DNA from: Enhydrobacter aerosaccus
GTDB taxonomy: Bacteria; Pseudomonadota; Alphaproteobacteria; Reyranellales; Reyranellaceae
Direction: 5' to 3'
Length of the DNA stretch: 39,942 nt
Assembly (NCBI GenBank): GCA_903839865.1
Contig: CAIMEE010000513.1
Location: 1-39,942 of the forward strand
The translations under genes were made by a program, and so were the position numbers. The notes under the pieces were generated by a model, which was given only the letters and a program-made list of their open reading frames with translations, was not told where the DNA came from and searched no databases. Shown piece by piece: positions 1 to 39,942 of this stretch; the stretch's first letter is position 1, and each line of letters begins with the position of its first letter.

Positions 1-1
1 C

Positions 2-2152
2 AAATCCAATCTCGGCTATGACGCCTCGGACTTCGTCAATAGCGCGATCGGCGAGGTCATCCGCACCCTGATCGAAGCGGCGCTCATCGTCACGATCGTC
101 GTCTTCGCCTTCTTAGGCTCACTGCGATCGGTCCTGATCCCGGCGGTCACCATCCCGCTGTCATTGGTCGGCACCTTGGTCATGATGCTGATCTTCGGTT
201 TCACCATCAATCTTCTGACCTTGCTGGCCCTGGTGCTGGCGATCGGACTGGTAGTCGATGACGCGATCATCGTGGTCGAGAACGTCAATCGCCATCTCGA
301 TGCCGGCGAAAAGCCGATCCCCGCGGCCCTCGCCGCCGCGCAGGAGCTGGGCGGCCCGATCATCGCGATGACCGTCGTTCTGATCGCGGTCTATGTGCCG
401 ATCGGCTTCCAGAAGGGACTGACCGGCGCGCTGTTCACCGAGTTCGCCTTCACGCTGGTCGGCGCCGTCACCGTGTCCGCGGTGGTAGCGCTTACGCTTT
501 CGCCGATGATGTGCTCGCGGCTGCTGAAGCCCGGCCAGGGCGAGGGCAAGAGCTGGGACGCGCGCTTCGTGCGCTTCATCGACCGCATCATGGACGGCAC
601 GCGCCATCGCTATGCGCGCGGCCTGCACGGCAGCCTGAACTACCTGCCGGTGACCGCGGTGTTCTCGGTGATCGTGCTGTGCAGCATCTACTTCCTCTAC
701 ACCACGACGAAGAGCGAGCTCGCGCCGCAGGAAGACCAGGGCGTCATCATCACGCTCGCCACGGCGGCGCCCAACGCGACCATTAACCAGCGCCTGATGT
801 ACTCCAGGCAGGTCTTCGACATCTTCTCGAGCCATTCCGAAACCGACCATGTGTTCCAGCTCGATGTGCCGGGCCAGTCGATCGCCGGCATGGTCCTGAA
901 GCCCTGGGACGCGCGTAAGGCCACCTCGAACCAGATCCAGCCGCTGATCCAGCAGGAAGTCGCCCAGAAGGTGGCGGGTGCCCAGGTCGTGGCGTTCCAG
1001 CCGCCGCCGCTGCCGGGCTCGGTCGGCCTGCCGGTGCAGTTCATCATCAACACGACCGGCGACTTCGGACCGCTGAACGAGGTGGCGCAGAACTTCCTCA
1101 AGGAGGCCAACTCCAGCGGCATGTTCATCTTCGTGAACACCGACCTCAAGATCGATCGGCCGCAGTCGACCGTCGTGATCGATCGCGACAGGGCGGCCCA
1201 GCTTGGCCTCAAGATGAGCGACATCGGCTCGGCGATGGCGTCGATGCTGGGTGGCGGCTACGTCAACTACTTCGGCCTCGATGGCCGGTCGTACAAGGTG
1301 ATCCCGCAGGTCCAGCAGTCCTCGCGTCTCAACACCGATCAGCTGCTGAACTACTACGTCAAGGCCGCCGACGGCACGCCGATCCCGCTGTCGACGGTCG
1401 CGACCATCACGACCAGCACGCAGCCCCAGTCGCTGAACCACTTCCAGCAGCTCAACAGCGCCACCATCCAGGGCGTGGCCTTCCCCGGCGTGTCGCAGGC
1501 CGATGCGCTGCAATACCTGCGCGACCTCGCCGCGCGGACGTTGCCGGCGCGCTATTCGATCGACTACGGCGGCGCGATGCGGCAGTACGTGCAGGAGTCG
1601 GGCGGATTCGTCGTCACCTTCGGCTTCGCGCTGATCATCATCTTCCTGTCGCTCGCCGCCTTGTTCGAGAGCTTCCGCGATCCGCTGATCATCCTGTTCT
1701 CGGTGCCGATGTCGATCGCGGGGGCCCTGATCTTCATCACGGTGCTCTCGACCATGAACGTGCCGGGCGCGTCGCTGAACATCTACACCCAGGTCGGACT
1801 GGTCACGCTGATGGGCCTGATCAGCAAGCACGGCATCCTGATCGTCGAGGTCGCCAACGAGCTGCAGCGCACCGGCAAGACCAAGCGCGAGGCGGTCGAG
1901 GAAGCCGCCGGCATCCGCCTGCGTCCGATCCTGATGACGACGGCCGCGATGGTGCTGGGCGTCATCCCGCTGATCCTGGCGAGCGGCGCCGGCGCATTGT
2001 CTCGTTTCTCGATGGGCCTGGTCATCGCGAGCGGCATCGCGATCGGCACGCTGTTCACCCTGTTCGTGGTGCCGGCGGTCTACGTGATGATCGCGGGCGA
2101 CCACTCCAAGGCGCACGAGGACGCCAACGCGGGCATCGAGCCCGCGGAGTAG
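2..2152 (+). CDS. RND family efflux transporter permease, 5' truncated by window edge
   Basis: Inner-membrane, proton-driven pump subunit of the hydrophobe/amphiphile (AcrB/MexF-like) RND family, which exports drugs or other amphiphiles through a tripartite complex. The reading frame is open from base 2, so about 716 residues are present, against about 1030-1050 for a full protein; the N-terminal third lies outside the window. The first membrane block carries GLVVDDAIIVVENVNR, which holds the paired Asp of the proton relay in TM4. The second membrane block near the C-terminus has the matching GLISKHGILIVEVANE segment, as expected from the internal duplication of the family. Between them lies the large periplasmic porter and docking region. 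The protein ends in a short acidic tail. The periplasmic adaptor is probably upstream, outside the window. The substrate cannot be told from sequence. Confidence 0.93.
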   Translation, partial: KSNLGYDASDFVNSAIGEVIRTLIEAALIVTIVVFAFLGSLRSVLIPAVTIPLSLVGTLVMMLIFGFTINLLTLLALVLAIGLVVDDAIIVVENVNRHLDAGEKPIPAALAAAQELGGPIIAMTVVLIAVYVPIGFQKGLTGALFTEFAFTLVGAVTVSAVVALTLSPMMCSRLLKPGQGEGKSWDARFVRFIDRIMDGTRHRYARGLHGSLNYLPVTAVFSVIVLCSIYFLYTTTKSELAPQEDQGVIITLATAAPNATINQRLMYSRQVFDIFSSHSETDHVFQLDVPGQSIAGMVLKPWDARKATSNQIQPLIQQEVAQKVAGAQVVAFQPPPLPGSVGLPVQFIINTTGDFGPLNEVAQNFLKEANSSGMFIFVNTDLKIDRPQSTVVIDRDRAAQLGLKMSDIGSAMASMLGGGYVNYFGLDGRSYKVIPQVQQSSRLNTDQLLNYYVKAADGTPIPLSTVATITTSTQPQSLNHFQQLNSATIQGVAFPGVSQADALQYLRDLAARTLPARYSIDYGGAMRQYVQESGGFVVTFGFALIIIFLSLAALFESFRDPLIILFSVPMSIAGALIFITVLSTMNVPGASLNIYTQVGLVTLMGLISKHGILIVEVANELQRTGKTKREAVEEAAGIRLRPILMTTAAMVLGVIPLILASGAGALSRFSMGLVIASGIAIGTLFTLFVVPAVYVMIAGDHSKAHEDANAGIEPAE

Positions 2153-2156
2153 GAAG

Positions 2157-2414
2157 CTAGACCCGGCGAATCAGCCGGACGAGCAGCAGCAGGACGATGG
2201 CGCCCAGCATCGCCCAGACGATCTGCTCGCCGATGCCGCCGCCGACATGGAAGCCGAACTTCGGGAACAGCCAGCTCGCGACGAAGGCGCCGACGACGCC
2301 GACCACGAGGTCGCCGATCAGTCCGAAGCCGCCGCCACGCACGACCTTGCCGGCGAGCCAGCCCGCGACAATGCCGATAAGAAGAATGACCAGAAGACCT
2401 TCACCTGACAGCAT
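2157..2414 (-). CDS. GlsB/YeaQ/YmgE-type small membrane protein
   Basis: An 85-residue, very hydrophobic protein of the transglycosylase-associated (GlsB/YeaQ/YmgE) family, which is often stress-induced; its molecular role is unclear. Visible features are three membrane segments, the glycine-rich GIVAGWLAGKVVRGGGFGLI motif at the N-terminus, a GDLVVGVVGAFVASWLFP middle segment, and a basic C-terminal end (RLIRRV). The frame is open further upstream, but I chose the ATG at 2414 because a GGGAG Shine-Dalgarno sits just before it and the family starts at this point. It is convergent with the RND gene, with only four bases between the stop codons. No operon partner is visible. Confidence 0.88.
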   Translation of the reverse strand: MLSGEGLLVILLIGIVAGWLAGKVVRGGGFGLIGDLVVGVVGAFVASWLFPKFGFHVGGGIGEQIVWAMLGAIVLLLLVRLIRRV

Positions 2415-2475
2415 CGCGCATCTCCCGGAGTAATTAGGCGCGGTGTGAACGTCGACGGTGGGGTTTCGTTCCCGG

Positions 2476-3360
2476 CTAAAGCGTGGCCACGGCCGCCTCG
2501 GCGATCGGGGCGCCCCATTCCTGCAGGAAGTGGCCACCCTCGGCGATCTCCATCGGCGGCGGGCAGCCGCGGATATGGCGGTGCAGGGCGTACATAGTCT
2601 CCGGTCCCAGCACGGGGTCCTTCATGCCGATCGCCATCAGGCTGCGGCCGGTCCAGCGTGTCTCCCAGAAATCGCGGGCCTGGCGGGAGAGGGCGGCGTC
2701 GCGGCCCTCCGGCCGGTCAGGCACCAGGTTGGGAAAGCGCCGCACGCCTGCCTTATAGGAAGCGTCGGGGAAGGGCGCGGCATAGGCGGCGGCCTCGGCC
2801 GGCGTGAGGTGCGGGCAGGACCGCTGCATGAGCTTGGCGATGTCCATGTCGGGGCTGCGGTTGGAGAAGGCCCGCCAGTCGAGGAAGCCCTGGCTGAGCG
2901 GCGCATCGCCGGTGCCGAGGGCGGTGTTCATCACCAGCAGCCCGCGATAGCGCTCGGGCTCGAGCATCGGGAGCGTAAGCCCGATCAGCCCGCCCCAGTC
3001 CTGGACGGCCAGGACGATATTCTCGAGATCCAGCGCCCCGATCAGCTCGAGCACGGTCCGGCGGTGGAAATCGAAGGTATAGACGGCCTCGTCGAGCGGC
3101 TTGTCCGAGCCGCCGAACCCCAGAAAATCGGGCGCGATCACCCGGTCGCCGGCCGCCACGAACACCGGGATCATGCGCCGCCAGAGGTAGCTCCAGGTCG
3201 GCTGGCCGTGCAGGCAGAGCCACGTCCGGCGGGCATCGGGATCCCCGGCGTCGATATAATGCAGCAACAGCCCATCCTCGCGCTGGAGATAGGACGAGGC
3301 GTAGGGCCAGTCCGGCAAACCGGCGAATCGCTCGGGAGGAGTACGCAGGACCTCGATCAA
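2476..3360 (-). CDS. Haloalkane dehalogenase, HLD-I (DhlA-like) subfamily
   Basis: Alpha/beta-hydrolase of 294 residues that should cleave carbon-halogen bonds to give an alcohol and halide. It aligns by eye along its whole length with Xanthobacter DhlA: HGQPTWSYLW oxyanion region (51-60), nucleophile Asp121 in VQDWGG with the adjacent halide-binding Trp122, a second likely halide Trp at 162 in the cap, acid Asp248 in GMKDPVLGP, and catalytic His277 in EGGHFLQEWG. The cap is a little shorter than in DhlA. The start is TTG at 3360. It is preceded by GGGAGGA at good spacing, and the next residues (IEVLRTPPERF) match the DhlA N-terminus. No signal peptide, so cytoplasmic. It is divergent from a small gene, with 18 bases between start codons. 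The natural substrate is unknown; epoxide hydrolase is unlikely given the Trp pair. Confidence 0.88.
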   Translation of the reverse strand: MIEVLRTPPERFAGLPDWPYASSYLQREDGLLLHYIDAGDPDARRTWLCLHGQPTWSYLWRRMIPVFVAAGDRVIAPDFLGFGGSDKPLDEAVYTFDFHRRTVLELIGALDLENIVLAVQDWGGLIGLTLPMLEPERYRGLLVMNTALGTGDAPLSQGFLDWRAFSNRSPDMDIAKLMQRSCPHLTPAEAAAYAAPFPDASYKAGVRRFPNLVPDRPEGRDAALSRQARDFWETRWTGRSLMAIGMKDPVLGPETMYALHRHIRGCPPPMEIAEGGHFLQEWGAPIAEAAVATL

Positions 3361-3378
3361 TGGTGTATCCTCCCGGGA

Positions 3379-3543
3379 ATGGTTGGCCCGTCCAGAACCC
3401 CGCCGGACACGGAGGACCGCGATGCAAGGCTCGCTGCCGCATTGCGCGAAAACCTCAAACGGCGCAAGGCGAAGACGCGCACGCTGAATGAAAAAGACAA
3501 ATCGTCCACCCCCGAATCACTCGAGGAAAAGACCGGCGGTTGA
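3379..3543 (+). CDS. Small charged hypothetical protein upstream of dcd
   Basis: A 54-residue reading frame with a highly charged core (DRDARLAAALRENLKRRKAK) followed by a polar tail. It ends 34 bases before dcd and points the same way. Short proteins with an RLAxALRxNLxRRKAQ-like core are, from memory, common beside housekeeping genes in alphaproteobacteria, which supports it being real; I cannot confirm this here. The ATG at 3379 has only GGGA directly in front of it, so the start is not certain. The predicted form is a basic helix without a membrane segment. No function is proposed. Confidence 0.6.
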   Translation: MVGPSRTPPDTEDRDARLAAALRENLKRRKAKTRTLNEKDKSSTPESLEEKTGG

Positions 3544-3577
3544 GCCGGCCCCTCCAACCGTCTAGAAGCCCCTCGCA

Positions 3578-4132
3578 ATGAGCATTCTTTCCGACCGCTG
3601 GATCCGCCGCATGGCGCAGGAGAAGGGCATGATCGAGCCCTTCGTCGATGGCCAGAAGCGCGAAGGCGTCATCAGCTACGGCCTCTCGTCCTACGGCTAC
3701 GACGCGCGCGTCGGCACCGACTTCAAGATCTTCACCAACGTGAACTCCGCCGTGGTCGATCCCAAGGCGTTCGACCAGAACAGCTTCGTCGACCGCAACA
3801 CCGACGTCTGCATCATCCCGCCCAACTCCTTCGCGCTCGCGCGCACGGTCGAGTACTTCCGAATCCCGCGCGACGTGCTGGTGATCTGCGTCGGCAAGTC
3901 GACCTACGCGCGCTGCGGCATCATCGTGAACGTGACCCCGCTCGAGCCCGAGTGGGAGGGCCACGTGACGCTGGAGTTCTCCAACACCACGCCGCTGCCC
4001 GCCAAGATCTACGCCAACGAGGGCGCGTGCCAGTTCCTGTTCCTGCAGGGCAACGAGCCCTGCGAGACCTCCTATCTCGACAAGTCCGGCAAGTACCAGG
4101 GCCAGCGCGGCGTCACCCTCCCCAAAATCTGA
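3578..4132 (+). CDS. dcd: dCTP deaminase
   Basis: Converts dCTP to dUTP and ammonia, feeding dUMP for thymidylate synthesis; it acts as a cytoplasmic homotrimer. It has 184 residues, close to the usual length. Signature segments are [14 protein letters not shown] (33-46), [20 protein letters not shown] (105-124) with the nucleotide-binding Ser-Arg residues, and [11 protein letters not shown] with the likely catalytic Glu133. The C-terminal [13 protein letters not shown] tail is the strand that closes over the nucleotide. The DUF/dUTPase-like fold is clear from these motifs. The stop lies 18 bases before murA, so the two are probably co-transcribed. Confidence 0.97.
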
Positions 4133-4150
4133 AACCAGCGGAGATAATAA

Positions 4151-5434
4151 ATGGATCGAATCCGTATCCGCGGCGGCAAGCAGCTCAACGGCACCATCCG
4201 AATCTCCGGCTCCAAGAACGCCTCGCTGCCGCTGATGGCGACGGCGCTGCTCAGCGACCAGAAGTTCACGCTGCACAACGTGCCGCGCCTGGCCGACATC
4301 ACGACCATGATGGTGCTGCTGCAGCAGCACGGCGTCGAGATCAATTCGGCGGCGGGAGAGAACGGCCATAGCCACGGCACGACGCTAACCTTGCAGACCA
4401 GGAAGATCACCTCGACCACGGCGCCCTACGACATCGTGCGCAAGATGCGCGCCTCGGTGCTGGTGCTGGGCCCGTTGCTGGCGCGCGAGGGCCAGGCCAA
4501 GGTCTCGCTGCCGGGCGGCTGCGCGATCGGCGCGCGCCCGGTCGATCTGCACATCGCTGGTCTCAAGGCGATGGGAGCAGAAATCGACATCGACGGCGGC
4601 TACATGATCGCCAAGGCGCCCAAGGGCTTGAAGGGCGCGCGCTACACTTTCCCCAAGGTCTCCGTCGGCGCCACCGAGAACCTGATGATGGCGGCGGCGC
4701 TCGCCAAGGGCACGACCGTGCTGGCCAACGCCGCGCGCGAGCCTGAGATCATCGATCTCGCCCAGTGCCTCACCTCGATGGGTGTCACCGTCGAGGGCAT
4801 CGGCACCGAGACGCTCACCATCCACGGTGTCGATCGCCTGAAGGAAGCCACGCACTCGGTCATCCCCGACCGCATCGAGATCGGCACCTACGCGATGGCC
4901 GTGGCGATGACTGCGGGCGACGTCGAGCTGGTCGGCGGCCGCCTCGAACTGCTGGAGGCGGCGGCGCAGACGCTGCGCTCGGCCGGCGTCTCGCTCGAGC
5001 CGACGGAAAAGGGCTTCCGCGTGCGCCGCGCCAACGGCCAGCTGCACGGCGTCGACGTGATGACCGAGCCCTATCCCGGTTTCCCGACCGACCTGCAGGC
5101 GCAGATGATGGCGCTGATGACCCGCGCGGACGGCGCGTCGATGATCACCGAGACGATCTTCGAGAGCCGCTTCATGCACGTGCCCGAGCTCGCGCGCATG
5201 GGCGCCAATGTCGTGGTCCATGGCGAGTCCGCCCTGGTGCGCGGCGTGTCGAAGCTGCGTGGCGCCGAAGTGATGGCGACCGATCTCCGCGCCTCGGTCT
5301 CGCTCGCGATCGCGGGCCTCGCCGCCGAAGGCGACACGACCCTGCACCGCGTCTACCACCTCGACCGCGGCTACGAGCGCCTTGAGGAAAAGCTCGCGGC
5401 CTGCGGCGCCGACATCGAGCGGCTGAAGGGTTGA
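4151..5434 (+). CDS. murA: UDP-N-acetylglucosamine 1-carboxyvinyltransferase
   Basis: First committed enzyme of peptidoglycan synthesis: it transfers enolpyruvate from PEP to UDP-GlcNAc in the cytoplasm. The length of 427 residues is normal. The substrate-binding pair Lys22-Asn23 sits in SGSKNASLP, and the PEP-reactive, fosfomycin-sensitive Cys124 in [11 protein letters not shown]. The late [16 protein letters not shown] and [11 protein letters not shown] blocks are family hallmarks. It starts at ATG after GGAGATAATAA and follows dcd. Its TGA stop abuts the stop codon of the convergent arsA (joint TGATCA), so the two genes have no intergenic spacer. Confidence 0.98.
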
Positions 5435-7207
5435 TCAGGCAGCCAGGCGTTCGAGCGCAGCGATGCCGATCGGGGGGGCCGCCAGTCTCGGCAACAGGTA
5501 AGCAGCTTTCGCCAGCCCGTCGTGCACGCGGGCGATCTGGATCAATTCTCCAGACAGGCGACGCAGCAACAGCGGGTCGCGCGTGCCGCTTCCAACCAGG
5601 CATTTGTTGATCACCCAGGCGAATGGTTCGATGCCCGCGCGCCGCAGATCCTCCTGCAGGGCTGCCGCCTGGGACACGGGCGTGGTTTCCGCCAATGTTA
5701 CGAGGATGACGCGCGTATAAGCGGAATCCTGCAGCCGCATCAGCGGCGTGATCAGTCTGCCGCCTGCGGGTTGGGTAGGGAGGTTATGAACCATCTGCCG
5801 GTGATAGGCGCCGGTTGCATCCATCAGCAGCAGTGAATGGCCGGTCGGCGCTGTATCCAGCACCACGAAGGCACTGCGCGCTTCGCTGACGATCCGCGAG
5901 AAGGCATGGAATACCGCCACCTCTTCCGTGCAGGGTGACTCCAGGTCTTCGCGCAGCAGGGCCTTGCCGGCTTCGTCCAGTCTGCGCCCACCAGCTTCCA
6001 TCGCCTTGGCGACATAGCGGGCTGTCTCCGCCTTAGGGTCAATGCGATCGACCAGCAGGCCGGGCAGTTCGCCGTCGACCGTCATGGCAAGATGCGCCGC
6101 CGGATCGGTGGTGCTGAGATGCACCGAGTGGCCGCGCTGCACCAGGCCGATGGCGATGGCAGACGCGATGGTAGTCTTGCCCACTCCGCCCTTGCCCATC
6201 ACCATGATCAGGCCGCGGCCATTCTGGGCGAGACGATCGATCAGCTCGCTCAGTTCCGGGTCGCGGTTGGTTGTGACCGCAGCGGGACTGGGCTGAAGGG
6301 CACCCTCTGGCTTTGGCGGCTGCTGGAGCGAGAGCAGAGATCGCAGCGCGTCAAGACCAACCATGTCGTAGGGTCGCAGCGCGATCTCGTCGCGCGACAG
6401 GCTCCGCAATGCCGTCGGCATCTCGGAGAGTGCCGACTGGCCTTCCTGCTCGACCGAAACAGCCACTGCATCGTTTGCCGCATTTGCCCTGAAGACCCCG
6501 TTTATCACAAGGCGCTGGTTCGACAGTCCCATGGCGCGGAGCTCGATCGACGTGCGATCCGCCTCCCGAAGCGCGCCGCGCTCGGGTCGCGTCACCAGTA
6601 CGATCGTGGTCAGCTTGTCGTTCGCCAGCGTCTCCATGGCCTGGCGAAAGCGCTCCTCCTGCATCTTCAGTCCCGAATGTGGTCCCAGGCAGGAAGCGCC
6701 GCGGTCGTTGCCGGCGAGAAATCCGGTCCAGGCTTTCGGCAGGCTGAGCAGGCGCAGCGTGTGGCCCGTGGGCGCCGTATCGAAGACGACATGGTCGAAG
6801 CCGCTCGCCTCACCGGCCAGCAGGCCGGTGAACTCGTCGAAGGCGGCGATCTCCGTGGTGCAGGCACCGGAGAGCTGCTCGCGCACGGTTTGCCGCGTCT
6901 TCTCATCGGTCCCTTGCTCGAGTTGTGCCAGGACCCGGCCGCGATAGGCCTCGGACGCGGCCGTTGGATCGATGTTGAGCACGGACAGTCGGGGCACATC
7001 GGGCACGGCGACGGGCTGGTTGCTGAGCTTGACCCCAAGCATCTCGTCCAGATTCGAGGCCGGATCCGTGCTGACCAGCAGAACGGTCTTTCCGGCATCG
7101 GCTATATGCAACGACGCGGCGCATGCGATCGACGTCTTGCCGACGCCGCCCTTGCCGGTGAAGAACAGGAAGCGGCTCGGCGACTTGCCAAGGAAGTTCA
7201 ACGTCAT
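5435..7207 (-). CDS. arsA: Arsenite/antimonite pump-driving ATPase ArsA (two-domain)
   Basis: Soluble ATPase of 590 residues with two homologous halves, as in plasmid R773 ArsA (583 residues), which powers ArsB-mediated arsenite extrusion. N half: P-loop GKGGVGKTS (about 18-26), DTAPTGHT signature (143-150). C half: P-loop GKGGVGKTT (338-346), DTAPTGHS (451-458). The three metalloid-binding cysteines of ArsA are all matched: Cys116 (SGACTTEIAAF), Cys173 (GASCLGP) and Cys426 (ESPCTEEVAVF). The ATG at 7207 was chosen because homology begins there; the frame stays open upstream only by chance. It lies 80 bases after the TauE/SafE gene on the same strand and may share its transcript. No arsB or arsD is visible, which makes its membrane partner an open question. 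Get3-like roles are less likely given the cysteines. Confidence 0.93.
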   Translation of the reverse strand: MTLNFLGKSPSRFLFFTGKGGVGKTSIACAASLHIADAGKTVLLVSTDPASNLDEMLGVKLSNQPVAVPDVPRLSVLNIDPTAASEAYRGRVLAQLEQGTDEKTRQTVREQLSGACTTEIAAFDEFTGLLAGEASGFDHVVFDTAPTGHTLRLLSLPKAWTGFLAGNDRGASCLGPHSGLKMQEERFRQAMETLANDKLTTIVLVTRPERGALREADRTSIELRAMGLSNQRLVINGVFRANAANDAVAVSVEQEGQSALSEMPTALRSLSRDEIALRPYDMVGLDALRSLLSLQQPPKPEGALQPSPAAVTTNRDPELSELIDRLAQNGRGLIMVMGKGGVGKTTIASAIAIGLVQRGHSVHLSTTDPAAHLAMTVDGELPGLLVDRIDPKAETARYVAKAMEAGGRRLDEAGKALLREDLESPCTEEVAVFHAFSRIVSEARSAFVVLDTAPTGHSLLLMDATGAYHRQMVHNLPTQPAGGRLITPLMRLQDSAYTRVILVTLAETTPVSQAAALQEDLRRAGIEPFAWVINKCLVGSGTRDPLLLRRLSGELIQIARVHDGLAKAAYLLPRLAAPPIGIAALERLAA

Positions 7208-7287
7208 CCCAAAACGATACCCAAGAAGTGCTACCGCAGACTTGATGTAGATCAGTGCCGCGCCTGCCGATGGGGCAAGAGAATGGC

Positions 7288-8085
7288 TTAGGCCATCATG
7301 GTCAGGACGCCGCGCACACAGATGTAAAGGCCGGCCGAAATCACGAAGCCGGCGAAGACCCGGGTCATCAGCACGCGGCGATCGGCGAGCAGGGCATTGA
7401 GGTGCGTGCCGCCCAGAGCGCCCGCGGCACCCCCCACGATCAGCAGCCCGGCCGTTGGCCAATCGATCAGGCCCGACCAGGCATAGCTCGATGCGGACGA
7501 AAGGCCGAAAGCTGCGACCGCGATCAGGGAGGCGCCCGTTGCCTCCTTGAGATCCATGTGCGCCGCCAGCATCAGCGCCGGCACGATCAGGAAGCCGCCG
7601 CCGATGCCGAAGAAGCCCGACATCAGGCCAACGCCTGCACCGAGTAGCGCCAGGCGGGGCAGCAGGTGCGGAGCGCTCTCTCGCGTCAGCCACGGCGAAG
7701 GGCGGGCCGCCTGCGGCTTCGGTCTGAGCATCAGCAGTCCGACCACGATCATCAGCAGGCCGAACAGCGCGAGCAGTTGGCGTCCGTCGATTGCCTTGCC
7801 GGCTGCCGCGCCGGCAAAGGCGCCGCCGATGCCCGCGAGGCTGAAGACGACGGCACAGGGCCACCGGATTTTGGTCCGGCGGGCGTGCAGGACGAGGCTT
7901 GCAAGGGCGTTGACGGCGACCGCGAAAGCCGCCGTGCCGATGGCGACGTGGGGCGAGGCGGTGCCCACGGCGTAGACGAGCAGAGGAACGGCAAGGATGG
8001 AGCCGCCGCCGCCGATCAGACCGAGCACGAGCCCGATCACGCCGCCGGACCCGAGTGCCGCCGCGGCGGGGAGCAGCCCGCCCAT
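7288..8085 (-). CDS. Sulfite exporter TauE/SafE family permease
   Basis: Integral membrane protein of 265 residues with about eight hydrophobic segments in two repeats, each opening with a Gly-rich hairpin: GLVLGLIGGGGSILAVPLLV near the N-terminus and LMSGFFGIGGGFLIVPALML in the middle. This is the TauE/SafE (DUF81) pattern of anion exporters for sulfite, sulfoacetate or related sulfur compounds. The ATG at 8085 overlaps the stop of the rhodanese gene by one base (TGATG), which fixes the start and indicates translational coupling. In the BigR operons of Xylella and Agrobacterium, a member of this family exports sulfite made by persulfide oxidation; the same role is inferred here. Confidence 0.92.
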   Translation of the reverse strand: MGGLLPAAAALGSGGVIGLVLGLIGGGGSILAVPLLVYAVGTASPHVAIGTAAFAVAVNALASLVLHARRTKIRWPCAVVFSLAGIGGAFAGAAAGKAIDGRQLLALFGLLMIVVGLLMLRPKPQAARPSPWLTRESAPHLLPRLALLGAGVGLMSGFFGIGGGFLIVPALMLAAHMDLKEATGASLIAVAAFGLSSASSYAWSGLIDWPTAGLLIVGGAAGALGGTHLNALLADRRVLMTRVFAGFVISAGLYICVRGVLTMMA

Positions 8086-8615
8086 CACACGATCGCGGGC
8101 TTCGGCGCGGTCCGCCGGTTCCATGGCATCAAGCCAAGGAGCCTCGCCATGCCGCACCAGCCGCTGATTCCGGCGAACATCAGCCCGGCGCCGACGAAGG
8201 CGCTCAGTCCGTAGAACGCCGGAGAGACCCAGGTGCCGAGGGCCACGCCCAGCAGCACGAGGCCGCCTGCGGTGATCTGCACCTGCCGCATGACCTCGAT
8301 CGGCTGGCGCGCGTCGATGGCAACCGGCAGGCCCGCCTTCTTCCAGGCGTTGATGCCGCCTTCGAGGATGTAGGCCTGGCAATCCGCCGCGCCGGCGAGG
8401 CGCTGGGCGTTGGCGGCCGTGCGGGCGCCGGAGCGGCAGTGAAAGATCACCGCTGGCGCGCCGGTCTTGAGCCCCTCGAGCCTGCTCACAGGCTGGTTGC
8501 GCGCGCCGGGTACGCGCTCGCGCAGATGCTCGTCGGGCTCGCGAATGTCGACCAGCAACGCGCCGCCGTCGATCAGGCGCTTGGCCTCCATCGGATCGAT
8601 CGTTTTCAGGGTCAT
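8085..8615 (-). CDS. Rhodanese domain fused to DUF2892 membrane domain
   Basis: A 176-residue protein. Residues 1-95 form a rhodanese domain with the active-site loop FHCRSGART (Cys60 carries the persulfide) and the CH2A-like LLVDIREPDEH motif. Residues about 108-165 form a hydrophobic hairpin of DUF2892 type (LVLLGVALGTWVSPAFYGLS, LMFAGISGWCGMARLLGL). It should transfer sulfane sulfur at the cytoplasmic face of the inner membrane, passing it to or from glutathione persulfide in the sulfide detoxification route. The start ATG follows a strong GGAGGA. It sits 13 bases after the ArsR-type regulator and overlaps the TauE gene by one base, so it is part of a tight operon. Confidence 0.93.
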   Translation of the reverse strand: MTLKTIDPMEAKRLIDGGALLVDIREPDEHLRERVPGARNQPVSRLEGLKTGAPAVIFHCRSGARTAANAQRLAGAADCQAYILEGGINAWKKAGLPVAIDARQPIEVMRQVQITAGGLVLLGVALGTWVSPAFYGLSAFVGAGLMFAGISGWCGMARLLGLMPWNRRTAPKPAIV

Positions 8616-8628
8616 GATGTCCTCCGTG

Positions 8629-8946
8629 TCAGGTGCAATAGAGTCGATGCAGGGTGGCGAAAAGCGTTTCGACCCTGGGATCGGCGATGCGGTACCAGAT
8701 CGATTGCGCCTCGCGTCGAAAAGCGACGATTCCTTCCTCGCGCATGCGCGCGAGATGCTGGGACAGCGCCGACTGCGACAGGCCGACTTCCTCGGCGAGC
8801 GTTCCGACGGTGGCTTCCCCCAGCTCCACGAGGGTGCAGAGGATGAGGAGTCGCCGGTCGTTGGCCAGCGCGCGCAGCAGGTCCGCGACCTGGCCGGCTT
8901 TGGCCTGCAGGGCGCGGGGATCGAGGCGAGGGGGCTTAGTTTTCAT
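8629..8946 (-). CDS. bigR: ArsR-family repressor of BigR/SqrR type (two-cysteine persulfide sensor)
   Basis: Winged-helix repressor of 105 residues. The recognition helix region reads GLSQSALSQHLARMREEGIV, followed by a wing (RREAQSIWYRI). Cys37 in LILCTLVELGE and Cys104 at the end (HRLYCT) occupy the positions of the two cysteines that form a disulfide or polysulfide bridge in BigR, YgaV and SqrR. There is no CxC-type arsenite site in the DNA-binding helix. Function inferred from the family: it represses the divergent sulfide-detoxification genes until reactive sulfur bridges the cysteines. The start ATG at 8946 faces the divergent metallo-hydrolase gene across 76 AT-rich bases. The bigR name is a homology assignment, not proof of the ligand. 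Confidence 0.87.
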   Translation of the reverse strand: MKTKPPRLDPRALQAKAGQVADLLRALANDRRLLILCTLVELGEATVGTLAEEVGLSQSALSQHLARMREEGIVAFRREAQSIWYRIADPRVETLFATLHRLYCT

Positions 8947-9022
8947 GGTGATCTTTATTTAAGGTATTGCTAATTTAGTAAGTGCTAATATATAGGTCAA
9001 GACCCAACCCGAGGATTTATCG
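8947..9022. promoter_or_regulatory. Overlapping divergent promoters and probable BigR-type operator
   Basis: AT-rich stretch inside very GC-rich DNA, between divergent starts. Leftward: TTGACC (complement of 8995-9000), 17-base spacer, TAAATT (complement of 8972-8977). Rightward: TTGCTA (8967-8972), 16-base spacer, TATATA (8989-8994). The two -10/-35 sets interleave. CTAATTTAG (8970-8978) is a dyad, and TGCTAAT occurs twice (from 8968 and 8983). A repressor bound here would silence both sides. The operator assignment is inferred; the promoter boxes are read directly. Confidence 0.6.
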
Positions 9023-9892
9023 ATGACCGGCAGACCCACGATCGACGCGTTTTTCGACGAAGCCACCTTTACCGTGACCTATCTCGTGAGCGATCCGGCC
9101 TCGCGGCGCGCCGTGATCGTCGATCCCGTGCTCGATTACGATCACCGCTCCGGCAAGGCCTCGACCGTGTCTGCGGACAAGGTGCTGGCGAAAGTGCGGG
9201 AGCGCGGCCTCCAGATCGACTGGGTGCTCGAGACCCATGCCCATGCCGACCACCTGACGGCGGCGCCGCACATCAAGGCCGCCACGGGCGCCAAGATCGT
9301 GATCGGCGAGCATATTCGCGACGTGCAGAAGATCTTCGCCCCGTTCTTCAATGCGCCCGACGTAAGCTGCGACGGCGGCGAGTTCGACCGCCTGGTGCGC
9401 GACGGCGAGACGTTGCCGCTGGGCGGCCTCGAGATCGAGGTCATGCATGTTCCCGGGCACACCCCCGCCGACGTCGCCTATCGCATCGGCGACGCCGTCT
9501 TCGTGGGCGACACGCTGTTCATGCCGGACTACGGCACGGCGCGCGCCGACTTTCCGGGTGGGGATGTCGTCCAGCTATACCGCTCGATCAGGCGGCTCCT
9601 CGCGCTGCCGGGCGAGACGCGGCTCTTCATGTGTCATGACTACAAGGCGCCGGGGAGGACGGTCTACGCATGGGAGACGACAGTTGCGGAGGAGCGCGAG
9701 AAGAACGTCCATGTGCACGACGGCGTCTCTGAAGAAAGCTTCGTTGCCCTGCGCCGAAACCGCGACGCCACGCTCCCGGCGCCGGTGCTGCTGTTGCCCT
9801 CGGTGCAGGTCAACATCCGTGCCGGCCGTTTGCCGCCACCCGATCCCAACGGCGTCAGCTACCTGCGTATTCCCGTGAGGTGGGCGCCGTAA
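9023..9892 (+). CDS. MBL-fold persulfide dioxygenase-like hydrolase (ETHE1/Blh type)
   Basis: Metallo-beta-lactamase-fold protein of 289 residues. Metal site: THAHADHL (His72, His74, Asp76, His77), PGHTPAD (His146), VGDTLF (Asp163) and MCHDY (His205). ETHE1-type enzymes use two His and one Asp of this set to bind a single Fe and oxidise glutathione persulfide to sulfite. The NTVTYLVSDP-like opening (FTVTYLVSDPASRRAVIVDP) and MPDYGTARADFPGG are typical of the Blh group found in bigR operons. The C-terminal 70 residues extend past the core, as in that group. The start ATG has GAGG upstream. It faces bigR, and with the rhodanese and TauE exporter it completes a persulfide-to-sulfite route. A glyoxalase II role is less likely. 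Confidence 0.9.
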   Translation: MTGRPTIDAFFDEATFTVTYLVSDPASRRAVIVDPVLDYDHRSGKASTVSADKVLAKVRERGLQIDWVLETHAHADHLTAAPHIKAATGAKIVIGEHIRDVQKIFAPFFNAPDVSCDGGEFDRLVRDGETLPLGGLEIEVMHVPGHTPADVAYRIGDAVFVGDTLFMPDYGTARADFPGGDVVQLYRSIRRLLALPGETRLFMCHDYKAPGRTVYAWETTVAEEREKNVHVHDGVSEESFVALRRNRDATLPAPVLLLPSVQVNIRAGRLPPPDPNGVSYLRIPVRWAP

Positions 9893-9894
9893 AA

Positions 9895-9911
9895 TAGGGA
9901 AGGGTTCCCTA
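9895..9911. other. Short perfect hairpin after the MBL hydrolase gene
   Basis: TAGGGAA and TTCCCTA are separated by GGG, giving a perfect 7-base-pair stem directly after the stop codon. There is no T-run, so it is a weak candidate for a terminator or RNA end-stabilising element between the hydrolase and mddA-like genes. Confidence 0.4.
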
Positions 9912-9943
9912 TACCGCAGTGCCAGCGAGCCTGAGAGAAAGCG

Positions 9944-9960
9944 CCCGTACCACATACGGG
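9944..9960 (+). promoter_or_regulatory. Hairpin covering the ribosome-binding site of the mddA-like gene
   Basis: CCCGTA (9944-9949), loop CCACA, TACGGG (9955-9960): a perfect 6-base-pair stem. The 3' arm contains the GGG of the GGGAGA Shine-Dalgarno (9958-9963) that serves the ATG at 9969. Folding would partly hide the ribosome-binding site. A regulatory role is inferred, not shown. Confidence 0.4.
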
Positions 9961-9968
9961 AGACTCAT

Positions 9969-10700
9969 ATGGGTCGCATTCTGGCACTTCTCTACGGATT
10001 CGCATCGTACGCGTTTTTCTTCGTTACCTTCCTGTACGCCATGGGCTTCGTCGAAGGCCTCGTGGTGCCCAAGACGATCGACTCGGGCCCGGTGGTATCG
10101 GCGCGCGAGGCGGTGATCGTGAACCTGATCCTGCTGGCGGTCTTCGCCGTCCAGCACAGCGTCATGGCGCGGCCGGCCTTCAAGCGCTGGTGGACGCAGT
10201 TCGTGCCGAAGTCGGTCGAGCGCAGCACCTACGTGCTGCTGTCCACGGCGGCCCTGGCGTTGCTGTGCTGGCAGTGGCGGCCGATGCCGGCGGTTCTTTG
10301 GAGCGTCACCGATCCCTACCTCGCGCAGGTACTGATCGGCCTGTCGCTGCTGGGCTTCGTGATCGCGCTGACCAGCACGTACCTGATCAACCATTTCGAA
10401 TTATTCGGCCTGCAGCAGGTCGTGCACAACCTGACCGGCCGCGAGGCGCCGCAGCCCGTGTTCCGTACGCCGTTGTTCTACAAGGTGGTGCGGCATCCGC
10501 TCTATCTCGGCTTCATCATCGCCTTCTGGGTGACGCCGTCGATGACGGTGGGCCATCTGCTGTTTGCCGCCGCGACGACCGCCTACATCGTGATCGGCGC
10601 CTTGCTCGAGGAGCGCGACCTCGTGGACCTCTTCGGCGACGACTATCGCCGCTACCGCGAAAAGGTCTCGATGCTCATTCCGTGGCGCAAGTCGGCGTGA
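9969..10700 (+). CDS. mddA: Methanethiol S-methyltransferase-like membrane protein (MddA/NnrU/ICMT superfamily)
   Basis: A 243-residue membrane protein with about five hydrophobic segments. It matches my memory of MddA, which makes dimethylsulfide from methanethiol and S-adenosylmethionine: AVQHSVMARPAFKR (60-73), ERSTYVLLSTAAL (84-96), HFELFGLQQV (142-151), VRHPLYLGFIIAFWVTP (174-190) and the C-terminal EERDLVDLFGDDYRRYR (214-230). The last two are the SAM-binding features of the isoprenylcysteine methyltransferase superfamily. It follows the persulfide dioxygenase-like gene by 76 bases and points the same way, so a role in detoxifying volatile thiols in the same sulfur programme is plausible. 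The NnrU label is the main alternative, as the families overlap. A hairpin precedes the start. Confidence 0.8.
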   Translation: MGRILALLYGFASYAFFFVTFLYAMGFVEGLVVPKTIDSGPVVSAREAVIVNLILLAVFAVQHSVMARPAFKRWWTQFVPKSVERSTYVLLSTAALALLCWQWRPMPAVLWSVTDPYLAQVLIGLSLLGFVIALTSTYLINHFELFGLQQVVHNLTGREAPQPVFRTPLFYKVVRHPLYLGFIIAFWVTPSMTVGHLLFAAATTAYIVIGALLEERDLVDLFGDDYRRYREKVSMLIPWRKSA

Positions 10701-10707
10701 GCTCATG

Positions 10708-10879
10708 CACCTCCCCCGTCTTCGGGGGAGGTGCCAGCGTCTTACGCTGACGGAGGGGGCGAGCCACACGGCAAACCTCACCGATATTCGATCATGATGC
10801 GGAACTGCAGGCGACGCGGTGGGGCTTTCCCCCTCCGTCGCGGATTGCCGCGCCACCTCCCCCGAAGACGGGGGAGGGG
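10708..10879. repeat. Palindromic, MITE-like repeat element with 50-base inverted arms
   Basis: The 10701-10932 intergenic stretch is dominated by two inverted copies of one block. The left arm (10708-10759) has a perfect 11-bp hairpin (CACCTCCCCCG, loop TCTT, and its complement), then a small CAGCG/CGCTG hairpin and CGGAGGGGG. The right arm (about 10829-10879) is its reverse complement with changes in the middle hairpin. About 70 unrelated bases separate the arms. No reading frame looks real inside. This is the layout of a non-autonomous palindromic repeat; the left hairpin may also end the mddA-like transcript. Confidence 0.7.
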
Positions 10880-10932
10880 AAGGGCTCTATAATCGGGGCT
10901 CCTTTGGTGAAGTAATTCGAGGAACGCCGATC

Positions 10933-11850
10933 ATGAGCACGATCACGGTCACGCCGCTGGGCTTCGCCGCCGGCGCACAGGTCACGGGCATCGATCTTTC
11001 GAAGCCGCTGAGCGAGCTGCAGCAGCGCCAGATCAACAAGGCGTGGCTGGAGCACATCGTGCTGGTCTTCCCGGGCCAGGAGCTGACGCCCGCCCAGCAG
11101 ATCGCCTTCACCGGCAGTTTCGGCACGCTCGACCAGCACGGCTCGCAGGCGCCGACGACCTTGCATCCGGAGCATCGCGAGATCCTGGTGCTCTCCAACA
11201 AGGTGGTGAACGGCAAGAAGTCGGGCACCTACAATTCGGGCCGCAACTGGCACACCGACTTGAGCTACACCACGCGGCCGGCGAAGGGCGCGGTCATTCA
11301 CTGCAAGGAAAAGCCGCCGGTCGGCGGCGACACCATGTGGGCGAACCTCTATCTCGCGCTGGAGACGCTCTCGCCCACCATCCGCAAGCTTCTGGACGGC
11401 CTCGAAGCCGTGCACGACGTCACGCTGGTGCAGGGCATCGAGCTGCGCGCGCCGGAAGTCGTGGCGGAGATGAAGAAGCGCACTCCGCCGGTCGTCCATC
11501 CCGTGGTGCGCACCCATCCCGAGACCGGGCGCAAGTCGCTGCTGGTCAACCAGCGCATCCGCCGCTTCGTCGGCATGTCGGACGAGGAGAGCCAGTCGCT
11601 GCTCGCGATGCTTAACACGCATGCGACTTCTCCGGAGTTCGTCTATCGCCACCGCTGGAGTCTCGGCGACGTGGTGATGTGGGACAATCGCTGCTCCTGC
11701 CACGTGGCGCTGGGCGACTTCGACCAGACCAAGCCGCGCGTCATGTTCCGCTGCTCGCTCGAAGGCGAGGTCGAGAGCGGCCGCCTTACGAACGATATTG
11801 GCGGCACGGATCGTCAGACGATGTTGCAGGCGGTGGCCGCGGTATCGTAG
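10933..11850 (+). CDS. TauD/TfdA-family Fe(II)/2-oxoglutarate dioxygenase
   Basis: A 305-residue enzyme that couples 2-oxoglutarate decarboxylation to hydroxylation of an unknown substrate. The iron triad is visible: His107 and Asp109 in NWHTDLSY, and His257 in CSCHVALGDF. Arg269 or Arg273 in KPRVMFRCSLEG binds the 2-oxoglutarate carboxylate. The GDTMWANLYLALETLS segment is typical of the family. The ATG at 10933 is preceded by GAGGAACG; the frame is open upstream only through the palindromic repeat, so that part was not counted. TauD proper acts on taurine, which would fit the sulfur genes nearby, but 2,4-D-type or other substrates are equally possible. It stands alone between two repeat elements. 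Confidence 0.92.
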   Translation: MSTITVTPLGFAAGAQVTGIDLSKPLSELQQRQINKAWLEHIVLVFPGQELTPAQQIAFTGSFGTLDQHGSQAPTTLHPEHREILVLSNKVVNGKKSGTYNSGRNWHTDLSYTTRPAKGAVIHCKEKPPVGGDTMWANLYLALETLSPTIRKLLDGLEAVHDVTLVQGIELRAPEVVAEMKKRTPPVVHPVVRTHPETGRKSLLVNQRIRRFVGMSDEESQSLLAMLNTHATSPEFVYRHRWSLGDVVMWDNRCSCHVALGDFDQTKPRVMFRCSLEGEVESGRLTNDIGGTDRQTMLQAVAAVS

Positions 11851-11861
11851 CAACGGTGAAA

Positions 11862-11963
11862 CCCTCACCCTGAGGAGCGCGCAGCGCGTCTCGAAGGGTG
11901 GGCAACAAACAAGGTGCTCGTTCTCACCCTTCGAGACGCGGCCTTTCAGGCCGCTGGGTGAGG
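11862..11963. repeat. Second palindromic repeat family, full copy
   Basis: Two inverted arms, about 11863-11902 and 11923-11963. GCGTCTCGAAGGGTG (11886-11900) is the exact complement of CACCCTTCGAGACGC (11925-11939), and both outer ends read CCTCACCC/GGGTGAGG. The inner 20 bases (from 11903) end in GTGCTCGTTC, which also occurs at the related copy near 25385. It fills the gap between the TauD-like gene and the Bug gene. The type resembles the CCTGAGGAGC...CTCGAAGG repeats common in Bradyrhizobium-like genomes (from memory). Confidence 0.75.
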
Positions 11964-11992
11964 TGGCGGGTGAATGAAGGGGAGAAGACGAC

Positions 11993-12964
11993 ATGACCAT
12001 CAAGAGGTTCGCGGGCGCGCTTGCCTGCGCCATCGCGTTCGCCCTGTCTGCGGCGGCCCAGGCGCAGACCTTTCCCGACCACACGATCCGCCTCGTGGTC
12101 GCCTTCCCGCCGGGCGGCGCAACCGACGTGATCGCGCGCATCCTGGCGCAGGGGCTGACGGAGGAACTGGGTCAGACCGTGCTGGTCGACAACAAGGGCG
12201 GCGCCAGCGGCATCATCGGCACCGAGGCCGTCGTGAAGGCAGCTCCCGACGGCTACACGCTCCTGTTCGCGCCGTCCTCGCATGCGACCTTGAAGGAGCT
12301 GTATCCGAACCTGTCATTCGATCCGCTGAAGGACTTCACGCCGATCGCGACGGCGGCGCGCACCGCCTACATCTACGTCGTGCATCCGTCGGTCGGGGCG
12401 AAGAGCGTCAAGGAGCTGCTCGACATCGCGCGCGCCAAGCCCGGCACTATCGCCTATGCCTCGACCGGCATGGGCACCGCGCAGCATCTCGCGGGCGAGG
12501 CGCTGCGCCGCGCAGGCAACGCCGACATCCTGCACATTCCCTACAAGGGCAGCGGCGCCGTGCGCGGCGATCTCCTGTCAGGCCGCGTCCAGACCATGTT
12601 CGACAACGTGGCGGTGATGCTGCCCTACGTGCAGCGCAAGGAACTGCTGGCACTGGCCGTCACCAGCGCCAAGCGCAGCCCGCTGCTGCCCGAGGTGCCC
12701 ACCATGCGCGAACTCGGCCTGGCCGACGTCGAGATCGAGGGCTGGTTCGTCGTGCTGGGACCGGCCGGGGTACCCGACGCTGTCGTCCAGCGCCTGAACA
12801 AGGCCGTCAACAAGGTGCTGGTGGCGCCCGCGACGGCCGAGCGCATGGCCACCATCGGCGCCGAGCCGCTGATCGGCCCGCCGCAGGATGTCACCGCGAT
12901 TGTGACGAGGGATCGCGACCACTGGGGCAAGGTGATCCGCGACGCCGGCATCAAGCCGGAGTGA
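11993..12964 (+). CDS. Bug/TctC-family periplasmic solute-binding protein
   Basis: A 323-residue protein with a Sec signal peptide (residues 1-24, ending AAAQAQ before TFPDHT). The mature part shows the Bug pattern: IRLVVAFPPGGATDVIARIL at the N-terminus, the VVDNKGGASGIIGTEAVV-like loop, AAPDGYTLL, and HIPYKGSGAVRGDLLSG. Bug proteins bind carboxylates or other small metabolites in the periplasm, sometimes feeding TctAB permeases and sometimes acting as sensors. No tctA or tctB is nearby, so it is an orphan receptor here. The start has a strong AAGGGGAG site. The ligand is unknown. Confidence 0.93.
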   Translation: MTIKRFAGALACAIAFALSAAAQAQTFPDHTIRLVVAFPPGGATDVIARILAQGLTEELGQTVLVDNKGGASGIIGTEAVVKAAPDGYTLLFAPSSHATLKELYPNLSFDPLKDFTPIATAARTAYIYVVHPSVGAKSVKELLDIARAKPGTIAYASTGMGTAQHLAGEALRRAGNADILHIPYKGSGAVRGDLLSGRVQTMFDNVAVMLPYVQRKELLALAVTSAKRSPLLPEVPTMRELGLADVEIEGWFVVLGPAGVPDAVVQRLNKAVNKVLVAPATAERMATIGAEPLIGPPQDVTAIVTRDRDHWGKVIRDAGIKPE

Positions 12965-13017
12965 GTGTCCGCAGCCTTGCGTCGCAACAGAGGGCCTGGG
13001 CGAGGCGTTTAAACTCC

Positions 13018-13215
13018 ATGGCCAGCGTATCCAAGCTCACCACGACGCACCGCGGACACAGGATTGAAATCCAGCGCTTCGAATGGGGCTACACCGCCAG
13101 CATTCTCGCCGGCGACGGCCGGTTCACCGTGGCCAGCGCTTCGGCCTTCCGGGCCCTGGCGGACGCTCTGGCGATCGTGGACGATTGGGCCGTTTCAAGC
13201 AGGCCAGCGTTTTAG
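13018..13215 (+). CDS. Small hypothetical protein
   Basis: A 65-residue frame 53 bases after the Bug gene, same strand. It begins MASVSKLTTTHRGHRIEIQR and contains an alternating pattern (GYTASILAGDGRFTVASASA) that could form a beta-sheet, then a helix (FRALADALAIVDDWAV). Base usage at third codon positions is GC-rich, as in true genes here. The Shine-Dalgarno is weak (GAGG about 12 bases upstream), and I recognise no family. It is probably real but unproven. Confidence 0.5.
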   Translation: MASVSKLTTTHRGHRIEIQRFEWGYTASILAGDGRFTVASASAFRALADALAIVDDWAVSSRPAF

Positions 13216-13542
13216 GCTCAGTAACGACCGTAATAGGTCTTCCGCGGCGACCCGCCTATGGTGGGCGGATGATCGCCTTTCATTATCAACGGGACCCGCG
13301 GTGTCCTCTGCGTGCGCCCTGTCATCCTGAGCGCCTCGCGAGGGCTCGCGATGACTCGCGAGGAATAGCCTCCGGTTCAAGCGGGCCGGGCTTTTCGGGC
13401 ATTCCTCGCGAGGAGGCGTTTTTTGGACCTGTTTTTTCTGGCGTCCTCCCGCCGGCCGGGGCTATCTACGCGCCCTCCCGCTATATTCCCGTTATTTTAG
13501 TGGTTACCCCGCGGTAACTACCCCTCGTCGGAAGCCTGGTGA
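13216..13542. other. Non-coding stretch with several hairpins and T-runs
   Basis: No convincing gene is visible in 327 bases. Contents: CCCGCC...GGGCGG dyad near 13250; a CATCCTGAGCG segment (13323-13333) typical of dispersed repeats; a long inverted repeat with CTCGCGAGGAAT (13355-13366) and ATTCCTCGCGAG (13401-13412), followed by GGAGGCG and runs of six T at 13420 and 13432; then an AT-richer part (about 13481-13502) and GTTACC/GGTAAC (about 13504-13519) just before the DUF2948 gene. The inverted repeat plus T-runs may be a terminator, and the AT-richer part may hold the promoter of the his operon. Confidence 0.5.
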
Positions 13543-13962
13543 ATGGACGACAAGCTGCACCTTTCGGCGCTCGACGCCGACGACCTCGGGGTCATCTCGG
13601 CGGCGGTCCAGGACTCGCTGGTGGCGGTGCGCGACTGCGCCTGGTTCGCCGACGAGAAGCGCTTCGTGCTGCTGCTCAACCGCTTCCGCTGGGAAGGCGA
13701 TTCCACCCTCGACGTGAAGTACTGGCGCACCCATTCGGCGCTGGTCTTCAACGAGGTGAAGAAGGTCCACCATCACAAGATCCCGCTCGACCAGCCCGAC
13801 CGGGTGCTCGACCTGCTGTCGGTTGCGCTCGAGGGGCAAGGTTCAGTGGTCCTGCGCTTCGCCGCCGACCGGTCCATCAGGCTGGAAATCGGGCGTCTTG
13901 CATGCCATTTGGGGGACGTGGGGGAGCCTTGGCCCACCCCGTGGAAGCCCGCCCATCCGTAA
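13543..13962 (+). CDS. DUF2948 family protein
   Basis: A 139-residue soluble protein with the pattern of the alphaproteobacterial DUF2948 family: DLGVISAAVQDSLVAVRD near the start, ADEKRFVLLLNRFRWE in the middle, FNEVKKVHHHKIPLDQPD, then VVLRFAADRSIRLEIG. Its function is unknown. In many alphaproteobacteria it lies just upstream of hisG and hisD, as here, so it is probably co-transcribed with them. The ATG follows a moderately purine-rich sequence. No membrane segment or signal peptide is seen. Confidence 0.88.
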   Translation: MDDKLHLSALDADDLGVISAAVQDSLVAVRDCAWFADEKRFVLLLNRFRWEGDSTLDVKYWRTHSALVFNEVKKVHHHKIPLDQPDRVLDLLSVALEGQGSVVLRFAADRSIRLEIGRLACHLGDVGEPWPTPWKPAHP

Positions 13963-14013
13963 CCTGTGGCGGGCATTTGCGTTAGTGGGCGCCTGTTGCC
14001 CAGAGGTAAGAAA

Positions 14014-14673
14014 GTGGAAAACGAGAAGCTGATCCTGGCACTGCCCAAGGGTCGCATCCTGAAGGAAGCGGCGCCTGTTCTGGCGCGCGCGGGCATCGTG
14101 CCCGAAGCAGCGTTCAGCGATCCCGACTCGCGCCTGCTGCGATTCACCACCAACCATCCCGATCTCGACATCATCCGCGTGCGCTCGTTCGACGTCGCGA
14201 CCTTCGTGGCCTTCGGCGCCGCCCACCTTGGCATCGCGGGCTACGACGTGCTGATGGAGTTCGACTATCCCGAGATCTACGCGCCGATCGATCTTGGCAT
14301 CGGCAAGTGCCGCCTCGCGGTGGCGGAGCCGGTGGAGATGGCGGGCAAGGACGATCCGCGCCGCTGGAGCCACGTGCGCATTGCCACCAAGTATCCCGAG
14401 GTGACGCGCCGGCACTTCGCCGCGCGCGGCGTGCAGGCCGAATGCGTGAAGCTCTCCGGCGCGATGGAGCTGGCGCCGTCGCTCGGCCTCAGCCACCGCA
14501 TCGTCGACCTCGTCGACTCGGGCCGCACGCTGCGCGAGAACGGCCTCGTTGAGATCGAGCACGTGGCCGACATCACCTCGCGCTTCATCGTGAACCGTGC
14601 CGCGCTCAAGACCCAGGCCGAGCGGGTCGGCGGCTGGGTCGATCGCTTCCGCGAGCTCTCCGTTGCCGCTTAG
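14014..14673 (+). CDS. hisG: ATP phosphoribosyltransferase, short (HisG-S) form
   Basis: First step of histidine biosynthesis: joins ATP and PRPP. It has 219 residues, which is the short catalytic form lacking the C-terminal regulatory domain. This form needs HisZ for activity and feedback control; hisZ is not in the window. Motifs are [14 protein letters not shown] at the N-terminus, [15 protein letters not shown] [25 protein letters not shown], and the PRPP-binding [15 protein letters not shown] chose GTG at 14014 because AGAGGTAAG lies seven bases upstream and the usual N-terminus begins there. An ATG at 13966 is possible but would add 16 atypical residues. It overlaps hisD by 11 bases. 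Confidence 0.93.
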
Positions 14674-15970
14674 GCTCGACGCTTCGGCGCCGGGATTCGA
14701 AAAGGAATTTTCGGCCTTTCTCGGGCGCAATCGCGACACCGACGAGAACGTCGACCGTATCGTGGCCGACATCGTGGCCGACGTGCGCAAGCGCGGCGAC
14801 GCGGCCGTCGTCGACTACACCAGTAAGTTCGACCGGTTCGAGAGCGATATCGCGGGGCTCCGCCTTTCTGCCGCCGAGATCAAGGCCGCCGGTGCCAAGG
14901 TGCCCGCCGCGCAACGCGACGCGCTGGTGTTTGCGGCCTCGCGCATCGAAGCCTTCCATCGTGCGCTGCTGCCCAAGGACGTCGACTTCACTGACGCGAC
15001 GGGCACGCGGCTGGGCGCGCGCTACCGGCCGCTCGACTCGGTCGGCGTCTATGTGCCGGGCGGGACGGCGGCCTATCCGTCGTCGGTGCTGATGAACATC
15101 GTGCCGGCCAAGGTGGCGGGCGTGAAGCGCGTGGTCATGGTCGTGCCGACGCCGGACGGCGTGGTCAATCCGCTGGTCATGCTGGCGGCCGACATTGCGG
15201 GCGCCGACGAGGTCTGGCGCATCGGCGGCGCGCAGGCGGTGGCGGCGCTCGCCTACGGCACGGCGTCGATCGCCCCGGTCGACAAGATCACCGGTCCCGG
15301 AAACGCCTATGTCGCCGCCGCCAAGCGCCGCGTGTTCGGCCAGGTCGGCATCGATCTCATTGCGGGTCCCTCCGAAATCCTCGTCGTGGCCGACAAGGCG
15401 AACGATCCCGCCTGGATCGCGGCCGATCTGCTGTCGCAGGCCGAGCACGATGCGTCCTCGCAGTCCGTGCTGATCGCCGACGACCGAGCGTTCGCCGATG
15501 CCGTCGCCGCCGCCGTCGAGGTCGAGCTGAAGGGCCTCGCCCGCCGCAACATCGCGGGCGCGAGCTGGCGCGACAATGGCTGCATCATCCTGGTGCGCGA
15601 GCTCGCGCGCGATGCCGCCCCGATCGTGGATCGCATTGCCGCCGAACACGTCGAGATCGCGATGGACGCGGCACCCGCCGAGGCGCTGGCGGACAGGATC
15701 GCCCATGCCGGCGCGATCTTCATCGGCCGTCACACGCCCGAGGCGATCGGCGACTATGTCGCCGGCACCAACCACGTGCTGCCGACCTCGCGCGCGGCGC
15801 GCTTCTCGGGCGGCCTCAGTGTGGCGGACTTCCTGAAGCGCACGTCGATCGTATCCTGCACGCCCGAGGCGCTGGCGGCGCTCGGTCCCGCGGCGCTGGT
15901 ATTGGCCGAAGCCGAAGGTCTGGGCGCGCACGGCCGCTCGATCTCGATTCGGCTCAACCGCCGCTCCTGA
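14663..15970 (+). CDS. hisD: Histidinol dehydrogenase
   Basis: Catalyses the last two oxidations of histidine biosynthesis (L-histidinol to L-histidine) with Zn and NAD. The TTG at 14663, inside the end of hisG, gives a 435-residue protein beginning [15 protein letters not shown]. With this start the Zn ligands fall at Gln259 and His262 ([12 protein letters not shown]), the same numbers as in E. coli. The catalytic Glu-His pair is Glu328-His329 (AAEHVEI), a further ligand is Asp364 ([10 protein letters not shown]), and the last is His423 (GAHGRSISI). [17 protein letters not shown] and [16 protein letters not shown] are further signatures. The frame is open a little further upstream, but those residues do not look like HisD. 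Confidence 0.95.
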
Positions 15971-15978
15971 GGCCGGCC

Positions 15979-16461
15979 ATGTCGCCAAAGGTGTCGGGTC
16001 CGCGGCGCATCGTCGATATCGTGCTGGACGAGCAGTCGGTCGCCCGGCGTTCGCCCGAGGTCGAGCACGAGCGTGCGGTGGCGCTATTCGATCTCCTGGA
16101 GGAGAACGACTTCGCGCTGCATGGCGCACCCGGTCCCTACAAGCTCCATCTCGGCGTCTTCGAGCAGCGCCTGGTGTTCAGCGTGCACGACGAGAACGAC
16201 CGCAAGCTGCGCGACGTCATCCTGTCACTGACGCCGTTCCGCAAGATCGTGAAGGACTACTTCATGGTCTGCGAGAGCTACTACGCCGCGATCAAGCGAC
16301 TGAGCAACACGCAGATCGAGGCGCTCGACATGGGCCGGCGCGGTTTGCACAACGAGGGCTCCGAACTGCTGCGCGAACGGCTCGAGGGCAAGATCGAGGT
16401 CGACCACGACACGGCGCGGCGGCTGTTCACGCTCATCTGCGCGCTTCACATCAAGGCATGA
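15979..16461 (+). CDS. UPF0262 family protein
   Basis: A 160-residue protein of the UPF0262 family, found almost only in alphaproteobacteria and usually directly after hisD. Visible signatures are [11 protein letters not shown] at the N-terminus, [40 protein letters not shown] and [19 protein letters not shown]. It is soluble and helical. Function unknown. It starts eight bases after hisD and overlaps the next gene by four bases (ATGA), so it is translationally coupled in the his-phosphatase-infA run. Confidence 0.93.
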
Positions 16462-16904
16462 GCAATTCTTTGCCCGGCAGCGTCTTATTCGCCTGCAGCC
16501 AGAACTCGGTGCGCTCGCCGATGGCCGAGGCGATGGCCAAGCGGCTCTATGGCCAGTCGAGCTACATCGATTCGGTGGGCGTGCGGGCGACCGAGGTCGA
16601 CGGCTTTGCCGTCGCGGTCCTCGACGAGATCGACGTCGACGTCCACAGGCACCATGCCAAGACCTTCGCCGACATCGACCCCGCGTCGTTCGACCTGATC
16701 GTGAGCCTGTCGCCGGAGGCGCATCACCAGGCGCTGGAATTCACGCGCGGCACGGCGGTCGAGGTCGAGTACTGGCCGGTGCCCGACCCCAGCGCCGTCG
16801 AGGGCTCGCGCGAGGCCCGGCTCGATGCCTATCGCCGCACGCGCGATCTCATCCTGGCCCGCCTGAAGGCGCGATTCGGTGCACCGGGGGCGCCAGTTGA
16901 CTAA
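16458..16904 (+). CDS. Low-molecular-weight protein tyrosine phosphatase / arsenate reductase-like protein
   Basis: A 148-residue protein of the LMW phosphatase superfamily. The P-loop CSQNSVRS (Cys13 to Arg19, CX5R) is near the N-terminus, and the general-acid Asp is in [10 protein letters not shown]. The superfamily includes tyrosine phosphatases and thioredoxin-linked arsenate reductases, and this sequence does not show the extra Cys pair that would mark an ArsC clearly. In alphaproteobacteria a member routinely sits between UPF0262 and infA, so a housekeeping role is more likely than arsenic resistance despite the arsA in this window. It overlaps UPF0262 by four bases. Confidence 0.9.
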
Positions 16905-16964
16905 GCCTGTGGCGCGGCCCATTTTCCCGCCGCTTCAATCCCCATATCCCCAACCGGAGGCCTG

Positions 16965-17183
16965 ATGGCCAAGGAAGACCTGATCGAGTTCAACGGCGTC
17001 GTGGACGAACTGCTGCCGAACGCCATGTTCCGCGTGAAGCTCGACAACGACCACACGATCCTCGCCCACACTTCGGGCAAGATGCGCAAGAACCGCATCC
17101 GCGTGCTGGCAGGCGACCGCGTCACCGTCGAGATGACGCCGTACGACCTGTCCAAGGGCCGCATCACCTTCCGCTTCAAGTAG
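16965..17183 (+). CDS. infA: Translation initiation factor IF-1
   Basis: A 72-residue protein, exactly the standard length, consisting of one S1/OB-fold domain. It binds the A-site of the 30S subunit during initiation. Signatures are [40 protein letters not shown], and [20 protein letters not shown], ending RITFRFK. A strong CCGGAGG lies before the ATG. It is 60 bases after the phosphatase gene and 13 bases before maf, so it probably has its own promoter in the short upstream gap as well as read-through. Confidence 0.98.
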
Positions 17184-17196
17184 GCAGCGCCTGGGC

Positions 17197-17787
17197 GTGG
17201 CGCTGAACCGGGCGCTGATCCTGGCATCCGCGTCGCCGCGCCGCCTGGATCTCCTGCGGCAGGTGGGACTCGAGCCCGACGCGATCGATCCCGCAGACAT
17301 CGACGAGACGCCCCGCCCGGACGAGTCGCCGCGCGCCTATGCGCTGCGCATGGCAGAGGGAAAGCTCGCCGCCGTGATGCCGCGCCATCCGGGCAAGCTC
17401 GTGCTCGCGGCCGACAGCGTCGTGGCTGTAGGCCGTCGCATCCTGCCCAAGGCCGAGAGCGAGGCCGACGCGCGACATTGTCTTACGTTGATGTCCGGCC
17501 GGCGCCACAAGGTGCTGGGCGGAGTCGCCGTCGGATTTCCCGACGGCAGGGTGCGTACGCGCCTGGTCGAGACGGTCGTGCGCTTCCGCCGCCTGCAGAC
17601 GGCCGACATCGAAGGCTACGTGCAGGGCGGCGAGTGGAAGGGCAAGGCGGGCGGCTATGCCATCCAGGGCCACGCCGCCACTTTCATCTCCTTCATCGCG
17701 GGCTCCTACAGCAATGTGGTCGGCCTGCCGCTGTTCGAGACCGTACAGCTTCTGAAGGTTGCCCCTCTGAAAGGTGGCGGCGGATGA
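17197..17787 (+). CDS. maf: Maf/YceF-type nucleoside triphosphate pyrophosphatase
   Basis: House-cleaning enzyme of 196 residues that hydrolyses modified or pyrimidine nucleotides to monophosphates. Signatures are LILASASPRRLDLLRQVGL (P-loop-like, 7-25), LVLAADSVVAV with the catalytic Asp, LMSGRRHKVLGGVAV, and KAGGYAIQGHAATFI with the general base region, then SYSNVVGLPLFE. GTG at 17197 is the only start that keeps the N-terminal strand; it lies 13 bases after infA and has no clear Shine-Dalgarno, which suggests coupling to infA. The stop overlaps the next gene by four bases (ATGA). Confidence 0.95.
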   Translation: MALNRALILASASPRRLDLLRQVGLEPDAIDPADIDETPRPDESPRAYALRMAEGKLAAVMPRHPGKLVLAADSVVAVGRRILPKAESEADARHCLTLMSGRRHKVLGGVAVGFPDGRVRTRLVETVVRFRRLQTADIEGYVQGGEWKGKAGGYAIQGHAATFISFIAGSYSNVVGLPLFETVQLLKVAPLKGGGG

Positions 17788-18980
17788 GCCGCATCGACCG
17801 CCTGATCTGCCACGTCATGCCGCGCGCCTTCCTGATGGCGCTGGTGAGCAACGGCCGCCTGGTCGAATTGCAGGTCGCGCGCCGCGACAAACCGTCGAAG
17901 GTTGAAGGCATCTTCCTCGGCCGCCTCGAGCGTGTGATGCCGGAATTCGATGCCGCCTTCGTCGATATCGGCATCGGCCGCTCGGGCTTCCTGCGCGCAG
18001 CCGACCGCGCCGGCCTCGACGACTGGCCGCCGCCCGGCGCACCGCTGCTGGTTCAGATGCGCTCCGAGAACGACGGCAGCGAGAAGGGGCCGCGCCTGTC
18101 GATGGATGTCGCCGTGTCGGGTCGCTACCTGGTCTATCACCCGCAGGGCGCAGGCGTTTCCTTCTCGCGCCGCATCGAGGGCGAGTCCGAGCGCGACCGG
18201 CTGGCCGCCCACGTGGCGCCGCTGTTCGAAGGCGGTGTCGTGCTGCGCACCGCGGCGGCAGGTGCGCCCGCAGACGTGCTCAAGGCCGATGCTGCGCTTG
18301 TCCTGGAGCGCTGGGAAAACATCCGCAAGCACGCCTTCGGCACCGCGCCGCCCGCGGATCTCTCCGCGCGCATCCCGGGCGAGCGCGATCCGATCGCGCG
18401 CGCGCTGCGCGATCATGGCGCGGCGTTGGAAGAGGTGATTGTCGACGAGCGCATGATGGCGCGCAATCTGCAGGACGAGATGGACCGCCGCGCCGAGCGC
18501 ATCCGCGTGCGCTGGCATTCGGGGCCGATGCCGGCCTTCGACATCGACGACGTGTCGGGGCAGGTGGGCACAGCGCTTGCGGATCGCATCGCGCTGCCGA
18601 GCGGCGTCGAGGTGCTGTTCGAGCCGGGCGAGACCCTGACCGCGATCGATGTCGACAGCGGCGATGCCGGTGGCCGCCAGGGTCGTGCGCCGCGCCGTCC
18701 GGTCGAGGTCAACCTCGAGGCCGCGCCCGCGATCGCCCAGCAGCTGCGGTTGCGCAACATCGCCGGCGCCGTGGTGATCGACTTCGTCACCATGCGCAGC
18801 GCCTACGACCGCGACAAGGTCCAGGCGGCGCTGGCCGAGGGGCTGAAGGACGATCCCGTGCCGACCCAGATCTACGGGTTCACCCGGCTCGGCCTGTTTG
18901 AGTTGACGCGCGCGCGCCGTGGCGCAACTCTGGCGGCCCAACTCGAGGCGCTAGAGAAAGAAGATGACGCCGCCGCCTGA
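17784..18980 (+). CDS. rng: Ribonuclease E/G family protein, short form
   Basis: A 398-residue endoribonuclease of the RNase E/G family, which processes rRNA and decays mRNA. The N-terminal S1-like part reads [25 protein letters not shown] (split by me), followed by the RNase H-like and 5'-sensor regions. Metal-binding aspartates are kept: Asp289 in TAIDVDSG and Asp333 in [28 protein letters not shown] is the family helix. It stops soon after [11 protein letters not shown] and lacks the CPxC Zn-link that joins subunits in E. coli RNase E and RNase G (489 residues). This short form is usual in this operon position in alphaproteobacteria. It is coupled to maf by ATGA and overlaps yacG by 17 bases. 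Confidence 0.92.
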
Positions 18981-19194
18981 CAAGCCCATCCCGCCGATCC
19001 GCGCCGTCCGCATCGAGCCCAAGTGCCCCGTCTGTTCGAAACCGGGAGACGCGAAATATCGCCCGTTCTGCTCCAAGCGCTGCGCCGATATCGACCTCGG
19101 CCGATGGCTGAAGGAAAGCTACCGCGTGCCGACGAACGAGGCGCCGGAAGACGCCGATTCGCCCCCGAATGGGGCGTCTGGACAGGATCGTTGA
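18964..19194 (+). CDS. yacG: DNA gyrase inhibitor / Zn-binding protein YacG
   Basis: A 76-residue protein with a single treble-clef zinc site: Cys21 and Cys24 in CPVC, Cys36 and Cys40 in FCSKRC, followed by the family signature [17 protein letters not shown]. coli YacG binds GyrB and inhibits gyrase. The C-terminal tail is acidic and disordered. It overlaps the RNase gene by 17 bases and ends 36 bases before the tRNA-Phe gene, the usual arrangement in this class. Confidence 0.95.
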
Positions 19195-19230
19195 CGGGCC
19201 TTATACAGCCCGCCGTCAGCCTGACGATGT

Positions 19231-19306
19231 GCCCGGGTAGCTCAGCTGGTAGAGCATGCGATTGAAAATCGCAGTGTCGGTGGTTCGACTCCGCCCCCGG
19301 GCACCA
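19231..19306 (+). tRNA. tRNA-Phe (GAA)
   Basis: A complete cloverleaf in 76 bases including an encoded CCA. Acceptor GCCCGGG pairs with CCCGGGC (19296-19302), followed by A and CCA. D-arm contains AGCTCAGCTGGTAGAGC. The anticodon stem TGCGA/TCGCA encloses loop TTGAAAA with anticodon GAA. The T-arm GGTGG-TTCGACT-CCGCC has one G-U pair. It directly follows yacG. Confidence 0.98.
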
Positions 19307-19310
19307 TTCC

Positions 19311-20297
19311 TTATTTGGGTGGCTGCAAGCTCCCCAGCCACTCGCGGTTCGATCGGTGGTTGCTGCCGATGACGGCGGTGAAGCTCAGCATCACCCAGCA
19401 CGGCAGCCAGATGCGCAGTTCGGTCCAGATTCCGAAGACCGCCGTGATCAGTGCGCAGACGATCGCGGCACCCATCGTGGCTTTCTGATCGGCCGTCCAC
19501 GGGCGCGGCATCAGCCGAAGGATGGCGAAGAACACAAGCGCCGTCGCCGCGAACATCGGCGTCACACCCGTGGGATGGAAGTAGGCTCGCCACCGGTTCA
19601 GGCTCTCGATGGCGCCGAGCGTTTGCTTCGGGTGAAACTCCCGCGCCAGCCCGTAGCGAAGGCCCCAAACGATCGCAACGCTGACGGCCATGTAGGCCAG
19701 AGCCGGCAGGAATTTCCGCAGATCTCCCGGGCCGTATCGCATGTACGTGACGGCGATCCAGACGATCCCCGCAAAGGCCGCCGACTCCCGGTTCATGGAC
19801 GCCAGGACGACGACCAGCATCAAGGCGAGCGGCTTCTCCGCCAGTGCGAGGCAGACGATGAGCGCCGTGAATCCGATGTCGAAGAAGTCGCTGGGGTTCT
19901 CGCCGGAATCGGTCATGGGCGCCCAGAGATACGCAAAGGTGACGAGCCCGACCGATACCAGGGCGCGCAGCCGGCTGCCCGTCGTCTGGGATACCGCCGC
20001 GTAGAGCGTGACGAACCCGGCGGCCGCTTCGACGAAACGCAGGATGTGCCAGAGCGATCTTTCGGAGAAGCCCGCCGGCGCGATCTTCAGCGCGAGCACC
20101 GTCAGCGCGGGAGCAAGAATGCGATTCTGGAATTCCGGTATTTCGATCCGGCCCTCCCATATCCGCAACTGAACGGCGATGGCATCGGCCCACGTCAGGT
20201 CTCTTAGCCGAAAGGAGAACTGGCTCGCCAGGATCGCCAACGACAATACGATCGCCAGGGGAAGCGCGTTGTTTCGAAGGGCGTTGGGCAATTGCAT
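19311..20297 (-). CDS. Polytopic membrane protein, unknown function (possibly GT-C-like)
   Basis: A 328-residue protein with roughly eight to nine hydrophobic segments. I do not recognise a named family. Notable are EIPEFQNRILAPALTVL after the first membrane segment, DSGENPSDFFDIGFTALIV, ASMNRESAAFAGIVW, a soluble loop with YFHPTGVTPMF, and ELRIWLPCW near the end. An early loop with QxRxL and a later NRES or ELR motif recalls GT-C membrane glycosyltransferase relatives, but the evidence is weak. The start ATG at 20297 lacks a clear Shine-Dalgarno. It is convergent with tRNA-Phe, with its stop four bases after the tRNA end, and it is not in an operon. Confidence 0.75.
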   Translation of the reverse strand: MQLPNALRNNALPLAIVLSLAILASQFSFRLRDLTWADAIAVQLRIWEGRIEIPEFQNRILAPALTVLALKIAPAGFSERSLWHILRFVEAAAGFVTLYAAVSQTTGSRLRALVSVGLVTFAYLWAPMTDSGENPSDFFDIGFTALIVCLALAEKPLALMLVVVLASMNRESAAFAGIVWIAVTYMRYGPGDLRKFLPALAYMAVSVAIVWGLRYGLAREFHPKQTLGAIESLNRWRAYFHPTGVTPMFAATALVFFAILRLMPRPWTADQKATMGAAIVCALITAVFGIWTELRIWLPCWVMLSFTAVIGSNHRSNREWLGSLQPPK

Positions 20298-20381
20298 ATT
20301 TTGCTGCGCTTTTTGTAGAGCAGAAGGGGCGGAGATGGCAATCGTCTCGAGGCGGTTGTAGTATCGCCCCGCAGAGCGTCC

Positions 20382-20401
20382 CGTTGCGTTGCGTTGCGTT
20401 T
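20382..20401. repeat. Pentanucleotide tandem repeat (CGTTG)
   Basis: Three CGTTG units plus a fourth ending CGTTT, 34 bases before the start of the next Bug gene. Such short tandem tracts can change length by slippage. It lies in the probable promoter or leader region, but no phase-variable role can be shown from one sequence. Confidence 0.6.
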
Positions 20402-20434
20402 TCTTTTCGTAGCGTCAACCGTGGAGCGAGCCTC

Positions 20435-21412
20435 ATGACATTTCCCCGCCGCACCTTCCTGCATCTGGCCGCCGGTGCCGCCGCGTTGCCGGCCTTGCCG
20501 CGCCTGGCGCGTGCGCAGGCCTATCCGTCCAAGCCGGCCCGCATTGTCGTCGGCTTCACCGCGGGTGGCGCGACCGACATCCAGGCGCGCCTGATGGGCG
20601 ATCTGCTGACGGAGCGTCTGGGCCAGCAATTCGTCGTCGACAACAAGCCCGGCGCCAGCGGCAACATCGGAACCGAGACGGTCGCCAAGGCCGCCCCCGA
20701 CGGCTACACCCTGCTTCAAGTCGTGACGCCGCACGCGATCAACGCCGCGCTCTACAGCAATCTCAACTTCGACTTCATGCGCGACATCGCGCCGGTGATC
20801 TGCATTGCGCGGCTGGCCTACGTCGTCGTGGTAAATCCGTCAGTCCCCGTCACGTCGATCCCCGAGCTCATCGCCTACGCCAAGGCCAACCCGGGCAAGC
20901 TCAACTACGGGTCGGCAGGACAGGGGACGCCGCAGAACATTTCCTGCGAACTCTTCAAGATGATGGCCGGGGTGAACCTGGTCCACGTTCCGTACAAGGG
21001 CGGCGCGCCCGCGGTCGCCGACCTGATCGCGGGCCACGTGCAGGTGATCTTTGCGCCCGTGTCGGAGTCGATTCAGCAGATCAAGGCCGGCAAGCTCCGG
21101 GCCCTGGCGGTGACGACCGCGGCCCGTCTCGACGTGTTCCCCGACCTTCCTACGATCGGCGACTTCGTGCCCGGCTACGAGGCGAGCGGCTTTGGCGGCA
21201 TCGGCGTGCCGCGGGGCACGCCAGTCGAAGTCATCGACCGGCTGAACAAGGAGATCAACGCCGGCCTCACCGACAGCAAGGTCAGCTCCCGGATCGTCGA
21301 GCTGGGCGGCACGGTGGCCGGCGGCAGGCCGGCGGAGTTCGGCAAGATCCTCGCGGAGGCCACTGAAAAGTGGGCGAAGGTGATCAAGTTCGCGGGGATC
21401 AAGGCTGAATAG
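20435..21412 (+). CDS. Bug/TctC-family solute-binding protein with twin-arginine leader
   Basis: A 325-residue periplasmic binding protein. The leader MTFPRRTFLHLAAGAAALPA carries a twin-arginine pattern and ends at ARAQA, suggesting Tat export. The mature part has ARIVVGFTAGGATDIQARLM, VVDNKPGASGNIGTETVA, KAAPDGYTLLQ, and HVPYKGGAPAVADLIAGHVQ, all typical of Bug proteins that bind small carboxylates or amides. The ATG at 20435 has GGAG eight bases upstream; the frame is open 17 codons further, but those residues do not fit a leader. It is convergent with another Bug gene, one base between stops. Ligand unknown, no TctAB partner. Confidence 0.93.
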   Translation: MTFPRRTFLHLAAGAAALPALPRLARAQAYPSKPARIVVGFTAGGATDIQARLMGDLLTERLGQQFVVDNKPGASGNIGTETVAKAAPDGYTLLQVVTPHAINAALYSNLNFDFMRDIAPVICIARLAYVVVVNPSVPVTSIPELIAYAKANPGKLNYGSAGQGTPQNISCELFKMMAGVNLVHVPYKGGAPAVADLIAGHVQVIFAPVSESIQQIKAGKLRALAVTTAARLDVFPDLPTIGDFVPGYEASGFGGIGVPRGTPVEVIDRLNKEINAGLTDSKVSSRIVELGGTVAGGRPAEFGKILAEATEKWAKVIKFAGIKAE

Positions 21413-21413
21413 A

Positions 21414-22391
21414 CTACTTCGCGGCGGGCGTGGAGAGCTTCACGATGTCGCCCCAGCGGCCGATCTCCTTCGTGAGATAGGCGCTCAGGTCGGCGGGACC
21501 GCCGCGCTTTTCGTCGACGCCCTGGGCCGCCAGCGTTTCCTTGATCTTCGGATTCTGCAACGCCTTGTCGATGGCGCGGTAGAGCTTGTCGACGATCGGC
21601 TGCGGCGTGCCTTTCGCGGCCATCAGGAAGTACGCGATCTCGACAGTGAGGTCGGGGTAGCCCGCTTCCTTGAAGGTCGGGACGTCGGGCAACACGCCCG
21701 CCCGCGTGTCACCGGTGACCGCGATCATGCGGGCCTGTTTGGCGCTGTGCACCGGCATGCCAGACGTGACGGGGGTGAACCAGATCTGGATGCGGTTGGC
21801 CAGCAGGTCGACCAGCGCGTCGGGCGTGCTCTTGTACGGCACCATCACCGTGTTGATCTTGGCGGCGCGGTTCAGCATCTCGCCCAGGAACTGCGGCACG
21901 CCGCCGATATAGCCCGCGAAGTTGAGCTTGCCCGGCTGCTGGCGCGCGAGTTCGACGAGGTCGGCCACGCTCTTCACCGCAAGCTCGTTGGGCACGAACA
22001 TCGAATAGAGGCCCTTGCCCGCGAAGGCGACGGGCGCGAAGTCCCTCAAGAGGTCGGTGGTCGCATTGCCGGTGACCTGATTGAGGATCTGGCTCATCGA
22101 GGGAATGAACAGCGTATGGCCGTCGGGCTTGGATTTCGCGACGAGGTCGGCGGCGATATTGCCGGTGGCGCCGGCGCGATTGTCGATGATGACGCTCTGG
22201 CCCAGCGTGCCCATCATGTCCTGCCCGAGCTGGCGGGCGATGACGTCGTTGGTCGTGCCGGGACCGAACGGGACCACGATGGTGATCGGCTTGCTCGGAA
22301 AGTCCTGCGCACGGGCCGGAATCGCCGCACCGGCAAGGCCCGCCATCGCCGACGCGACAACCGCGCGCCGGGACAATTTCGCAACCTTCAT
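21414..22391 (-). CDS. Bug/TctC-family solute-binding protein
   Basis: A 325-residue periplasmic protein with a leader (MKVAKLSRRAVVASAMAGLA, cleavage likely after IPARAQ) that also has a twin arginine. Family marks are ITIVVPFGPGTTNDVIARQL, IIDNRAGATGNIAADLVA, SKPDGHTLF, MVPYKSTPDALVDLLANRIQ. The N-rich ligand loop differs from the two other Bug proteins here (GPGTTND against PPGGATD and TAGGATD), so the ligand may differ. It is divergent from the hydroxyacid dehydrogenase gene across 148 bases. That pairing suggests, but does not show, uptake of a 2-hydroxy or 2-keto acid. Confidence 0.93.
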   Translation of the reverse strand: MKVAKLSRRAVVASAMAGLAGAAIPARAQDFPSKPITIVVPFGPGTTNDVIARQLGQDMMGTLGQSVIIDNRAGATGNIAADLVAKSKPDGHTLFIPSMSQILNQVTGNATTDLLRDFAPVAFAGKGLYSMFVPNELAVKSVADLVELARQQPGKLNFAGYIGGVPQFLGEMLNRAAKINTVMVPYKSTPDALVDLLANRIQIWFTPVTSGMPVHSAKQARMIAVTGDTRAGVLPDVPTFKEAGYPDLTVEIAYFLMAAKGTPQPIVDKLYRAIDKALQNPKIKETLAAQGVDEKRGGPADLSAYLTKEIGRWGDIVKLSTPAAK

Positions 22392-22539
22392 GAACGTCCT
22401 CCCACTCTTGGTCTGATTTGTGAGAAGCAGTTAAGGTTGCCGCGCCAGGACCCGTCAACACTGTGCATGCTCTCGATTTCGCGACGGACGCTGTCCAGTG
22501 CACAATGCCGTCGTCATCGACCGAAGGAACACTTGTCTC

Positions 22540-23511
22540 ATGCCTCATATCGTCGTCGCCGATCCCATCCATCCCGGCGGAATCGAGCGGCTGCTCAAGG
22601 CGCCCGGCGTCACCCTCGACCATCCGGGGGAGCCGACCAATGCGGAGCTCAAGGATCGCCTGAGCAACGCCGACGGGCTGATCGTGCGCGGCACCAAGGT
22701 GAATGAGGCGCTGCTGGTCAACGCAAAAAAGCTGCGCGTCGTGTGCCGGCACGGCGTGGGCTACGACCTGGTCGACGTGCCGGCGCTCACGCGGCGCGGC
22801 ATCGCCCTGATGATCACGCCCGAAGCCAATGCGGCCTCCGTGGCCGAGCATGCGCTGATGCTGATGCTGTCGCTCGCGCGCAATGTCGTGCCGGTATCGG
22901 CCGCGGTGCGGCGCGGCGAGTGGCGCGTCCAGGGGCAGTCCGGCACCTTCGAGCTGGGCGGACGCAGCGTCCTGGTGATCGGCTTTGGCCGCATCGGCAC
23001 GCGGGTGTCGAGGCTGTGCACTGCCTTCGGCATGCACGTCATGGTCTACGATCCCTACATGCCCGCCGGCACGATCCGCGGCGCGGGATACGAGGCGATC
23101 GTCGAGCGCGATGCGGGACTCGCCAAGGCAGACTTCGTGACGGTGCACATTCCTGCCAACGATGCGACGCGTGGCACGGTGGATGCCGCCTTCCTCTCGC
23201 GCATGAAGCCCGGCGCGGTGCTGGTGAACACCGCGCGCGGAACGCTGGTCGATGAGGCGGCGCTCGAGGCGGCGCTGCGTTCGGGTCACCTGGCGGCGGC
23301 CGGCCTCGACGTACTGCGCGACGAGCCGATGACCAAGGCGCTGGCCATGCTGTCCCTCGATAACCTGATCGTGACGCCCCACGTCGCGGCCAGCACCGCC
23401 GAGGGATTGCGCCGCATGTCCTGGGATTCTGCCGGCAATGTGCTGGAGTTCCTGGCTGGCCGGCATGACGTCGACGCGGTAGTGAATGGCGCGGAGCTGG
23501 CCAAGGGCTGA
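22540..23511 (+). CDS. D-2-hydroxyacid dehydrogenase (phosphoglycerate dehydrogenase-like)
   Basis: An NAD-dependent dehydrogenase of 323 residues. The nucleotide site is VLVIGFGRIGTRVSRL, and the catalytic set is Arg in NTARGTLVDEAAL, Glu in GLDVLRDEP and His in TPHVAASTAEG. The N-terminal substrate domain has GLIVRGTKVNEALL and VCRHGVGYDLVDV. There is no C-terminal ACT or ASB domain, so this is unlikely to be the main SerA; a catabolic 2-hydroxyacid or hydroxypyruvate role is more likely. The ATG at 22540 follows AAGGA at about 11 bases and starts at the first strand (PHIVVADPI). The small membrane protein gene follows after three bases. Confidence 0.92.
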   Translation: MPHIVVADPIHPGGIERLLKAPGVTLDHPGEPTNAELKDRLSNADGLIVRGTKVNEALLVNAKKLRVVCRHGVGYDLVDVPALTRRGIALMITPEANAASVAEHALMLMLSLARNVVPVSAAVRRGEWRVQGQSGTFELGGRSVLVIGFGRIGTRVSRLCTAFGMHVMVYDPYMPAGTIRGAGYEAIVERDAGLAKADFVTVHIPANDATRGTVDAAFLSRMKPGAVLVNTARGTLVDEAALEAALRSGHLAAAGLDVLRDEPMTKALAMLSLDNLIVTPHVAASTAEGLRRMSWDSAGNVLEFLAGRHDVDAVVNGAELAKG

Positions 23512-23514
23512 ACG

Positions 23515-23748
23515 ATGGTGATCGTTGTCTGGATTTTCTTCGCGGCACTGGGCGGCCTCCTGCTGTGGGAAGCCGCTGTCGGGCTGCGCCGGTGGCGCAA
23601 GGGAGTGTCCGGCCGCGAGTCCGACACGGACCGCTACTACGCGCCGGAGGCGGAGACGCGGCGCGAACTCGACGCCGCCGCCAGTCGCGCGGTCTACTCC
23701 GCCGAATCAGGCATGATCAAGCGCGCCGAACCCCGGCGAACTCTGTAG
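23515..23748 (+). CDS. Small single-pass membrane protein, hypothetical
   Basis: A 77-residue protein. Residues 1-23 (MVIVVWIFFAALGGLLLWEA) form one membrane segment, followed by a basic stretch RRWRKG and a polar, charged tail (ESDTDRYYAPEAETRREL). It likely sits in the inner membrane with the tail in the cytoplasm. It lies three bases after the dehydrogenase and three bases before the DedA gene, so it is probably co-transcribed with both. No family recognised. Confidence 0.72.
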   Translation: MVIVVWIFFAALGGLLLWEAAVGLRRWRKGVSGRESDTDRYYAPEAETRRELDAAASRAVYSAESGMIKRAEPRRTL

Positions 23749-23751
23749 GCA

Positions 23752-24411
23752 ATGAACAGCCTGTCGCACCTGCTGGCCGAGCACCCGATGTATTGGGTGC
23801 AGACCTACGGCTATTGGGCGGTGTTCTTCTTCGTGGCGATCGAGAGCAGCGGCATTCCGGCACCGGGAGAGGCAGCGCTCGTAAGCGTCGCGGCTTTCGC
23901 CGGGGTGACGCACCACCACGACATCTTCTGGATCGTCGCGGCCGCGGCGGGCGGCGCTGTGGCCGGAGATAATCTCGGCTATCTCGCCGGGCGGCGTCTG
24001 GGCTTTCCGATGCTGTTGCGGCACGGCCGCAAGATCGGACTCACCGATGGCCGCCTCAAGCTCGGCCAGTATCTGTTCGGCCGCTACGGCGGCACCATCG
24101 TCTTCTTCGGACGGTTCGTGGCGGTGTTGCGGGCGGCGGCGGCGGTGCTGGCCGGCGTCAACTGCATGCCGTGGCGGCGCTTCCTGGTCTTCAACGCGGC
24201 GGGCGGCATCGCCTGGGCGAGCGTCTTCGGCTTCGGCGCCTATGCCTTCGGCGGTGCGATGCTGCACAAGTCGGGCAAGATCGGCCTGGTCTTCCTTGTC
24301 CTGGCAGCGGTGCTGCTCGTGGCCGGTTTCATTTTCATCAGGCGCCAGGAGAGCCGTCTCATCGCCCGCGCGGAGCTGGCCCTGCCCGGGCCGTTGCGGG
24401 CCGATTCCTGA
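23752..24411 (+). CDS. DedA/VTT-domain membrane protein
   Basis: A 219-residue inner-membrane protein of the DedA family, now linked to undecaprenyl phosphate or phospholipid flipping and to envelope homeostasis. Signatures are ESSGIPAPGEAALVSVAAFA (G-x-P-x-PGE), GDNLGYLAGRRLGF, and FFGRFVAVLRAAAAVLAGV (the FxGR...R re-entrant motif). Length and membrane pattern are normal. It follows the small membrane protein by three bases. A weak CCCTGA/TCAGGG hairpin (24421-24437) lies after the stop. Confidence 0.93.
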   Translation: MNSLSHLLAEHPMYWVQTYGYWAVFFFVAIESSGIPAPGEAALVSVAAFAGVTHHHDIFWIVAAAAGGAVAGDNLGYLAGRRLGFPMLLRHGRKIGLTDGRLKLGQYLFGRYGGTIVFFGRFVAVLRAAAAVLAGVNCMPWRRFLVFNAAGGIAWASVFGFGAYAFGGAMLHKSGKIGLVFLVLAAVLLVAGFIFIRRQESRLIARAELALPGPLRADS

Positions 24412-24506
24412 GGCAAAAGCCCCTGAAGGCATCAGGGTTGCAAGTCGCTTCCAACGCTCCTAAGCCTCAACGCCACGCTGCAAAACCCTTCGAGAGGATT
24501 TGTGTC

Positions 24507-25385
24507 ATGAGCGACGTTTCCCAATACACACCGCCGAAAGTCTGGACCTGGAACAAGGCGAACGGCGGCCGCTTCGCCAACACCAACCGCCCGACCGCGG
24601 GCGCGACGCACGACAAGGTTCTGCCGGTCGGCAAGCATCCGTTCCAGCTCTATTCGCTGGGCACGCCGAACGGCCAGAAGGTCACCATCATGTTCGAGGA
24701 GCTTCTGGCGCTCGGGCACAAGGGCGCGGAATACGACGCCTGGCTGATCAAGATCGGCGACGGCGACCAGTTTGGCTCGGGCTTCGTGGCCATCAATCCC
24801 AACTCCAAGATCCCGGCGCTGGTCGACCGCAGCGGTCCCAAGCCGATCCGCGTGTTCGAGTCGGGCGCGATCCTGATGCATCTTGCCGAGAAGTTCGGCA
24901 ACGCCTTCCTGCCCACGGGGGGCGAAGCGCGCGCGGAATGCCTGTCGTGGCTGTTCTGGCAGATGGGCAGCGCGCCCTATCTCGGCGGCGGCTTCGGCCA
25001 CTTCTACGCCTACGCGCCCACCAAGATGGAATATCCGATCGACCGCTTCGCCATGGAGACGAAGCGGCAGATGGACGTCCTCGACAAGCGGCTGGCCGAG
25101 AGCAAGTTCCTGGGCGGCAACGATTACACGATCGCCGACATGGCGGTGTGGCCCTGGTACGGCGGCCTCGCCAAGGGCCTGATGTACGGCGCGGGCGAGT
25201 TCCTGGCGGTGCACGAGTACAAGAACGTCGTGCGCTGGGCCGACGAGATCGGCGCCCGGCCGGCGGTGAAGCGCGGCCGCATCGTCAACCGCCTGCAGGG
25301 CGATCCCGCGCAGCAGCTCCACGAGCGCCACGATGCCAGCGACTTCGACCTGAAGACGCAGGACAAGGTGGCGCCCAAGGCCTAG
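24507..25385 (+). CDS. yghU: Glutathione S-transferase-like disulfide reductase YghU
   Basis: A 292-residue enzyme of the Nu-class GST group. It is close to E. coli YghU along its whole length: KVWTWNKANGGRFANTNRP at the start, LPVGKHPFQLYSLGTPNGQK, YDAWLIKIGDGDQFGSGFVA, NPNSKIPAL, GGGFGHFYAYAPTKMEYPI, YTIADMAVWPWYGG, and LHERHDASDFD near the end. The family binds two glutathione molecules and reduces disulfide-linked substrates or organic peroxides in the cytoplasm. The ATG follows GAGAGG. The TAG stop touches the edge of a palindromic repeat. No operon partner. Confidence 0.96.
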   Translation: MSDVSQYTPPKVWTWNKANGGRFANTNRPTAGATHDKVLPVGKHPFQLYSLGTPNGQKVTIMFEELLALGHKGAEYDAWLIKIGDGDQFGSGFVAINPNSKIPALVDRSGPKPIRVFESGAILMHLAEKFGNAFLPTGGEARAECLSWLFWQMGSAPYLGGGFGHFYAYAPTKMEYPIDRFAMETKRQMDVLDKRLAESKFLGGNDYTIADMAVWPWYGGLAKGLMYGAGEFLAVHEYKNVVRWADEIGARPAVKRGRIVNRLQGDPAQQLHERHDASDFDLKTQDKVAPKA

Positions 25386-25433
25386 TGCTCGTTCCCACCC
25401 TTGAGACGCCGCTATGCGGCTCCTCAGGGTGGG
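25385..25433. repeat. Second copy (half element) of the CACCCTT...GAGACGC repeat
   Basis: It begins with GTGCTCGTTC, the same ten bases found at 11914-11923, followed by CCCACCCTTGAGACGCCGC, a TAT loop, and the complementary GCGGC...CTCAGGGTGGG. It folds into one long hairpin with small mismatches. It is one arm of the 11.9 kb element closed on itself. It lies between yghU and the end of the leftward ABC operon and could end both transcripts. Confidence 0.7.
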
Positions 25434-25448
25434 GTTGTTCTGTTTCGG

Positions 25449-25469
25449 CTGAGGCGAAGAGCGCCTCAG
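25449..25469. terminator. Hairpin at the end of the leftward ABC operon
   Basis: CTGAGGCG, loop AAGAG, CGCCTCAG: a perfect 8-base-pair stem seven bases past the stop of the binding-protein gene. No U-run follows on either strand, so it is a weak intrinsic terminator or an RNA end-protecting hairpin. Confidence 0.4.
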
Positions 25470-25476
25470 GCCGCGG

Positions 25477-27057
25477 TCAGTTGCAGGTCCAGTAGAACTT
25501 GCTGAAGTTGTAGCCGAAGCTCTGGATCGGCAGCCACTTGTAGCCATCGAGGCACTTGTGCATCGCCTGCCGCTCGAACGACGCCAGCAGGTAGACATCC
25601 GACTGCTGGGCGACGAGCTTGTGCTGCAGCTCCTTGTAGATAACGTTCTGCTTGGCCACGTCGGTCTCGCCGCGCGCCTTGTCGATCATCGCGTCGATCT
25701 CGGGATCCTGGATCCAGTCCATCGACGAGTAGGTGCCGGCGCCCTTGGAGTGATACTGCACGTAAAGCGTGCTGTCGGGTGACGGATAGGTGAGGCCGTT
25801 GAAGATCTGCGTGATCGCGGGCGTCGTTTCGGCCTTGCTCGCGAGCTCGGTGATGCGGTTCCACGGCTCGGGCTGCAGCTTCACGTCGAAGCCGACCTCG
25901 TTCAGCGAGGCCTGCAGCATCAGCGCCAAATCCTCCTCGAACTGCAGCGTCTTGATGTAGGTGTGCACGATCGGCACCTTGCCGCCCTTGGCGTACTTGG
26001 AGAGCTTCAGCTCGGCCTTGGCCTTCTCGAGGTTGAACTCGGGCGCGGGCAGGTCGTTGGCATAGGCGTCGCCCAGCGCGGGCGGCACCGGCCCCTTCAT
26101 CTCGACGCCTGGGTAGAGCGTCTCGCGCACCGTCTTGTAGTCGATCGCATAGGCGATCGCCTTGCGCACATGGACGTCGTCGGTCGGTGCCACCTTCTGG
26201 TTCATCTTCAGGTAGAAGCCGCTGGCCGTCGGATTTCCGACGATGCGGTAGTCCTTCATCTTGGAGATCGCGTCGAAGGTTTCGCTGGCCTGCGAGCGCG
26301 CGGACATGCCGAGTTCGCCACGCTGGGCCATCGCCTTCACCGTCGCTTCATCCTTGGTCACGATGAAGCGCACCTGGTCGATCGGCTTGTTCGGGAACTT
26401 GCCGTGGTATTTCTCGAAGCGTTCGATCACGAGTTCGCCGCCGCGATCGTAGGAGCCGAGCGTGAAGGGGCCCGTGCCGGCCGCCGCGTTGGCGAGATAG
26501 TCCTCCGCCCACTTGTCCTTCTCTGTTGCCTTGGCCTTCAGCGCCTCGCTGTTGACGATCAGGATCAACGGCGTGGTGGCGAGAAATGGTGCGTAGACGC
26601 GGTTGAGGACGATCTCGACCGTCATGTCGTCGAGCGCCTTCACGTTCTCGGGCGAGATCAGGCCCGAGAAGAGGAAGGCGGGACCCTTGTTGACCGCGAT
26701 CAGCCGCTGCAGCGAATAGACGATGTCCTTGGCTGCGACCGGCTTGCCGTCGGTGAAGGTGATGCCCTTGGCGAGATGGAAAGTGTACTTCTTCGAGTCG
26801 TCGGAGATGTCCCACTTCTCGGCGATCAGCGGCAGGATCTTGCCCTGCGGATCGACGGCGGTCAGGCCCTCGTAGAGGTTCGCGGCCGCCATGTACTCGG
26901 TGTAGTCCTTGATCTTGGCCGGATCGACGGTGCCGAAGATCTGCGTGGCGGTGACGGTGATGCTCGTCTTGGCCCAGGCAGAGGGAGTGGCGAGAGGGGC
27001 GGTGAAGGCGAGTGCCCCCGCCATGGCGAGGCTGCCGAACCGGATTACTGTGCGCAT
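25477..27057 (-). CDS. ABC importer periplasmic binding protein, peptide/nickel family (SBP_bac_5)
   Basis: A 526-residue extracytoplasmic receptor of the DppA/OppA class. Signal peptide 1-29 (ending PSAWA before KTSITV). The family signatures are YEGLTAVDPQGKILPLIAEK, YTFHLAKGITFTDGKPVAA, AAAGTGPFTLGSYDRGGELV, and VRKAIAYAIDYKTVRETLYP. The lobe II segment LTYPSPDSTLYVQYHSKGAG is near the hinge. It is the last gene of a leftward operon with an amidohydrolase, two permeases and a double ATPase. Dipeptides, glutathione, opines or aromatic amides are all possible ligands; the amidohydrolase suggests an amide or lactone, as inference only. Confidence 0.94.
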   Translation of the reverse strand: MRTVIRFGSLAMAGALAFTAPLATPSAWAKTSITVTATQIFGTVDPAKIKDYTEYMAAANLYEGLTAVDPQGKILPLIAEKWDISDDSKKYTFHLAKGITFTDGKPVAAKDIVYSLQRLIAVNKGPAFLFSGLISPENVKALDDMTVEIVLNRVYAPFLATTPLILIVNSEALKAKATEKDKWAEDYLANAAAGTGPFTLGSYDRGGELVIERFEKYHGKFPNKPIDQVRFIVTKDEATVKAMAQRGELGMSARSQASETFDAISKMKDYRIVGNPTASGFYLKMNQKVAPTDDVHVRKAIAYAIDYKTVRETLYPGVEMKGPVPPALGDAYANDLPAPEFNLEKAKAELKLSKYAKGGKVPIVHTYIKTLQFEEDLALMLQASLNEVGFDVKLQPEPWNRITELASKAETTPAITQIFNGLTYPSPDSTLYVQYHSKGAGTYSSMDWIQDPEIDAMIDKARGETDVAKQNVIYKELQHKLVAQQSDVYLLASFERQAMHKCLDGYKWLPIQSFGYNFSKFYWTCN

Positions 27058-27085
27058 CGTGGTCTCCTGTGTCTGCGGACGGGGA

Positions 27086-28789
27086 TCATTGTATCGTCGA
27101 AGCGAGGACGGCGCGACGCTCCTCGAGCGTGACCTGGGGCTTGGCCCGCTCCTCGGCGTCGGTGAGAACGGGGATCGAGGCGATCAGCGCGCGCGTATAG
27201 GGGTGCTGCGGGTCGTCGAAAACCGTGTCTGTCGGCCCCTGTTCGCAGATCTCGCCGCGGAACATGACCGCGATGCGATTGCAGAAATTGCGCATCAGGC
27301 TGAGATCGTGCGAAATGAACAAATAGGTGAGCCCCAGCCGGTCGCGCAGCCCGAGCAGCAGGTCGATCACCGTCTTCTGGACCGAGACGTCGAGCGAGGA
27401 GGTGGGCTCGTCGAGCACGACGATCTCCGGGTCTACCGCGAGCGCGCGGGCGATGGCGACGCGCTGCTTCTGGCCGCCCGAAAGCTGATGCGGGTAGCGG
27501 CTGGCGAAATTGGCCGGCAGCTCGACCAGCGCCAGAAGCTCGCGGATGCGTTCGGCGCGTTTGTTCTTCGGCACGGCGCCCGCGAAGGCGAGCGGCACCG
27601 CCAGCGTCTCGGCGACCGTCCGGCGCGGGTTCAGGGAGGAGGCGGGGTTCTGGTAGACGATCTGGATGCGGCGCCGGAACGCGGGATCCTTGCGCCACTC
27701 GGCGATCGAGCGGCCGTCGATTTCGATCGTGCCGGCGCTGAGCGGCATCAGGCCCACGATCATGCGCGCGATTGTGGACTTGCCCGAGCCCGATTCGCCC
27801 GCGATCCCGAAGACGTCGCCCTTGCAGATCGAGAGGCTGGCATTGCGCACCGCCACGACCGGCGGCTTCGCAGGTTCGAGGAAGCGGCGCGGCGCCTCGA
27901 AGCGCTTCACGACGTCGTTGGCCGTGATCACGACTGTCTCGCTATGCGCCCGGCGATGCTGGACCTTGGGCCCGTAGAGCGGCGGGATCGCCTCGAGCAG
28001 GCGCTGAGTGTAGGGCATGCGCGGCGCGGTGAAGATCTCGCGCACCGGCCCGTGCTCGACGATACGGCCCGATTGCATCACGTAGACATAATCGGAGGTC
28101 TGGCGCACGACCGCGAGATTGTGCGTCACCATCAGCAGCGTGAGCTGCTCCTCGCTGACCAGCTGGTTGAGCAGCCGCAGGATCTCGTCCTGGGTCGTGA
28201 CGTCGAGGGCCGTTCCGGGCTCGTCGGCGATCAGGAGCTCGGGCCGATGCATGAGCGCCATGGCGATCAGCACCCTCTGGCGCATGCCGCCGGAGAGCTG
28301 GAAGGGATAGGAGCGCAGCACGCGCTCGGGCTCCTTGAGCTGCACCTGGCGCAGCGTGGCTTCGATACGTTCGCGGCGGACTTTCGGGTCGCTTGCGGTG
28401 CCCAGCCGCCGGTCGGCGAACCGCAGCACGTCGTCGAGATGCTCGCCGATGGTGAAGACGGGATTGAAGGAGGTGAGCGGGTCCTGGTGGACGATCGAGA
28501 TGTCGGTGCCCTTGAGCCGCTCGCGCTCGCGCCGACTGAGCGTCAGCAGCTCCTGCCCGTCGAAGCGGATGCTGCCGCCCATCACGCGCCCGGCAGGATG
28601 AGGGAGGGTGCCGATCACCGCCTTCATGGTGACCGATTTGCCCGAACCCGATTCGCCGATCACGGCGGCGCGCTGGCCCGCCTCGATCCTCAGGCTGATG
28701 TCGTGCAGCACCTGCGTGGTCTGGCCATAGCTCGCGAAGCCGACGTTGAGGCCGCCGATCTCCAGGATGGGCTTCTGCGCGGCCGTCAT
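27086..28789 (-). CDS. ABC importer ATPase, DppD-DppF fusion (two nucleotide-binding domains)
   Basis: A 567-residue protein with two complete ATPase domains in one chain, as in YejF and GsiA. Domain 1: Walker [14 protein letters not shown], signature [11 protein letters not shown], Walker B LLIADEPGTALDV. Domain 2: Walker [13 protein letters not shown], signature LSGGQKQRVAI, Walker B IVVLDEPTSSLDV. Each ends with an oligopeptide-ABC C-terminal extension (PYTQRLLEAIPP; PYTRALIASIPV). It energises the two permeases encoded upstream. The ATG at 28789 begins MTAAQKPILEIGGL; the frame is open upstream only over the permease gene. The start lies inside a 14-base tandem duplication (see findings), ten bases after the permease stop. 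Confidence 0.95.
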   Translation of the reverse strand: MTAAQKPILEIGGLNVGFASYGQTTQVLHDISLRIEAGQRAAVIGESGSGKSVTMKAVIGTLPHPAGRVMGGSIRFDGQELLTLSRRERERLKGTDISIVHQDPLTSFNPVFTIGEHLDDVLRFADRRLGTASDPKVRRERIEATLRQVQLKEPERVLRSYPFQLSGGMRQRVLIAMALMHRPELLIADEPGTALDVTTQDEILRLLNQLVSEEQLTLLMVTHNLAVVRQTSDYVYVMQSGRIVEHGPVREIFTAPRMPYTQRLLEAIPPLYGPKVQHRRAHSETVVITANDVVKRFEAPRRFLEPAKPPVVAVRNASLSICKGDVFGIAGESGSGKSTIARMIVGLMPLSAGTIEIDGRSIAEWRKDPAFRRRIQIVYQNPASSLNPRRTVAETLAVPLAFAGAVPKNKRAERIRELLALVELPANFASRYPHQLSGGQKQRVAIARALAVDPEIVVLDEPTSSLDVSVQKTVIDLLLGLRDRLGLTYLFISHDLSLMRNFCNRIAVMFRGEICEQGPTDTVFDDPQHPYTRALIASIPVLTDAEERAKPQVTLEERRAVLASTIQ

Positions 28790-28799
28790 ATTTCGCCCG

Positions 28800-29681
28800 T
28801 CATATTTCGACGTCCAGCATGTCGCGCAGGCCATCGCCCAGCAGGTTGAAGCCCAGGATGGCGTAGAGCACGGCAAGGCCCGGCATCACCGCTTCCCACC
28901 ACATCTCCGGCAGGAACTGCGCGCCGGCCGCGACCATCGTGCCGAGGTCGGGCGTGGGCGGCTGGACGCCGAGACCGAGGAAGCTGAGCGACGCGCCGAA
29001 CAGGATGACGAAGCCCGCATCGAGCGTGGTCTTGACCGAGATGGCGGCGGCGCAGTTGGGCAGGATCTCGCGGAACAGGATGTGCAGGTGCGAGGCGCCG
29101 GCGACGCGCGCGGCCTCGACGAAATCCTCGGCCACGACGCTCTTCACCACGCGGTAGACCAGGCGGCAGTGCCACGTCCACCACAGCACGGTGATGGCGA
29201 TCATTGAGTGGACCAGGTCGGGCGTGAGCACGGCGGTGATGGCCAGCGCCATGACCAGCGGCGGGACCGCCAGCATCACGTTGGTGAGCCACATGATGGC
29301 GGTTTCGACGATGCCGCCGAAATAGCCCGCCAGCAGGCCGAACAGGACCCCGGCCGGGACGGCGACGCCCAGCACGCCGACCACCAGCAGCAGGGAGACG
29401 CGATAGCCGAACAGGATGCGCGAGAGGATGTCGCGGCCGACATTGTCGGTGCCGAGCAGATGCTCGAGGCTGGGTGCATTGTGGCGATGGCGGAAATCGA
29501 CGAAGGAGCCGGCGTGTCCGGGATAGGGCGCGATGTAGGGCGCCAGGATCGCGGCCAGCACGATCGAGATCACGATCACGATGCCGATGATGGCGGCGGG
29601 ATTGCTGAGAAGCCGGCGGCGCGCGCGGCCGAAGTTGGACAGCTCTCCTGCCGGCGCGAGGGTTTCGGTCTCGACACCCAC
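28800..29681 (-). CDS. ABC importer permease, DppC-like
   Basis: Inner-membrane permease of about 293 residues with six membrane segments. An N-terminal OppC-type segment (AAIIGIVIVISIVLAAILAP) is followed by LLGTDNVGRDILSRILFG. The EAA loop that contacts the ATPase reads VEAARVAGASHLHILFREIL. The frame is open to a TTG at 29687 that overlaps the upstream stop (TTGA), but the only Shine-Dalgarno (GGAG) lies directly before that TTG and six bases before the GTG at 29681, so GTG is preferred. The stop, in GAAATATGA, is the first copy of a tandem duplication. Confidence 0.93.
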   Translation of the reverse strand: MGVETETLAPAGELSNFGRARRRLLSNPAAIIGIVIVISIVLAAILAPYIAPYPGHAGSFVDFRHRHNAPSLEHLLGTDNVGRDILSRILFGYRVSLLLVVGVLGVAVPAGVLFGLLAGYFGGIVETAIMWLTNVMLAVPPLVMALAITAVLTPDLVHSMIAITVLWWTWHCRLVYRVVKSVVAEDFVEAARVAGASHLHILFREILPNCAAAISVKTTLDAGFVILFGASLSFLGLGVQPPTPDLGTMVAAGAQFLPEMWWEAVMPGLAVLYAILGFNLLGDGLRDMLDVEI

Positions 29682-29683
29682 GC

Positions 29684-30694
29684 TCAACTCCGTGCCCTGA
29701 GCCGCGGATCGATCAGCCCAACCAGAAGATCGACGATCAGGTTGGCCACGACGAAGAAGAGACCGGAGATCAGCACCACGGCCATGACGGCGTTGAAGTC
29801 CTTGCTGAGGATGGCGCGCAGGCCATAGCTCGCGATGCCGGGCCAGGCGAACACCATTTCGACGATGAAGGCATTGCCGATCAGCGAAGCAAATTCCAGG
29901 CCGAGGATGGTGAGCGGGGCCACGGCTGCGAGCCGCAGCATGTACTTCAGCGTGATGACGTAGTCGGGCACGCCGAACGAGCGCAGCGTCTCGACATGGT
30001 CGCGTCGAGCCACGTCAAGCATGCTGGAGCGCGTGATGCGCATGATCTGGCCGATGCCCGCCGCCGACAGAGCGAGCGCCGGCAGGAAGATGTGCGACAG
30101 CGCATCGGCGAAAGCGTCGAAGCGGCCCTTCAGCAGCGAGTCGATCAGCGCCAGGTGCGTGATGTCGGGCGTGAACTTGATATCGGTGCTGAGGCGGCCC
30201 GTGAGCGGAAAGAAATGGAAGTGGCTGACCAGCAGCTGCAGCAGGATGGCGACGACGAAACCCGGCGTCACGACGCCCAGCAGCGACACCAGCCGGCTCG
30301 CATTGTCGATCCAGCTGTTGTGCCGCCGGGCCGCCAGCACGCCGAGCGGCACGGCCACGAAGGCGATCAGGAAGAGGGTGAAGAGCACCAGTTCCAGGGT
30401 CGCGGGCAGCGCCTGGGCAATGTCGTCGGCGACCGCGCGGCTGGTCAGCAGGGACTTGCCGAGATTTCCGCGCAGCACGCCGCCGATATAGTCGAAATAT
30501 TGCACGACGGCCGGCTTGCTGAAGCCCATCTCCTGCTGGAGCTGCGCCACCTGCTCGTTGGTGGCGAGCGGCCCCAGCGCCATGCGCGCGGGGTCGCCCG
30601 GGATGATGCGGGCCACGGCAAAGATGACGACCGACAGGCCCAGCAGGATGAAGGCAAATCCGATCGTGCGGCGGAGCAGGTGGTAGCCAATCAT
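29684..30694 (-). CDS. ABC importer permease, DppB-like
   Basis: A 336-residue permease with six membrane segments. The N-terminal IIPGDPARMALGPLATNEQV loop and QEMGFSKPAVVQYFDYIGGVL are typical of the DppB/GsiC group. The EAA loop reads ETLRSFGVPDYVITLKYML, and the C-terminus has MVFAWPGIASYGLRAILSKD followed by LLVGLIDPRLRARS. The start ATG has AGGGA upstream. It follows the small 79-residue gene by 33 bases and overlaps the next permease region by a few bases, so it is part of one operon. Confidence 0.95.
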   Translation of the reverse strand: MIGYHLLRRTIGFAFILLGLSVVIFAVARIIPGDPARMALGPLATNEQVAQLQQEMGFSKPAVVQYFDYIGGVLRGNLGKSLLTSRAVADDIAQALPATLELVLFTLFLIAFVAVPLGVLAARRHNSWIDNASRLVSLLGVVTPGFVVAILLQLLVSHFHFFPLTGRLSTDIKFTPDITHLALIDSLLKGRFDAFADALSHIFLPALALSAAGIGQIMRITRSSMLDVARRDHVETLRSFGVPDYVITLKYMLRLAAVAPLTILGLEFASLIGNAFIVEMVFAWPGIASYGLRAILSKDFNAVMAVVLISGLFFVVANLIVDLLVGLIDPRLRARS

Positions 30695-30727
30695 GCCATG
30701 TCCCTGAAAGAGACGGATCGTGCCCGG

Positions 30728-30967
30728 TTAGGCCACGATCCAGTAGTCGGTCTGACTGTCCTTATGCAAAAACCAGTCCTTGCCGCCTTCGAGGATTTCG
30801 AGCGTGTCGCCCCGGTCGGTGATCGCCACCACCCGGGCATCCGAGATCCGGCCGTCACCATAGCGGATTTTGACGGTCGATCTCACCTTTGGCGGATGGT
30901 CGAAGCTCTGCGGGAAATAGACGCGAACGTTGTCGCGCAGTTCCTGCAGGCCGGTGGCCTGGATCAG
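30728..30967 (-). CDS. Small conserved-looking protein, start codon uncertain (CTG or GTG)
   Basis: A frame with clear GC-rich third positions encodes VRSTVKIRYGDGRISDARVV and then ITDRGDTLEILEGGKDWFLH, a beta-rich small domain I do not recognise. No ATG is available. A CTG at 30967 overlaps the amidohydrolase stop as CTGA, has AAGGA about 12 bases upstream, and gives 79 residues. A GTG at 30886 would give 52 residues but cuts into sequence that already looks coding. A third option is a -1 frameshift that appends this domain to the amidohydrolase. Its position between amidohydrolase and permease genes on the same strand ties it to that operon. Confidence 0.55.
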   Translation of the reverse strand: MIQATGLQELRDNVRVYFPQSFDHPPKVRSTVKIRYGDGRISDARVVAITDRGDTLEILEGGKDWFLHKDSQTDYWIVA

Positions 30968-31893
30968 CAGCGCAGGAATTCCTTGGCGTTGCCGTACAGC
31001 CACTTCTCGATGACCTTGTCCTTGAGCGGCAGTTTCTCGTAGATCGCGACGCTCTGCGGAATGGTGAGGTTGAAGGAGTCCTTCGAGAACCCGACCATGA
31101 TCTTGTCCTGCAGCAGGGTGTTGCCGAACTGCATGAACATCTCCCAGCCCGCGCCCGGCTGGCCGAAATAGGCCGGATGATGGGCCGAGGTGTCGCAGTA
31201 GAGGTTGGGATGGCGGCGCATCAGGCCGACCAGGTCCTGCACCCACGGCCAGCCGCTGAGCGCCGCATCGATGCGCAGTTCGGGGAAGTCCATCGCGATC
31301 TGGTCGAGGTGACGGGGATGGCCCAGGTCATAGGGACGGTCATTGGCGTAGTTCATCGTCGAGTAGATGCGCACCGGCACGTCGAGCTCGACGCACTTGG
31401 CGTAAAGCGGATAGTAGCGGCGGTCGCTGGCGGCGAGGTTGTTGTAGAGTGCCGCCACGCGCAGGCCGTTCAGCTTGCGCTCCTTGATCAGGCGCTCGAA
31501 CTCGCGCACGCCGCGCATGCCGTCGAATGGGCTGATCGAGGCCAGCGCAAAGAAGCGATTGGGATACTCGGCCACGACGTCGGCCAGCACGTTGTTGTCG
31601 ACGCGGCCCAGCACCGAGACTTCGGCGCCTTCGCGGTCAAGTTCCTCGACGAACTGCTTGATCGACTGGCCCTTGGGCTTGGTCTCGGTCTTGGCGGCGC
31701 CTTCGCCGAGAGTGCCGGCGACGCGCTTGCGGAAGATGTTCTTGTAGTTCGCGAACCCGTAGCCGGGACGCTCCGGCAGAAGCTCGGGATCGCCGTAGCC
31801 AATGCGGTGAGAGGCCTGCTCGTGATACTGGCGGGGCTTGCCGCTTTCGTCCGGGGGAAGCAGACATTCCAGATCGATTACTTTCCTGACCAC
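30964..31893 (-). CDS. Amidohydrolase family (amidohydrolase_2) protein
   Basis: A 309-residue TIM-barrel metal-dependent hydrolase of the ACMSD/amidohydrolase_2 group. Visible family segments are LADVVAEYPNRFFALASISP, LNGLRVAALYNN, DRRYYPLYAKCVELDVPVRI, HPRHLDQIAMDFPELRI, the RRHPNLYCDTSAHH strand, and IMVGFSKDSFNL near the metal Asp position. The classical N-terminal HxH is replaced by DLECLLPP, so a metal site with fewer ligands, or a decarboxylase or hydratase-type reaction, is possible. It starts with GTG at 31893 after GAGAGG. It heads the leftward ABC operon and faces the rightward ABC operon, so it probably processes an imported compound. Confidence 0.87.
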   Translation of the reverse strand: MVRKVIDLECLLPPDESGKPRQYHEQASHRIGYGDPELLPERPGYGFANYKNIFRKRVAGTLGEGAAKTETKPKGQSIKQFVEELDREGAEVSVLGRVDNNVLADVVAEYPNRFFALASISPFDGMRGVREFERLIKERKLNGLRVAALYNNLAASDRRYYPLYAKCVELDVPVRIYSTMNYANDRPYDLGHPRHLDQIAMDFPELRIDAALSGWPWVQDLVGLMRRHPNLYCDTSAHHPAYFGQPGAGWEMFMQFGNTLLQDKIMVGFSKDSFNLTIPQSVAIYEKLPLKDKVIEKWLYGNAKEFLRC

Positions 31894-31952
31894 GCTCGTA
31901 CCTCTCGATGGTTTATTCTTCCGACCCTCAGCATACTGACGATCTCATTCGA

Positions 31953-31994
31953 AATGCATCGGTAATTGACGCGCGCGGAGCCCTATGATGCATT
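31953..31994. promoter_or_regulatory. Paired ATGCAT palindromes between the two ABC operons
   Basis: AATGCATC (31953-31960) and GATGCATT (31987-31994) form an exact inverted pair, each centred on the palindrome ATGCAT, with centres 34 bases apart (about three helical turns). TTGACG (31966-31971) lies between them. This could be a dimeric repressor or activator site for both divergent operons; no regulator gene is in view. Confidence 0.4.
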
Positions 31995-32037
31995 GCACCA
32001 TGGGGACGGAATCGGAACGCTGGGAGGCGAGGGGTTG

Positions 32038-33015
32038 ATGGTACGGCATATTGCGGGACAATTGGCGCAAGCCGTGCTGCTGCTGATTGCCGTTGTCGTC
32101 ATCATCTACTGCCTCCTGCAGCTCATTCCGGGCGACCCGATCCAGGCGATGGTGGGCGACGTGCCGGTGCCGCCGGCATTGCGGGCCGCGCTCGAGCAGC
32201 GCTTCCAGCTCGACCAGCCGTTCCTCACTCGCCTGCTGGGTTACATGACGAACGTCCTGCACGGTGATCTCGGATACTCGCTGAGCTACCGTCGTCCGGT
32301 GTTCGACATTCTTGCCGAGCGGTTTCCGCGCACCCTGCTGCTGGCCGGCATCGGCTATGGATTCGGCATCGCCATCGGCATCGCCATCGGCATTCATTCC
32401 GCGGTGACGAAGTATCGCGGCATCGACCAGGCATGGTCGAGCCTCGTGCTGATCGGCTACGCGATGCCGACCTTCTGGGTCGGCCAGCTGCTGGTCATGG
32501 CCTTCTCGATCCAGCTCGGCTGGTTGCCGACGCAGGGCATGGGACCTCTTATTTCACGCGCCCAAGGTCTCGACTGGATCCTCGAACGGGCGACTTATCT
32601 CGCGCTGCCGGTGCTCACCTACACCATCCTCGAAACCACGCGCGTGGCACGTTTCATGCGAGCCAGTGTCTCCGAAACGCTCGAGCAGGGGTACATCGTA
32701 ACCGCCCGGCAGAAGGGCCTGTCGCGGCGCGAGATCATCATGGGACATGTGGTGCGCAACTCGATCCTGCCGGTCATCACGGTGATGGGATATTCGTTCG
32801 GCACCGCCATGGGCGGCGCTGTCCTGCTCGAGACCGTCTTCTCCTATCCCGGCGTCGGTTCGCTGATGGTCGAGTCGGTGCGTTCGCGTGACACGCAGGC
32901 GATCGTGGGCGTCGTCATCCTGATCGCCTGCTCGGTGGTGGTGATGAACGTCGTGGTCGATCTCCTCTATGCGTGGCTCGATCCGAGAATCCGCGTCTCC
33001 GCGGCGGGCCGCTGA
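32038..33015 (+). CDS. ABC importer permease, DppB-like (second system)
   Basis: A 325-residue inner-membrane permease with six segments. The N-terminal loop has LQLIPGDPIQAMVGDVPVPP and then RFQLDQPFLTRLLGYMTNVL. A central YAMPTFWVGQLLVMAF segment follows, the EAA loop is YIVTARQKGLSRREIIMGHV, and the end reads LLYAWLDPRIRV. The ATG at 32038 was chosen for its position before the first membrane segment, with GGGAGGCGAGG upstream. The stop overlaps the next permease start by one base (TGATG). It is the first gene of the rightward operon. Confidence 0.94.
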   Translation: MVRHIAGQLAQAVLLLIAVVVIIYCLLQLIPGDPIQAMVGDVPVPPALRAALEQRFQLDQPFLTRLLGYMTNVLHGDLGYSLSYRRPVFDILAERFPRTLLLAGIGYGFGIAIGIAIGIHSAVTKYRGIDQAWSSLVLIGYAMPTFWVGQLLVMAFSIQLGWLPTQGMGPLISRAQGLDWILERATYLALPVLTYTILETTRVARFMRASVSETLEQGYIVTARQKGLSRREIIMGHVVRNSILPVITVMGYSFGTAMGGAVLLETVFSYPGVGSLMVESVRSRDTQAIVGVVILIACSVVVMNVVVDLLYAWLDPRIRVSAAGR

Positions 33016-33914
33016 TGCCCGTCGACTCCAACGCGATGGGCACGTTGCAGCGGTCGCGGAAGTCGGCGTCGCTCGATCTGCTGCGCCGCCTGTTCCGCAC
33101 GCGCTTCGGCGGCATCGGCCTGGTGATCCTGGTTGCGATCACTTGCCTGTCCGTGCTTGCGCCGCTGTTCGCCACGACCGGGCCGCTCGAATTGGGCGCG
33201 CCCTCGATGCAGCCGCCGTCGGTCGCATACCCTCTCGGCACCGACAGCATCGGCCGCGACTTGCGCTCGGTGATGCTCTACGCGGGCCGCTCCTCGCTCA
33301 CTATCGGCTTCTGCGCCGCCGCCATGGCCTTCCTGATCGGCGGCACGGTGGGCGCGTTGGCAGGCTACTTCCGCGGAACACTGGCCGCCGTGCTGCTGCG
33401 CATCACCGATCTCTTCCATACCTTGCCCGCGATCATCATCGTGCTCTTTAGCGTGTCGCTGTTGGGCGCCAACTTCTGGCTGCAGGTCGCGGCGGTGGCG
33501 CTGGCGATCTGGCCGATCGAGGCGCGCATCGTCTACGGCCAGTTCATCACTCTGTCGGAGCGCGAGTTCGTGCTGGCGGCGCGCGCGGCCGGCCTCTCGA
33601 CCTTCCACATTATTTTCCGCGAGATCCTTCCCAACGCGCTGCCGACGGTGATCGTTCAGGTCTCGCTCGACGCCAGCACTGCGATCCTGATCGAGGCAGG
33701 CCTGGGCTTCCTCGGTCTGTCCGATCCCACCGTGCCGAGCTGGGGCGAAATGCTCAATCGCGGCCAGGAATTCCTCGAACTTGCGTGGTGGATGAGCGTC
33801 TTCCCGGGAGCCGCGATCTGCATCGCCGTGCTGGGCTTCAACCTGTTCGCTGACGGCGTCACCGAGATGTTCAATCCGCGCGCTTCGGTTGCGCCGCCGA
33901 GGCTCGAAGGATGA
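33015..33914 (+). CDS. ABC importer permease, DppC-like (second system)
   Basis: A 299-residue permease. A basic N-terminus (KSASLDLLRRLFRTRFGG) leads into the first membrane segment; then YPLGTDSIGRDLRSVMLYAG, the EAA loop FVLAARAAGLSTFHIIFREI, and AGLGFLGLSDPTVPSWGEML, all typical of OppC/DppC. The start at 33015 is fixed by the one-base overlap with the upstream stop. The stop overlaps the ATPase start by four bases (ATGA). Frames further upstream in this phase are chance. Confidence 0.94.
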   Translation: MPVDSNAMGTLQRSRKSASLDLLRRLFRTRFGGIGLVILVAITCLSVLAPLFATTGPLELGAPSMQPPSVAYPLGTDSIGRDLRSVMLYAGRSSLTIGFCAAAMAFLIGGTVGALAGYFRGTLAAVLLRITDLFHTLPAIIIVLFSVSLLGANFWLQVAAVALAIWPIEARIVYGQFITLSEREFVLAARAAGLSTFHIIFREILPNALPTVIVQVSLDASTAILIEAGLGFLGLSDPTVPSWGEMLNRGQEFLELAWWMSVFPGAAICIAVLGFNLFADGVTEMFNPRASVAPPRLEG

Positions 33915-34735
33915 GCGCCGTGGCACCCCTGCTCAGCGCGCGCGACGTGAAGGTGCACCTGCGCGTCCATGGCCGCATCGTGAAAGCGGTCGACGGCGTC
34001 GATCTCGACGTGCTGCCGGGGCAATGCGTCGGCATCGTCGGCGAATCGGGCTCGGGCAAGAGCACGCTCGGGCGCGCGATGACGCGGCTGTTGCCCAATG
34101 TAGAGATTGCCGAGCTTTCGGGTTCGGTGCGCTTCGGGGCGGAGGACGTGCTCGCCATGTCGTCCGACAGGATGCGCGCGCTGCGCCGCCATCGCGGCCT
34201 GTCGATGGTGTTCCAGGATCCGCTCTCCTATCTCAACCCGACCCTGCGCATCGACCGCCAGATGGGCGAGGCGCTGCGGCACCTGGGCGACAAGCGTGCG
34301 GTACGGGAGAAGTCGATCGAGCTGCTGCAACAGGTGGGCCTGGCCGATGCGGACCGCGTGCTGCGGCTCTACCCGCACGAGCTGTCGGGTGGCATGCGCC
34401 AGCGCGTGCTGATCGCGATGGCGCTGGCGCCCGATCCGCAGATTCTGGTGGCCGACGAGCCCACGACCGCGCTCGACGCCACGGTGCAGTATCAAGTGAT
34501 CCAGACGCTGCGGCGGCTCAACAAGGAACGCAACCTCGCGATGCTGATCATCACCCATGACCTGGGCATGGTCGCGGAGCTGTGCGACCAGGTGTACGTC
34601 ATGCATGGCGGCAAGGTCGTCGAGGCGGCCGACGTGTTCGCGCTCTTCGAGGCGCCGAAGAACGACTACACCGCGAGCCTGCTCGCCGCGGCGCGGCGGC
34701 TGCACCAGACCAAGGCGCTCGGGAGCGTCACATGA
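33911..34735 (+). CDS. ABC importer ATPase, DppD-like
   Basis: A 274-residue ATPase. Walker A is [14 protein letters not shown], the Q-loop [14 protein letters not shown], the signature [15 protein letters not shown], Walker [14 protein letters not shown], and the switch His is in [13 protein letters not shown]. The Q-loop and the conserved C-terminal YTASLLAAA place it in the peptide/nickel group. It overlaps the preceding permease and the next ATPase by four bases each (ATGA). It pairs with the following DppF-like ATPase, in contrast to the fused ATPase of the leftward system. Confidence 0.95.
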
Positions 34736-35607
34736 GCATCCCGATCCTGACCGCGCGCTCCGTCGTGAAGAGCTTCGGCGGCAAGAGCTGGTTCGGCGGC
34801 GCCGGTACCTCCAAGCGCGCGGTCGACACGATCGATCTCGACGTCAACGAGGGCGAGACGCTGGCCATCGTGGGCGAGTCGGGCTCGGGCAAGAGCACGC
34901 TCGCGCGCATGCTGCTCGGCCTCAGCCCGCCGACGTCGGGCGAGGTTGCCTACTATGGCCAGTCGATGAGCCGCTTCTCTGCGCCCGATTGGGCGACGTT
35001 CCGGAAGACCGTGCAGCCGATCTTCCAGGACCCGGCTTCGTCGCTCAATCCGCGCATGCGGGTCGACACGACGCTCGCGAACGTGCTGCGGCGCCACAGG
35101 CTCGCGACGCGGGCCACGATGGACGTCGCGATCGGCGAGCTGCTGAATTCCGTCGGCCTCGACGCCACGCAGTTCCACGACCGCTATCCGCACCAGTTGT
35201 CGGGCGGCCAGCAGCAGCGCATCGCGATCGCGCGCGCCATGGCGGTGCGGCCAAAGCTCATCATCGCGGACGAGCCGCTGTCGAGCCTCGACATGTCGGT
35301 GCAGGCGCAGATCCTCGACCTGCTGGTCAGCCTCAAGACCAGCCGCAATCTCGGCCTCGTGCTGATCAGCCACGATCTCAACGTGGTCGATGCCGTCGCC
35401 GACCGCGTGATCGTCATGTATCTCGGCAAGGTCGTCGAGGCTGGCCCGACCCGGCAGGTGCTGGGCAATCCGACGAGCGACTACACGCGTTCCCTGCTGG
35501 CGGCCAAGCTGGTCGCCGACCCGAGACTCGCCCGCGAACGCCGTCTGGCCATGGAGGCCACGATGGGCAAACATCCGCAATCCACGACCCAAGGAGCATC
35601 GCCATGA
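34732..35607 (+). CDS. ABC importer ATPase, DppF-like
   Basis: A 291-residue ATPase. Walker A is [16 protein letters not shown], the Q-loop [14 protein letters not shown], the signature [17 protein letters not shown], Walker [14 protein letters not shown], and the H-loop [13 protein letters not shown]. An insertion in the first strands ([16 protein letters not shown]) is typical of the DppF/OppF group. The C-terminal 30 residues are basic and polar. The start at 34732 overlaps the previous stop by four bases, and the stop overlaps the binding-protein start by four bases, so the whole cassette is coupled. Confidence 0.95.
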
Positions 35608-37211
35608 TCAAACCCGTCCTCTTCGCCGCCGGCCTGGCGCTGCTCGGCCTGGGCGCCACGACCGCTGCCTATGCGCAGGCCACGCCCCAAGGAACACCGA
35701 AGCGCGGCGGCACGGCGATCGTGAGCGTCAGCGTCGCGGGTGCCACGCTCAACACGCAGCTCACCTCGAACGTGACGCCGCTGATCCTGGCCGATCTCTG
35801 GGCGAGCGGCCTGTTCAAGTACGACAAGACCGGTGGCAAGAAGCCCCAGATCGCCAGCTCCTGGGACATTTCGGCCGATGGCAAGACCTACACCTTCCAC
35901 TTGAGGCCGAACCTGAAGTGGTCCGATGGGCACGTCTTCTCGTCGGAGGACGTGGCGTTCACCCTGAACGCCTTCGCAAAGTACAACCCCTTCCTGCTGA
36001 AGATCGGGCCGAACGTCGAGAAGACCGAGACTCCGGATGCGAACACGTTCGTCGTTCATCTGAAGGAGCCGCAGTCGTCGGCGCTCGAGGGCTTCGACAA
36101 GGAAGTTTTCCCGCTGATGCCCAAGCACATCTATGACGGTGCGGACATCCCGAGCAACCCGGCCAACCGTGCGCCGATCGGCATGGGCCCGTACAGGTTC
36201 GTGAAATGGGAAGAGGGCCGCGGCATCACTTTCGAACGTAACCCCAACTACTGGGACCAGCCCAAGCCTTATCTCGACGCGGTCGTGGCCATGTTCATTC
36301 CCAACGTGGCGCAACAGCAGAACGCGCTCTATCGCGGCGAGGTCGATGTGCTGCGTCCGGCGCTGCCGCAGGTCGGCCGTACGATCGAGCAGGCCAAGCT
36401 CAAGAACGCGTTCGAAGTACGCGAGGTCAAGGTGAACGCCGCCGAGCGCCTGTCGATCGACGTCAACACGACGCGCGAGATCTTCAACAAGCCGCTGGTG
36501 CGCCAGGCGCTGCTGGTGGCGATCGACCGCGAGCGCATCTCGAAGGACGTCTATCAGGGCCTGGCCTTCCCGGCGATGAACGCGATCCCCGAGCAGTTTC
36601 CTCATCTCACGGATACGTCGGTCGACTACACCAAGCAGTTCGCCTACGACCCGGTGAAGGCCGGCAAGATGCTGGACGAGGCGGGCTATCCGCTGAAGGA
36701 CGGCAAGCGCTTCACCATGGATTTCTCGAGCGCCACCAACGCCGACGCCTTCTATGCCGAGCCCGCCGCGCAGATCATCTCCGCCAACTGGCGGGCGATC
36801 GGCATCGACGTGAAGCTCAGCCTCATGGAAGGCCAGCTCTGGAGCGACAAGGTCTTCAAGAACCGCAACTTCGACGTTTCCTTGCTGTCGCTGACCGCGC
36901 GTACCGATCCCGTGTTCGGCGTCGATCGCTCGTATGTGTGCAACGCCAGCAACGTGCCGTACGTCAATCCGACCGGTTATTGCAACAAGGAGCTCGACGC
37001 GATCGCGGTCAAGGCCGGCGCCGTGCCGACGGCGGAGCGCAAGGCGCTGTACAAGCAGTATGAGGAGATTGTGGCGCGCGACATGCCTCAGCTGATCCTC
37101 ACCAACGCCAAGAAGTTCTTCGCCATCTCGAGCCGCTTCGGGGGCATCGATGAGGAGATGGACCTTGCCTACAACGGCAATCCCTCCATGACTGAGGTCT
37201 GGGTGAAGTAA
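35604..37211 (+). CDS. ABC importer periplasmic binding protein (SBP_bac_5, second system)
   Basis: A 535-residue receptor with a signal peptide (residues 1-25, ending AAYAQA). Family signatures are YTFHLRPNLKWSDGHVFSSE, IGMGPYRFVKWEEGRGITFE, NPNYWDQPKPYLDAV, and VRQALLVAIDRERISKDVYQ. AAQIISANWRAIGIDVKLSL is in lobe I. Two Cys late in the chain (YVCNAS, GYCNKE) could form a disulfide. The ATG at 35604 has AAGGAG well spaced and overlaps the ATPase stop (ATGA). It shows little similarity by eye to the leftward receptor, so the ligands may differ. Confidence 0.95.
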   Translation: MIKPVLFAAGLALLGLGATTAAYAQATPQGTPKRGGTAIVSVSVAGATLNTQLTSNVTPLILADLWASGLFKYDKTGGKKPQIASSWDISADGKTYTFHLRPNLKWSDGHVFSSEDVAFTLNAFAKYNPFLLKIGPNVEKTETPDANTFVVHLKEPQSSALEGFDKEVFPLMPKHIYDGADIPSNPANRAPIGMGPYRFVKWEEGRGITFERNPNYWDQPKPYLDAVVAMFIPNVAQQQNALYRGEVDVLRPALPQVGRTIEQAKLKNAFEVREVKVNAAERLSIDVNTTREIFNKPLVRQALLVAIDRERISKDVYQGLAFPAMNAIPEQFPHLTDTSVDYTKQFAYDPVKAGKMLDEAGYPLKDGKRFTMDFSSATNADAFYAEPAAQIISANWRAIGIDVKLSLMEGQLWSDKVFKNRNFDVSLLSLTARTDPVFGVDRSYVCNASNVPYVNPTGYCNKELDAIAVKAGAVPTAERKALYKQYEEIVARDMPQLILTNAKKFFAISSRFGGIDEEMDLAYNGNPSMTEVWVK

Positions 37212-37233
37212 GCAAAGAGAGAGTATCGACGTC

Positions 37234-39348
37234 ATGGACGACTTGATGGACGCCCTGATCCGGCCGCGCACGATCGCGGTCATCGGGGCGTCGCCCAACC
37301 GCGTGACCCTGGGCAACGTGGCGCTCGATAACCTCGTCAACTACAGGTACGCCGGCACGGTCATTCCCGTGCACGGCGAGGCCCGGGAGATCGCGGGGTT
37401 CTCCGCGGTCGCCTCGATCGAGGCGCTGCCCGACGGCGTCGACACCGCGCTGGCGTCTGTGCCGGCGGCGGGCGTCGCCGACGTCGTGCGCCGGCTCGAG
37501 AAGCGCGGCGTGAAGACGGCGATCGTCAACACCGCGGGTTTCACCGACGTGCAGGACGTCGAGCTGCGGGCGCTGGTGAAGTCCGCCAAGATCCTCATGC
37601 ACGGTCCCAACTGCATGGGCCTGATCAACCTCTCCGATGCGACGCCGATCTACACCGGCGGCATCACCTCGCGCGTGCGCAAGGGCCCCGTGGCCTTGAT
37701 CGCGCAGTCGGGGTCGGCCGGCATCTCGGTGATCAACTCGAGCACCTGCGGCTTCTCGAAGATCGTCACCATCGGCAGCGAGTATCGCGTCACCGGCGCG
37801 GACTATCTCGGCTGGTTCGCGGACGACGACGACACTCGCGTGATCGGGCTGGTGCTGGAATCGATCCCCGACGCCGACAAGTTCGCCGACGCCGTCGACA
37901 AGGTCCATGCCGCGGGCAAGGCGATGGTCGTGCTCAAGGTCGGCCGTTCCGCCACCGGCGCGCGCGCGACGCTCGCCCACACCGGCGCGCTGATCCGCAA
38001 CGACGATGCCTTCCAGGGCTTCGCCGAGCGTTACGGCGTGCCCGTGGTCGGCGACTACGAGGAGCTGATCGCGACGCTCGAGGCCTTTGCCGCGACGCGC
38101 AAGCGACCCGCGCCGGGCAAGCTTGCCCTGATGGGCATCTCCGGCGGCGAGACCGCACTTGCCTGCGACATCTGCGAGGAGATCGACCTGTCGCTCGCGA
38201 CCTTCACCGAAGCGACGGCCGCCGCGATCCGTTCAGCGCTCCCGGGCGTTCCGGGCCAGAACCCGCTCGATGTCGGCCAGAGCGTCGGCCGCCAGGCGGG
38301 CGCATCGCTCGTCGGCATGTCGGCGGTCATGAACGCACCCGAGGTCGGCATCGGCGTCGTGCTGCAGGACATGCAGGCCTCGCTGCCGGCCAGCAGCCAT
38401 CGCAACTACACGGTCCATCTCGGCACCGTGGCCGAACTCAGCCGTACGGTCGACAAGCCGATCGTCGTGATCTCGCCCACCGGCGAGATCATGAGCGAGA
38501 AGCTGCTCGCCTGCCTCGACGACACCGGCACGCCGCCGCTGCGCGGCCTGTGGCCGGGGCTGGTCGCGGTGAAGAGCATGCTGGACTGGTCGGGCCGCAA
38601 GCCCGATCCGCGCCGCCTCGCCCAACGCACGCTGACGCCCGAGCGGGCGACGCTCGCGCAGGAGATCGGCGCGCTGCGCGGCTCGCTGCCGTCGGCGCTG
38701 GTCGGCCGCTTGCTCGCAAGCTACGGCATTCCCGTGGTGAAGTCGGCGGTCGCCATGTCGGCCGCTGAAGCGGTGAGCCTGGCCGCGAAGATCGGCTATC
38801 CGATGGTGGTGAAGGTGATGTCGGCCGGCGTGCCGCATCGCTCCGACGTAGGCGCCGTGCAGCTCGGCATCAAGGACGAGGCGGGCCTCAAGGCCGCCGT
38901 GGCGCTGATCGAGAAGAACGTGCGCGAGAAGGTGCCGGGCGCCACCATCGACGGCTACGAAATGCAGGAAGAGCTCCTGGACTGCGTGCAGGCAATGGTG
39001 GGCTATCAGGCGGCGCCGCCCTACGGGGCGCTGACGATCGTGGGCACGGGCGGCGTGATGGTCGAACTCGAAGCAGACAAGTCACTCAGTCTCAGCCCGG
39101 TCACCGCCGCGGAAGCGGGCGGCATGATCTCCTCGACGCGACTCGGTAAGACGCTCGACGGCTACCGCAACCTGATCCCGCGCACGAACACGGCGCCGCT
39201 CGCGGCGCTGGTGTCGAACCTCTCGGAGCTGGCGGCGGACTTTGCCGACCTTGTGCCGGAGTGCGACCTCAATCCCGTGCTGATCCGCAAGGGTACGGGC
39301 GACGTTCGGGTCGTCGACGCGCTGTTCGTGGCGGCGGGGAAGGCCTAG
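37234..39348 (+). CDS. NDP-forming acyl-CoA synthetase (acetate-CoA ligase-like), fused subunits
   Basis: A 704-residue protein in which the alpha and beta subunits of ADP-forming acyl-CoA synthetases are fused. Alpha part: CoA-binding IRPRTIAVIGASPNRVTLGN at the start; LMHGPNCMGLINL; ALIAQSGSAGIS; the probable phospho-histidine is in ARATLAHTGALIRND (His about 250). Beta part: ATP-grasp region with YGIPVVKSAVAMSAAEAVSL, KIGYPMVVKVMSAGVPHRSD, and the CDLNPVLIRKG metal segment. It activates an organic acid to its CoA thioester, or runs the reverse. It starts 22 bases after the ABC operon and is probably its last gene, so the acid may come from the imported substrate. Confidence 0.9.
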   Translation: MDDLMDALIRPRTIAVIGASPNRVTLGNVALDNLVNYRYAGTVIPVHGEAREIAGFSAVASIEALPDGVDTALASVPAAGVADVVRRLEKRGVKTAIVNTAGFTDVQDVELRALVKSAKILMHGPNCMGLINLSDATPIYTGGITSRVRKGPVALIAQSGSAGISVINSSTCGFSKIVTIGSEYRVTGADYLGWFADDDDTRVIGLVLESIPDADKFADAVDKVHAAGKAMVVLKVGRSATGARATLAHTGALIRNDDAFQGFAERYGVPVVGDYEELIATLEAFAATRKRPAPGKLALMGISGGETALACDICEEIDLSLATFTEATAAAIRSALPGVPGQNPLDVGQSVGRQAGASLVGMSAVMNAPEVGIGVVLQDMQASLPASSHRNYTVHLGTVAELSRTVDKPIVVISPTGEIMSEKLLACLDDTGTPPLRGLWPGLVAVKSMLDWSGRKPDPRRLAQRTLTPERATLAQEIGALRGSLPSALVGRLLASYGIPVVKSAVAMSAAEAVSLAAKIGYPMVVKVMSAGVPHRSDVGAVQLGIKDEAGLKAAVALIEKNVREKVPGATIDGYEMQEELLDCVQAMVGYQAAPPYGALTIVGTGGVMVELEADKSLSLSPVTAAEAGGMISSTRLGKTLDGYRNLIPRTNTAPLAALVSNLSELAADFADLVPECDLNPVLIRKGTGDVRVVDALFVAAGKA

Positions 39349-39941
39349 CTCTTCCGGCCCGGCGGCCGCGCGGCGCCCAGATGCTCGCGCAGGGTCGGGC
39401 CCTCGTAGTCGCGGCGGAACACGCCGCGCTTCTGCAGGATCGGCACGACGTGATCGACGAACAGCGCGAGGTCGTTCGGGAAGATCGGCGGCAGGATGTT
39501 GAAGCCGTCGCTGCCGCCCTCGTTCAGCCACATGATCATATGGTCGGCCAGCTGCTCCGGCGTGCCGACGAACGACTGGTGCACGCGGCTGCGCACCATG
39601 ATGCGGGCGGCGTCGCGGATCGTCATGGGCGACGCCTCGGCGCGCCGCATCAGGCTGACCGCGTTCTCGCCCAGCGCCGGATTGAAGGCGCGGATGTCCG
39701 CCGTCGGCAGCAGCGAGTCGAGGGGATGGTCGTAGAGCCGGAACCTGGTCATCTCCGTCAGCATCCACACGCCGACCGACGGATGCGCCAGCTCGGCAAA
39801 CTCGGCCTCGCGGCGCAGCGCATGTTCCTCGGTGTCGCCCAGCACCGGCGAGAGGCCGGGCATGATCTTGATACTGTCGGGCGAACGGCCGAGCTTCGCC
39901 ATCCGGCGGTGAATGTCGCTGCGAAACGCCTGCGCGCCGGG
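39345..39941 (-). CDS. NtaA/SnaA/DszA-family FMN-dependent monooxygenase, C-terminal part
   Basis: The reading frame is open to the window edge, so only the last 198 residues are seen of a protein normally near 440. Visible family segments are FRSDIHRRMAKLGRSPDSIK, IMPGLSPVLGDTEEHALRRE, SFVGTPEQLADHMIMWLNEG, and GFNILPPIFPNDLALFVDHV, typical of two-component bacterial-luciferase-like monooxygenases for nitrilotriacetate, sulfones and similar compounds. The FMN-binding N-terminus is missing from view. The stop codon overlaps the synthetase stop on the other strand (shared CTAG), so the genes converge tightly. Confidence 0.93.
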   Translation of the reverse strand, partial: PGAQAFRSDIHRRMAKLGRSPDSIKIMPGLSPVLGDTEEHALRREAEFAELAHPSVGVWMLTEMTRFRLYDHPLDSLLPTADIRAFNPALGENAVSLMRRAEASPMTIRDAARIMVRSRVHQSFVGTPEQLADHMIMWLNEGGSDGFNILPPIFPNDLALFVDHVVPILQKRGVFRRDYEGPTLREHLGAARPPGRKS

Positions 39942-39942
39942 C

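Follow-up and report, generated by a model that had tools for sequence, protein, structure and literature searches.

The bigR operons of Xylella fastidiosa and Agrobacterium are described as combining a two-cysteine repressor, an ETHE1-type dioxygenase, a sulfur transferase function and a TauE-related transporter (PMC5823870), and the BigR-controlled yeeE-yedE-pdo2 operon of Acinetobacter baumannii as bringing together a persulfide-sensing BigR and a separate pdo2 gene (PMC7315123). The window, i.e. the entire 39,942-nucleotide stretch of Enhydrobacter aerosaccus DNA that was analysed, contains a block of genes sharing these features. It differs from the Xylella and Agrobacterium operons in that the sulfur transferase is a separate rhodanese protein with a YgaP-like transmembrane domain and no DUF442 fusion, that the dioxygenase gene sdo diverges from bigR, and that arsA and mddA lie at the flanks; it differs from the A. 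baumannii operon in having TauE and the rhodanese-transmembrane protein instead of YeeE/YedE. On a plasmid of Caballeronia (L237), TauE and YeeE genes are annotated together. The two flanking genes have counterparts of their own. MddA belongs with the methanethiol S-methyltransferases, and the position of its gene behind sdo differs from that in other genomes of the genus. ArsA belongs to the same two-domain ATPase family as the ArsA of ars operons such as that of Reyranella aquatilis (L054, with acr3; 67–70% identity within the genus), but its gene falls in another clade, and no match to ACR3, ArsC (thioredoxin or glutaredoxin type) or ArsH was found in the window. The block probably places three modules of different history side by side: a sulfide core, a murA-linked mddA and an appended orphan arsA.

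Gene content and the sulfide core

All six genes of the block that had been called in the initial annotation were recovered in the same places and orientations, and its reading of a BigR-type sulfide core proved correct. The left border is formed by murA (4151..5434, plus strand; TIGR01072, 569 bits), which converges on arsA such that the stop codons of the two genes abut. The arsA gene (5435..7207, minus strand; start ATG at 7207) encodes a two-domain arsenical pump ATPase of 590 residues and is separated by 80 bp from tauE (7288..8085, minus strand), a tauE/safE-type permease gene (PF01925, E-value 4.8e-48) whose ATG shares one base with the stop codon of the rhodanese gene (8085..8615, minus strand). 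In the rhodanese protein, a domain with a CRSGART loop starting at residue 60 is fused to a YgaP-like transmembrane domain (PF11127, which we take to be the family formerly named DUF2892).

The repressor gene (8629..8946, minus strand), identified by profile match and alignment, encodes an ArsR-family winged helix-turn-helix protein with a conserved cysteine pair about 66–67 residues apart, as expected of BigR/SqrR proteins. Both cysteines, Cys37 and Cys104, are invariant in the six aligned rows, the window's own included. The persulfide-sensing pair of A. baumannii BigR is given as C34/C100 (PMC7315123), and that of YgaV is reported as C31/C98. Since the protein scores 84 bits against a cut-off of 155 for the NCBIfam BigR equivalog, it is classified here as BigR/SqrR-like rather than as BigR itself.

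The divergent sdo gene (9023..9892, plus strand), identified by profile and motifs, encodes a stand-alone ETHE1-like persulfide dioxygenase. The protein resembles structures 9g8t, 4ysk and ETHE1 (4chl) and carries the metal-ligand motifs of the metallo-β-lactamase fold (HxHxDH from residue 72, GH at 145–146, GD at 162–163 and CHD from 204), to which the iron-binding residues are presumably to be assigned. It is not a Blh protein, in which DUF442 and ETHE1 are joined, as it covers only positions 141–420 of the 423 in the Blh model NF040641, with the first part missing, and scores 380 bits versus 625. A gap of 76 bp separates sdo from mddA (9969..10700, plus strand), whose product passes the model for H2S/methanethiol S-methyltransferases (NF045656, 364 bits against a cut-off of 270).

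By analogy with its homologues, the repressor would bind the shared bigR-sdo promoter and would be released from DNA upon persulfidation of Cys37 and Cys104. The rhodanese and the dioxygenase would then convert glutathione persulfide to sulfite, and TauE would export sulfite or thiosulfate.

Conservation of the core and the murA-mddA locus

The core recurs in the genus and its flanking genes do not recur with it. A dioxygenase gene of at least 62% identity is present in 26 of 60 other genus genomes (27 of 61 with the window's own), and bigR and the rhodanese gene accompany it at 22 of these 26 loci, within flanks of about 1.5 kb. In flanks of the same size, some of which were cut short by contig ends, mddA was found beside sdo at none of the 26 other sdo loci and arsA at none of the 27 other tauE loci. 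A conserved six-gene island was rejected, as no other genus locus examined has it. The loci covered thus show what the initial annotation had itself named as a refutation, a neighbourhood in relatives that lacks arsA and mddA. In three relatives (G005, G065 and G073), arsA is absent and the end of tauE lies no more than about 20 bp from murA.

The mddA gene has a different neighbour. It follows murA directly in G001, at a distance of 93 bp (DNA identity 90% on the murA side and 81% in mddA), and lies 2.3 kb past murA, with other genes between, in G028 (95% and 93%); neither genome has the sulfide block. Homology with G028 resumes at position 9888 of the window. G001 shares the palindrome TAGGGA-N5-TCCCTA that lies upstream of mddA (9895..9911), and the copy in G028 differs from it by a single mismatch. 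The palindrome is native to the murA-mddA locus. Among the six genus genomes that hold both genes, only the window's own has mddA behind sdo. The core sits between murA and mddA. The latter gene, with the palindrome that precedes it, probably belongs to the murA neighbourhood from the outset, and its product would methylate H2S or methanethiol.

An assembly or binning artefact, in which the murA contig would have been fused to DNA from another source, has an almost negligible probability. The draft assembly comprises 622 contigs, and its contamination is put at 7.46%; however, GC content is 0.62–0.71 over the window and 0.64–0.67 over the block, tauE-murA junctions exist in the three relatives mentioned above, and one and the same G028 contig matches the dcd-murA side and the mddA-tauD side at 93–95%. 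Additionally, the nearest dioxygenase rows, by identity as well as by tree path, are genus rows, in a tree that does not place the window's row firmly, as the row is grouped there with L010, an outgroup on a long branch.

Cis-elements and the question of one regulon

The intergenic region between bigR and sdo contains conserved operator-like dyads, CTAATTTAG and TTAG-N6-CTAATA (8970..8990). The latter is kept in 21 of 25 genus bigR-sdo intergenic regions, the window's included, in an alignment from which the sdo loci L129 and L140, both among the 26, were omitted, and it supplies a testable candidate operator for the genus. TTAGN6CTAA occurs once in the window, and a scan for the operator dyad upstream of arsA and of mddA gave no match.

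These positions bear on the proposal that one regulator controls sulfide, methanethiol and metalloid stress. In its fullest form, persulfide oxidation, the methylation of H2S and methanethiol and the export of metalloids would all belong to a single BigR-type regulon made up of two divergent operons, and transcription would read through into arsA and mddA at their far ends. The flanking genes are co-directional with those before them across the 80- and 76-bp gaps, and a search of the two gaps revealed no terminator-like site on the sense strand. Nor did arsA or mddA show a sigma-70-like promoter upstream, the single promoter match fitting bigR; read-through from the BigR promoter may therefore occur, and confidence in the modular view is slightly lowered by the promoter result. 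MddA uses H2S as well as methanethiol, and mddA is reported to be induced by H2S (PMC12904073), so its function fits the proposal. Loose linkage of arsA with sdo in a few other lineages also speaks against the modular view. Against this stand the genus loci examined, where the core recurs without arsA or mddA, the two genomes in which mddA follows murA without sulfide genes, and the elements upstream of arsA and mddA, which differ from the operator dyad. The single regulon is accordingly unlikely, and the one-regulator claim is left unsupported. The gene set looks assembled piecemeal, not placed under one switch, and we infer that a common regulon is absent. The case illustrates that genes may look co-regulated merely because they are neighbours, an impression not borne out by related genomes, where each module probably has its own history.

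The modular view leaves arsA with a candidate element of its own. The 80-bp tauE-arsA gap contains a dyad, CTGAT-CTAC-ATCAA (7242..7255, minus strand), which agrees at 9 of 10 positions with the FNR/FixK consensus, taken here to be TTGAT-N4-ATCAA. It is the sole such match in the window, and no sigma-70-like promoter was recognised beside it; arsA might be transcribed from a putative FNR/FixK-type promoter here. The sister arsA in L003 is also preceded by a 9-of-10 box, in upstream DNA that is otherwise different. Within the ArsA clade to which the window belongs, however, boxes agreeing at 9 or more of the 10 positions are present in only 4 of 15 rows. Across 96 ArsA loci (window and L003 included), boxes were more frequent at loci without acr3, arsC or arsH than at loci with them when up to three mismatches were allowed (29/62 versus 9/34, p 0.04), and likewise at two (17/62 versus 4/34, p 0.06) and one (7/62 versus 1/34, p 0.15), all p-values being one-sided and ignoring kinship. 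The label "without" is imperfect, as judged by eye from L066, where arsA adjoins GAPDH-, MFS- and ArsR-like genes. In an open count of dyads at ArsA loci, GC-rich dyads were equally frequent, and TTGAT/TTGAC dyads excelled only in comparison with random stretches.

An arsA gene with no recognised permease

ArsA of the window scores 709 bits against the TIGR04291 cut-off of 650, keeps both P-loops, and has Cys116, Cys173 and Cys426 aligned with the arsenic-site cysteines of the solved ArsA; it is thus classified as an ArsA arsenical pump ATPase. No match to ACR3 (TIGR00832, E-value of at most 1e-30) was found in its own draft genome, and the sole PF02040 match (L083; 44 bits, versus 457 for ArsB) was rejected as ArsB on NCBIfam comparison. 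Given the fragmentation and contamination of the draft, the missing acr3 is not proof of absence. A hidden ars operon was likewise rejected on the gene content of the window, which besides lacking the ACR3, ArsC and ArsH matches named above has only a low-molecular-weight-phosphatase match (26%) at 16458–16886, over 9 kb away; the ORFs of the 80 ArsA loci kept for comparison contained no ArsD motif. The gene is probably best described as an orphan arsenite-type ATPase gene appended between tauE and murA.

It is quite improbable that arsA has been co-opted to power a sulfur-related permease (TauE in the window, and YeeE/YedE or TauE in other lineages) for the export of thioarsenic or thiolated metalloid species, or that it provides arsenite defence without a dedicated permease. 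The intact P-loops and cysteines in a genome without a recognised ACR3 or ArsB are consistent with such a role, and ArsA lies within 10 kb of SDO/TauE at 3 of 80 ArsA loci (80 kept of 389), in genomes with no ACR3 match, and 6–7 kb from SDO on two of seven plasmid regions examined. However, a survey of 385 genomes of the class found 11 with this ArsA, eight of them also with SDO, and adjacency only in the window's genome; a general arsA-sdo linkage across the class was rejected. Other genes intervene between arsA and sdo in Caballeronia and Sphingomonas, an arsC-like match lies 0.3 kb upstream of the Caulobacteraceae arsA, and the sister arsA has no TauE or SDO within 10 kb; in G085, the sister arsA, the tauE-sdo block and murA are on three separate contigs. 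We know of no coupling between ArsA and TauE, and among the papers listed in literature searches, judged by title and abstract opening, none concerns a BigR operon carrying arsA.

A broader version of this idea, to be rated as highly improbable, holds that some ArsA lineages left the ars operon, work without a dedicated arsenite permease and settled in persulfide-detoxification islands (the window, Sphingomonas, and Caballeronia/Paraburkholderia plasmids), where they power or assist a sulfur-family permease or handle thiolated arsenic, and that in the window's genome arsA is also induced at low oxygen through the FNR/FixK-type box. Its odds are lowered by the sdo-linked arsA genes of other lineages, which lack such a box. 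The arsA genes without a permease are nevertheless flagged as worth experiment. Clustering of all ORFs of the 80 ArsA loci was swamped by shadow ORFs.

Gene identities and the conserved sulfide core

The source assembly, in which the window is contig C513, is a 5.5-Mb draft in 622 contigs with a contamination of 7.46%. The six genes of the initial annotation were all found at their reported places. With corrected starts, arsA occupies 5435–7207 and tauE 7288–8085, both on the reverse strand, and the tauE ATG shares one base with the rhodanese stop codon. The intergenic gaps measure 13 bp (bigR-rhodanese), 80 bp (tauE-arsA), 76 bp (bigR-sdo) and 76 bp (sdo-mddA). ArsA passes model TIGR04291 (709 bits against a cut-off of 650), retains both P-loops, and contains three cysteines (Cys116, Cys173 and Cys426) that line up with those forming the arsenite site in the ArsA structure 1f48. 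MddA passes NF045656. The regulator, described initially as a two-cysteine BigR/SqrR-like repressor, does carry the pair (Cys37 and Cys104), but scores 84 bits, under the BigR equivalog cut-off of 155 bits, and is therefore classed as BigR/SqrR-like. The ETHE1/Blh-like hydrolase matches the Blh model over positions 141–420 only and is thus a stand-alone persulfide dioxygenase (SDO).

Some SDO match (E≤0.001) is present in all 61 genomes of the genus, taken here as Reyranella, and 27 of the 61, the window's included, have one of at least 62% identity. At the 26 other sdo loci, bigR, the rhodanese-TM gene and sdo occur together in 22. The exceptions are genomes G011 (BigR match absent), G005 (neither BigR nor rhodanese match, and sdo broken by a stop), and two loci at contig edges, G075 (BigR-like at 49%) and G034. 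At 25 of these 26 loci tauE is matched within a few kb of sdo on one contig (as a fragment in G018), with G034 the one lacking it. Alignment of 25 bigR-sdo intergenic regions (the window's plus those from 24 of the 26 other loci) revealed the dyad TTAG-N6-CTAATA, with N6 free, in 21 rows and GCTAAT-N-TAG in 16; TTAG-N6-CTAA occurs once in the whole window, at 8975. No printed operator sequence for comparison with this dyad was found in the accessible literature. PMC7315123 and PMC9774250 describe a BigR/SqrR chemistry in which persulfide bridges the cysteine pair and DNA is freed, and the sulfide/persulfide oxidation route presumed for the core follows PMC5823870. The core is a conserved, ordinary sulfide-oxidation cluster with a persulfide-type repressor.

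mddA and the murA site

The mddA gene is probably a native neighbour of murA. Among the eight genomes in which the murA/mddA locus was compared, G028 is the nearest, matching window positions 3400–5430 at 95% and 9888–11846 at 93%. There, about 2.3 kb between murA and mddA hold a phospholipase/patatin-like ORF (22 bits, under its cut-off) and another ORF, and tauE, arsA and SDO matches are weak only, genome-wide. In G001, mddA starts 93 bp past murA, and searches of this genome for the block genes tauE, arsA and sdo gave no close match either. MddA (E≤1e-20) is found in 21 of the 61 genus genomes and together with SDO (at least 62%) in six, the two being adjacent in the window's only; no MddA match was found at the 26 other sdo loci (L115–L140; flanks of about 1.5 kb, some cut by contig ends). 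This absence, and the position of mddA after murA without the block in G028 and G001, argue against mddA as the regulon partner first proposed. The juxtaposition of sdo and mddA is nevertheless chemically sensible, even without an operon origin, because PMC12904073 gives H2S as well as methanethiol as MddA substrates and reports induction of mddA by H2S and/or methanethiol.

The palindrome TAGGGA-N5-TCCCTA begins two bases past the sdo stop codon and is also located upstream of mddA in G001 (exact) and G028 (one mismatch); it is absent, within 2 mismatches, from the 17 further MddA loci read in the genus. Either an operator or a terminator of murA is a possible role.

The murA 3' end (window 5434/5435) is a variable cargo site in the genus, followed by the tauE-sdo block in G065 and G073 (reduced in G005), arsA plus the block in the window, the patatin-like and other ORF in G028, mddA directly in G001 and another sequence in G085. 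Since the block also adjoins murA in three relatives, it may be old at this site and have been lost in G001 and G028. Downstream of mddA, window 10710–10877 contains a perfect inverted repeat of 24 nt whose arms stand 120 nt apart, and these ~170 bp match dispersed places in G001, G005, G028 and G073 at 69–82%, as in a putative MITE/REP-like family. A second dispersed repeat (11863–11966, ~100 bp, 79–92% alike) has many places in G001, G008 and G028 and contains a perfect 16-nt inverted repeat (arms 11885–11900 and 11925–11940).

Distribution and linkage of arsA

The arsA gene lies outside the conserved block and is probably an orphan appended to it. No ArsA match was found at the 27 other genus tauE loci (L145–L171, a set including a few distant tauE copies; flanks of about 1.5 kb, some cut by contig ends), which argues against its proposed role as a regulon partner. 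In three genomes that lack arsA at this place (G005, G065 and G073), the ends of tauE and murA are at most about 20 bp apart. Full-length ArsA is present in 11 of 37 genus genomes searched; of the 10 besides the window's, 7 have acr3 on the arsA contig at a distance of up to 5 kb. An acr3 match (E≤1e-30) occurs in 48 of 61 genus genomes; the window's draft genome has none at this threshold. Within the window, ACR3, thioredoxin/glutaredoxin-type ArsC and ArsH gave no match, and 16458–16886 (+), more than 9 kb from arsA, is a weak 26% match to the low-molecular-weight-phosphatase ArsC of locus L016. The lone PF02040 match of the genome, a permease at L083:1126–2787 (contig C254), was rejected as ArsB (44 bits against a cut-off of 457) and is more MamN- or DASS-like; the two flanking ORFs resemble, by eye, TRAP solute-binding proteins.

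The assignment of the genus to Reyranella follows from the nearest named arsA record, which is from a Reyranella massiliensis MAG (L003, 87%), and from several same-genus genomes whose ArsA is identical to named Reyranella records. The L003 genome, G085, has arsA on contig C36, the sdo block on C37 and murA on C3; G085 and G063 are probably one genome, since their acr3 place is identical. A quick ArsA tree (92 rows) grouped the window and L003 with 13 further rows in a clade (SH-aLRT 97) that is largely alphaproteobacterial and separate from the 21-row Reyranella clade containing the acr3-linked copies.

Among the best 80 of 389 ArsA loci, SDO/TauE lies within 10 kb of ArsA in three. Two are from Sphingomonas, where SDO, TauE and ArsA share a strand with a MauG/MbnH-like gene that scores under its cut-offs; the third is from Caulobacteraceae, with an arsC-like match 0.3 kb upstream of ArsA. 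ACR3 has no match in these three genomes and was matched in 7 of the 16 genomes of that search. Across the class, ArsA (E≤1e-150) is found in 11 of 385 genomes and SDO (E≤1e-75) in 159. Eight have both: adjacent in the window's, on different contigs in six, and in G189 with no SDO in the 18-kb stretch around ArsA. Window-type ArsA occurs in just 3 of 298 genomes of the family of L008, an sdo-linked arsA locus. Twelve plasmid records have ArsA at 60–80% identity, and seven such regions were read. SDO is 6–7 kb from ArsA in Caballeronia grimmiae and, judged from matches alone in an unannotated record, in Paraburkholderia caribensis; SDO is absent within 8–10 kb in the other five, including PGU19, with its best SDO place ~32 kb off. 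The C. grimmiae plasmid p2 region (L237) is annotated with TauE, two YeeE/YedE, ArsR, an MBL hydrolase (SDO), a phosphatase/FAD-oxidoreductase fusion and cytochrome b genes. Its arsA adjoins a Tn3 transposase, and this sulfide island is possibly mobile.

Sites upstream of arsA and mddA

A scan of 5200–11000, with 0.6 sigma-70-like sites expected, found one, which is oriented towards bigR (9000–8972); neither arsA nor mddA is preceded by such a site. Of two terminator-like sites (2.6 expected), neither is on the sense strand of the tauE-arsA or sdo-mddA gap. The initial annotation suggested that one BigR-type regulator may control sulfide, methanethiol and metalloid stress; such a shared regulon would be possible only via read-through. 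The locus is probably a standard sulfide-oxidation cluster between murA and its native neighbour mddA, with an orphan arsA appended and the modules separate, a reading held less firmly because no promoter was found before arsA or mddA.

An FNR/FixK-like box, CTGATCTACATCAA, lies inside the tauE-arsA gap (7242–7255), matches 9 of 10 consensus positions, and is the sole match of at least 9/10 in the 39,942 bases. L003 has GTGATCCATATCAA ahead of arsA in a short shared block, the remaining upstream DNA differing from the window. About 1.3% of random 220-base stretches from ArsA loci score at least 9. Against a role for the box, only 4 of 15 rows in the window's own ArsA clade reach this score (window, L003, L006 and L029). 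Among 96 ArsA loci, the dyad TTGAT-N4-ATCAA (up to 2 mismatches, −115 to −20) precedes 19 of 62 arsA genes without acr3/arsC/arsH versus 4 of 34 with them (random stretches, 3.2%), an excess that is suggestive only, as the ArsA rows are related. Some ArsA lineages could instead belong to persulfide islands without a dedicated arsenite permease, switched here by FNR/FixK; this is very improbable, the more so because the box is missing in the other sdo-linked arsA genes (L004, L008, L010, L237 and L238, scores of 6–7). The cargo at the murA site of G028 opens with a perfect TTGAT-N4-ATCAA (10/10; L218:6245–6258), before the patatin-like ORF.
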